A DNA stretch of 35,163 nt from Acidimicrobiales bacterium (GTDB lineage Bacteria; Actinomycetota; Acidimicrobiia; Acidimicrobiales; SZUA-35): NCBI GenBank assembly GCA_020628305.1, contig JAHDFH010000018.1, forward strand, positions 1 through 35,163. The letters are read 5' to 3'. Positions 1 through 35,163 of the stretch are shown piece after piece. A program made the translations under genes and the position numbers. The notes under the pieces are model-generated. The model ran no database searches and was not told where the DNA came from. It saw only the letters and a list, made by a program, of their open reading frames with translations. The first letter of the stretch is position 1. Every line of letters starts with the position of its first letter.

Positions 1-26
1 GAGCGGCAGTTTTTCAGCGATTCGAT

Positions 27-97
27 AAATTCCAAAAAAGGCTAAACCTTTTGGCTAATTGTGCCGATAATATATTAACGCCAACTTACGGAGAAAA
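27..97 (+). promoter_or_regulatory. 71-bp repeated promoter/operator, copy A
   Basis: This 71-nt block is identical to 35063-35133 and nearly identical to 31610-31680, and in each case it ends in a GGAGA ribosome binding site just before a + strand start codon. It contains an imperfect palindrome at 32-54 (core AAAAGG-CTAAA-CCTTTT) and, 14 nt further on, an AT-rich -10 candidate TAATAT at 68-73 (TATACT in copy B). No good -35 match to TTGACA lies 16-18 nt upstream; the palindrome sits there instead, so control by a bound activator or repressor is plausible. The block is also an open reading frame throughout, in frame with the gene at 105, so part of it could be coding if the genome is circular. 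Promoter function is inferred from repetition and position. Confidence 0.6.
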
Positions 98-104
98 CAC
101 AACC

Positions 105-491
105 ATGACGAACCAAACATACATTAACGAACTTCAATCATTCAAATTCAACAGCTTTGAGGCAAAGCAGGTCACTCAGCAATTAATCAACTGGCTTAGC
201 TTCGTTAAGGCCCCGCCGGCGGTGTATCCTCACCAAGTAATATCTGCGCAACTAGTAAAGGTTGAACGCTTCACTAAAGTAGCACTCACAAAAGACGTTG
301 TAAAAAAATTGAGCGAGCTTGAAAGGAATCCCACAGACACCGAGCTGATTGCCGCAATTGAAAAGGTTTCGCTTAAACAATGCCGACGACAGTCAAACAA
401 TGCGACATCTGACGTTAGCCGACTTATTGACAAAACAGAAATGGATGCCGCGGCTGACTGGTACGACACACTATTCTTTCTATCTATGTAA
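105..491 (+). CDS. Hypothetical phage protein, 128 aa
   Basis: I do not recognise this protein. The ATG at 105 follows GGAGAAA of the repeated promoter block by a normal distance, so it is preferred to the in-frame start at 51, which lies inside the repeat. The product is soluble, mixed charged and hydrophobic, with no membrane segment and no cysteine motif; the C-terminal third (KTEMDAAADWYDTLFF) looks helical. It is the first of five small + strand genes ending at the terminator at 1432, probably one early transcript. If the molecule is circular, the frame stays open backwards through the junction to an ATG at 35136, which would give a 172-aa protein; this changes the N-terminus and should be kept in mind. 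Confidence 0.6.
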   Translation: MTNQTYINELQSFKFNSFEAKQVTQQLINWLSFVKAPPAVYPHQVISAQLVKVERFTKVALTKDVVKKLSELERNPTDTELIAAIEKVSLKQCRRQSNNATSDVSRLIDKTEMDAAADWYDTLFFLSM

Positions 492-497
492 AGGAAC

Positions 498-755
498 ATG
501 AAAATGATCAAAGCGCTTATGAACAAGCTAAACAACAAACTCGATGACTCTGTCATCACCATCACACCAACTGAACGCGAGCGAGTCGAAGTCGGCGATG
601 TCTTTGAGACGTATGCTTTCACCTGCGAAATTACATCTGAAGAGCGCGTTATGGGACTTCGTAACCTTGTGTTCAACATCACCGATTGTTCGGGAGTCAT
701 CACGCAAGGAACTGAATTCGAGAAAGACTTTCACGAGAAAGTACTAGGTAAATAA
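498..755 (+). CDS. Hypothetical small protein, 85 aa
   Basis: No family is recognised. AAAGGAA lies directly before the ATG at 498; a second in-frame ATG at 504 has better spacing to the same ribosome binding site, so the true start may be two codons later. The N-terminus is basic and helical (KALMNKLNNKL), followed by a beta-rich stretch with alternating polar and hydrophobic residues. The gene lies 6 nt after its upstream neighbour and 3 nt before the next, which indicates co-transcription in the small-gene operon that starts at the repeat at 27-97. Confidence 0.6.
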   Translation: MKMIKALMNKLNNKLDDSVITITPTERERVEVGDVFETYAFTCEITSEERVMGLRNLVFNITDCSGVITQGTEFEKDFHEKVLGK

Positions 756-758
756 CAA

Positions 759-1037
759 ATGACGACAACAACTGGAATCGAATACGCAGTCGCAGAACTG
801 CTCAACACGACAAACACGAAAGCGCCGGCTATTGTTGACGACGCAAAATACCCATTCAAATGGTGGCGTGTGATTGTTGAAGACTCTGAGGCTGCAGGTG
901 GAACAACATACGGCGTCTGGCATTGCCGCGATGAAGACGAAGCGATCGCGATTGCTGCTGGCGTTAAGCGTATCTCATACAGATACGTGACGATTGAGCG
1001 GTTGCCAAGGGACACTTATCGCTGGTTGGAGTACTGA
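759..1037 (+). CDS. Hypothetical small protein, 92 aa
   Basis: An unrecognised acidic protein. It shows a WWRVIVED...GVWHCRDEDEAIAIAAG pattern, where a beta strand is followed by an acidic helix, and ends in YRWLEY. There is no signal peptide or membrane segment. The ATG follows the stop of the previous gene by 3 nt, and the only ribosome-binding-site-like sequence is GGTAAATAAC. The gene is third in the left-hand + strand operon. No function can be given. Confidence 0.55.
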   Translation: MTTTTGIEYAVAELLNTTNTKAPAIVDDAKYPFKWWRVIVEDSEAAGGTTYGVWHCRDEDEAIAIAAGVKRISYRYVTIERLPRDTYRWLEY

Positions 1038-1038
1038 T

Positions 1039-1233
1039 ATGGATAAACAGATAGAAGATGAAGTACGTAAGTACACGGTGTGCGCATTCGTTAGCTTGGT
1101 TGCTCTCGTGACTGGGATCGTATCACTGGTGAGCGGCCGTGGCAGCGAGTTCACAGGCAATTATGTGGTGCTCACCTTGGTTGGGGCGGCTTGCCTGGTA
1201 GTCACATGGTTTCAGTTAAGGAAGGCGAGCTGA
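1039..1233 (+). CDS. Small two-helix membrane protein, 64 aa
   Basis: The start at 1039 (MDKQIEDEV) lies directly after the stop of the previous gene and is chosen over an upstream in-frame start at 994 that would overlap it. The protein has a charged N-terminus, a hydrophobic segment (about residues 12-30, VCAFVSLVALVTGIVSLVSG), a short polar turn (RGSEFTGN) and a second hydrophobic segment (about 41-57, VVLTLVGAACLVVTWF) ending in a basic tail. This is a two-transmembrane hairpin, the general shape of class II holins and of many uncharacterised early phage membrane proteins. There is no lysis gene nearby, so holin is only one possibility. Its stop overlaps the next start (TGATG). Confidence 0.6.
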   Translation: MDKQIEDEVRKYTVCAFVSLVALVTGIVSLVSGRGSEFTGNYVVLTLVGAACLVVTWFQLRKAS

Positions 1234-1412
1234 TGAAGTGGCGGCTTCATCCCAGGAATGCTCGTGATCGTGGTGTGCGTCGCCGTGGCTTATGGATGCG
1301 TAATCCGAACAATCATTCTCAGTTGATACCTATAAGCTATCCAGGCGAGAAGCTGCACCAGAGGTTGCTGGCTGCCGGTTGGATTGAAGTGGATAATCGC
1401 CCGAGGAATTGA
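1233..1412 (+). CDS. Small basic protein, 59 aa
   Basis: The start is the ATG at 1233, which overlaps the upstream stop in a TGATG junction and has GGAAGGCGAGC upstream. The product is strongly basic (MKWRLHPRNARDRGVRRRGLW at the N-terminus) and probably binds nucleic acid or an acidic partner, but no domain is recognised. The C-terminal half (GEKLHQRLLAAGWIEVDNRP) resembles a short helix-turn. It is the last gene of the left-hand + strand operon, and the hairpin at 1432-1463 follows its stop by about 20 nt. Confidence 0.55.
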   Translation: MKWRLHPRNARDRGVRRRGLWMRNPNNHSQLIPISYPGEKLHQRLLAAGWIEVDNRPRN

Positions 1413-1431
1413 CTAAGCGACGTGTGAAACT

Positions 1432-1463
1432 AAAAAGCCCGGAGCGCTATGCTCCGGGCTTTT
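1432..1463. terminator. Bidirectional rho-independent terminator
   Basis: A 13-bp perfect inverted repeat (AAAAGCCCGGAGC / GCTCCGGGCTTTT) with a loop of about 5 nt. A GC-rich stem is flanked by A and T runs on both sides, so it can terminate in both directions. It sits between two convergent units: the + strand small genes ending at 1412 and the very long - strand unit ending at 1482. Confidence 0.92.
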
Positions 1464-1481
1464 GATTTTCTGAAGTTCAGT

Positions 1482-2726
1482 TTAGACTGAACCTAAATCC
1501 ACGCTCGCGTCGAGTGTAGATCCTCCGTCAGTGAACGCGTTAGCCGTCGGATCTTCCGGATAATCAACGCCGTAGACTTTGATGTCGCTATACGTATGTC
1601 CTCCTGTGAATGCAAATCCTCGCCGTGACGTCGTGCTAGTTGAGTCGAATTCTAGACTGCCTCCTAGAATTCGGGTTGTCGGCGATGGTTCTTGGAACAA
1701 AACACAAGGCCGCAGGTCTGGGTTAGCACCTGATGGATTGTTGTTTTTAACTGTTAGGCTTCCAATTGTCAAGTTTGAGTTTTCCTGGTCAGCTGCCTCA
1801 CCGGCGTCAATCACCGCGCCATACCCGTGACCTTCAACCCAAACGTCGCCGATACCCGCGGCATTAGAGCTTCCAACGCGGATGCCCGGTGAATTATCGG
1901 ACAATTCTCCACCGACGCTTCTAATGCTGCCCACGTTCAGGCCGTTGATTTGTGTGGCGCCGAGGCTTCCGTTATCACTCAGTCCACCGACTCTCAGAGC
2001 CGTCCCGCAGTTTTGTGCTTCAATGCTTCCGATCGCGATGTTAGAGCTCGACAAGTTGATGTAGCAAAGCTTGCCTCCGCAATCTCGACCTTTCAATGTT
2101 GGGACTTGGATATCTGTTACTCTCTGCCATATCCCAAACGAAGGTCCCGTATGCACATTGTCCTGAAACTGAAGGTCGCCTTCAAACACTGTGTGGTTCG
2201 AATTGAAGACCAGTAGCTGCTCTAAAGTCCCGAAGTGCTTGCCGAATTTCGCGTTTTTGAATAGATTTCTTTGGTTGATTACAGTGGACGTCGCGGAGTC
2301 TGGAACACCCATACTCAATTCCCAGCAATCAACTCCGTTTGTGATCTCGATATCTTCGAACACACAGTCATCAACAAGCCAAGCGCGGAGACCGTGTCCT
2401 TGGCGCGTGAACGCTAGGTCGAATTTGAAACCTTTCAGTCTGAAATTCGATATTTTGGAATCACCGAAATTCCCCATCACCCAGTTGTTTGGATTAGATC
2501 CAACTAACTCAACAGGCTTATTCCCTGAAGGCCGTAAAGTTACATCAGGAGCCACACCGGCAAGGTTGGTTCGACCATCGACCACTAGATACCGTCCTGA
2601 CTCCACGACTACTTCGTCGCCGGATTGGGCGTTGTCTAGTGCTTCGTTGATTGCCTCTGCAACCCCGTTGTAGTCTGGTATTGAATAATCGTAGTCAGCG
2701 CTGGCGCCGACTGTTAATACTGTCAT
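1482..2726 (-). CDS. Right-handed beta-helix protein, probable tail spike or fibre
   Basis: A 414-aa protein whose N-terminal third has the usual start of pectate-lyase-like phage spikes: an alternating stretch AINEALDNAQSGDEVVVESG followed by RYLV, i.e. 'a helix, then GD-V-V-x-x-G-x-Y'. After that come many short strands with NG, GS and DN turns and stacked hydrophobics (VGSIRSVGGEL, IGSIEAQNCGTA), typical of a parallel beta-helix. Such proteins trimerise at the tail tip and bind or cut cell-surface polysaccharide; no catalytic residues can be assigned. AAGGAAAA precedes the ATG. Unusually, it is the last gene of the - strand unit, 12 nt after the RNR gene and 12 kb from the other tail genes. 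Family by pattern; role inferred. Confidence 0.7.
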   Translation of the reverse strand: MTVLTVGASADYDYSIPDYNGVAEAINEALDNAQSGDEVVVESGRYLVVDGRTNLAGVAPDVTLRPSGNKPVELVGSNPNNWVMGNFGDSKISNFRLKGFKFDLAFTRQGHGLRAWLVDDCVFEDIEITNGVDCWELSMGVPDSATSTVINQRNLFKNAKFGKHFGTLEQLLVFNSNHTVFEGDLQFQDNVHTGPSFGIWQRVTDIQVPTLKGRDCGGKLCYINLSSSNIAIGSIEAQNCGTALRVGGLSDNGSLGATQINGLNVGSIRSVGGELSDNSPGIRVGSSNAAGIGDVWVEGHGYGAVIDAGEAADQENSNLTIGSLTVKNNNPSGANPDLRPCVLFQEPSPTTRILGGSLEFDSTSTTSRRGFAFTGGHTYSDIKVYGVDYPEDPTANAFTDGGSTLDASVDLGSV

Positions 2727-2738
2727 TTTGATTTTCCT

Positions 2739-4739
2739 TTACTTAACTGGGCATGCACCTGATGCACACTCATCACTAGACGCCGCGAAATTCTTTTTGC
2801 CGGTCTTCGCTAGCGTTTGGTATTCGGACTTTGTTAGGCGCTCATACGGTGCTTGTGGGCGTGAACCGTCTGGCATCACGGTTGTGCCTTTGAGATACTC
2901 AATATTGTCCCACAAAGCAGAATGAAGTCGACCTGGATCTAACTTATCTGGGTTGAAATTCACGGTAAACGACACGGCGTTGTCAGACCAGAATTCTTGG
3001 ACCATCCGCTGAACAGCCAGCATGTCTTCAATTCCGATGTCTTCGACTGATTCAACAAGGTAGTGACGATTTTCGTCAACGTTGAGGAAGATCTCATCTT
3101 CGCAGATGAAGTTCACAACCGTTGTGTTCTCGCTGTAGCGACAAGGCTCTGTTGTGATTTCAGGATCTGTAACAAATTTAACGAGCGCCGGATCGTCATT
3201 AGCGTACCTGACGCGTCGAATGAAGTACTTCGCGTATATTGGATGGATGCCTTCACTGACGCCAGGAAGCTTTGCGATAGTGCCAGTGGGTGCGATGGTC
3301 GTCACTTTGATCGGTTCTGGAATACCGAGCTGCTCAGAGTAAAGAACCGCCTCATTACGGACAATTGCTTGCATCCTAAGAAGCTCTTGCTCGATCCGAA
3401 GATCTCCGCCTGCGTCCGAATACTTCACACCGAATCGGTTGATACACCATTCCTGGAAACCGAACAGCCCTACACCGATTCTTCGGTTGCGGTCTACGAC
3501 CTCCTTGGTCTTGTCTGTAGTGTCTGCGAACGTTGCACGGATCAAGAACCTGGTCATCAACCGAAGGCAGTCGTTCAAGTAGCGCACGTCACCATCGCTG
3601 TCTTCCATCTGCGCGAGATTGACGTGTCCTAGATTACAAGGCTCCCAATCTTCGAGCGCTATCTCTCCGCAAGGATTGCTGCTCCGTACGTCACCGTTCT
3701 CGCCTTCAGATGCTGCGAATGAGTTGTAGAGTCCAGGCTCTCCATTCGCGTACGCCGACTTGCTGACTGCGGCTTTAAGATCTAGCCCACGCATCGTGTG
3801 TTGGCCGAAATCGAACCAGTCTTTGTCGAGCTCGACTGAGATGTTTGTCGTCCAGTGCTCTCCAGTATCTTGTTTGCAATTGATGAAATCAAATATTGCG
3901 TCATCATTCCAATGCATTATCGACATTCTGGCAGATCGCCGGACGTTGCCTGAGATGACACAGCGAGCGATATGGTGGTCGATCATCATTGCTTCGCTCC
4001 AAGAGAGCCGGTCGCTTGACGTACGATTGACAATAACATCATTTACTGATCTCAGCATGTCGGCCAATGGTCCAGGCCCAGATGCTGTCCCACCAAATCC
4101 TTTGATTGCGGTGCCTCGAGATCTCACTTTCGAGAGGTTGATCGTGATGCCTTCTCGCTCGTAATTCTGGTGGACGTCTAGAAGTGCTTTCAACGCGCCG
4201 ACCCAACCTTCTCGAGAATCATCGACGAGGAAAGTACCAACTTTGCCCTTTGATCCTGTGTACGAAGGTGGCGAAGGATCTGGATTGACCTCATCGACAT
4301 TAGGATGTTCTGGAACACAGTGGATCCAAAGCTTGACGGGCTTTGCACCATCTGTAAGCTTCGCTTGAGAAACGTATTCTTCAGAGTAGTTTGACCCAAC
4401 ACCTCCACCTTTCATCAGTTCATCAAACATGAAACAGAAATGCTCCGCGAGTGACTTCGTAAACCCAGCTCGAAAGCAGTTGTTCGTGAAGTGCCGGCCT
4501 CGAACTCCTGAGACCCAGAGGTGCCTGCCGGCTGGGATGATGTCAAATGCTTCAATTGATTCTTGAAGAGAGATCCGTTCGAGAACAGTATTTCCTTTCT
4601 TGTTCGACGGCGCGAGTGAGATATTGCCGGCGACAACACGTCTAACCGTGTCGTGCCAATCTTCATCTGTTCCGTCTTCCATTTTCCTAGAGTACGTTCG
4701 TTCGTACACTTCTTGCCCGATCGGGCCCCAATTTGTCAT
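2739..4739 (-). CDS. nrdJ: Class II (adenosylcobalamin-dependent) ribonucleotide reductase, monomeric type
   Basis: A 666-aa protein that reduces ribonucleotides to deoxyribonucleotides, using a radical made from adenosylcobalamin. The N-terminus (GPIGQEVYERTYSRKMEDG) matches the monomeric Lactobacillus leichmannii-type enzyme. The expected active-site set is visible: C88 in NNCFRAG; N355, C357 and E359 in SSNPCGEI, with C357 the predicted thiyl-radical cysteine; and C368 as partner of C88. The spacing C357-C368 is 11, the same as C408-C419 in the Lactobacillus enzyme. The C-terminus carries the shuttle pair in CASGACPVK. It is about 70 residues shorter than that homologue, with no intein. 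AGGAAG lies 4 nt before the ATG, and the terminator-like hairpin at 4755-4789 lies just upstream of that, suggesting attenuated expression. Confidence 0.93.
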   Translation of the reverse strand: MTNWGPIGQEVYERTYSRKMEDGTDEDWHDTVRRVVAGNISLAPSNKKGNTVLERISLQESIEAFDIIPAGRHLWVSGVRGRHFTNNCFRAGFTKSLAEHFCFMFDELMKGGGVGSNYSEEYVSQAKLTDGAKPVKLWIHCVPEHPNVDEVNPDPSPPSYTGSKGKVGTFLVDDSREGWVGALKALLDVHQNYEREGITINLSKVRSRGTAIKGFGGTASGPGPLADMLRSVNDVIVNRTSSDRLSWSEAMMIDHHIARCVISGNVRRSARMSIMHWNDDAIFDFINCKQDTGEHWTTNISVELDKDWFDFGQHTMRGLDLKAAVSKSAYANGEPGLYNSFAASEGENGDVRSSNPCGEIALEDWEPCNLGHVNLAQMEDSDGDVRYLNDCLRLMTRFLIRATFADTTDKTKEVVDRNRRIGVGLFGFQEWCINRFGVKYSDAGGDLRIEQELLRMQAIVRNEAVLYSEQLGIPEPIKVTTIAPTGTIAKLPGVSEGIHPIYAKYFIRRVRYANDDPALVKFVTDPEITTEPCRYSENTTVVNFICEDEIFLNVDENRHYLVESVEDIGIEDMLAVQRMVQEFWSDNAVSFTVNFNPDKLDPGRLHSALWDNIEYLKGTTVMPDGSRPQAPYERLTKSEYQTLAKTGKKNFAASSDECASGACPVK

Positions 4740-4754
4740 AACTTCTTCCTGGGT

Positions 4755-4789
4755 AAAAACAAGACGGCCGCGGGATTGCAGCCGTCTTG
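4755..4789 (-). terminator. Terminator/attenuator hairpin in the RNR leader
   Basis: On the - strand a 9-bp perfect stem (CAAGACGGC / GCCGTCTTG) with a 12-nt loop is followed by TTTTT and then, within 8 nt, by the AGGAAG ribosome binding site of the RNR gene. It has all parts of an intrinsic terminator. No room for a promoter remains between the T-run and the RNR start, so RNR must be expressed by read-through or controlled antitermination from upstream. Confidence 0.8.
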
Positions 4790-4818
4790 CTAAAGTATTT
4801 TCAATTTCGTCGAGTAGT

Positions 4819-4977
4819 TTATCTACTCATCAATAAAACAGCGAGCAACAACAATGCTGAGCCGAGCCAATATGTAGCAGGCAGCCACTGGCTGCCGAAC
4901 GAATACAGCATAAACAACAGAACTGATTGCGCGACCATCACTAAGTTTACCATCTTAGCCAATTCGACAACAGACAT
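4819..4977 (-). CDS. Small two-helix membrane protein, 52 aa
   Basis: The frame begins at an ATG that overlaps the stop of the pyrophosphatase gene by 4 nt (ATGA) and runs to a TAA at 4819. The sequence has a short amphipathic start (MSVVELAKMVN), a hydrophobic stretch (about residues 11-27, LVMVAQSVLLFMLYSF), a polar turn GSQWLP, and a second hydrophobic stretch (about 34-50, TYWLGSALLLLAVLLM) ending SR. This is a two-transmembrane hairpin. A perfect 17-nt palindrome (arms GGCAGCCA, 4880-4896) lies inside the coding sequence at the turn. Function unknown; the translational coupling and hydrophobic pattern make it likely to be a real gene. Confidence 0.65.
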   Translation of the reverse strand: MSVVELAKMVNLVMVAQSVLLFMLYSFGSQWLPATYWLGSALLLLAVLLMSR

Positions 4978-5339
4978 CAGAAACCTCGCTGAGTGTAGTT
5001 CGTGGCCATCCGTTCGCGATTGATCCGCATTTTGTTCTGGTATGATTCCTTGACTTCGTCATCGCTGATTTCAAGAGCAACCGCGATGTTGCCAACAAAA
5101 TGCAGCACGTCAACGAGTTCATCGACGACACGCTCCTTATTGTACTCGCCGCGCTTTTTGCTCCATGGCTTCCATGCGACTTCAGCTAGCGACTCTGACA
5201 ATTCGTCAATCGCTGCTAGATGCATCATCGCTAGATAATCAGCAAGCTCGTCTGGATTCTGTCTGAGATCTTCAAAGTCAAAGCCGAAGCTTTCAACCTG
5301 TAAGATCTCAGTTTCTTCAAGCCAGTTGGGGATAGGCAT
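4977..5339 (-). CDS. All-alpha NTP pyrophosphatase, dUTPase/dCTPase-like (MazG-related)
   Basis: A 120-aa helical protein. It has the paired acidic metal-binding motifs of the dimeric dUTPase/MazG superfamily: E46-x-x-E49 in IDELSESLAE and E74-x-x-D77 in VVDELVDVLHF, with the WKPWSK stretch between them that is typical of dimeric phage dUTPases, and a basic N/K/R helix after them (ESYQNKMRINRER). Family members hydrolyse dUTP (and sometimes dCTP, as in T4 gp56) to the monophosphate and pyrophosphate. Either substrate would feed the TS-family enzyme encoded at 11540-12349: dUMP for a true thymidylate synthase, dCMP for a hydroxymethylase. The start overlaps the SSB stop (TAATG). Fold is confident; substrate is not decided. 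Confidence 0.8.
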   Translation of the reverse strand: MPIPNWLEETEILQVESFGFDFEDLRQNPDELADYLAMMHLAAIDELSESLAEVAWKPWSKKRGEYNKERVVDELVDVLHFVGNIAVALEISDDEVKESYQNKMRINRERMATNYTQRGF

Positions 5340-5845
5340 TAGCTGCTGAATGGAGCTTCGGGCGGCGCTGACGTTTCAGGCGCTGCAGCTGGAGGAACAT
5401 CAGCTACTGGTGGAGGATTGTTTGATGACGCAGGCGCGTTCTCGACTTCTGCATCACTTGGGCGGATGTCTGCAACGTCAGCTTGAGCTTGTCCTTGCCA
5501 CTCGCGATGTTTCACGGTAATCTCGATCACATTGCCGAGAATTCGCTCGCACTGCTCGACTTCTGAAAGTGATTTCAAAAGGTCCTTAGTGAGGCCTAGA
5601 GCCGCAAGATGTCGAAGCCCGATCGATAGCGCTACAGGACTTTCTGGCGATATAACGATGTTTCCGAAGATTAGCTTGCCGCGTTCAGGCCCGGCAGAGA
5701 TCTCGAAACGATACGCGAGCATCGACTTTCCGCTCTTCGTTTCCTTCCACTCTGCAGACTTCACAAACGCGACGTAGTCACCCGGTGGTGCTGGAGAGAA
5801 GTCTTCTGCGTTGTCGAACATTTCGTCCCAATTAACTTGTACCAT
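5339..5845 (-). CDS. Phage single-stranded DNA-binding protein (DUF669-like)
   Basis: A 168-aa protein. Its first 110 residues (WDEMFDNAEDFSPAPPGDYVAFVKSAEWKETKSG, then a beta-rich core) resemble the DUF669 / phage SSB-like family that accompanies Sak4-type ATPases. The last 35 residues are a disordered Pro/Ala-rich tail ending PPEAPFSS, similar in kind to the flexible C-terminal tails by which SSBs recruit partners, although it lacks the usual acidic tip. It begins 14 nt inside the end of the Sak4-like gene and ends overlapping the pyrophosphatase start. The role in coating replication and recombination intermediates is inferred from family and context. Confidence 0.7.
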   Translation of the reverse strand: MVQVNWDEMFDNAEDFSPAPPGDYVAFVKSAEWKETKSGKSMLAYRFEISAGPERGKLIFGNIVISPESPVALSIGLRHLAALGLTKDLLKSLSEVEQCERILGNVIEITVKHREWQGQAQADVADIRPSDAEVENAPASSNNPPPVADVPPAAAPETSAPPEAPFSS

Positions 5846-6569
5846 TGCTGTTCATACTTTCTATGTTGTCTGACATTTTCTGAATGATGTTCACGATGTT
5901 TGGATCCCAAACGACGTCTGGCCATTCGCCAGGAAATCTATTCCCAGCATCAACTCTACCATCACCGAGGATCCTTAGTCCACGGCGATTGTTTCCTTGG
6001 TCGTCTTTCATTGTGTAGAGAAATGCTGTCGCGTCGAGTTTGTACGAGAGCTTGTCTTTCATTGCTCCTTGTAACATCGGCCGCGATTTGCCATCGCGAA
6101 ACTGAGTCCCAGCGATGACAATGAAACACTGAAGCTGCGGTTGTCGCTCAACGCAGTCTCGAAGCGTCATGATCATGTCTTCGATTTTGATCAAAATCTT
6201 GCCCCAGTCGCGCTGTTCAAGATCTCCTGTTGCCGAGATCTCTCGCTTCAACCGCGACTGATATTCAGTGACAGAATCGAGAACCACCGACGCGAACGGT
6301 GTTCCACCCTTCTTGATGTATGAAACGACGGTATCAAGTGCGACTGTTGAATTGATGATCACCTGGCAGATGTCGTGGTCTTCCATCGCCGGTGGATCTT
6401 CTTTCATTGGGTCCCAAACGACTTTGCGTCCCGGGACAAACCGCATTCCGCCGGCTTCTGCATCTAAGAACAACACCGGCCCTGGAGCAGTCGAGCCAAG
6501 GAATGTCTTCCCAACCTTCGAATCGCCGTGCACGAGCATTGTAATATATGCGTCTGGGCTAATCGTCAT
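5832..6569 (-). CDS. Sak4-like RecA-fold ATPase
   Basis: A 245-aa P-loop ATPase starting at MTISPD; an upstream in-frame extension rich in Cys and His lies over the neighbouring gene and is discarded. Walker A is HGDSKVGKT near residue 12, followed by the PVLFLDAEAGG strand usual in phage Sak4/AAA_24 proteins. A Walker B-like strand is FASVVLDSVTEY, and a later strand FIVIAGTQ may be the sensor. Sak4 proteins are single-strand annealing or RecA-like recombinases that work with a phage SSB, which is the next gene. The start overlaps the stop of the small membrane protein gene by 4 nt. Part of a recombination block with SNF2, Cas4-like nuclease and RuvC-like genes. Confidence 0.85.
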   Translation of the reverse strand: MTISPDAYITMLVHGDSKVGKTFLGSTAPGPVLFLDAEAGGMRFVPGRKVVWDPMKEDPPAMEDHDICQVIINSTVALDTVVSYIKKGGTPFASVVLDSVTEYQSRLKREISATGDLEQRDWGKILIKIEDMIMTLRDCVERQPQLQCFIVIAGTQFRDGKSRPMLQGAMKDKLSYKLDATAFLYTMKDDQGNNRRGLRILGDGRVDAGNRFPGEWPDVVWDPNIVNIIQKMSDNIESMNSNGTS

Positions 6570-6739
6570 TTCAAAGCCTTGCTGATGCCCGCAGTGATGA
6601 TGTTGAATACCACAACGACGGCAACAGACTCGTACCAACGAACATCAGCAAACAAGTTAATAACTGTGTGTGCTGCTAGGACAGCGATGACAAAGAAGGC
6701 GATCGAGACTCCTACAATGAAACTAACTGATTTTACCAT
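6566..6739 (-). CDS. Small two-helix membrane protein, 57 aa
   Basis: The start is the ATG at 6739 (MVKSVSF), which has GAAAGGT 7 nt upstream; the longer frame reaching back to 6901 only shadows the nuclease gene. The protein has two hydrophobic segments (about residues 4-26, SVSFIVGVSIAFFVIAVLAA, and 36-52, YESVAVVVVFNIITAGI) separated by a short loop with charged residues (FADVRW). It overlaps the nuclease gene by 17 nt and the Sak4-like gene by 4 nt. Function unknown; one of six such hairpin proteins in the window. Confidence 0.7.
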   Translation of the reverse strand: MVKSVSFIVGVSIAFFVIAVLAAHTVINLFADVRWYESVAVVVVFNIITAGISKALK

Positions 6740-7637
6740 TTTTGTACCTTTCAAATTGCTTTCCTGAATCATACCAATCGGAGATGAAATCTTCAACCCG
6801 ACTTCCATCATCGAACATTGGGCAAACCGCCCGGTACTGACACGCCCAACTGCAGTCTTTCGAAGGTGTTGGGTATACCACAGAGTGGTGTGCAGCACCA
6901 CCGTCTAGCTTTACTCTGACTTCGTGGATGTCACGGACCATGCCACGAAGCCGCGCTTTGTACGCTTCTATCTGGTGGTCGTTGAATTCGTACTGGTGTT
7001 CACTGTAGAACTCTCCGCACTTCCCGTCGTCACTGAGTGTCCGATCTGTTCGTTTAGACTTCTTCAGCATTCGCCAGATGCCACCAACAGGCACATCTCC
7101 ATTGTTCAGCTTCAGAATCAATGAGTAGTGCAAGAACTGTTCATTGAGCTCTGCCTGTGTTTCAATGTCCGTGAAGTTGCCAACTGTTTTGTAGTCCTTA
7201 AAAAAAATGTTTCCGGACTCGTCGACGACACGCTCGTCAAGCTTTCCGCGTAACGTGGTGCCTTCAAATTCAGCTTCAATGAGCTGCTCAGCTTCGACAG
7301 CAGTGAGCCATTGGTCTGCACCGGTTTCTTCGAGCCATTGGAAGTATCCTTCGATCATGATCTGCGCCTGCTCAGCTTGTGCTTCGTAGTCATCAATGTA
7401 ATCAGGATTATCAGCAAATCGCTCGTTTACATCAGCCACAAACTCACTGAGAGTGTCTTCCCAGCTTTCTCCGTTGTGGTCTGCTTCAAGAGCTACGTGG
7501 ACGAGTGAGCCTAAGCTCGCAGCAGACGGCTTCTGGTATTCTTCTTTCAATCGCAATCCACGATACTCTGAAAGCCACCATTTACGTCGGCAAGTCCGAA
7601 ACGTTCGCAGCTCTGACTGCGTGATTGTCATTGTCAT
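6723..7637 (-). CDS. PD-(D/E)XK exonuclease, Cas4/RecB-like with probable Fe-S cluster
   Basis: A 304-aa nuclease. The order of motifs is that of Cas4/AddB-type enzymes: C16 in FRTCRRKWW; H47 in GSLVHVALEA; D134 in GKLDERV; D148-Y-K150 in FFKDYKT; and a C-terminal cysteine group in CSWACQYRAVCPMF. The early cysteine plus the late three would bind a 4Fe-4S cluster. Such enzymes resect DNA ends to give single strands for annealing or recombination. The start overlaps the SNF2 stop by 4 nt (a second ATG lies two codons later). Neighbours (SNF2, Sak4-like, SSB) support a role in recombination-dependent replication. There is no CRISPR array in the window, so no role in spacer uptake is implied. 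Confidence 0.85.
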   Translation of the reverse strand: MTMTITQSELRTFRTCRRKWWLSEYRGLRLKEEYQKPSAASLGSLVHVALEADHNGESWEDTLSEFVADVNERFADNPDYIDDYEAQAEQAQIMIEGYFQWLEETGADQWLTAVEAEQLIEAEFEGTTLRGKLDERVVDESGNIFFKDYKTVGNFTDIETQAELNEQFLHYSLILKLNNGDVPVGGIWRMLKKSKRTDRTLSDDGKCGEFYSEHQYEFNDHQIEAYKARLRGMVRDIHEVRVKLDGGAAHHSVVYPTPSKDCSWACQYRAVCPMFDDGSRVEDFISDWYDSGKQFERYKNGKIS

Positions 7638-9379
7638 AACATTTCCTTTAAGCTGTCGCGGGTAATTTCATCGAGCTTTGCTGTCTTGTCTCCGAAAACT
7701 TCGTGTGTCCGCTCATCGATGGTGTCTGTTGCGATGATATCAATAATCGTAATATTGTCTGCGGTTTGTCCAACGCGGTTGTTGCGATCTTCTGCTTGGC
7801 GGTTTTCAATCATCGACCAGGTGCGATTCAAGAAAATCATAACTGTTGCGGCAGTCAACGTCACGCCTTCGCTCACTGATTGCGTCGTCGCTAGGAAGAC
7901 TTTCCGCTGGCCTTGCTGGAACTTCTCGATTTCAACTTCTCGCGCGATGCCAGTGACATCACCGGTTACAAATGAGTAAGAGTACGGATCACGTTTCCCG
8001 GCTTTAGAGTTGTTGTGTTTGTCGAGTGCGTCCTTAGCAAGGTGCAAAAGCTGTTTTGACCCTGAAAACACGATCACCTGCTCATCGCCGATATCACTAA
8101 GAATCGCTAGCATTTCGGCGACCTTGGGTGATGGGTTAGTCATCACAAACCGTTCAGGCTCTCCCTCTGGGGTTTCTAGTTGTTCTAGAGGCGCTGAAGC
8201 TAGTTGGATGAGTCTCTGCGCTGCAACAAGTGGATTGACAGCAGAAACAAATCCTCCGTCGATCTTAGCGATCAGATCATCTCGCATTGCCTTGTATACT
8301 TTACGGTGCTTCGGAGGAAGTGTCACATGGCGCTCAATGTTTGAAACTTCAATCTTCCGATCCATGATCTCTTGCTTTGTACGTCGAATGAACATGCTGT
8401 CGAGCAGGTGATAGAATTCTTGCTGATTCTCAGGTTCTAGGCCCGTGATATCCATTCCGCCAAAAGGTGAGTACCTGGTCGCGCAGTAACGCTCGACGTA
8501 TGCTCCTTTGGATGGAAACTCATCTGGTGCAATAAAGTGCAGCAGCGCCCATAGATCTCCTGGGTGGTTGCCAATTGGAGTTCCTGTGAGAGCGATCCGG
8601 TGTTCGGCGTCAAGCTTCCATATTGCTCGAGTCCACTTTGATTTCGGCGACTTCATGCGGTGAGCCTCGTCGGCTATGATGTAATCAAACTTGACATCGT
8701 TCAGATCTTTGTCAACTTTCTCTTTGTCCGAAAGCCGAATGTTGCCGTAGCCTTTCAGGCGAGAGTGCGACTTGAGAAGATCCCAGTTCATAATCAGCAC
8801 GGCACCTGGTGTCGACTTAGCTTCCGCGATTATCTTCTCACGTGTCTTCACTCCGCCATCAACGACAAATGGCGTGAAGTCTGTCCAATGCTCAATGTGC
8901 TTTTTCCATGATGGTTTGACAGACTTAGGGCAAACCACGAGTGACATTCCATCAGGCGACATCTCCATTTGAAGAAGCGCCGATGTCATAACGGTCTTAC
9001 CTGCGCCCATGTCATCTGCCATAAGAGCCGATCCAGCTGCCTTGAGAAACTCAACACCGGTTGTCTGGAGAGGTAGCAGCTCACCACCTTTGACCTTAAG
9101 AGGCGCGCCGGGAGCATCTTTCGCGCTTGCTACCTGTTGGCTTCGCTCGTATCCTTCGCGGCTGAGAGTCTTTATCGCGTCGTCTACTTCAATCTTGTGT
9201 CCAGCGAACACTTTCGCGAGCTGGACACACGCCGTGTATGTAGCTGGTAACAGCCAACGTTTCTGCTTCGCGCTGTATCGAGCGCCCGGCACCTGTTTGA
9301 TGACATGTGTTTCGCGGAAGAGTGTTTCGACTGCGACGTACTTACGATTTCTGTGTTCAAAGATTTCAGCTTTCGCCAT
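7634..9379 (-). CDS. SNF2-family DNA helicase/translocase
   Basis: A 581-aa superfamily 2 ATPase. The N-terminal 90 residues contain a small domain (YSAKQKRWLLPATY) like the HARP-type segment of annealing helicases. The helicase core then shows Walker A at about 121-129 (ADDMGAGKT), DEAH at 237-240, LTGTP at 264-268, a TGDVTG strand and the final motif QAEDRNNRVGQT. Members of this phage family remodel forks or displace proteins from DNA. The ATG at 9379 has AGAAAGG 7 nt upstream and overlaps the RuvC-like gene by 14 nt. Its place among polymerase, resolvase and nuclease genes indicates a replication or recombination role. Confidence 0.92.
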   Translation of the reverse strand: MAKAEIFEHRNRKYVAVETLFRETHVIKQVPGARYSAKQKRWLLPATYTACVQLAKVFAGHKIEVDDAIKTLSREGYERSQQVASAKDAPGAPLKVKGGELLPLQTTGVEFLKAAGSALMADDMGAGKTVMTSALLQMEMSPDGMSLVVCPKSVKPSWKKHIEHWTDFTPFVVDGGVKTREKIIAEAKSTPGAVLIMNWDLLKSHSRLKGYGNIRLSDKEKVDKDLNDVKFDYIIADEAHRMKSPKSKWTRAIWKLDAEHRIALTGTPIGNHPGDLWALLHFIAPDEFPSKGAYVERYCATRYSPFGGMDITGLEPENQQEFYHLLDSMFIRRTKQEIMDRKIEVSNIERHVTLPPKHRKVYKAMRDDLIAKIDGGFVSAVNPLVAAQRLIQLASAPLEQLETPEGEPERFVMTNPSPKVAEMLAILSDIGDEQVIVFSGSKQLLHLAKDALDKHNNSKAGKRDPYSYSFVTGDVTGIAREVEIEKFQQGQRKVFLATTQSVSEGVTLTAATVMIFLNRTWSMIENRQAEDRNNRVGQTADNITIIDIIATDTIDERTHEVFGDKTAKLDEITRDSLKEML

Positions 9380-9827
9380 CAATAAACCTTTCTGCTTCGA
9401 TCTGTTTTGTTTGCCAGAGGTATGCTAGCAAATGACGCTTAGCGTCGTTCTCATGATTATTGCCGGGCGTCCACCATCCTAACGCTTTCAACTTGTCGTC
9501 GGTCGCGAAAGACTTTATGTTACGCGACTGTATCACTAGTGGATTAAACACCCGTGGATTGTTATGCGTGATGTGGTAGAGTATTCCGATCAAATAAAGT
9601 GATTCATACTGCCGAGCTTTGCGGATGGTTTCCTGTGTGATCTTGAAATCTTCGCACACGACAGTGATCTTGTTCTGGAAGAACGTGCGTTCGACTCGGC
9701 GCCCAAACGTCTTGAAGTCATTGTGCGTTCCGCTGCACAAAATATCTTCTGATACCACGTCATACATCACCCAGCCGGTGGCTTTGCCGGGGTCAACAGC
9801 GAGCACCGGCTTGATAAGCTCATGCAT
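9366..9827 (-). CDS. RuvC-like Holliday junction resolvase / RNase H-fold nuclease
   Basis: A 153-aa RNase H-fold protein. The start MHELIKP at 9827 overlaps the polymerase stop by 8 nt and has GGTGAG upstream. The acidic residues of RuvC-type resolvases are visible: D12 in LAVDPGKATGW, E59 in VVCEDFK, and D128 in NHENDAKRHLLAYL, after a helix with QYESLYLIG. Known relatives cut four-way junctions and branched replication intermediates before packaging. It is between the polymerase and SNF2 genes in one reading unit. The family assignment is firm; the exact substrate is inferred. Confidence 0.85.
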   Translation of the reverse strand: MHELIKPVLAVDPGKATGWVMYDVVSEDILCSGTHNDFKTFGRRVERTFFQNKITVVCEDFKITQETIRKARQYESLYLIGILYHITHNNPRVFNPLVIQSRNIKSFATDDKLKALGWWTPGNNHENDAKRHLLAYLWQTKQIEAERFIDGES

Positions 9828-11547
9828 AGTTCTCACCCCATCGATCAACGATCGATCCATCAACAGTGAGAGGTACTGGCAAGCATTCCTCGTTGTCGAC
9901 GGTCATAACGTCCTTCGCATCACGAAGGACGTCTTCAGCGATGTCTTCAGGGACGTCGAAAATTATTTCGTCGTGCACCGGTAGAACCAGGAATTCACCG
10001 AAACCTGCAGCGACAAGCTCTGCTATTTTCATCTTGAGGATGTCAGCGCCCGTTCCCTGGATCACATAGTTGATTAGTTTGTACGAGGCATCAGGCCAGC
10101 AGGGCTGGATGCGACCGAAAGCAGTTTGTGCGAACACTCGGCCGTTAGACATTCGGTTCTCACTCGCTCGACTCTCGAGTTGCTTCTGGAACTGCTTCAA
10201 CCCAGGGTACAGGTCGTTGTATGCCCACATGAACTCTTTAGCTTCCTTCAGACTGATGCCTGCTGTCTCCGCGAGAACTTTCGGGCCTCCAGCGAAAAGC
10301 GTCGCGTACACTGCGTTCTTAGTGATCTGCCGTTGCTGTTTCGTGATCTGGTCAACTCCGAAAATCTTGCAGCCCGCGTGTGTATGGATGTCTTCTTGAG
10401 TCGCAATGTCTTCCATCAAACCGACGTCTCGTGATAACGACGCAGCTATGCGGAGCTCCATCTGGTCGTAGTCAATCAGAACTAGTTTGTTGCCTTCGCT
10501 CGCAGTGAATGCATTGCGGACCAATGCTTCACGCGGGATCTGTTGAAGCGCTGGATTAGACACACTCATCCGCCCGGTGATAGCCGCCAAGGGATTGATG
10601 CTTGCGTGTACGTATCCATCATCGTCGACGTTGTCTACAATGTTGCTGAAGTACGCTTTGATGACCTTTTCGGCGTGCTTCATAGACACCACGGCTTTCG
10701 CAAGAGGATGATCGATCTTCTCGAGAACACCCTTGGCGACTGAAGGCTTGCCAGTGGGCGTAAACTCTGTCGGAGTCCAGCCATCCGCTTTCAGTGCTTC
10801 AGCGAGTTGTTGCGGCGATGTCATATTGAAATCGTCGCCGTACTCTGTTGCTGCCCACGATCGGACTTCACTAACATATTCTGCGAGCTCCGACGACTTC
10901 TCTTTACAGTATGCGACGTCTGCTTTGAAGCCTCGCAACTCCATGTTCATCAATGCAATTTGCGCAGACATCTCAACATCGTATAGCCCGCGGTGCTGCC
11001 CCATTTCGTCTTCGAGGCGATCGTAAAGCCGAGCAGTCAAAACCGTGTCTAACGCACCATACTGCCAGTATTCTGGACAGTCGTACGGGATTGTTGCCCA
11101 GTCCCATCCGTTGGACTTAATAATAGCCGACAGGTCCTTCTGGCTTGCGGACATCCCAGGGCCAAAGTATGCGTCGCAAAGTGGTTTGAGTCCGGTGGGT
11201 CTGTGTGGGTCGATCAGATGTGCCATCGTCCGTGTGTCATCGATTGAGTTCACCCGCGGGTGGATGTCCGACTTGATTAGAAACTGCGTGTCAAATTTGA
11301 AGTTGTGCATCGCGATTCGGCCGGTATAGTTGTTGAAAATGTCTTCAACCAGACCACTCCAACGATCGAACCGAAGCGCCCAACCTGTCTCAGCATCACC
11401 AAACTGCGCTAGTCTGATTTTGTCTTTCCAAGGCTGAAGACCACTTGTTTCAGTGTCGAAAGCTATCGTGCCTTCGCGGCGCTCACCTAGCCACGACATC
11501 ATCTGATTCGCTTCATCAAACGTCTCAATGTACGTCAACTTAGCCAT
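9820..11547 (-). CDS. Family A DNA polymerase with 3'-5' exonuclease domain
   Basis: A 575-aa replicative polymerase starting MAKLTYIE at 11547, with GGGAG upstream and an 8-nt overlap with the TS-family gene; an upstream start at 11568 is rejected. Proofreading domain: D31-x-E33 in FDTETSG, then HNFKFD and YGALDTVLTARLY. Polymerase motifs: A in LIDYDQMELRIA, B in RQITKNAVYATLFAGG, C in LPVHDEI. There is no 5'-3' exonuclease domain, as in T7-type enzymes. In motif B, counting R-xxx-K-xxx-Y, tyrosine occupies the place of E. coli Phe762, the T7-like state linked to poor discrimination against dideoxynucleotides. The primase-helicase gene lies on the opposite strand at 33045. Confidence 0.95.
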   Translation of the reverse strand: MAKLTYIETFDEANQMMSWLGERREGTIAFDTETSGLQPWKDKIRLAQFGDAETGWALRFDRWSGLVEDIFNNYTGRIAMHNFKFDTQFLIKSDIHPRVNSIDDTRTMAHLIDPHRPTGLKPLCDAYFGPGMSASQKDLSAIIKSNGWDWATIPYDCPEYWQYGALDTVLTARLYDRLEDEMGQHRGLYDVEMSAQIALMNMELRGFKADVAYCKEKSSELAEYVSEVRSWAATEYGDDFNMTSPQQLAEALKADGWTPTEFTPTGKPSVAKGVLEKIDHPLAKAVVSMKHAEKVIKAYFSNIVDNVDDDGYVHASINPLAAITGRMSVSNPALQQIPREALVRNAFTASEGNKLVLIDYDQMELRIAASLSRDVGLMEDIATQEDIHTHAGCKIFGVDQITKQQRQITKNAVYATLFAGGPKVLAETAGISLKEAKEFMWAYNDLYPGLKQFQKQLESRASENRMSNGRVFAQTAFGRIQPCWPDASYKLINYVIQGTGADILKMKIAELVAAGFGEFLVLPVHDEIIFDVPEDIAEDVLRDAKDVMTVDNEECLPVPLTVDGSIVDRWGENYA

Positions 11548-12349
11548 GCAACTCCCGCCGAAGCTCATCTTCGAAACCGCTCAGGTCTTGCGGGTCGTTC
11601 GTCAGGATCCTGCCTGCGGATGCGCGTTTCTCACTGAGTGTGCCGCCCGACAGCCGACTAATGAAGATCTTCGAAGCACCAGACCGAGAATCTAGGAGAC
11701 CGTTGTACTTCTCGAAATCGCGCTCGTACATGTGGAGCGACCCGGCATTGTGAGTGTACTGTCCTTGCTCGACGCCGAGAATGTCTGCGATCTGTTTCTG
11801 CAAGAACGTGAACTGGAACACATCATATGCCAATCCCCACCAGACGTCGTTCGAACGCATCGTGGTCACCATGTGGAGTCGGTCGTCGCGTAGCAAGAAC
11901 TGAAACCCTGTGGTGCATGGTGTGTCACGAACGTCCCCAAAACCATCATACCGCGGGTCCCAAACCGTTATGATCGCTTGACGGGTGTGATTGTCGGACT
12001 TCAGCGCTTCGATCACTTTTGGCAGTTGGTGTTTGATCCGAGGGCCGTATGCCCCATGAAACCACGCCCCGCCGTCTGTAAAGTTCTTGAAGTTCGGAAA
12101 CTTCGAGATCATCAAGTCAGGATGCGATTCTCCAGCGAAAAGTTGTAGAGCCTCAGCGATACCAATTGCGGCGTTGCAGGACCTTCCTACACCAGTAGGC
12201 ATATCAGGAAACGCGTCATTGAAAACAATTGAAGCCCCGAGAATTTCCGCCGTGTGTATGCCACGCGGAGAAGACATCACTCCCTGCTTAAGCACTGTCC
12301 CGACGATGTCTTTGTATCCGGTTGCGATACTACCGACTTGAATGCGCAT
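11540..12349 (-). CDS. Thymidylate-synthase-family enzyme, possibly dCMP hydroxymethylase
   Basis: A 269-aa ThyA-fold enzyme. Catalytic C145 lies in TPCTTGFQF, R165 and D168 in MRSND, and H206 in SLHMY. Distances from the cysteine (20, 23 and 61) are the same as in E. coli ThyA for R166, D169 and H207. E66 in IAEALQLF fits E58. The residue 31 after the cysteine, Asn177 in E. coli (GLPFN), is here D176 (GLAYD). Asp at this place is the mark of dCMP-specific members such as T4 dCMP hydroxymethylase, and an Asn-to-Asp change at the equivalent site switches thymidylate synthase toward dCMP. The enzyme may therefore make 5-hydroxymethyl-dCMP or 5-methyl-dCMP. It overlaps the kinase gene by 20 nt and the polymerase gene by 8 nt. 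Confidence 0.85.
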   Translation of the reverse strand: MRIQVGSIATGYKDIVGTVLKQGVMSSPRGIHTAEILGASIVFNDAFPDMPTGVGRSCNAAIGIAEALQLFAGESHPDLMISKFPNFKNFTDGGAWFHGAYGPRIKHQLPKVIEALKSDNHTRQAIITVWDPRYDGFGDVRDTPCTTGFQFLLRDDRLHMVTTMRSNDVWWGLAYDVFQFTFLQKQIADILGVEQGQYTHNAGSLHMYERDFEKYNGLLDSRSGASKIFISRLSGGTLSEKRASAGRILTNDPQDLSGFEDELRRELHG

Positions 12350-12854
12350 GCGCGTAATTGTCCTTTGCCATTGTGATGATTGCAGCCACAGCGGTGTCTG
12401 TGCTCACCTTCGTCGTGTTTATTTGTAAGTGAGAGAATGTCTGAGCACTTGCGTCTAGCCTTGCGTACGAGTGCATGATCGCACTTATGTCGTCGATCTC
12501 GATGTATTCTCCATCATACCGTTCAACGAGCGTTGGTAGATTGGCAGTGACATGTACGATTGTCCCTCCGCACCGATTGATTTCAGACTCTAAATAGCCG
12601 AACTGTGCGCTGTTCAAAGCGCGCCCAACTTCCGGACGATACAACTCCGCGTACACTGCATCGCCCCAATGGAGTCGATCACAAATCACTGTCGCGCCTT
12701 TGCGCGCCAAATCAACAACAGCATTCCATTGTTTGAAAGCCTCGCCAACGGGCGCAGGACCGTTGTGTATGTATATCGCGTTAAGCCTTGCTTGCAGCTC
12801 TTTCGCGATCGTCGTTTTGCCGGCGCCATCCGGCCCTTCTAACAGTATAAACAT
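12330..12854 (-). CDS. Deoxynucleoside monophosphate kinase (thymidylate-kinase-like)
   Basis: A 174-aa P-loop kinase. Walker A is GPDGAGKTT at residues 7-15, right after the first strand FILLE, and the DR motif of thymidylate-kinase relatives is visible in VICDRLHWGDAVY. A LID-like stretch follows around NLPTLVERYDGEYIEIDD. It would phosphorylate the product of the adjacent TS-family enzyme to the diphosphate, in the same way T4 gp1 handles 5-hydroxymethyl-dCMP, dTMP and dGMP. The ATG at 12854 follows the stop of the previous gene directly. Kinase fold is firm; base preference cannot be read. Confidence 0.85.
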   Translation of the reverse strand: MFILLEGPDGAGKTTIAKELQARLNAIYIHNGPAPVGEAFKQWNAVVDLARKGATVICDRLHWGDAVYAELYRPEVGRALNSAQFGYLESEINRCGGTIVHVTANLPTLVERYDGEYIEIDDISAIMHSYARLDASAQTFSHLQINTTKVSTDTAVAAIITMAKDNYAHAHSSR

Positions 12855-13106
12855 CTACAGAAGCCCTCGCTCTTCAGACTCGACGGGCGTCACTCGTCGA
12901 ATGAACACAATAACAGCACCTACGAGCGACAGGCCTAATGTCGCATACTGAACAACTTCAGAATCAAAAAGCTCTCCTTGGGCAACAACGATTGTTAACA
13001 TCGTCTGGGCCAGGAGGAGGTAAGTAAGCAAGTTTGTGAGTACAACCTTGATTCTCTTCGGAAGTTCTTGGAGGAGCTTAATCGTCCGGTTAACTTGTGT
13101 TCGCAT
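12855..13106 (-). CDS. Two-helix membrane protein, holin-like, 83 aa
   Basis: The start at 13106 (MRTQVNRTIK) has AGGAG 5 nt upstream and is preferred to a longer frame. A basic amphipathic N-terminus (KLLQELPKRIK) precedes one hydrophobic helix (about residues 22-42, VVLTNLLTYLLLAQTMLTIVVA) and a second (about 51-69, VVQYATLGLSLVGAVIVFI), followed by a charged tail. The two-helix pattern with a charged end fits small holins, but no endolysin gene is adjacent. The strong hairpin at 13125-13163 lies just before its ribosome binding site. Confidence 0.65.
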   Translation of the reverse strand: MRTQVNRTIKLLQELPKRIKVVLTNLLTYLLLAQTMLTIVVAQGELFDSEVVQYATLGLSLVGAVIVFIRRVTPVESEERGLL

Positions 13107-13124
13107 ATCATCTCCTAAATGAGT

Positions 13125-13163
13125 AGAAGCCACAGGCGCGTTTATCACTTGCCTGTGGCTTCT
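13125..13163. terminator. Strong hairpin between exonuclease and membrane protein genes
   Basis: A 13-bp perfect inverted repeat (AGAAGCCACAGGC / GCCTGTGGCTTCT) with a 13-nt loop, in the 100-nt gap after the exonuclease gene. It has no T-run on the - strand, so it may be an RNA processing or stability element rather than a simple terminator. Like the RNR hairpin, it stands directly before a ribosome binding site. Confidence 0.6.
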
Positions 13164-13210
13164 TGCCTGCTTGTTTCGATTTGTTTATTATACCTCGATA
13201 CGAGACGAGT

Positions 13211-13963
13211 TTATCGATAATAGCTCGGAATGTCTGGAGTCTTCCTGCGCGCGCGGGAATATTTACCGCATGAATTGCAACGATATTGTTGGTAGAAGAT
13301 ACCTGCGCGACTTTGGTGCTTTCCGTTTTTCGTAAGGTCAGGACTTCCGCAATTCGGGCATCCAGTTGACGAGACAACCAAGTTATCTAGTGGAGCGTAG
13401 ATCTTGTGCAGATCGTGTTGACTGTTCACATCCTGTTTGCAGTACTTCTCCATTTCTTTTTCGGCTGCTTTCTCACCAGTCATGCACCGATGCCAAAGGT
13501 CATGCGACGGTTTATGTTTAGGCGCTATTCCATGGATTTCGCAAAGATCCGCTAATGAGTTAGAGCGGTGATTGCCGTGTTTGCGTGCTAGTTTGACCGT
13601 GTCTGTCTGGAGCATCGGCTTCATGGGGCCGAGACCAAACACGAGCCCTTGGCCTTGCATCCACTTGACATCAAACTTGTCGCTGTTGTGTCCGCAAACT
13701 CGTTGAACATCATACTTGTCAATAATCTCATAGAAGCGTTCAATAACCGATTTTGAGTCTTTGGGATCAAACCCGAGTGTTGGGTGTACAGGCTCTGCGT
13801 GGTCCCAAATCTGAATAGTCTTCGCGCGCTTCCACGTATCAAGGCGATAACCAACCATCATAACATAAGGCTCTTGAATAACCTTCATCGCGTTTGAATC
13901 CCATTGACGAAAATGCAGAGCAACCATAGGTGCCGTCTCAATATCGAAGTAAAGTGTTCTCAT
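13211..13963 (-). CDS. DEDD-type 3'-5' exonuclease with C-terminal zinc ribbon
   Basis: A 250-aa protein with two parts. Residues 1-195 are an RNase H-fold proofreading-type exonuclease: D7 and E9 in YFDIETAP, N93 and D98 in GHNSDKFD, and Y174 and D178 in YCKQDV. Residues 200-240 form a zinc ribbon with CPNC at 202-205 and CNSC at 229-232, followed by a basic end (KYSRARRK), the type seen in insertion-element proteins and other DNA-binding proteins. The zinc ribbon probably binds nucleic acid. The family A polymerase already has a proofreading domain, so this is a second exonuclease. The start overlaps the upstream gene by 4 nt. Confidence 0.85.
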   Translation of the reverse strand: MRTLYFDIETAPMVALHFRQWDSNAMKVIQEPYVMMVGYRLDTWKRAKTIQIWDHAEPVHPTLGFDPKDSKSVIERFYEIIDKYDVQRVCGHNSDKFDVKWMQGQGLVFGLGPMKPMLQTDTVKLARKHGNHRSNSLADLCEIHGIAPKHKPSHDLWHRCMTGEKAAEKEMEKYCKQDVNSQHDLHKIYAPLDNLVVSSTGCPNCGSPDLTKNGKHQSRAGIFYQQYRCNSCGKYSRARRKTPDIPSYYR

Positions 13964-14184
13964 CGGTTTCGGCTTTCGTTTTCTAGGATGGTTATTCGCA
14001 ACCGCAGGTCTGCGATCATTTCGTCGCGAATCGCCAGTTGTTCTGTCAGGAATTCGACTTGGTGGAGGTACTGCATTGTTGCATCTTTATTCGCTTTGGC
14101 GACTAGGCGGTAAGCAAATACCATAGCGCCGCCGATTCCAGACCACGCCGCGACGTCCGGAATGCTGTTTATTAGTTCTTCCAC
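13960..14184 (-). CDS. Membrane-anchored coiled-coil protein, 74 aa
   Basis: I place the start at a GTG at 14184, with AAAGG about 10 nt upstream and a 13-nt overlap with the gene before; an ATG at 14214 is possible but has no ribosome binding site and a 43-nt overlap. The product begins EELINSIPDVAAW, has a short hydrophobic segment (GIGGAMVFAYRLV) and then a long charged helix (QVEFLTEQLAIRDEMIADLRLRITILENE) that should form a coiled coil. Small proteins of this form occur next to holins in several phages, but no function is known here. It overlaps the exonuclease start (ATGA). Confidence 0.6.
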   Translation of the reverse strand: MEELINSIPDVAAWSGIGGAMVFAYRLVAKANKDATMQYLHQVEFLTEQLAIRDEMIADLRLRITILENESRNR

Positions 14185-14495
14185 GGTGCTATTACCTTTG
14201 TTGAAATTCCCCATGAGATTATTAGTGCAATCATTGCTAGTCTTTCTGCGACCGCGCCGGTAAGATCTACTCTTCCGCTGATGACAAGGAAGACGAACGC
14301 AGCTGTTCGTAGTGAGAAAAGGAAAACTAGCATTGAGACAACGACAGGCAGAAAAGCCTGAGCTCTCAATGACAAAAGAGTGACTACCGCGGCTGCAAAC
14401 CATAGTGCTCTCAGATAGATGTTTGGAATCGCTGGCTCAAAACTGATAGCAACATCGCTGGCAGCGCCGATTGCCACACATGTTGTTGCTAGCAT
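14172..14495 (-). CDS. Multi-pass membrane protein, 107 aa
   Basis: The ATG at 14495 (MLATTCVAIG) follows AGGAG, though the spacing is short (2 nt); the longer frame would run into the tail gene upstream. Three to four hydrophobic segments are visible: about residues 1-18, 27-46 (LRALWFAAAVVTLLSLRA), 47-71 (FLPVVVSMLVFLFSLRTAAFVFLVI) and 80-99 (AERLAMIALIISWGIST). It is placed after the last tail gene, where lysis genes often sit, so a holin or antiholin role is possible. No endolysin is adjacent. Confidence 0.6.
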   Translation of the reverse strand: MLATTCVAIGAASDVAISFEPAIPNIYLRALWFAAAVVTLLSLRAQAFLPVVVSMLVFLFSLRTAAFVFLVISGRVDLTGAVAERLAMIALIISWGISTKVIAPWKN

Positions 14496-14544
14496 GACTC
14501 CTGTATATTTATGTAATTTCGTCTGTGTAACCAAATCGCTGTCT

Positions 14545-15030
14545 CTATTTCTGTATTTGAAGTGGAGGAACGACCCAGCGGACGCCGGCTTCACCACTTC
14601 CTGATGTTTTTGTGACGGTTAAAAATACTCGTATTGGCTCGTGGAGATTGATCTGCCAGAGATCTTGTCCGATCAACGACGCGATATCCAGATCAACATT
14701 CTGTGTTACACTGATCGTCGTCCACGTAAATAGGTCAATTACATTCTGTCCTGCGTAGCTATTCGACTGATCACCACCTAGGGCGATTCGGATCTTTCCT
14801 TCTATTCCACCTGATCCGTTGAGGTTCAGACTTGAGCAACTTGCTATGAGGTGAGTACCTGAAAGGAAACTATGTCCAACAAACACGTTCGTTGGAGCAT
14901 TCAGTGCATTTACGGTTCTATACCCCGATGCCTTCGGACCACCGCCGATAGCTGCCATGGAAAACGGAAGAAGACGGAGCCGATTGAAATCAATTTGTTC
15001 TGAACGCTCACGCGTTTTCTTTGGGTTCAA
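14545..15030 (-). CDS. Putative tail-tip protein, 161 aa
   Basis: An unrecognised protein that is the last of the contiguous tail genes. After a charged N-terminus (MNPKKTRERSEQIDFNRLRLLP) it is beta-rich, with Gly/Ser/Asn turns (NLNGSGGIEGKIRIALGGDQSNSY) that suggest a jelly-roll or beta-sandwich, as in receptor-binding or fibre-cap domains. It has no membrane segment or catalytic motif. It lies 13 nt after the Gp37-like gene, which supports a structural role. Assignment is by position and composition only. Confidence 0.55.
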   Translation of the reverse strand: MNPKKTRERSEQIDFNRLRLLPFSMAAIGGGPKASGYRTVNALNAPTNVFVGHSFLSGTHLIASCSSLNLNGSGGIEGKIRIALGGDQSNSYAGQNVIDLFTWTTISVTQNVDLDIASLIGQDLWQINLHEPIRVFLTVTKTSGSGEAGVRWVVPPLQIQK

Positions 15031-15043
15031 TTTATACTCCTAC

Positions 15044-16081
15044 CTACGGCGCGAATGATGTGTTGTAAACATCTTCGTACAAATGAAGGCTTATCGTCGG
15101 CTCAGCTCCGAAGCCTAATGTTACACGCCGAACGCGTGTAAATTCTGGAATGGTCATCCCGATTGATTTGACGCGCTGTCCCGGCTCAATGTCAGTGAAA
15201 GGGGTTGCGCCCTTTGCTGGACTTAGCTCGAGCGAAATGTCACGCGTTGGGAACTCTCGAGTTCCGGACTCTGCGTGGCGTTCGTCAAATAACTCACTTG
15301 ATGTCCTTCCGACTCCACTCGTGACAATTTCAAGAGACGGCTGAACTCCCTGCGCGAGAGTCGATAAGTGAGTTTCCAACAAATCACCTGAACGCATACT
15401 GACTTCAAACGCTGTTTCGTTGTAGTCAAAGTTGTCTGTTCCGCCTAGAACAGTTTGGTCCGAAATCGAAAAATCAACTTCGGTGTTTGAAAGCTGTTTT
15501 AGGTTGAATTGAAACTTCTGCTGGCTCTCATTCCACACTGGACGTAAAACATACGCCTCGCCAAAATGTGAATCAAGAACTTGCTTGATTTCTTGCCAGG
15601 TTGATTTATTCGTTGCTGGAAAAAGATGAGGGCCCGATGTTGGGTTGTTCGTTGGGACCGGTCCTGCCATGTTATTATTGATGTTCGGCGGTAACCGCGG
15701 AGATGCTGTTCCTGCTTCTGAAACTAGCGACTGGATGACCCCAAAAAGCGGCAACGTCTTTGATCGATTTGTCTTGGTTATTCGACGGTCAAGATAGCCA
15801 AATTCACTGACCCCTGCAAGATTGACAACGTTAGTGAACATCGGTTGGCGTTTTGACTTTATTAGCCCGCCGCCTGAGATTTGCTTGTTGCTGCCATCTG
15901 CAAAGCGGAATGAAACAACAGCGCCACGCAAATCTACGCCATCTAGCTCATCAGCTTTAGACGAGAAAGACCACGATCCAATTTCGTTTTCAACTCTAGT
16001 TATCCTCAAATTATGTGCTGGCAAATCGATGGTGCCCGTTCCATCTGCTCTTGGAAACACTGTAGCGGATACTTCAATCAT
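15044..16081 (-). CDS. Minor tail protein, Gp37-like / tail-tip hub
   Basis: A 345-aa protein located directly after the distal-tail-type gene. The N-terminal region (IEVSATVFPRADGTGTIDLPAHNLRITRVENEIGSWSFSS) and the middle (SGGGLIKSKRQ, then FGYLDRRITKT) resemble siphovirus 'Gp37-like' proteins that act as baseplate hub or tail-associated proteins. It is beta-rich, without membrane segments. The start overlaps the upstream gene by 4 nt. Family identity is a pattern-based judgement; position in the tail operon supports it. Confidence 0.6.
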   Translation of the reverse strand: MIEVSATVFPRADGTGTIDLPAHNLRITRVENEIGSWSFSSKADELDGVDLRGAVVSFRFADGSNKQISGGGLIKSKRQPMFTNVVNLAGVSEFGYLDRRITKTNRSKTLPLFGVIQSLVSEAGTASPRLPPNINNNMAGPVPTNNPTSGPHLFPATNKSTWQEIKQVLDSHFGEAYVLRPVWNESQQKFQFNLKQLSNTEVDFSISDQTVLGGTDNFDYNETAFEVSMRSGDLLETHLSTLAQGVQPSLEIVTSGVGRTSSELFDERHAESGTREFPTRDISLELSPAKGATPFTDIEPGQRVKSIGMTIPEFTRVRRVTLGFGAEPTISLHLYEDVYNTSFAP

Positions 16082-17112
16082 CTAATCGCCTTTCGATGAT
16101 AAAGATCCATAGACCACGTCCCTCCGCCGGATGTCTGTCCAGTAACATCAGTGTACACGTCTGTTGAACTATCAACGTTTGACACACTTCGCCATTGCTG
16201 CATCGTGAGCTTAGCTCTACTAATGTTCCATAACGACGGAAAGGTTGTCGATGGATGTCGCCAGTAAGCATTGCGAGCAACACCGTCGACAACGAGCTCG
16301 AGGTTTGCTGGTATCGGAGTTGGTGGTTTGTCGATGTGTACTTCCATCGTCCATTCATCTACAAAAAATGGGATCCCGCCTACGAATTGAGGTATCTCGG
16401 CAGGACCGACACGGAAAACCATATCAGAAGTTAACGTGCTCCAAGGGCCGGTAATCACCGCCACAAAGTCGATATCTACATCATTGACATCATCAAACGA
16501 TGTGACTGGAGTTGAGACAGATCCCAGCTGGCCCGCTAAGAAAGACAATGTTTCAGACTCAACTGTTGATTGAAGCACGCCGTACGGGCATTCAAAGTCA
16601 ATTGTAAAGTCAAACAGCCCAAATTCAGTCGCTTCAGACTCGAAAATCATATTGAATGTGAAGTTTCCTGCCGCGAATACTGGATTCCCTTGATTCATTG
16701 TTGGTGTCTTCAAGTGCATTCGAACTAGGTACTGCTCACCGAACTCTAAGCCAATCTTTGACATTTTGCGGCAACGAGCATCAAACGCTGCAGCATCTGC
16801 ATGGCTACCAAGAAACTGCCCGTGAATGGTGTAATTTGCAGGAAGACGCCCACCAGCAGCTTTAAATCCACCGCGAGCGTGGTTTAAGCTGGCCAGAATT
16901 CCTGACTGGGTATTTTGGTTAGTTGACATCAACCCATCGACTCTGATAATCGAAGTGTCTTCGTCTCCAATTATAATATCGCTAGGTGCAGATCCCATGT
17001 TTGGTGGAGCGGCAAACACGATCTCCCAGTTGTTGAGTGTTAACTCGTCAACGGTCGAATCGATGCTGCCGGCTTCTCCACCTTTGTGCCAGAGGGGTCG
17101 GTAAAGGCTCAC
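16078..17112 (-). CDS. Distal-tail-type minor tail protein
   Basis: A 344-aa protein encoded directly after the tape measure, the usual place of the distal tail protein that caps the tube. It has an N-terminal beta region (LYRPLWHKGGEAGSIDSTVDELTLNNWEIVF) with GQFLGSHADAAAFDARCRKM, resembling the helix of tube-fold minor tail proteins, then beta-rich segments ending in a long strand region. It overlaps both neighbours by 4 nt. The role as Dit-like protein is inferred from gene order and fold-like patterns. Confidence 0.65.
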   Translation of the reverse strand: MSLYRPLWHKGGEAGSIDSTVDELTLNNWEIVFAAPPNMGSAPSDIIIGDEDTSIIRVDGLMSTNQNTQSGILASLNHARGGFKAAGGRLPANYTIHGQFLGSHADAAAFDARCRKMSKIGLEFGEQYLVRMHLKTPTMNQGNPVFAAGNFTFNMIFESEATEFGLFDFTIDFECPYGVLQSTVESETLSFLAGQLGSVSTPVTSFDDVNDVDIDFVAVITGPWSTLTSDMVFRVGPAEIPQFVGGIPFFVDEWTMEVHIDKPPTPIPANLELVVDGVARNAYWRHPSTTFPSLWNISRAKLTMQQWRSVSNVDSSTDVYTDVTGQTSGGGTWSMDLYHRKAIR

Positions 17113-19277
17113 GATACACCCGCATCTGCTAGTTTGTTGTTGATTTCGTCTATCAAGGCGTCTACGTCCTGAACTCCATAAATATTCATATTGTGCACCA
17201 CCAACGGAGTGGTTCCTTGTGGGCCGGGAACAGACTTGCCGGCAAACGCCATCGCAAGAGTTTTTCCGGTCTCTTCACGCACGATCTTCTTCATCATACT
17301 TTCAGGAGACACGATTTCGCCTTCTCCAATTGTATCACCGACAACAGCCAAAGTTGGATCTTTGACGTAACCACCGGTCGCAAGGTGGGGAATATCAGGA
17401 GGGTTGATTGTCATCACTCTTCCCATGAAGTTAATGTCGAACTCCAACGCACGGTTCATTTTGTCAATGACATGTTTGTTGACTGTTCCCTTGATCGCAT
17501 CCTTAAACTGATTAGCGATAACTCCAGAAACACCGAAGATGCTAGATCCGTTCGTCAGTGAGTCTTTGATTCCACCCCACACGCTTCCTCCTAGAGACTT
17601 CGCGGCTTCAAACCAGGTAGGTGCTAAGCTTAGTAGAAGAGAAGGGATTGCGGTAATCGCAGACCATATGTTCGTGAATATGAGTTCACCGATTCCACGG
17701 ATGATATTCCACCAGCCTTCCCAAACTTTCAAGACGCCGGCCCAAGCTTTGTCCCAATCTCCTGTGAACACACCCGACACGAATGTGATAAGTCCTGAGA
17801 GCACATCAAGAACACCGCCGCCAATTCTCATTACACCGTTTAAGGTCGATGCAAAGAAGCTGCCTTCTCCAAATGAGTCTAAAACCCATCCGGAAATGGT
17901 TTCTTTGTTCTCACTGAAGAAACCTATGAAAGCCCAGAACGCGTCGCTTGCGGCACTGAATGCCACAACAACGTAATGCTTAAACGATTCCCAAAGAGCA
18001 CCAGCCTGTTCTCCGAATGCATTGTCCATCTGGGTCTCAACCACACCGATGTTGCTTCGGAACTTGTCCCACTTGTCTTCGTCGAATTCAATGTTGCCGA
18101 CACGGTCACCAACCTCTTCAGCACTATCTCGAAGCTCTTCGAATCTCTCAACAGCTCCTGGGCCATATTCATCCTTGAACGCTTGGACCTTATCAAAGAA
18201 CTCGATGATATGCGGAGCGATTTTTCCGCCGATCTCGATCTTCATGTCCTCCCACTGGCTTTTGATGATATCCATCTTAGCTGCGAACGAGTCAAGTTGT
18301 TTCGCGGCGATTTCTTCAGTTACACCCGCAGCTGCGTAGAGTTCCTTCTCGTACTCAACAATCTGGCCGGATGATCCTAGAAGCGCCTGAACAGCACCTA
18401 TGGACTTGTCGGTAAAGCCCAGATCGAGAAGTGTTTGTTTCTTTGCCTTGTCAGAGAGACCATCTAGGGCGCCTTCTAGATCTCCGATTATCGCACCCAT
18501 GTTATTGAAGTTGCCTTTAGCGTCAAACACGGACACGCCTAGGTCTGAGAACGCTTCGCCGTTCGCGATAGCTTTCGTTTGCATGTCTCGGAGAACGATA
18601 GAAAAGAGCGTACCTGCGTATGCTCCTTTAACACCTTGATCAGCGAACACGGCCAAAACTGCGGCGCCTGATTCGATATCCATATTGACATCACGCATCG
18701 CTGCGCCGGCCTTGTTTGTGATCGCTTCGCTAAACTGTTCAACTGTTGCGTTAGAAAGTGTATTCGCCTTTACCAAAACGTCACTGACGCGGACAAGGTT
18801 TTTGAGGTTCTGCTCACTATCTTCTACGCTCAGTCCAAGAGCACTTTGAGCGTCTGTCACTAAGTCAGTTGCTGTTGCTAAGTCGAACATACCCGCGGTT
18901 GCAAATTCCGCAACCTTAGGCAGAGCTGCCAGTGATTCTTCGGCATCAAGACCGGCTGAAGCGAGAAAGAAGAAACCTTCAGCAGCCTCTGATGCCGCAA
19001 ACCGTGTTGTCTTTCCAATTTCGCGTGCGGCATCCGACATATCATTGCGCATGCCATCAGACAGGTCGCCCATGATCGCTGTCGATTTAGTCATCGCGTC
19101 ATCAAAGTCGCTAAACGCAGCGACTGAGTCGGCGCCGATTTTCAATCCGACGGCGCCGACAGCTAGCGCAGCGATACCCGCGGTCTTCCCAAGCGTCTCA
19201 AGACCTTTTTCGACCTTCTTCTGAGACTTGTCGAACGACCGCGAATCGCCCGTAAATTTGATCTTGATGTCAGCCAA
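17109..19277 (-). CDS. Tail tape measure protein
   Basis: A 722-aa protein, the largest in the window. It begins with TTG (MADIKIKFTGD), two nt before the end of the gpGT extension. The first 60 residues include a coiled-coil and a hydrophobic stretch (LGKTAGIAALAVGAVGLKIGADSV), followed by the TP901-type core (FDDAMTKSTAIMGDL, RFAASEAAEGFFFLASAGLD). Hydrophobic segments in the middle (FWAFIGFFSE, IFTNIWSAITAIPSLLLSLAP) are usual. At roughly 0.15 nm per residue the tail would be near 108 nm, an estimate from the general rule. A long tape measure and an upstream chaperone pair make a siphovirus tail very likely. Confidence 0.93.
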   Translation of the reverse strand: MADIKIKFTGDSRSFDKSQKKVEKGLETLGKTAGIAALAVGAVGLKIGADSVAAFSDFDDAMTKSTAIMGDLSDGMRNDMSDAAREIGKTTRFAASEAAEGFFFLASAGLDAEESLAALPKVAEFATAGMFDLATATDLVTDAQSALGLSVEDSEQNLKNLVRVSDVLVKANTLSNATVEQFSEAITNKAGAAMRDVNMDIESGAAVLAVFADQGVKGAYAGTLFSIVLRDMQTKAIANGEAFSDLGVSVFDAKGNFNNMGAIIGDLEGALDGLSDKAKKQTLLDLGFTDKSIGAVQALLGSSGQIVEYEKELYAAAGVTEEIAAKQLDSFAAKMDIIKSQWEDMKIEIGGKIAPHIIEFFDKVQAFKDEYGPGAVERFEELRDSAEEVGDRVGNIEFDEDKWDKFRSNIGVVETQMDNAFGEQAGALWESFKHYVVVAFSAASDAFWAFIGFFSENKETISGWVLDSFGEGSFFASTLNGVMRIGGGVLDVLSGLITFVSGVFTGDWDKAWAGVLKVWEGWWNIIRGIGELIFTNIWSAITAIPSLLLSLAPTWFEAAKSLGGSVWGGIKDSLTNGSSIFGVSGVIANQFKDAIKGTVNKHVIDKMNRALEFDINFMGRVMTINPPDIPHLATGGYVKDPTLAVVGDTIGEGEIVSPESMMKKIVREETGKTLAMAFAGKSVPGPQGTTPLVVHNMNIYGVQDVDALIDEINNKLADAGVS

Positions 19278-19278
19278 T

Positions 19279-19721
19279 TTATTCTTTCTTGTTCATCAGC
19301 TTCGCCATTTCTTCAAGAAGATGGACTGGCGTTTGTTTGTACTCTTGGTAAGACATTCCCCAGTACTTGAGGAACCGAGCTAGCGCCGCTAGCTCTTTTC
19401 GCCTTTTGGGCCTGTGTCGCCGTGGTCAAGGTCAACAGGCCAATCGGTTAATTTGCGCGCCTTGATTTCATCAATAGAGACTTCAAGCCCAGTCTGCCGC
19501 GCGTGCAGATCGTGCAAGGCGATGACGACTGCTGCAGGGAACGACATCCCTCGGACATTTCCTTCACTGTCTTCTAGCCGCGTCCCAATCGCTGGTAACG
19601 CACTAATCGCGACGCCTCCTGAAACTGCCTCGAATCGTTCCATATCCGCGAGAGTCAGATCTTGCAACTTGACTGTGACGGTTGTTGTAGTTTTCTTTGA
19701 TTTGCTTTTTGATGTTGCCAT
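19279..19721 (-). CDS. Tail assembly chaperone GT, made by -1 ribosomal frameshift
   Basis: This is the frameshifted form of the gene at 19389-19721. Ribosomes read 106 codons, slip back one base on CCCAAAA (19410-19404) and continue in the -1 frame for 41 codons to a TAA at 19279, giving 147 aa. The extension reads RKELAALARFLKYWGMSY, then a TPVHLLEEMAK segment and KKE, which resembles the T part of other tail chaperones and has no start of its own. It ends 2 nt before the tape measure start, the classic arrangement. gpG and gpGT coat the tape measure while the tube polymerises around it. The exact frameshift rate is not known. Confidence 0.85.
19377..19410 (-). promoter_or_regulatory. -1 programmed frameshift signal
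   Basis: Read on the - strand: the slippery heptamer C-CCA-AAA (19410-19404), an 8-nt spacer (GGCGAAAA) and a perfect stem GAGCTAGC / GCTAGCTC with a 3-nt loop (19395-19377). Heptamer frame, spacer length and stem all fit the standard -1 element, and the 0-frame stop lies within the stem. Confidence 0.88.
19389..19721 (-). CDS. Tail assembly chaperone G (unshifted form)
   Basis: A 110-aa protein. Its Lys/Thr-rich start (MATSKSKSKKTTTTVTVKLQDLT) is followed by a compact helical region (LADMERFEAVSGG, PAAVVIALHDLHARQTG) and the conserved-looking end VSIDEIKARKLTDWPVDL. The 0-frame stop is TAG inside the frameshift hairpin. It is produced in excess over the GT form in known phages. Position between tail tube/gp10-like genes and the tape measure identifies it. 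Confidence 0.8.
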   Translation of the reverse strand: MATSKSKSKKTTTTVTVKLQDLTLADMERFEAVSGGVAISALPAIGTRLEDSEGNVRGMSFPAAVVIALHDLHARQTGLEVSIDEIKARKLTDWPVDLDHGDTGPKGEKS

Positions 19722-19723
19722 TT

Positions 19724-20125
19724 TCAGTACTTCCTACCTAGTCGTTTACTTATTCGATGTATTTCGTCGCGATACACTTTATGGACTAACGGTTCTACTT
19801 TCTTAAATCCGCGCAAAATAAAGTGGTTCGGTTTGATATTTCGTGCTTTCCAGCCCCAGTGGATAGGAGCAGCGTAACTTGTGCGGACTTTTGTACCAGC
19901 CTTGACACGGCCGGCCGTCTTCAACGGGCGCGGCAAGACCGACCGGCGCAAATCGCCGGTCGGTCCGCGAGGAGCTTCCCGCTGGCCTGCCTTAGCTACA
20001 ATCGTAGAAGTCACTTTGTGTGCAGGTGACAACTCACTGGTGAGTTTGAGTTTCCGCAGATCGCGCTTCAATTCTTTCAACCCGTTCATTTGGAATTTGA
20101 AAGTCGATTGGTTGTCTTTACCCAT
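19724..20125 (-). CDS. HK97 gp10-like head-tail connection protein
   Basis: A 133-aa basic protein. The pattern AKAGQREAPRGPTGDLRRSV ... YAAPIHWGWKARNIKPNHFILRG is that of the HK97 gp10 family of connector or tail-completion proteins: 'aP.dTG.Lr.si' followed by 'Yap.ve.G'. The start overlaps the tail tube stop by 1 nt. The unusual point is order: gp10-family genes normally precede the tail tube gene, but here it follows it and precedes the chaperone. Confidence 0.75.
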   Translation of the reverse strand: MGKDNQSTFKFQMNGLKELKRDLRKLKLTSELSPAHKVTSTIVAKAGQREAPRGPTGDLRRSVLPRPLKTAGRVKAGTKVRTSYAAPIHWGWKARNIKPNHFILRGFKKVEPLVHKVYRDEIHRISKRLGRKY

Positions 20126-21081
20126 TATGGCGTTGACTCACCGTTTTCCAAGTCAATCCGCAGTGCGTCTGTGTCGGACACACTAGAAATCGATTCGAAG
20201 TTGATCGTCTGCTCGAGGGTATCCATACCTGAAACATTTGGAGTGTCACCGTCGAAACGCACATTGCTCGTCAAGACAAGCGACCTTGAGCTCGTAGGGT
20301 TATCAAATGTTAAGACCAGTGTACCTTCGGTGCCATTAACAAAGCGGTTGTAGTTCGTTAGGTTTTCGAATTCCATATTGAGGCTTCCGCTGTACGACCG
20401 CTGCCCTGACTCTGTTGCGACTCGAGGCTCACCTGAAGTCGTCGAGCTGCAGATAAAGTGTCGATCAGTCTTAAGTCCGTTGTCACCGTTGAATGAAAAA
20501 GATGACACACAATTTTCGACACCCGCGATTGTTAGTCCACCTTGCGTAAACACAAATGGATTGTACGTTGCAGGGTACGCTGCAGTCTCTAGTGATTCTG
20601 AAGTAACTTCGTTCCTGCCGACTAAACTCAAGTTCAGCATTAAGAAGTCATCAACGCTTGCTTCAAGTGACCAAGATGCTACCTTCAGACCGTTGTAACT
20701 GAATGGATGTACAACACCGTTAACGTCAGGGCGTCCAACTTGCGCAGACAGCGATTTGTCTGACAAGTCACCTGGGGTAAACCTGTGGACCCACGGGCCA
20801 CCTCCAGTCGTCGACACTGCGCCTAGAGCGTGCTCTAGAAGCATCCCTGTCGACTCTGCGGCTAGTTCAAGACTAACATCGCCGGCGACGCTCCGTTTGC
20901 CTTCAGCCCAGCGCCGTTTAGCACGTCTTCCCGGCCGAATACCTTTAGATTCAATCCGTTCAATCGACAAGCTTAACGATTCACTTGTGAACTCATAGAA
21001 ATTAGTTGGTGCGGTGTAATCGCCGAGAGGTGACTCGAGCGCAAAACCTATTTGGGCGTCTAAGCCCGAACCGATTGCCAT
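20125..21081 (-). CDS. Major tail tube protein
   Basis: A 318-aa beta-rich protein with the N-terminus usual for siphovirus tube proteins (GSGLDAQIGFALESPLGDYTAPTNFYEFTSESLSLSIER), then GKRSVAGDVSLELAAESTGMLLEHALG and a long beta domain in which SYNGLKVASWSLEASVDDFLMLNLSLVG is typical of phage tube proteins. Abundant, soluble, no cysteine motif. It lies before the tail chaperone pair and tape measure. It probably forms the hexameric rings of the tail. Confidence 0.82.
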   Translation of the reverse strand: MAIGSGLDAQIGFALESPLGDYTAPTNFYEFTSESLSLSIERIESKGIRPGRRAKRRWAEGKRSVAGDVSLELAAESTGMLLEHALGAVSTTGGGPWVHRFTPGDLSDKSLSAQVGRPDVNGVVHPFSYNGLKVASWSLEASVDDFLMLNLSLVGRNEVTSESLETAAYPATYNPFVFTQGGLTIAGVENCVSSFSFNGDNGLKTDRHFICSSTTSGEPRVATESGQRSYSGSLNMEFENLTNYNRFVNGTEGTLVLTFDNPTSSRSLVLTSNVRFDGDTPNVSGMDTLEQTINFESISSVSDTDALRIDLENGESTP

Positions 21082-21084
21082 TGT

Positions 21085-21291
21085 TTATTCTTCCTCATTT
21101 GTGTTTGCGCTGTCTTCGTCAGTGCTTGTTTCTTCTGTCTTGTTTCCATCTACCTGCTCAAAAAGCCGGCTTGAAATCTCTATGTCGTCAGCCAGTTCAA
21201 TCACGCCATTAACGTCTGAGCGGACTAGCTTGCCGCCCACTAGGACGTCAACCGGCGGCCCCACTGGTCCCGTGTATTTATAAAATGTCAT
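21085..21291 (-). CDS. Small acidic structural protein, 68 aa
   Basis: The ATG overlaps the stop of the previous gene by 4 nt. The first 40 residues (FYKYTGPVGPPVDVLVGGKLVRSDVNGVIELADD) look like a small beta domain of the kind found in phage head-tail regions. The last 25 residues are a very acidic, disordered tail (TEETSTDEDSANTNEEE). No family is certain. It lies between the tail-terminator-type gene and the tail tube gene, so a head-tail joining or tube accessory role is possible. Confidence 0.65.
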   Translation of the reverse strand: MTFYKYTGPVGPPVDVLVGGKLVRSDVNGVIELADDIEISSRLFEQVDGNKTEETSTDEDSANTNEEE

Positions 21292-21758
21292 ACTAATCTA
21301 CTTTCGATGAGAATGCCTAGAGTCATCACGACTCTCCATCCGTGCGTGTTTGCTTCCTGTGTCGAATTCATGCTGAAATTGACAACGCTAGCACGCAACG
21401 TCGGCCTCTCTGTTAGGCCAAGGTTGGGATCGTTAGCGATGCTGCTTTCGATGAGCGACTGTATTTCAACTGCAGCAACTTTGGCCGTGGTTGATTCTGC
21501 ACCCGGACGTGTTGCTATGATTTCGATTTGTTGGATGAATGACTCATCACGAGGCTTTCTTCCTGATTTGTGCGCTGAAAACTCATAGCTGCCGTTCAAA
21601 ATGTCTCCAACGATGATGTAGTCAGTACCGACAATTGTTGGTGCGTCTGACTCAGTAACTTTCGGAGACTGGCCTTCGTATCGAAAACTATTTGTCGACT
21701 CTTGAATCATCTTTTTCAGCGCGGTGCCGACTTCAATTATGCTTGTAGTTTGGCTCAT
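21288..21758 (-). CDS. Tail terminator / completion-type protein
   Basis: A 156-aa protein in the position of the tail terminator: after the gp6-like connector and before the tail tube. It begins with a helix (IIEVGTALKKMIQES) and contains RPGAESTTAKVAAVEIQSLIESSI, then two beta strands with GWRVVMTLGILIESR at the end, a pattern like other tail-completion proteins that fold as alpha/beta domains. The start overlaps the upstream gene by 4 nt. Assigned mostly by gene order. Confidence 0.6.
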   Translation of the reverse strand: MSQTTSIIEVGTALKKMIQESTNSFRYEGQSPKVTESDAPTIVGTDYIIVGDILNGSYEFSAHKSGRKPRDESFIQQIEIIATRPGAESTTAKVAAVEIQSLIESSIANDPNLGLTERPTLRASVVNFSMNSTQEANTHGWRVVMTLGILIESRLV

Positions 21759-22609
21759 TGGAATGTCCAGCCGCGCCGTAGGTGGTTAAGTAGTGAGTCA
21801 ACTTCAGGAAGCCCTGTCGGTTTGTCCATCGCGGCGGTTTCAAGATGAAACATTGCCCATTCTGTCTGCATCAAACGCGCTCTGTCAGGAATGCTGGATT
21901 CATCGTTGAGCACAATGTACTTCGCGTACGCGATCGCAGCTTTCCGCACAGTTGGACTTAGCTGTGACCCTGAAGCAATAAACTCAACGGTCACGTTGTT
22001 GTCCCCTGGGTACTCTGGGCGGCTGAACACTCCGCCGTCTGTGCGACGTATTGTCCCACCACCGAGAAGTGTCGCAGCCGCTGTTTCGCCGTTGACTGCG
22101 CAAGAAACTACATCACGAACATCCGTGTTTGAAACTCTAAGGCAGTTCGCGCCGTTTCCTTCGTACGTATTCCGAAAATGCTTTGGCGTGAAATTGATCC
22201 TGGTGTAGTCTTCGAAAGTGTATGTAGCTACCGCTCGCGCGTCCTCGAGTTCTTGGTCTGTGTACATTCCGAGATCCGACAGATGCTTCTGCTGCCGAAG
22301 CTGTTGAAGCGTGAACAAATGTTCTGACACAACCACGACGGTCGCTGACTCGTTAACCTTTCGAGTGCCGACTAACACACTTATATCGACAGACAGTGTG
22401 TCTAACCGATCTAGATGGTCAACTGCATCGAGCTGTATTGTTGCCACTCCTGAAGTAACCGTGATCGTAGGTGTTGGAAGAATCGAACCATCGCTTCTTC
22501 TAACTTCTGAGTCTGTGATAACTACGGACTCAGAAGTTACACGTGTCTCGTTTTCGTCAAGAAACGCTATAGTTATTTGTTTATCGTTTTTCATCTTCAC
22601 GAAGAACAT
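21755..22609 (-). CDS. Head-tail connector / adaptor protein (gp6-like C-terminal part)
   Basis: A 284-aa protein. The N-terminal 100 residues are an Ig-like beta domain (QITIAFLDENETRVTSESVVI, VTSGVATIQLDAVD). The rest is helical, with YTDQELEDARAVATYTFEDYTRINFTPKHF resembling gp6/gp15-type connectors that bind the portal ring, and RKAAIAYAKYIVLNDESSIPDRA near the end. A fused N-terminal domain makes it longer than usual adaptors (about 100-190 aa). Start at 22609 is the first ATG after the hairpin region; an in-frame ATG 15 nt later is also possible, since neither has a strong ribosome binding site. Confidence 0.7.
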   Translation of the reverse strand: MFFVKMKNDKQITIAFLDENETRVTSESVVITDSEVRRSDGSILPTPTITVTSGVATIQLDAVDHLDRLDTLSVDISVLVGTRKVNESATVVVVSEHLFTLQQLRQQKHLSDLGMYTDQELEDARAVATYTFEDYTRINFTPKHFRNTYEGNGANCLRVSNTDVRDVVSCAVNGETAAATLLGGGTIRRTDGGVFSRPEYPGDNNVTVEFIASGSQLSPTVRKAAIAYAKYIVLNDESSIPDRARLMQTEWAMFHLETAAMDKPTGLPEVDSLLNHLRRGWTFQ

Positions 22610-22664
22610 TTTGCATTCTGCTTTCTTGCGTTTTACGCGGCGGCTACTGCTTACTCTAGTGGCA

Positions 22665-22712
22665 CGAGAAGGAATCGAACCTTCTCGCGCCTTTTAAGGC
22701 GGTTTACGCCTT
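22665..22712. other. T-arm-like and competing hairpins after the capsid operon
   Basis: In the 94-nt gap before the connector gene an 8-bp perfect stem with a 7-nt loop (22665-22687) reads, on the - strand, like a tRNA T-arm (GAAGG-TTCGATT-CCTTC). Next to it, three copies of a 6-nt arm (CGCCTT / AAGGCG / CGCCTT, 22688-22712) can form either of two exclusive hairpins, one of which includes the stop of the 58-aa gene in its loop. No D-arm or anticodon arm is present, so it is not a tRNA gene. A processing, attenuation or tRNA-mimic role is speculative. Confidence 0.4.
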
Positions 22713-22880
22713 TACCTTCACTCCGTCATCTTCAGGAGCTTTCTTCTTAGGTTTGCCACCAAAGATGTTTGACTCTTCGATCGCGCGCTTGATATTGTCA
22801 TCTTCAGAGTCGTACTCTTTACCTTTGACAATTTCGCCGAACCGACCTACGTGGTCAATCTTCGCTTTGACTTTACCCAT
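22704..22880 (-). CDS. Small charged protein after the capsid gene, 58 aa
   Basis: The ATG overlaps the capsid stop in a TAATG junction and the frame runs to TAA at 22704. The sequence (MGKVKAKIDHVGRFGEIVKG, then acidic and basic helices, ending PKKKAPEDDGVKVKA) is hydrophilic. Short proteins of this kind with a beta-hairpin start follow the capsid gene in several HK97-type phages, where they may be head-stabilising or of unknown role. Translational coupling with the capsid gene makes it likely to be real. Confidence 0.7.
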   Translation of the reverse strand: MGKVKAKIDHVGRFGEIVKGKEYDSEDDNIKRAIEESNIFGGKPKKKAPEDDGVKVKA

Positions 22881-24094
22881 TATGGCTGCACCAATGCTTT
22901 GTATGCGCCTGTGTTCTGGACAGTCGAGTCTTGGCGATCGTACATGAAGTAACCTACTTGGAGGTTTTCAGCGTACTTTTCATCAAGCCGGACAACACTT
23001 GCGCCCTTTACATTTCGAATGACATAGCCTTCACGGAAGTCACCGAACAATGCAGTGGTGTTGGTCGCGGCAATTGTAGAAGCCATGTTCTCGTTGACGG
23101 TGTATCCATAACCATGGAGACGGTCAGGAGATCCTGCTTCAAGTGATGGTTGCCAGATTGGTCGACCGTCATTGTCGGTCACTTTGCGAAGCGCCGTAAC
23201 GATCTTTCGGTGAACCATGAAACCTGCGTTCGACAAGTAGCTTGGATCAACTTCGTCGATCAAGTCAAGCAGTTCGTTGAATTCAATCGCAGTTGCTGAA
23301 GCAGCTGTCACACCAGTTGATGCGCCGGTTACGATACCCAACGGTTGGTTTGAGCCGGTTCCGGTAGTCTGGTGACGGCCGTGGATCCGAGCAAGTCGCA
23401 TCGCAAGCTTGCGAGCTAGGAAGCCCTCAAGGTCGATTTCAGTGTCTTGCAAGAGTTGATAGCTAACACGGATGAGTTTCGATGTGTAGACGTACGAGCC
23501 GAGACTTGCCGTCCCAAACGTAGTGTCTTGCTCAGTGACCTGTGCGTGCTCTGCTAGGATTGCACCTTCGTTAGCTGTGTCGTCGTTAGTCATCCAAGGC
23601 AGTGTGTTTCCATCTGCAGTGTTGATGACTTCAGCAACAGACGAAACTCCGCCGAATGCCTTCTGAACTTCAACTACTCGGTTCCAGAAACCATCAGGAG
23701 CAGTATAACCGCCACCTGCCGGAGTCGTGATTCCTTGAGCGCGCTTTTCCATCAATACACTGCGCTGTTCAGGCGAAAGGCCTGCCGCACCTGCGCGTAG
23801 GTACGTTCGGAACACTTCGTCATATTGCTCAGCGTTGACTCCGGTTTCTTCTTCACGCTGTTCGACGAATGCTGCATCTCGAACTTCTGAGTCAAGCAAA
23901 CGCTCTGCTCGCTCAATCTGCGTCGATAGTGATTCCATGTCGGAATCCATGCGTTCGTATTTTTCGTTCTCTTCTGCAGAGAATGACTCGCCACCGTCGG
24001 CCGCACGTGCGGTTACTTCAGTAAGAAGAGCTTTCTGCTCTTCCCACAGGTTAGCGCGTTTCTCTTTGAGAGAGACAATTGCTGATCTATCCAT
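22880..24094 (-). CDS. HK97-fold major capsid protein
   Basis: A 404-aa capsid precursor; the start MDRSAIVSLKEKR lies 7 nt after the protease stop with GGAGG upstream, and a longer frame is rejected. Residues 1-75 form a charged coiled-coil (KEKRANLWEEQKALLTEV, EKYERMDSDMESLSTQIERAE), the scaffold-like delta domain that the protease usually removes. Then comes the capsid core with GGYTAPDGFWNRVVEVQKAFGGV, the LPWMTNDDTANEGAILAEHA stretch and AGFMVHRKIVTALRKV near the end, typical of HK97-type capsids. It packs with the protease and portal genes in canonical order. Confidence 0.93.
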   Translation of the reverse strand: MDRSAIVSLKEKRANLWEEQKALLTEVTARAADGGESFSAEENEKYERMDSDMESLSTQIERAERLLDSEVRDAAFVEQREEETGVNAEQYDEVFRTYLRAGAAGLSPEQRSVLMEKRAQGITTPAGGGYTAPDGFWNRVVEVQKAFGGVSSVAEVINTADGNTLPWMTNDDTANEGAILAEHAQVTEQDTTFGTASLGSYVYTSKLIRVSYQLLQDTEIDLEGFLARKLAMRLARIHGRHQTTGTGSNQPLGIVTGASTGVTAASATAIEFNELLDLIDEVDPSYLSNAGFMVHRKIVTALRKVTDNDGRPIWQPSLEAGSPDRLHGYGYTVNENMASTIAATNTTALFGDFREGYVIRNVKGASVVRLDEKYAENLQVGYFMYDRQDSTVQNTGAYKALVQP

Positions 24095-24101
24095 TGTTTC
24101 T

Positions 24102-24794
24102 TTATGCCTCCGTAGGCTTTGTGATTCCAAAGAGAAAGCCCTTGGAACGGTTTTGTTTTGCTCTTGCGTCGCGTTGAAAATCAACATGCGCGAGATCTTT
24201 GATTACTTGCTCTTCGGACGTGATATTCCGAAGAGCTTTGATAACTTCTTCTTTGCTGATGTCTGCAGCTCGCAAACCGCCTTCAGCACCTGTGTACGCA
24301 GGAAACGTCACAATAGAAGTGTCGAACAAACGCTCTACCTTCGTAATCGTGCGTTCGTAAACAGTGCGCTCTCCGTCTTCCTTAGATTCAACCCATTCTT
24401 CACTTGCGATGGTGAATGCAAATGATTGTTGAGTAACATCGCGGCGATCTAGCAGTGTCACTAGGTCACGAGTGATCGAGATATCAGCTAGCTCTGCGAC
24501 GTTCCGCAGTCCGATATCATCTTGGCTGAGCTTGAGTGTGCCGTTTGCGGTACGCGCCAGGGGCAAGCCTGCATGGTTGACCAGGAGGCGAACGTCGTCG
24601 TTTAACACATCTCTAAACGCATCAGGAGCGACTTTCTCGACAAAGCCCCATTCAGGGCTTCCGATCTGAGTTCGTTGGTTGAATACTGCTGCGTGGCCTT
24701 CGTAGATGATCTTCTCTGCTTCGTCAGACTCATCTCGAGTCACAACAGGATTTTCTACCGACCAGCTTCGTTTAATTGCTGTCATTGTCGTCAT
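24102..24794 (-). CDS. Prohead protease, HK97 (U35) family
   Basis: A 230-aa serine protease that matures the capsid. The catalytic histidine is in LLVNHAGLPLART, the serine in TQQSFAFTI, and FDTSIVTFPAY is the usual end of the catalytic domain. The first 45 residues (EGHAAVFNQRTQIGSPEWGFVEKVAPDAF) are characteristic of the family. It overlaps the portal gene by 23 nt; a second start MTAIK three codons later is possible. The C-terminal helices may be a scaffold-interacting part. Confidence 0.92.
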   Translation of the reverse strand: MTTMTAIKRSWSVENPVVTRDESDEAEKIIYEGHAAVFNQRTQIGSPEWGFVEKVAPDAFRDVLNDDVRLLVNHAGLPLARTANGTLKLSQDDIGLRNVAELADISITRDLVTLLDRRDVTQQSFAFTIASEEWVESKEDGERTVYERTITKVERLFDTSIVTFPAYTGAEGGLRAADISKEEVIKALRNITSEEQVIKDLAHVDFQRDARAKQNRSKGFLFGITKPTEA

Positions 24795-26049
24795 TCATGT
24801 CTAGTGGGTTTTCATCTTCAGGATCAGCTTCGTTTGGCGTCATCTGTTCTTCGTTGCCTAAATTAGTTCCTGGGTCAGTCGCCTTTGCAGCGACTTCCGC
24901 GATGTACATTGGGTCATCGGCGTTCGGGTCTTCGATTGGAGAAAGTCCTTCAGCCACTCGAATTTCGTTGATCGACATCACTTGAGACTTGCGCCACATG
25001 ACACTTGCTGATGACCTTGTACGTTCGTCAGCAAGGATGATTCCATTGAATGGAATTTTGACTGACTTATCAGAAGGCAAGAGCTGTCGGTTAATTGCAG
25101 AAGCTAGTCTGTTGCCCCACTCTTTCAGTGTGAATTGCACAAGAAGAATCGCGATCTTTTCAGGATCTACGCCCTTTTCGCCGCCGGCTTCATTGAGAAG
25201 CGCGTTTGGAATGCCGAACATTCGGCCGACTTCTTCGACGCTGAATCGTCGGCTTTCAATAAACTGCGCGTCAGCTGGGCTAAGAGAGATCGGCTGGAAG
25301 GTCGTGTCTTTGTCGAGGACAACAATATCAAACGCGTTTTTGATGCCTTGAATTTTCTCGCGCCAGCGATTCTTAAGGGATGTTGCTTCAGCCTCTGTCA
25401 TGTTTCGAGCAGACGTGAGAATTCCTGAAAGCAAAGATCCCGATCCGTAGAACTTCTCTGCAAACTCTTCGTTGTTCAATGCATTCTGCAACACGCGTGC
25501 CCCGTGTTTGATTATGGAGTCGCCGGCAACGATATCTGTTCCCATTCCGCGATAGTGGAACATCTCGTCGGATGATATTCCTACCCGCTCTTCGCCGATT
25601 TGAACTTCATAAAGGACATCAATTATCTGACCTTGTTTGTTGATCACAGACTTTGGCGTGACATTGGCAGGATCAACTGGTGTAAGCGCGGATATCGGGC
25701 CGACTCCATTGCTTTCTCGGCTGATGATAGCATACGCATTGCCTGAGAACATGACGTTCATTTGCATGATTTCCCAAAAGACATATGCGTCTATCATCGG
25801 GTTTGGATTGTCAAGTAAGTTCTTACCCGTTGCAAAGCTTCCGTCGGCGTTCGAAATGATTTTATTGCCGCCTGCTATTTTGCCCGCGATGATGTTAGTT
25901 GACCGATAGACAGCAGAGATGCTGAGCGCCGAAGACTGCGTGACCGTTGAGTTGTTGCTGAAGAAATTGACAAGGGTGTTAGCCGTCAAAGGAAGTTCAC
26001 CTTCCCATGGCTTATTACCTATTCCGTTAACGCTTCTGTTTAGAATCAT
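24772..26049 (-). CDS. Portal protein, HK97 family
   Basis: A 425-aa portal that forms the dodecameric DNA gate. Family signs are SALSISAVYRSTNIIAGKIAG at the N-terminus, DAYVFWEIMQMNVMFSGNAYAII, the stretch ALTPVDPANVTPKSV and a FSVEEVGRMFGIPNALLN segment, ending in an acidic tail (EDENPLDMNDDNDSN). The start MILNR follows the 59-aa membrane protein frame and overlaps it by 23 nt. It lies between the large terminase and protease, as usual. Confidence 0.93.
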   Translation of the reverse strand: MILNRSVNGIGNKPWEGELPLTANTLVNFFSNNSTVTQSSALSISAVYRSTNIIAGKIAGGNKIISNADGSFATGKNLLDNPNPMIDAYVFWEIMQMNVMFSGNAYAIISRESNGVGPISALTPVDPANVTPKSVINKQGQIIDVLYEVQIGEERVGISSDEMFHYRGMGTDIVAGDSIIKHGARVLQNALNNEEFAEKFYGSGSLLSGILTSARNMTEAEATSLKNRWREKIQGIKNAFDIVVLDKDTTFQPISLSPADAQFIESRRFSVEEVGRMFGIPNALLNEAGGEKGVDPEKIAILLVQFTLKEWGNRLASAINRQLLPSDKSVKIPFNGIILADERTRSSASVMWRKSQVMSINEIRVAEGLSPIEDPNADDPMYIAEVAAKATDPGTNLGNEEQMTPNEADPEDENPLDMNDDNDSN

Positions 26050-26206
26050 TCAGTACTTCGTTTTCTAGAATCATTGAAATCTGGTATATAACCACACCCG
26101 CTGCGATCACAGCAAGAGGTAAATACACCATTCCTATACCTATTATAACACAAATTATGCCCAATAGTTCAATAACTGTAATAATTATTTTCTTAAAAAA
26201 TACCAC
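26027..26206 (-). CDS. Small membrane protein between terminase and portal, 59 aa
   Basis: The 143-nt gap between the terminase and portal genes is filled by an open frame that starts at a GTG (26206) with GAGGA 8-10 nt upstream, overlaps the terminase end by 14 nt and the portal start by 23 nt. It encodes a basic start, one long hydrophobic stretch (about residues 7-26, IIITVIELLGIICVIIGIGM) and a second (about 28-46, YLPLAVIAAGVVIYQISMI), then a charged tail (ENEVLNDSKQKR). It is more AT-rich than its neighbours. Overlaps at both ends and a sensible membrane pattern support a real gene, but the start codon is not certain. Confidence 0.5.
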   Translation of the reverse strand: MVFFKKIIITVIELLGIICVIIGIGMVYLPLAVIAAGVVIYQISMILENEVLNDSKQKR

Positions 26207-27854
26207 CGTGTGTGTCCTCTTCTACTGTAAACTCATTCCGCATTGCATAAAGCGCCATAGCTGCTGCTACTGCACCATCTACATGCTTCCTCGAGCCAGA
26301 CGGTCTTGTGATTCTCCAACCTCGCTCTTTATCTTTCGCGACTACTGACCTAATGTGTTTGTTCATAAGCGGATTATCAGCGTGCACAATCTTCTGTTTT
26401 TTAATCAATTCAAACATGTCCATGCTCGCAGGGACCATATTGCTATCAGACTGTGCAATCTCAATCATGTTCAAGCCATGGCCTCGCAAGATTTGAGCAC
26501 TTCGGTCGTACAAGTGTGGATCGTAGAAAAACACTGGTCCTGGTTCGGTGTATCCCATATCATCGACGATTGATGGAGTTGGAAAGTCATTGAACACTTG
26601 CAACAGATAGTTGTCTATCGAATCGTAATCGACAGACCATTTTGCTGCCCGTTCTGATGTTGGTGGGTGCGGGTTGATCCAGAACTTCTCACGCATATGC
26701 GCTTTTTCTCCGTCCCACTGAACAATGACAACCGCGGCGTTATCGACGCGCCTGCCTATGTCAATGCCTACATACGTGCGACGATCTGACCGTAAGTCGA
26801 CAAGCCCTTTACAGAGTGGCCAGTGTTTGGCCGCTTCCCAGATGTTGTCTGCTTCCATCCACCGATTCAGAAAGTAGCGACAGAACTCAGACTCAGATCG
26901 CTTTCCTCGAGTGGTCTCTGTACCGGCTAAGTCGCGATAAAAACTCTCGTCTAGGATCAATCCGTAGCTGGGATTCGCGATCTTCCACGTCTCTGGATCT
27001 CGCCAATCGAGATGCTCTGGTGCCTCATACCAGCAAAAATGGAAAGTGTCGTCTTCCATGTCGCCTGACATAACAGCAAGTCCACGCTCGTACCATTCGA
27101 AACAAATACTGTCTTCGTTCGATCCGGCGGTTGTGATCATCATGTTGAGAGGCTGGACTCGCGCACCACCACCTTGAGTAATGACGGTGAACACATCTTT
27201 AGACCGCGGTTTCACCCACTCATGGAACTCGTCGACCACAACGCCGTGTAGGTTCTTACCATCGTTTGACCCAACCACAGCCGCGAGTTTCGTGATCTTG
27301 CCTTCTGCTCCATCACCGGTGTTGACAACAATGTCAGAGTACCGTGGTGTTGCGAATGGTTTGAGCTCTTCTGACCAATCGACCATGCGGCTCGCTGCCT
27401 CAAAGAAGATATCTGCTTGCTCTTTCGACGCAGCCGCAGCTACTACTTTCGGTGATTGTTCTTCATCGTCGATTGCGAGATACAGGCCAAGTGCTGCTGA
27501 TAATTCTGTCTTGCCGTTCTTTTTAGGAACACCAAGCATTGTCCAACGGTGCTTACGCAACCATTGGTCTTCGCCGGTGGCTTTGTTGCACTTCCAAACC
27601 ACTTCAAACGCTTCGAGAATGTAACGTATCTGCCAGTCAAGCAGGATGAATGGCTGATGTGCGTACTGCGCATCTGTGAGCACACACATTTCTTCAATGA
27701 AGTCTATGACATAGTTGCCGAGGGTTGTGATCTGAAGTGGCTCTCCGGTCTTCTCATAGTGCCGGTTAGCTCGCTTTGTGGTTGTGCTCGGAAAGTGGTT
27801 GAATGGGTCGTCAGGACCGCCGATGCTGATCGTGATAGGCTGTCGGTCGCTCAC
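26193..27854 (-). CDS. Terminase large subunit
   Basis: A 553-aa packaging motor. ATPase domain: Walker A GVPKKNGKT at about residues 108-116, Walker B VVVDE at 205-209, and a coupling-type TTAGS motif. Nuclease domain: acidic residue in YVGIDIGRRVDNAAVV, then further acids near HVDGAVAAAMALYAM at the end. This is the HK97-type (Terminase_1) organisation, which usually cuts at cos or pac and pairs with an HNH protein, also present here. It overlaps the 84-aa gene upstream by 4 nt. Confidence 0.95.
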   Translation of the reverse strand: MSDRQPITISIGGPDDPFNHFPSTTTKRANRHYEKTGEPLQITTLGNYVIDFIEEMCVLTDAQYAHQPFILLDWQIRYILEAFEVVWKCNKATGEDQWLRKHRWTMLGVPKKNGKTELSAALGLYLAIDDEEQSPKVVAAAASKEQADIFFEAASRMVDWSEELKPFATPRYSDIVVNTGDGAEGKITKLAAVVGSNDGKNLHGVVVDEFHEWVKPRSKDVFTVITQGGGARVQPLNMMITTAGSNEDSICFEWYERGLAVMSGDMEDDTFHFCWYEAPEHLDWRDPETWKIANPSYGLILDESFYRDLAGTETTRGKRSESEFCRYFLNRWMEADNIWEAAKHWPLCKGLVDLRSDRRTYVGIDIGRRVDNAAVVIVQWDGEKAHMREKFWINPHPPTSERAAKWSVDYDSIDNYLLQVFNDFPTPSIVDDMGYTEPGPVFFYDPHLYDRSAQILRGHGLNMIEIAQSDSNMVPASMDMFELIKKQKIVHADNPLMNKHIRSVVAKDKERGWRITRPSGSRKHVDGAVAAAMALYAMRNEFTVEEDTHGGIF

Positions 27855-28105
27855 TTGTCCGCTTCCATGATGCAGATTGATTTAGCGAGTGCTACAACGA
27901 CTTGACGGTAACATTCAAATTTTGCGTCGTTTGATTTGTTTTGCATATCACGCGTATTGAATGCTACATCCTCGAAAACGACTTCAGAATTGACTGTCCC
28001 GATGACTTTCCAAATGCGTTTTTTGACGAACTTCAACCGGTATGGCCTCGCGATTACTACTGGGCGATAGCTCTTTGCAATCGTGATTTCGAAATCGTCT
28101 GTCAT
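27851..28105 (-). CDS. Hypothetical protein between terminase subunits, 84 aa
   Basis: An unrecognised small protein, alternately beta and basic (ITIAKSYRPVVIARPYRLKFVKKRIWKV) followed by a helix (YRQVVVALAKSICIME). It overlaps both terminase genes by 4 nt (ATGA junctions), so it must be translated with them. Packaging accessory function is possible from position only. Confidence 0.65.
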   Translation of the reverse strand: MTDDFEITIAKSYRPVVIARPYRLKFVKKRIWKVIGTVNSEVVFEDVAFNTRDMQNKSNDAKFECYRQVVVALAKSICIMEADK

Positions 28106-28593
28106 TTCTTGACTTCTTCAACGTCAATCACTGGAAGATCACGCTTTCGAGTGCGTTCTGGACGCTTCGCTTGTTCGGATTTTTTAGCTGCCTGCGTCTT
28201 CTTTTTCATCTCATCCCATGTCAACTTCGCGTTGCCCATGTCGATTCCTAGGCGTGCTCGAGCAAGTGGGTTGAGACCGAGCTCTTTCTCGAGCATGTTG
28301 ATCTTCTCTTCAAGCTTGAGCATGTGTTTCGCGTATGGGTGCAGTTGAATCGCAGATTTCTCGCGACTTCCGTCGATGATCATTTCTTGCGGACCGAGAT
28401 CCTGAAGTGCTTGGTGGAATCCGAACCACTGATTGCGATAACTGAACAAGCGAAACAAAACGAACTTGTCAACCGCTAAGCTTGACGTCGCAAGTGGTGA
28501 TTCCCAGTACTCATCCCAAGCTTCTCGGACCTCTGGCAGTAAATAGTTCGGCGCTTCAGGAGCGTACGCTGGTGTGTGTTCTTCAATATCCAT
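28102..28593 (-). CDS. Terminase small subunit, P27 family
   Basis: A 163-aa DNA-recognition subunit. The middle (VDKFVLFRLFSYRNQWFGF) and the stretch LHPYAKHMLKLEEKINMLEKELGLNPLARARLGI are characteristic of the P27-type small terminase. The C-terminus is basic (KKKTQAAKKSEQAKRPERTRKR). The ribosome binding site is weak; the upstream 270 nt contain a short possible gene and the likely cos/pac region. Confidence 0.85.
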   Translation of the reverse strand: MDIEEHTPAYAPEAPNYLLPEVREAWDEYWESPLATSSLAVDKFVLFRLFSYRNQWFGFHQALQDLGPQEMIIDGSREKSAIQLHPYAKHMLKLEEKINMLEKELGLNPLARARLGIDMGNAKLTWDEMKKKTQAAKKSEQAKRPERTRKRDLPVIDVEEVKK

Positions 28594-28864
28594 TTACATC
28601 AATCCATATCTATTCGTTTACTTGTTCGATCGTCGTTACAAATTGTGGAAGAAGCCTCAGGAGAAACCTAGAAGTGCGTTAGACGATCAGTCTGCGGTTC
28701 TGGAAACATCTCAAAAAATGGGAAAAAATGATCAAAAGTGGGCCCTGGCTGCTCTGACCTCGCGGCCTCACTACAGCGGCAACCCCCTTCCAAATGCGAC
28801 ACGAGAGGCATCTAACTGCTCCTCTATCGCGTTTCTAGACCATACGGAAGGTCCTTACGCACAA
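28594..28864. other. Gap between HNH and terS genes, candidate cos/pac region
   Basis: This 271-nt stretch has no gene of normal length. It holds one short frame (28668-28811, see separate entry), several T-rich runs on the - strand (TTTTGATCATTTTTTCCC and a second TTTTTT run) and a GGGCCC palindrome. In HNH-containing HK97-like phages the packaging site usually lies close to the HNH and small terminase genes, so this is the best candidate. No cut site can be read. Confidence 0.35.
28668..28811 (-). CDS. Possible small gene before terS, 47 aa
   Basis: The ATG at 28811 has AGGAG 7 nt upstream, a better site than that of the small terminase gene. The frame encodes 47 aa (MPLVSHLEGGCRCSEAARSE at the start, then a Phe-rich middle TFDHFFPFFEMF) and ends 74 nt before terS. 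Composition is odd and there is no family resemblance, so it could be an accident of a cis-acting region. Confidence 0.3.
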   Translation of the reverse strand: MPLVSHLEGGCRCSEAARSEQPGPTFDHFFPFFEMFPEPQTDRLTHF

Positions 28865-29164
28865 TTAACGTCTCGAAGCGTTACATGACAAGTGAGCGCG
28901 TCTGAGGTTGGCCCTCGAATTGTCTCCGCCGTGTCTGCGTTCCCTCACGTGGTCCACGCTCCAATGATCTCCGTCATCCAGGTCCTCGCCACCACAGATC
29001 CAGCACTCCGTCTCTTCAGCAAGGACTTGAGCTCTCACCTCACGCCAGCCAGGTCCCATACGCCCGACGCCTGATCGCATACACCGCCCGCATACCGAAC
29101 GTCCGACGATCGCTACCCGGCCACGACATCCAGAGCACAGCGTCCTACGGCCGCCGTCATACAT
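28865..29164 (-). CDS. HNH endonuclease (packaging-associated type)
   Basis: A 99-aa protein starting MYDGGRRTL at 29164, chosen because it overlaps the upstream stop by 8 nt like other genes here. It has an N-terminal zinc-binding pair (CSGC, CGRC), then the HNH motif: CWICGGEDLDDGDHWSVDHVRERRHGGDNSRANLRRAHLSCN (residues about 54-95), with the DH, N and H residues of the nuclease. Proteins like this next to terminase genes help cos cleavage in HK97-type phages. The very GC-rich coding sequence differs from its neighbours. Confidence 0.85.
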   Translation of the reverse strand: MYDGGRRTLCSGCRGRVAIVGRSVCGRCMRSGVGRMGPGWREVRAQVLAEETECWICGGEDLDDGDHWSVDHVRERRHGGDNSRANLRRAHLSCNASRR

Positions 29165-29321
29165 CTCGGCCCGCCAGCCCATCATCATCAACAACAATCA
29201 CAGCAGCACATTCACTCGCGGCTATCCTCGCATACTCGCGATCAGCGCCGACCTTCCACAAACGGCGGCGCCTGCGAATCTCAGCATCTACGTCAGCAGC
29301 TTTCTTATCGATTTCGTCCAT
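29157..29321 (-). CDS. Small protein at the head of the late unit, 54 aa
   Basis: The ATG at 29321 (MDEIDKKAADVDAEIRRRRR) is the first good start after the non-coding region; the longer frame upstream is discarded. The product is a charged helix with an Arg-rich centre, followed by a hydrophobic end (ASECAAVIVVDDDGL). It overlaps the HNH start by 8 nt. It is the first gene of the 28-kb - strand unit, so a promoter for the unit should lie in the 100 nt before it; a clear one was not seen. Confidence 0.6.
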   Translation of the reverse strand: MDEIDKKAADVDAEIRRRRRLWKVGADREYARIAASECAAVIVVDDDGLAGRDV

Positions 29322-29381
29322 ACCCAAACCATACCACCATAACACTACATTTGAAACGCATCTGTAACATTTATTAAAAAG

Positions 29382-29880
29382 TGAGGATGGGGTTAGGCCC
29401 ACTGCACAAACTGAGTTCACAGACCACTTCAGTGATTCACCTCGCGCCCTGAGTGCGAGGTTCTTTGCTGATGGGTGAATGAAGATGCTCAGCGAGCTCT
29501 TCTTCATCACGCACTCAGAAAGAATGACCGACCCCCCTCTCCCTTGGAGAGCACGGGATGTGGTCAAGTCCCTAAGTAAGCACACAAATATATCCAGATT
29601 TCAACCCCGCTGTAGCACACGAGGGGGTCTGACCCACACCGTGTGCAGCCTTCATGATCCGAGTTGTAAACGAGCTAAAACCCTGCACTGCACAGAAGGG
29701 GGGTTTTGACGCCGTAATAAGCACAAAAATACACCATTGAAAAGTTTGGGGCCACTGCAAAACATGGGGGCATGCCCACACGCTGTGCTGTCTTCATGGA
29801 AATGACACCAAAAAGTGAGCAAAATCTGAAACCTGTAGCACAGATGGGGTTTTGACCACATTTTTTGCAGCAGGCCCGGA
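29382..29880. repeat. Non-coding region with degenerate tandem repeats of 68-80 bp
   Basis: Between the divergent transcription units lies about 580 nt without a convincing gene. Five related blocks can be seen, each with a G-run followed by TTTTGACC- or CCACAC-like sequence and a GTGTGCAG-like end; G-runs start at 29388, 29623, 29698, 29766 and 29846 (last four spaced 75, 68 and 80 nt). Blocks two and four share CCCACAC..TGTGC..CTTCATG, three and five share CACAGA.GGGGTTTTGAC. A nested hairpin lies at 29435-29480 (CCTCGC / GCGAGG inside ATTCACC / GGTGAAT). Origin iterons, packaging site or regulatory array are possible. Confidence 0.6.
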
Positions 29881-29889
29881 ATTTCCAGG

Positions 29890-29895
29890 TATAGT
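29890..29895 (+). promoter_or_regulatory. -10 element, apparently leaderless start
   Basis: TATAGT (five of six matches to TATAAT) ends 8 nt before the ATG at 29904, and there is no Shine-Dalgarno sequence between. Transcription would start at or within a few nt of the ATG. A TTGCAG hexamer lies 19 nt upstream as a weak -35. Confidence 0.45.
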
Positions 29896-29903
29896 TCAAA
29901 ACC

Positions 29904-30917
29904 ATGAAACAACGTGACCATATTGAGGAAATAGTCAACTACTTAGAGACAAAAAACTTCGAAGGGTGTAAGTCGATAGGGCCGTCGAAGCGCGCACGCC
30001 GACTTCGAACTAAGGATGGCGCGCACAAGTACACGCATAAACTAGTGACGGACTTGTACATGCCGTATCATGAAGAAAACAACAGGCTCCAAACGCGGTC
30101 AACGGTGCGCAGATGTCGAAATGACGCTTGCATCAACCCGACACACATCCGAAGAGCCACAATGTACGAATGGGCAAGCCAAGAAAAGTGGGATGAAGCA
30201 AAGCCTAACTTTGTTCCAAGCGAGATCGCGATAATCGAAGCAGCACGTCAAGACCGGATTGACGAAGATCTCGCGGCTGAGAAAGGCCTCGGAACAGAGT
30301 TTTGGGAAAGCGACCCGCGTTGGACCGTTTCTAACCCAGAAGTCCGCAAATTTTTCGAAAATGCTGTCAACACTGGGAACGTCACAGAGCTTCCAACACA
30401 CCTAGACCGGTTGAAGGTCTACGTCGTTGAGTACACAAAGGATCCGAACAACAGTTGTTGGAACCCTCTTTTCACAAAAAAGAACGGAGCGAATGTGCAT
30501 AGAGAAGGGGCCATGCGCAAAGCTTGGACACACCGGCGCGTTTGTCATATGACGTTGCAGATCGCGTCAAACCCGGAATCATTCGACATTGATGCGATAT
30601 CAAAGCTACCGATGAACGATCTTCCAAACCTATCAAAGGACGTGACAGTGTGCAACAAATATGACTGTGTCAACCCATCGCATTGGGTTTCTCGTCAATT
30701 GGTTATGCCAAGATCTGGCAGACCACGTGGTGTACTTCGTGCGGAGGCTATAGAGCTTACGAAAACGTTGCGTAAGAAAGACAAACAATCTTACAGAGCG
30801 ATAGCAAAAAAGGCTAAGGTGCCTACTTCGATTTTGAAAGGCATCAAGTCAGGTAAGATCTACACCGGCGTATTCTTCGCAAGCGACTTCGCGCCGACGA
30901 CCATCAATGAAAGGTAA
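29904..30917 (+). CDS. HNH-homing-endonuclease-like protein with two zinc modules and a C-terminal HTH
   Basis: A 337-aa protein with duplicated domains. Residues about 52-85 end in VRRCRNDACINPTHIRRAT and residues about 240-270 in VCNKYDCVNPSHW; both match the C-x4-C-x-N-P-x-H core of phage HNH homing endonucleases. The His that normally stands two residues before the first Cys is absent in both (Arg and Thr), so catalysis may be lost or rely on other residues. The C-terminus (AEAIELTKTLRKKDKQSYRAIAKKAKVPTSILKGIKSGKI) is a helix-turn-helix of the NUMOD type. It could be a homing endonuclease, or a domesticated DNA-binding regulator of the nearby repeats. Its last codons lie inside a direct repeat (30903-30952). 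Confidence 0.7.
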   Translation: MKQRDHIEEIVNYLETKNFEGCKSIGPSKRARRLRTKDGAHKYTHKLVTDLYMPYHEENNRLQTRSTVRRCRNDACINPTHIRRATMYEWASQEKWDEAKPNFVPSEIAIIEAARQDRIDEDLAAEKGLGTEFWESDPRWTVSNPEVRKFFENAVNTGNVTELPTHLDRLKVYVVEYTKDPNNSCWNPLFTKKNGANVHREGAMRKAWTHRRVCHMTLQIASNPESFDIDAISKLPMNDLPNLSKDVTVCNKYDCVNPSHWVSRQLVMPRSGRPRGVLRAEAIELTKTLRKKDKQSYRAIAKKAKVPTSILKGIKSGKIYTGVFFASDFAPTTINER

Positions 30918-30952
30918 TCATGAATCAAGACGAAAAGAAACTACGCTTGGCT
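30903..30952 (+). repeat. 50-bp direct repeat, left copy
   Basis: Matches 31330-31379 at 48 of 50 positions. It includes the end of the HNH-like gene, an AAAGG ribosome binding site, an ATG and the first codons (MNQDEKKLRL) of a duplicated small gene. The two copies are 427 bp apart. Confidence 0.9.
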
Positions 30953-30964
30953 TGTATTTACTAG
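30920..30964 (+). pseudogene. Truncated duplicate of the 57-aa coiled-coil gene
   Basis: The first ten codons (MNQDEKKLRL) are the same as in the intact gene at 31347; then the frame diverges (ACIY) and stops after 14 codons. It is a broken copy left by duplication or insertion. Confidence 0.75.
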
Positions 30965-30996
30965 ATTGAAATGGGACTACTGAAAGAGAATGGAAT

Positions 30997-31197
30997 ATGG
31001 ATATATTTGAACGTGACACTCTGTTATGTAGGTTGAGTGGAGATGAAAGCAAGGAGGCTGCCTTAGCGCTTGGTATCGAAAAACTAACCGAAAGGGGTTT
31101 AAGCCCGGATACACCAATCCAGGCTGAATGGAGCAGTATTGCGGATCGCTGGGCGGTTTTTGTCCCCAAAGGGGCTAAGCGGGTGCAAGTCTCTTAA
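30997..31197 (+). CDS. Hypothetical protein, 66 aa
   Basis: An unrecognised protein (MDIFERDTLLCRLSGDESKE at the N-terminus, ending VPKGAKRVQVS) lying between the two direct repeats. It looks like a small soluble alpha/beta protein with a single Trp-rich strand (EWSSIADRWAVFVPK). A GAGAATGG-type ribosome binding site precedes the ATG. Presence only inside the segment between repeats suggests it came with an insertion. Confidence 0.5.
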   Translation: MDIFERDTLLCRLSGDESKEAALALGIEKLTERGLSPDTPIQAEWSSIADRWAVFVPKGAKRVQVS

Positions 31198-31249
31198 ATG
31201 GGCCCGATGGCCTATTAAGGAATCGGCTAGTTATGTCGTAGTAGTAATC

Positions 31250-31325
31250 ACCAGCGGGTAACACCCAATCGGCAAGCGAGGCCACAACCGTCGCAACGGA
31301 GGTTCGAATCCTTCGGCTGGTGCCA
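31250..31325 (+). tRNA. tRNA-like element, probably degenerate
   Basis: A 76-nt stretch ending in CCA. The acceptor arms ACCAGCG / GGCTGGT pair in 6 of 7 positions with discriminator G, and the T-arm is perfect (GGAGG-TTCGAAT-CCTTC). The inner part is not canonical: no G18G19 in the usual place, U8 and U33 are absent, and the best anticodon arm (CGAGG-CCACAAC-CGTCG) is shifted by one and has a G-G mismatch, so no amino acid can be assigned. It could be a decayed tRNA, a tRNA-mimicking RNA, or an attachment-site-like remnant of a host tRNA. Confidence 0.4.
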
Positions 31326-31329
31326 ATAA

Positions 31330-31379
31330 ATCAATGAAAGGTAATTATGAATCAAGACGAAAAGAAACTACGCTTAGCT
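31330..31379 (+). repeat. 50-bp direct repeat, right copy
   Basis: Right-hand partner of 30903-30952 (two mismatches). It starts 4 nt after the CCA end of the tRNA-like element and runs into the intact 57-aa gene. Confidence 0.9.
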
Positions 31380-31520
31380 CGACTACGCAAGCACCTCAAC
31401 CGACAAGAAGACAATGTCGTGAGGGCGCTAGGGCGACTTGAAGCGGCTCAGAAAAACGCCGATGCAGCGATAGAAGAACGCAATGCGGCAATGGCCAAGA
31501 TTGCGGAGATGTTTGGATGA
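31347..31520 (+). CDS. Small coiled-coil protein, 57 aa
   Basis: An ATG with AAAGG upstream starts a 57-aa helical protein (MNQDEKKLRLARLRKHLNRQ, then EDNVVRALGRLEAAQKNADA and AIEERNAAMAKIAEMFG) with heptad-like Leu/Ala spacing along its whole length. It would form a dimeric or trimeric coiled coil. It is too short to be noticed by length filters but has a truncated duplicate at 30920, which supports a real gene. Its stop overlaps a 26-aa frame (ATGA). Confidence 0.65.
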   Translation: MNQDEKKLRLARLRKHLNRQEDNVVRALGRLEAAQKNADAAIEERNAAMAKIAEMFG

Positions 31521-31597
31521 GGGTGCCCGTAACCAGACTCTACCCAAATGCCAAGCGGGCGCACGACAGAGAAAATGCTCCAAAGGAAAAACCGTGA
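31517..31597 (+). CDS. Possible 26-aa peptide
   Basis: An ATG overlapping the previous stop (ATGA) opens a 26-codon basic frame (MRVPVTRLYPNAKRAHDREN at the start) ending TGA before the copy B repeat. It may be chance. Confidence 0.25.
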   Translation: MRVPVTRLYPNAKRAHDRENAPKEKP

Positions 31598-31609
31598 CAC
31601 CCTCGGAAT

Positions 31610-31680
31610 AATTTCGGAAAAAGGCTAAACCTTTTGGCGAATTGTGCCGATATACTATTAACGCCAACTTACGGAGAGAA
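31610..31680 (+). promoter_or_regulatory. 71-bp repeated promoter/operator, copy B
   Basis: A diverged copy of 27-97 and 35063-35133. The palindrome core (AAAAGG-CTAAA-CCTTTT, 31619-31635) and the ribosome binding site are kept; the -10 candidate is TATACT (31651-31656), closer to consensus than in the other copies. It stands directly before the secreted protein gene at 31683. Confidence 0.65.
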
Positions 31681-31682
31681 TA

Positions 31683-32177
31683 ATGTTCACCTTCATCATC
31701 GAAATCCTTATGACAATGCTAGCTTCACTAAGCTTCTCGTCGGCTGCTCCAGCTCCAGCTCCAACGGTAGTTGAAACGCCCGTGACCATCGAAATCGAAG
31801 CAGTCGCGCCTAAATTCACCGAGTGCGCTGACGGTTCGCTAGTTTCAACAAACAGCGAATGCCCGGAACCTGTCATCGTTCTTCCACCTGTTCTCGCTGA
31901 CGGACCGGGAAGCTGCTTTGATCTTGACATCGACTGCTCTGATGAAGCGCCTACCGTGATCATTCCTGAACTTGTTGACGGCCCAGGATCTTGCTTCGAT
32001 CTCGACAATGACTGCTCATCAGAGGAGCCAGTTGGCGCATTAGTACGAGTTTGCGATGTATCCACCGGCGAATGGGTCATGACTAACCCTGACACACTTA
32101 GCCTTGACTTCCCCGGCGGTTACTCGATCATCGGCGAGACGATGGACTCGACCATCACATGGTGTGCAAATGCCTAA
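31683..32177 (+). CDS. Secreted acidic protein with two cysteine repeats
   Basis: A 164-aa protein with a hydrophobic N-terminus (MFTFIIEILMTMLASLSFSSA) like a signal peptide, though without the usual basic start, then an AP-rich linker. Two modules of about 27 residues follow, each with DGPGSCFDLD.DCS (residues near 73-88 and 99-114), and a C-terminal domain with two more cysteines. Eight cysteines in all suggest four disulfides outside the cytoplasm. Asp-rich loops (DLDIDCSDE) may bind calcium. No family is known to me. It is directly under the copy B promoter, so it may be an early exported protein, for example for surface exclusion; this is a guess. Confidence 0.65.
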   Translation: MFTFIIEILMTMLASLSFSSAAPAPAPTVVETPVTIEIEAVAPKFTECADGSLVSTNSECPEPVIVLPPVLADGPGSCFDLDIDCSDEAPTVIIPELVDGPGSCFDLDNDCSSEEPVGALVRVCDVSTGEWVMTNPDTLSLDFPGGYSIIGETMDSTITWCANA

Positions 32178-32334
32178 GCATCCGAGACAGCAGCCGATAA
32201 ATGATCTGAATAAGGACTCTTGGCTTTACGAAGTTCTTCAAGAGCCTTGGTCAGAAGACGATGAATGCGTTCGAATATCGTGCACGAACACAGCACAATA
32301 CCGTGCGACAACATGCCGAATACACACTATCTAA
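32170..32334 (+). CDS. Hypothetical protein, 54 aa
   Basis: The ATG at 32170 overlaps the stop of the secreted protein gene by 8 nt. The protein is polar, acidic in the middle (LQEPWSEDDECVRISC), with three cysteines near the end (CVRISC, CRIH) that could form a small metal site with the His residue. Function unknown. Confidence 0.5.
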   Translation: MPKHPRQQPINDLNKDSWLYEVLQEPWSEDDECVRISCTNTAQYRATTCRIHTI

Positions 32335-32349
32335 AGAAAGCGGATTGAG

Positions 32350-32562
32350 ATGAATAACCCAGAAGTAACAGAATACGTTTGTGAAGAAACAGGCAAAGAA
32401 ACCCTCATGCTAGAAATTTCAGAAGACGGCATGAAGCCTCTCGAAATCGAGATATTCATTGAATCGCAAGCGCCCATCGAAAATGATGAAGTTCTCGGTG
32501 TGGTGCTTTCGATATCAGATGCCGAGGATCTTGCTCAACGAATTTTGGCGGTTGTGAAATGA
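32350..32562 (+). CDS. Hypothetical acidic protein, 70 aa
   Basis: An unrecognised acidic protein (MNNPEVTEYVCEETGKETLM at the start, then IEIFIESQAPIENDEVLGVVL, and a final helix SDAEDLAQRILAVVK). It has a likely alpha/beta fold. The ATG is preceded by a weak GGATTGAG site, and its stop overlaps the next gene by 4 nt. Confidence 0.6.
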   Translation: MNNPEVTEYVCEETGKETLMLEISEDGMKPLEIEIFIESQAPIENDEVLGVVLSISDAEDLAQRILAVVK

Positions 32563-32897
32563 AAACCGAAGAGATTTACCAGAGGGTGCGGCAGCATCTA
32601 ATCGAGCAAGAAACACGAAGCGAAAACGCACATGAATGTCTCTATCGCGGACCGAATGGAATGAAGTGCGCAGTGGGATGTCTAATCGATGATGAGCACT
32701 ACACTGCCGATCTGGAAGGCTTATCAGTAGTCCGCGCGGACAAAGTCACTTACGCCATTGCGCAATCTATCGGGAGAAGTCTCACAATCGAAGATGTTAC
32801 ATTGTTGAACAGTTTGCAGCGTTTCCACGACAATGCAAAGCCCGAGACATGGCATGACCGCCTCCCTGAGACATACGATGAATGGAAGAACACATGA
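32559..32897 (+). CDS. Hypothetical phage protein with GMKCAVG motif, 112 aa
   Basis: A helical protein beginning MKTEEIYQRVRQHLIEQ with a cysteine-containing loop (CLYRGPNGMKCAVGCLIDDEHY) and a helical C-terminus (LLNSLQRFHDNAKPETW). Similar loops occur in uncharacterised phage proteins, but I cannot name the family. The start overlaps the upstream gene by 4 nt and the stop overlaps the next start, so it is in a tight operon leading to the primase-helicase. Confidence 0.65.
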   Translation: MKTEEIYQRVRQHLIEQETRSENAHECLYRGPNGMKCAVGCLIDDEHYTADLEGLSVVRADKVTYAIAQSIGRSLTIEDVTLLNSLQRFHDNAKPETWHDRLPETYDEWKNT

Positions 32898-33052
32898 ATC
32901 ACAAGTACACACAGACAATCCCAAACTCGACATATTGGGACAAACGAAACAAGCCGAAATTCAAAGACTTATCGCCCGGCGATCGACTTCGCAAGAACGC
33001 TGATATCATTGAGGCGGATCCTGAAAGTGACACCGGAGGCAACGTTGCTTGA
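32894..33052 (+). CDS. Hypothetical protein, 52 aa
   Basis: A short hydrophilic protein (MNHKYTQTIPNSTYWDKRNK, then PKFKDLSPGDRLRKNADIIEAD and a polar end) whose ATG overlaps the upstream stop by 4 nt. It ends in GGAGGCAACGTTGCTTGA, in which GGAGG is the ribosome binding site of the primase-helicase and TTGCTTGA is an 8-nt overlap. Its existence is supported by both junctions. Confidence 0.55.
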   Translation: MNHKYTQTIPNSTYWDKRNKPKFKDLSPGDRLRKNADIIEADPESDTGGNVA

Positions 33053-34736
33053 CATTCAACCCCATGATTCGATATACGAGATCGCTCGGGAGTTCCAAAA
33101 GCTAAATCCAACGGTCCGAGTGTTCCCACTCGAGCCAAACAAGAAAGAACCGAAGAAAGGCATCCGCTGGACTGACGACTCGAAAAAGATCCGAGACTTT
33201 AATTGGGAAGGCGCCACAGGCTACGGCGTTGTTCCGATTGGAATGACCGGTATTGATTTAGATGGCTACGGCGCTGCGAAAGCATTTGAGTCTAAGGTAT
33301 CTGAGTTTGGAGACGCACCTGATACGTTGATCGTGCGAACACCTAATGGCGTTCACATGTACTTCACCGGCGAGACAGAGCATCGAAACGGATGGATGAA
33401 GAACATCGACATCCGGTCTGGGTCGTCAGGCTATCTTGTCGGGCCGGGGTCGATCGTCAAAGGCGCGCAATACCGTGTCGTCAGTGATGTAGCAGCAGCG
33501 CAGATCCCATCTCAGTACCGAGATCTGATCCTCTCGGGCACTCATGGACAGCAGGAAGCACGAGAAGCCATTGATGCTCTCGAGCGCACTCAGAACACAT
33601 TCCAGGATGTCGCGAATGCTATCGGATACAACAACACACTGTTGTCGTTGAAAGGCAAGTTGATCCGTATTGGGATCGACGAACCGACAACAAACCAGAT
33701 GGTCATCGCTGCAAACAACAACCTCGAGAATCCATATCCGCTTGACGACCTGAAGCACACCGTACTCGCAAACAAGGATTACGAACAGTTCGGCTATGAG
33801 CTTTCAGATGTCGACAAATCCTCGATCACTGGAGGACGTCTCACGACGCGTGAAGATCGCTTGAAGCGTCCGCCTCCCACCTGGCTCGTTGACCAGTGTA
33901 TTCCATCGCAGGGTGTGGGACAAGTTGTGGCAGCGTCTGGAACAGGAAAATCGTTTGCGATGATCGACCTAGGGCTGTCTATTTCCTCTGGCAAAGCTTC
34001 GTGGCTTGATCGAGATATCACACTTGAAGACAACAAAGATGTTGTGATCTTCATCAATTCTGAAGGCAACATGGGATTTCAGCGCCGCCTAGATGCTTGG
34101 AACGTCAAGGAGGGTGGTGTGTTTGACGAGAAGCTGTATGACTTGAACGCAGAAGAATTCTCGATCGACATATCAACAGAGGATGGGTTGATGTCTCTCG
34201 AGGCGGACATCATATCGGCTGACATCAAAGGCAAAGTCGCGATGGTTATCGCGGACACGCAAGGCCAGCTGTTCGCAACCGCTGACGAGAACTCTAATTC
34301 AGAGTTCAACCAAGCGATTAAGCGGATCAAACAATTCACGCACAAACACAAGTGTGCGTTTATTCTCGTCCATCACACAGGGCACGACGCGACGCGCGGG
34401 CGAGGAGCTAGCGCACAGCGGCAAGCGATGGATTTCCAATTCTCGATCGCTAACGGCGTAATCGATCTAACGAAGAGCAAAGAGTCTGAAGCTGCTCTCA
34501 ACAAGGCGTTCAGGCTCAGCGAAATTAAGGGTACCGATAGCGTAGCTTTCGACACATCGCAAGCGAATGTCAAGGACGTAGTACAGAGCCCCGACTTTCT
34601 GCCATCGCCTCAACGCTTCACAGGAAGTGCACTTGAAAACGCGGTGCGCGATCGCGTCGCGCGAGGAAGAAGCTATGTTTCAATTGCGATCGAACTCAAC
34701 ATTTCAGCCGAACAGGTAAAGGAGATAGTCGGATGA
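33045..34736 (+). CDS. Bifunctional primase-polymerase / RepA-like helicase
   Basis: A 563-aa replication protein. I place the start at TTG 33045, 5 nt after GGAGG; an alternative TTG at 33009 is worse. The N-terminal 140 residues are a prim-pol domain: DLD at 71-73 in GIDLDG, H104 in RTPNGVHMYF and DIRSGSSGYLVGPGS at 122-136. The second part (about 275-510) is a RecA-fold ATPase with Walker A AASGTGKS at 296-303, Walker B in VAMVIADTQG near 400, and LVHHTGHDATRGRGAS near 441-456. The end (GRSYVSIAIELNISAEQVKEIV) is a small HTH-like helix pair. Such proteins start and unwind replication forks. It overlaps the next gene by 4 nt. Confidence 0.9.
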   Translation: MLDIQPHDSIYEIAREFQKLNPTVRVFPLEPNKKEPKKGIRWTDDSKKIRDFNWEGATGYGVVPIGMTGIDLDGYGAAKAFESKVSEFGDAPDTLIVRTPNGVHMYFTGETEHRNGWMKNIDIRSGSSGYLVGPGSIVKGAQYRVVSDVAAAQIPSQYRDLILSGTHGQQEAREAIDALERTQNTFQDVANAIGYNNTLLSLKGKLIRIGIDEPTTNQMVIAANNNLENPYPLDDLKHTVLANKDYEQFGYELSDVDKSSITGGRLTTREDRLKRPPPTWLVDQCIPSQGVGQVVAASGTGKSFAMIDLGLSISSGKASWLDRDITLEDNKDVVIFINSEGNMGFQRRLDAWNVKEGGVFDEKLYDLNAEEFSIDISTEDGLMSLEADIISADIKGKVAMVIADTQGQLFATADENSNSEFNQAIKRIKQFTHKHKCAFILVHHTGHDATRGRGASAQRQAMDFQFSIANGVIDLTKSKESEAALNKAFRLSEIKGTDSVAFDTSQANVKDVVQSPDFLPSPQRFTGSALENAVRDRVARGRSYVSIAIELNISAEQVKEIVG

Positions 34737-35053
34737 TAACTGACATAATGTCAGAATTTGAACTCAATGAAATTCGACGGCACATTGAGGAACGCCGCGT
34801 TATCGAGCGGCACATACGAAGCCGCGTCCTTGGTAAAGAGGTGCGTTTCACTCGAGGCAAATTTTCTGGAAGGATTGCTATTGTAAAAAATATCCACATC
34901 AATGAGTCGCGTACCTACGATGAAGATTGGTCAATTCTACTTTATGCGCCGCCATTGAAGCTTCGCAATATAAGCTTTGAAGGCGACTATTTGAACTGCA
35001 ATGATGCACGTAGCTACCACCCGTTGAATTGGTTTGAATTTGTAGGAAGCTAA
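34733..35053 (+). CDS. Hypothetical protein, 106 aa
   Basis: A protein with a charged helical N-terminus (EFELNEIRRHIEERRVIERHIRS) and a beta-rich middle (GKEVRFTRGKFSGRIAIVKNIHI) like an SH3-type barrel found in DNA-associated proteins. The ATG overlaps the primase-helicase stop by 4 nt; another ATG lies 5 codons in. Not recognised as a family. Confidence 0.6.
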   Translation: MITDIMSEFELNEIRRHIEERRVIERHIRSRVLGKEVRFTRGKFSGRIAIVKNIHINESRTYDEDWSILLYAPPLKLRNISFEGDYLNCNDARSYHPLNWFEFVGS

Positions 35054-35062
35054 GCTAAAAAC

Positions 35063-35133
35063 AAATTCCAAAAAAGGCTAAACCTTTTGGCTAATTGTGC
35101 CGATAATATATTAACGCCAACTTACGGAGAAAA
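35063..35133 (+). promoter_or_regulatory. 71-bp repeated promoter/operator, copy C
   Basis: Identical over 71 nt to 27-97, with palindrome at 35068-35090 and -10 candidate TAATAT at 35104-35109, ending in the ribosome binding site of the partial gene at 35136. Confidence 0.6.
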
Positions 35134-35135
35134 TA

Positions 35136-35163
35136 ATGCGAGCTCAATTCAACATCGAGAACA
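35136..35163 (+). CDS. Partial gene at the right edge
   Basis: An ATG 6 nt after GGAGAAA begins MRAQFNIEN and runs off the window. If the window is joined to its left end, the frame continues without a stop through the first repeat into the gene at 105-491. Otherwise the rest of the gene lies outside. Confidence 0.5.

Follow-up and report, generated by a model that had tools for sequence, protein, structure and literature searches.

The gene at positions 11540 to 12349 (minus strand) of the window, by which we mean the whole stretch of 35,163 nucleotides analysed, is predicted to encode a 269-residue dCMP hydroxymethylase of the thymidylate synthase (TS) superfamily. On sequence grounds we consider it to be a folate-dependent enzyme of the kind that leads to 5-hydroxymethylcytosine (5hmC), and not a methylase, with a probability of roughly 0.84. 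The Pfam match, the alignment and the active-site residues (C145, D176, D142, T146, R123, S166 and D168) strongly support dCMP as its predicted substrate and 5-hydroxymethyl-dCMP (hmdCMP) as its product. The window is the entire contig C63 of a 2.36 Mb genome bin of 132 contigs. It contains terminase, portal, protease, capsid and tail genes and is therefore a tailed phage.

The ORF begins with ATG and overlaps the upstream kinase gene and the downstream polymerase gene by a few codons each. Pfam Thymidylat_synt matched it with an E-value of 2e-21. A sequence-only reading of this DNA had given the same coordinates without a strand; we confirmed them and placed the gene on the minus strand. In an alignment with E. 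coli ThyA (EcTS), C145, R165, D168, D176 and H206 corresponded to C146, R166, D169, N177 and H207, exactly as that reading had claimed, including the Asp at the Asn177 position. The C-terminal tail that caps the folate in TS enzymes was absent: the alignment stops near residue 221 and the last 49 residues are unlike ThyA.

The same reading took Asp176 as the switch to dCMP. The substrate is indeed backed by further positions, by phylogeny and by gene context, but Asp177 (EcTS numbering) is not unique to hydroxymethylases. It is also carried by the TS of phage DLP4 and by the dCMP hydroxylase AfhB, so that Asp176 alone is insufficient to assign an activity. Because this residue is shared with cytosine methylases and AfhB, further positions were compared. 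At EcTS positions 143, 147 and 177 the window enzyme has D/T/D (D142, T146, D176), as do T4 gp42 and the CMP hydroxymethylase MilA. The corresponding codes were L/H/N in ThyA, N/P/D in DLP4 and D/N/N in the dUMP hydroxymethylases of SPO1, a ViI-like phage and an M6-like phage. Positions 147 and 177 have been reported to rank first and second in distinguishing the TS genes of modified-cytosine contigs from other TS genes (PMC8670742), and the Asp three residues before the Cys (Asp145 of T4) has been proposed as a signature of hydroxymethylation that activates the water giving the hydroxyl (PMC6400193). The ribose-pocket residues R123 and S166 (EcTS R126 and S167) are of the deoxyribose type, and D168, G172 and Y208 (EcTS Asp169, Gly173 and Tyr209) are kept. 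From D/T/D, R123/S166 and D168/G172/Y208 together, the window enzyme reads as folate-dependent, deoxy-type, cytosine-directed and hydroxymethylating. The full combination was found in T4 gp42, and not in ThyA, the dUMP hydroxymethylases, the Xp12-group synthase, AfhB or MilA. These positions (143, 147, 169, 173 and 177, plus 126 and 167) tell apart the known activities within a single fold, and annotations could be corrected with their help.

Ser94 of T4 gp42 (Ser94-x-Tyr96) is replaced by Gly99 before Tyr101 in the window enzyme, and Gly is found here in most of its clade (65/68). The equivalent of Ser94 is also missing in the dUMP hydroxymethylases of SPO1 (Ala) and the ViI-like phage (Gly). 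To judge from these sequences, Ser94 is a detail of the T4 branch and hydroxymethylation in general would not require it. EcTS R127 is Gln in the window enzyme, in nearly the whole clade and in some dUMP hydroxymethylases.

We collected 68 distinct sequences, i.e. the window enzyme and 67 relatives from viral contigs. D176 was found in all 68 and Asn at this position in none, D142 was kept in 67, and T146, R123, S166, D168, G172 and Y208 were invariant, with the proviso that the motif MRSNDVW and a D176-containing pattern served as queries in the second contig search, which therefore partly selects for these residues. A plain tblastn search of the phage collection, which has no such pattern bias, agreed, with D176 present in DSL-LC01, GodonK, GMA2, Sixama and phage G. 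Given the complete conservation and its recurrence in these unbiased matches, D176 is not a chance feature. The relatives are annotated as thymidylate synthase or hypothetical protein. A scan of GTDB genome contigs retrieved no relatives of the window enzyme, and megablast of the first 25 kb of the window gave no match among phage records.

In a maximum-likelihood tree of 39 rows, the window enzyme fell into a clade of 18 rows, all with Asp176, with support of 100/99. DLP4 joined ThyA with equally high support (100/99), and the dUMP hydroxymethylases formed a group of their own with moderate support (84/83). T4 gp42 was placed on a long branch outside the window's clade, its exact position being unsure. 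The closest PDB sequence was MilA (~30% identity), followed by the AfhB entries of phage HY126. MilA was also the best solved structure for the AlphaFold model of the window enzyme (pLDDT 86, E 1e-20), ahead of all thymidylate synthases.

The gene lies in a replication cassette that is common to about 90 viral contigs and, in the window, is all on the minus strand. The conserved order is kinase, TS, (dCMP deaminase), PolA, 165-residue protein, SNF2 helicase, PD-(D/E)XK nuclease, AAA_24 and DUF669. In the window, a P-loop kinase with a weak match to the thymidylate-kinase type (12330-12854) is a candidate (hm)dCMP kinase and is followed, beyond the TS gene, by a family A DNA polymerase (PolA) with a 3'-5' exonuclease domain (9820-11568). 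Next come the 165-residue protein (9366-9863), whose DSL-LC01 homologue is annotated as a RuvC-like resolvase, an SNF2-type helicase (7634-9382), a PD-(D/E)XK nuclease (6723-7637), an AAA_24/Sak4-like recombinase (5832-6638) and an SSB-like DUF669 protein (5339-5845). An all-alpha NTP pyrophosphatase (dUTPase_2, 4977-5339), which is a candidate dCTPase, and a class II (adenosylcobalamin) ribonucleoside-triphosphate reductase (RNR, 2739-4739) lie further on. Among 96 related loci, homologues were found of PolA in 93, deaminase in 89, helicase in 87, kinase in 85 and nuclease in 84. The searches for dCMP deaminase in the window gave chance scores only, and none turned up in the close relatives L001-L004 either. 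In L002 and L007 the kinase and TS at first seemed fused, a reading we discarded because their ORFs occupy different frames. PADLOC found nothing of note.

The neighbours named in the sequence-only reading (kinase, PolA, dUTPase_2 and RNR) were thus all present. Its comparison with the T4 set held for dUTPase_2, which is homologous to the T4 dCTPase/dUTPase gp56 (29% identity over 104 columns, single-comparison E 2e-9), but the kinase is thymidylate-kinase-like, and T4-style removal of dCTP is suggested just by the gp56-like protein. A 414-residue protein (1482-2726) with a weak NosD-type (beta-helix) match adjoins the RNR and is possibly a tail spike or receptor-binding protein. A 71-bp repeat was detected at 27-97, 31610-31680 and 35063-35133, two copies being identical and one 89% so. 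With a GGAG-type ribosome-binding sequence at its end, directly upstream of possible ORF starts, it resembles a repeated early promoter-leader. We do not interpret the identical copies close to the two contig ends as a circular overlap, because their flanking sequences are different and there is a third copy in the interior. No closing overlap of the contig ends was found.

The sequence-only reading had left open whether the enzyme is a hydroxymethylase or a methylase. If the enzyme were a dCMP methylase with 5-methyl-dCMP as its product, like that of the Xp12 phage group, the Asp at position 177 would be explained, for the TS of DLP4 has it too. Phage DLP4 is related to the 5-methylcytosine phage Xp12 (PMC9206674) and is the one representative of that group in our comparisons; moreover, an N-to-D change in ThyA leads to dCMP methylation (PMC8670742). 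However, the DLP4 enzyme groups with ThyA and carries Asn and Pro at the positions of D142 and T146 of the window enzyme, and the latter has no TS-type tail. In DLP4 a DHFR gene lies next to those for TS and dCMP deaminase, while no homologue of this DHFR was found in the window or the related loci searched. The lack of a DHFR homologue fits the reaction, since hydroxymethylation returns tetrahydrofolate and not dihydrofolate. We therefore kept the hydroxymethylase half of the earlier alternative and regard the methylase half as highly unlikely. We give similarly little credence to a plain TS, or to an enzyme that hydroxymethylates dUMP, in which Asp176 is tolerated. The relatives' annotation would agree with the former, and a phage ThyA could help if the host is the binned organism, whose bin contains ThyX and no ThyA or other TS. 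(The bin ThyX, G000:C118:4577-5839, is a 552-residue frame with two tandem Thy1 domain matches.) The clade without a single Asn176, the Thr146 and Asp142 that are unlike ThyA, and the missing C-terminal tail all argue against a TS, and the dUMP hydroxymethylases have Asn at both 147 and 177 in place of Thr and Asp.

A flavin-dependent dCMP 5-hydroxylase of the AfhB type would instead make 5-hydroxycytosine, to be glycosylated later. AfhB has Asp at the position of D176 and Thr after the Cys, like the window enzyme, and its PDB entries are the next-best sequence matches after MilA. In other phages, a TS-superfamily 5-hodCMP synthase homologous to the hydroxymethylases supplies the pathway to glycosylated bases (PMC13390438); the AfhB-type enzymes are likely its counterpart, an identification made here. 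In AfhB the pterin-binding Asp is replaced by Asn, Gly172 by Val, Tyr208 by Phe and D142 by Glu, whereas Asp, Gly and Tyr are kept in 68/68 clade sequences and Asp142 in 67/68, leaving this alternative a very slim chance. The chance of a CMP (ribo) hydroxymethylase that serves a small molecule and not DNA appears close to negligible: MilA is the closest solved relative in both sequence and fold, but its ribose preference depends on Lys133 and Ala176 (PMC5175136), R123 and S166 are of the deoxy type in all 68 sequences, and the gene lies within a phage replication cassette.

The relatives provided additional evidence in favour of a dCMP hydroxymethylase. A gene homologous to the 'glycosyltransferase' (GT) of DSL-LC01 starts directly after DUF669 in 42 of the 66 loci that reach that far. 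Searches with members of this family retrieved 101 contigs; 27 of them had enough upstream sequence and 26 of these carry this TS. The genes usually run DUF669, GT, (UDP-galactopyranose mutase in 7), a second GT-like gene and dUTPase_2. Pfam gave no match to the family, and PDB sequences none that was credible. The structure predicted for it (pLDDT 87) was closest to T4 beta-glucosyltransferase (BGT; 1qkj, E 7e-8, TM 0.62, 12% identity), and this BGT-fold protein probably glycosylates the base in about half of the related phages. Co-occurrence of such a GT with the TS supports a hydroxyl on the base in the relatives; by itself it cannot separate 5hmC from 5-hydroxycytosine, which the active-site residues do. 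The UDP-galactopyranose mutase beside the GT suggests that the sugar may be galactofuranose; the DSL-LC01 authors read it as a host cell-wall gene.

Members of the GT family lie beside the hydroxymethylase cassette in DSL-LC01 (L023, 19903-22039), L136, L148, L153 and others. In the phage collection it occurs in 39 records, among them Gordonia phages carrying this TS. Distant members were seen in nineteen Aeromonas phage records (T4-like, e.g. HM452125, 15330-16397), those listed being hypothetical or unnamed phage proteins. The search for the GT in the window gave chance scores only, with dUTPase_2 directly following DUF669 as in L002 and L004, and the DSL-LC01-type gene was not found in the bin. 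Enterococcus phage vipetofem (L040, 1863-4221), which has a Gram-positive host, carries a D/T/D TS-family enzyme one gene from a clear T4 beta-glucosyltransferase homologue (41%, Pfam T4-Gluco-transf 6e-61), both annotated as hypothetical. In Maribacter phage Molly_1 (L032, 1920-2999), the signature of a TS-family enzyme is mixed, with Thr at 147 and Asn at 177, and a 'beta glucosyl transferase' adjoins it.

By analogy with T4 gp42, C145 would attack C6 of dCMP, D176 would hold and protonate the cytosine edge, and C5 would receive a one-carbon unit from methylenetetrahydrofolate. D142 would position the water that then attacks the exocyclic methylene intermediate, giving hmdCMP and tetrahydrofolate. 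The adjoining kinase could phosphorylate hmdCMP, the PolA-family polymerase would incorporate hmdCTP, and the gp56-like pyrophosphatase may remove dCTP. Since the gene is predicted to make hmdCMP, the phage probably builds its DNA with 5hmC as T4 does; its incorporation and the level of replacement we infer. The 5hmC would shield the DNA against restriction. Six-base palindromes containing C were not depleted (observed/expected 1.07), as expected with modified cytosine though not diagnostic of it. Bare 5hmC is our default prediction for the window because the contig, which may be incomplete, lacks both the GT and the usual dCMP deaminase, and it is the simplest reading. A broader scheme is tentative and in our judgement rather doubtful: a large, mostly uncultivated phage lineage in which 5hmC replaces cytosine, many members decorating it through the undescribed BGT-fold family (possibly with galactofuranose where UDP-galactopyranose mutase is adjacent), and in which the window's branch does without this step, whether by loss or from the outset, and packages bare 5hmC.

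Taken by itself, the gene adds a new member to an established enzyme class, and the association with the GT family is the fresher lead, one that would add candidate DNA-glycosylating enzymes. The enzyme occurs on hundreds of viral contigs and in several cultured Gordonia phages, labelled 'thymidylate synthase' or 'hypothetical protein'. If it makes 5hmC, modified cytosine is in use in a large group of phages other than the relatives of T4, with consequences for the restriction, CRISPR and Type IV defences that can act on them. The cultured Gordonia phages make both the 5hmC claim and the GT association directly testable.

Among the known systems, canonical ThyA differs by Asn177 and His147 where the window enzyme has Asp176 and Thr146. 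The DLP4 synthase shares the Asp at 177, but belongs to the ThyA-type branch, with its own pair at 143 and 147 and its DHFR and dCMP deaminase neighbours. AfhB of phage HY126 has the TS fold, Cys-Thr and the same Asp, yet its pterin-binding Asp, Gly173 and Tyr209 are replaced, and it was solved with FAD and dCMP (PDB 9iqc, 9iqu). SPO1 gp29 and its relatives keep the hydroxymethylation Asp (overall identity about 33%) and differ in the Asn at both base-specificity positions, with one extra residue before the Asn. MilA is the closest solved enzyme in sequence (about 30%) and fold and shares D/T/D; MilA and BcmA differ in their ribose-type Lys and Ala, in place of Arg123 and Ser166. DSL-LC01 (an Actinomycetia phage) and the Gordonia phages GodonK, Sixama and GMA2 have an enzyme of the same clade with the same residues, annotated as thymidylate synthase or hypothetical, in the same or a similar cassette, and unlike the window they carry a dCMP deaminase and the BGT-fold gene. 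T4 gp42 lies on another branch, with about 26% identity and Ser94 for Gly, and the T4 system uses the gp43 polymerase where the window has PolA and a thymidylate-kinase-type kinase. In the active site the two enzymes agree in the Cys, the Asp at 177, the Asp three residues before the Cys, the Thr after it and the deoxyribo-type Arg and Ser, and neither has the TS-type C-terminal tail; both systems have a kinase and a gp56-type NTPase, joined in the window's relatives by a BGT-fold glycosyltransferase.
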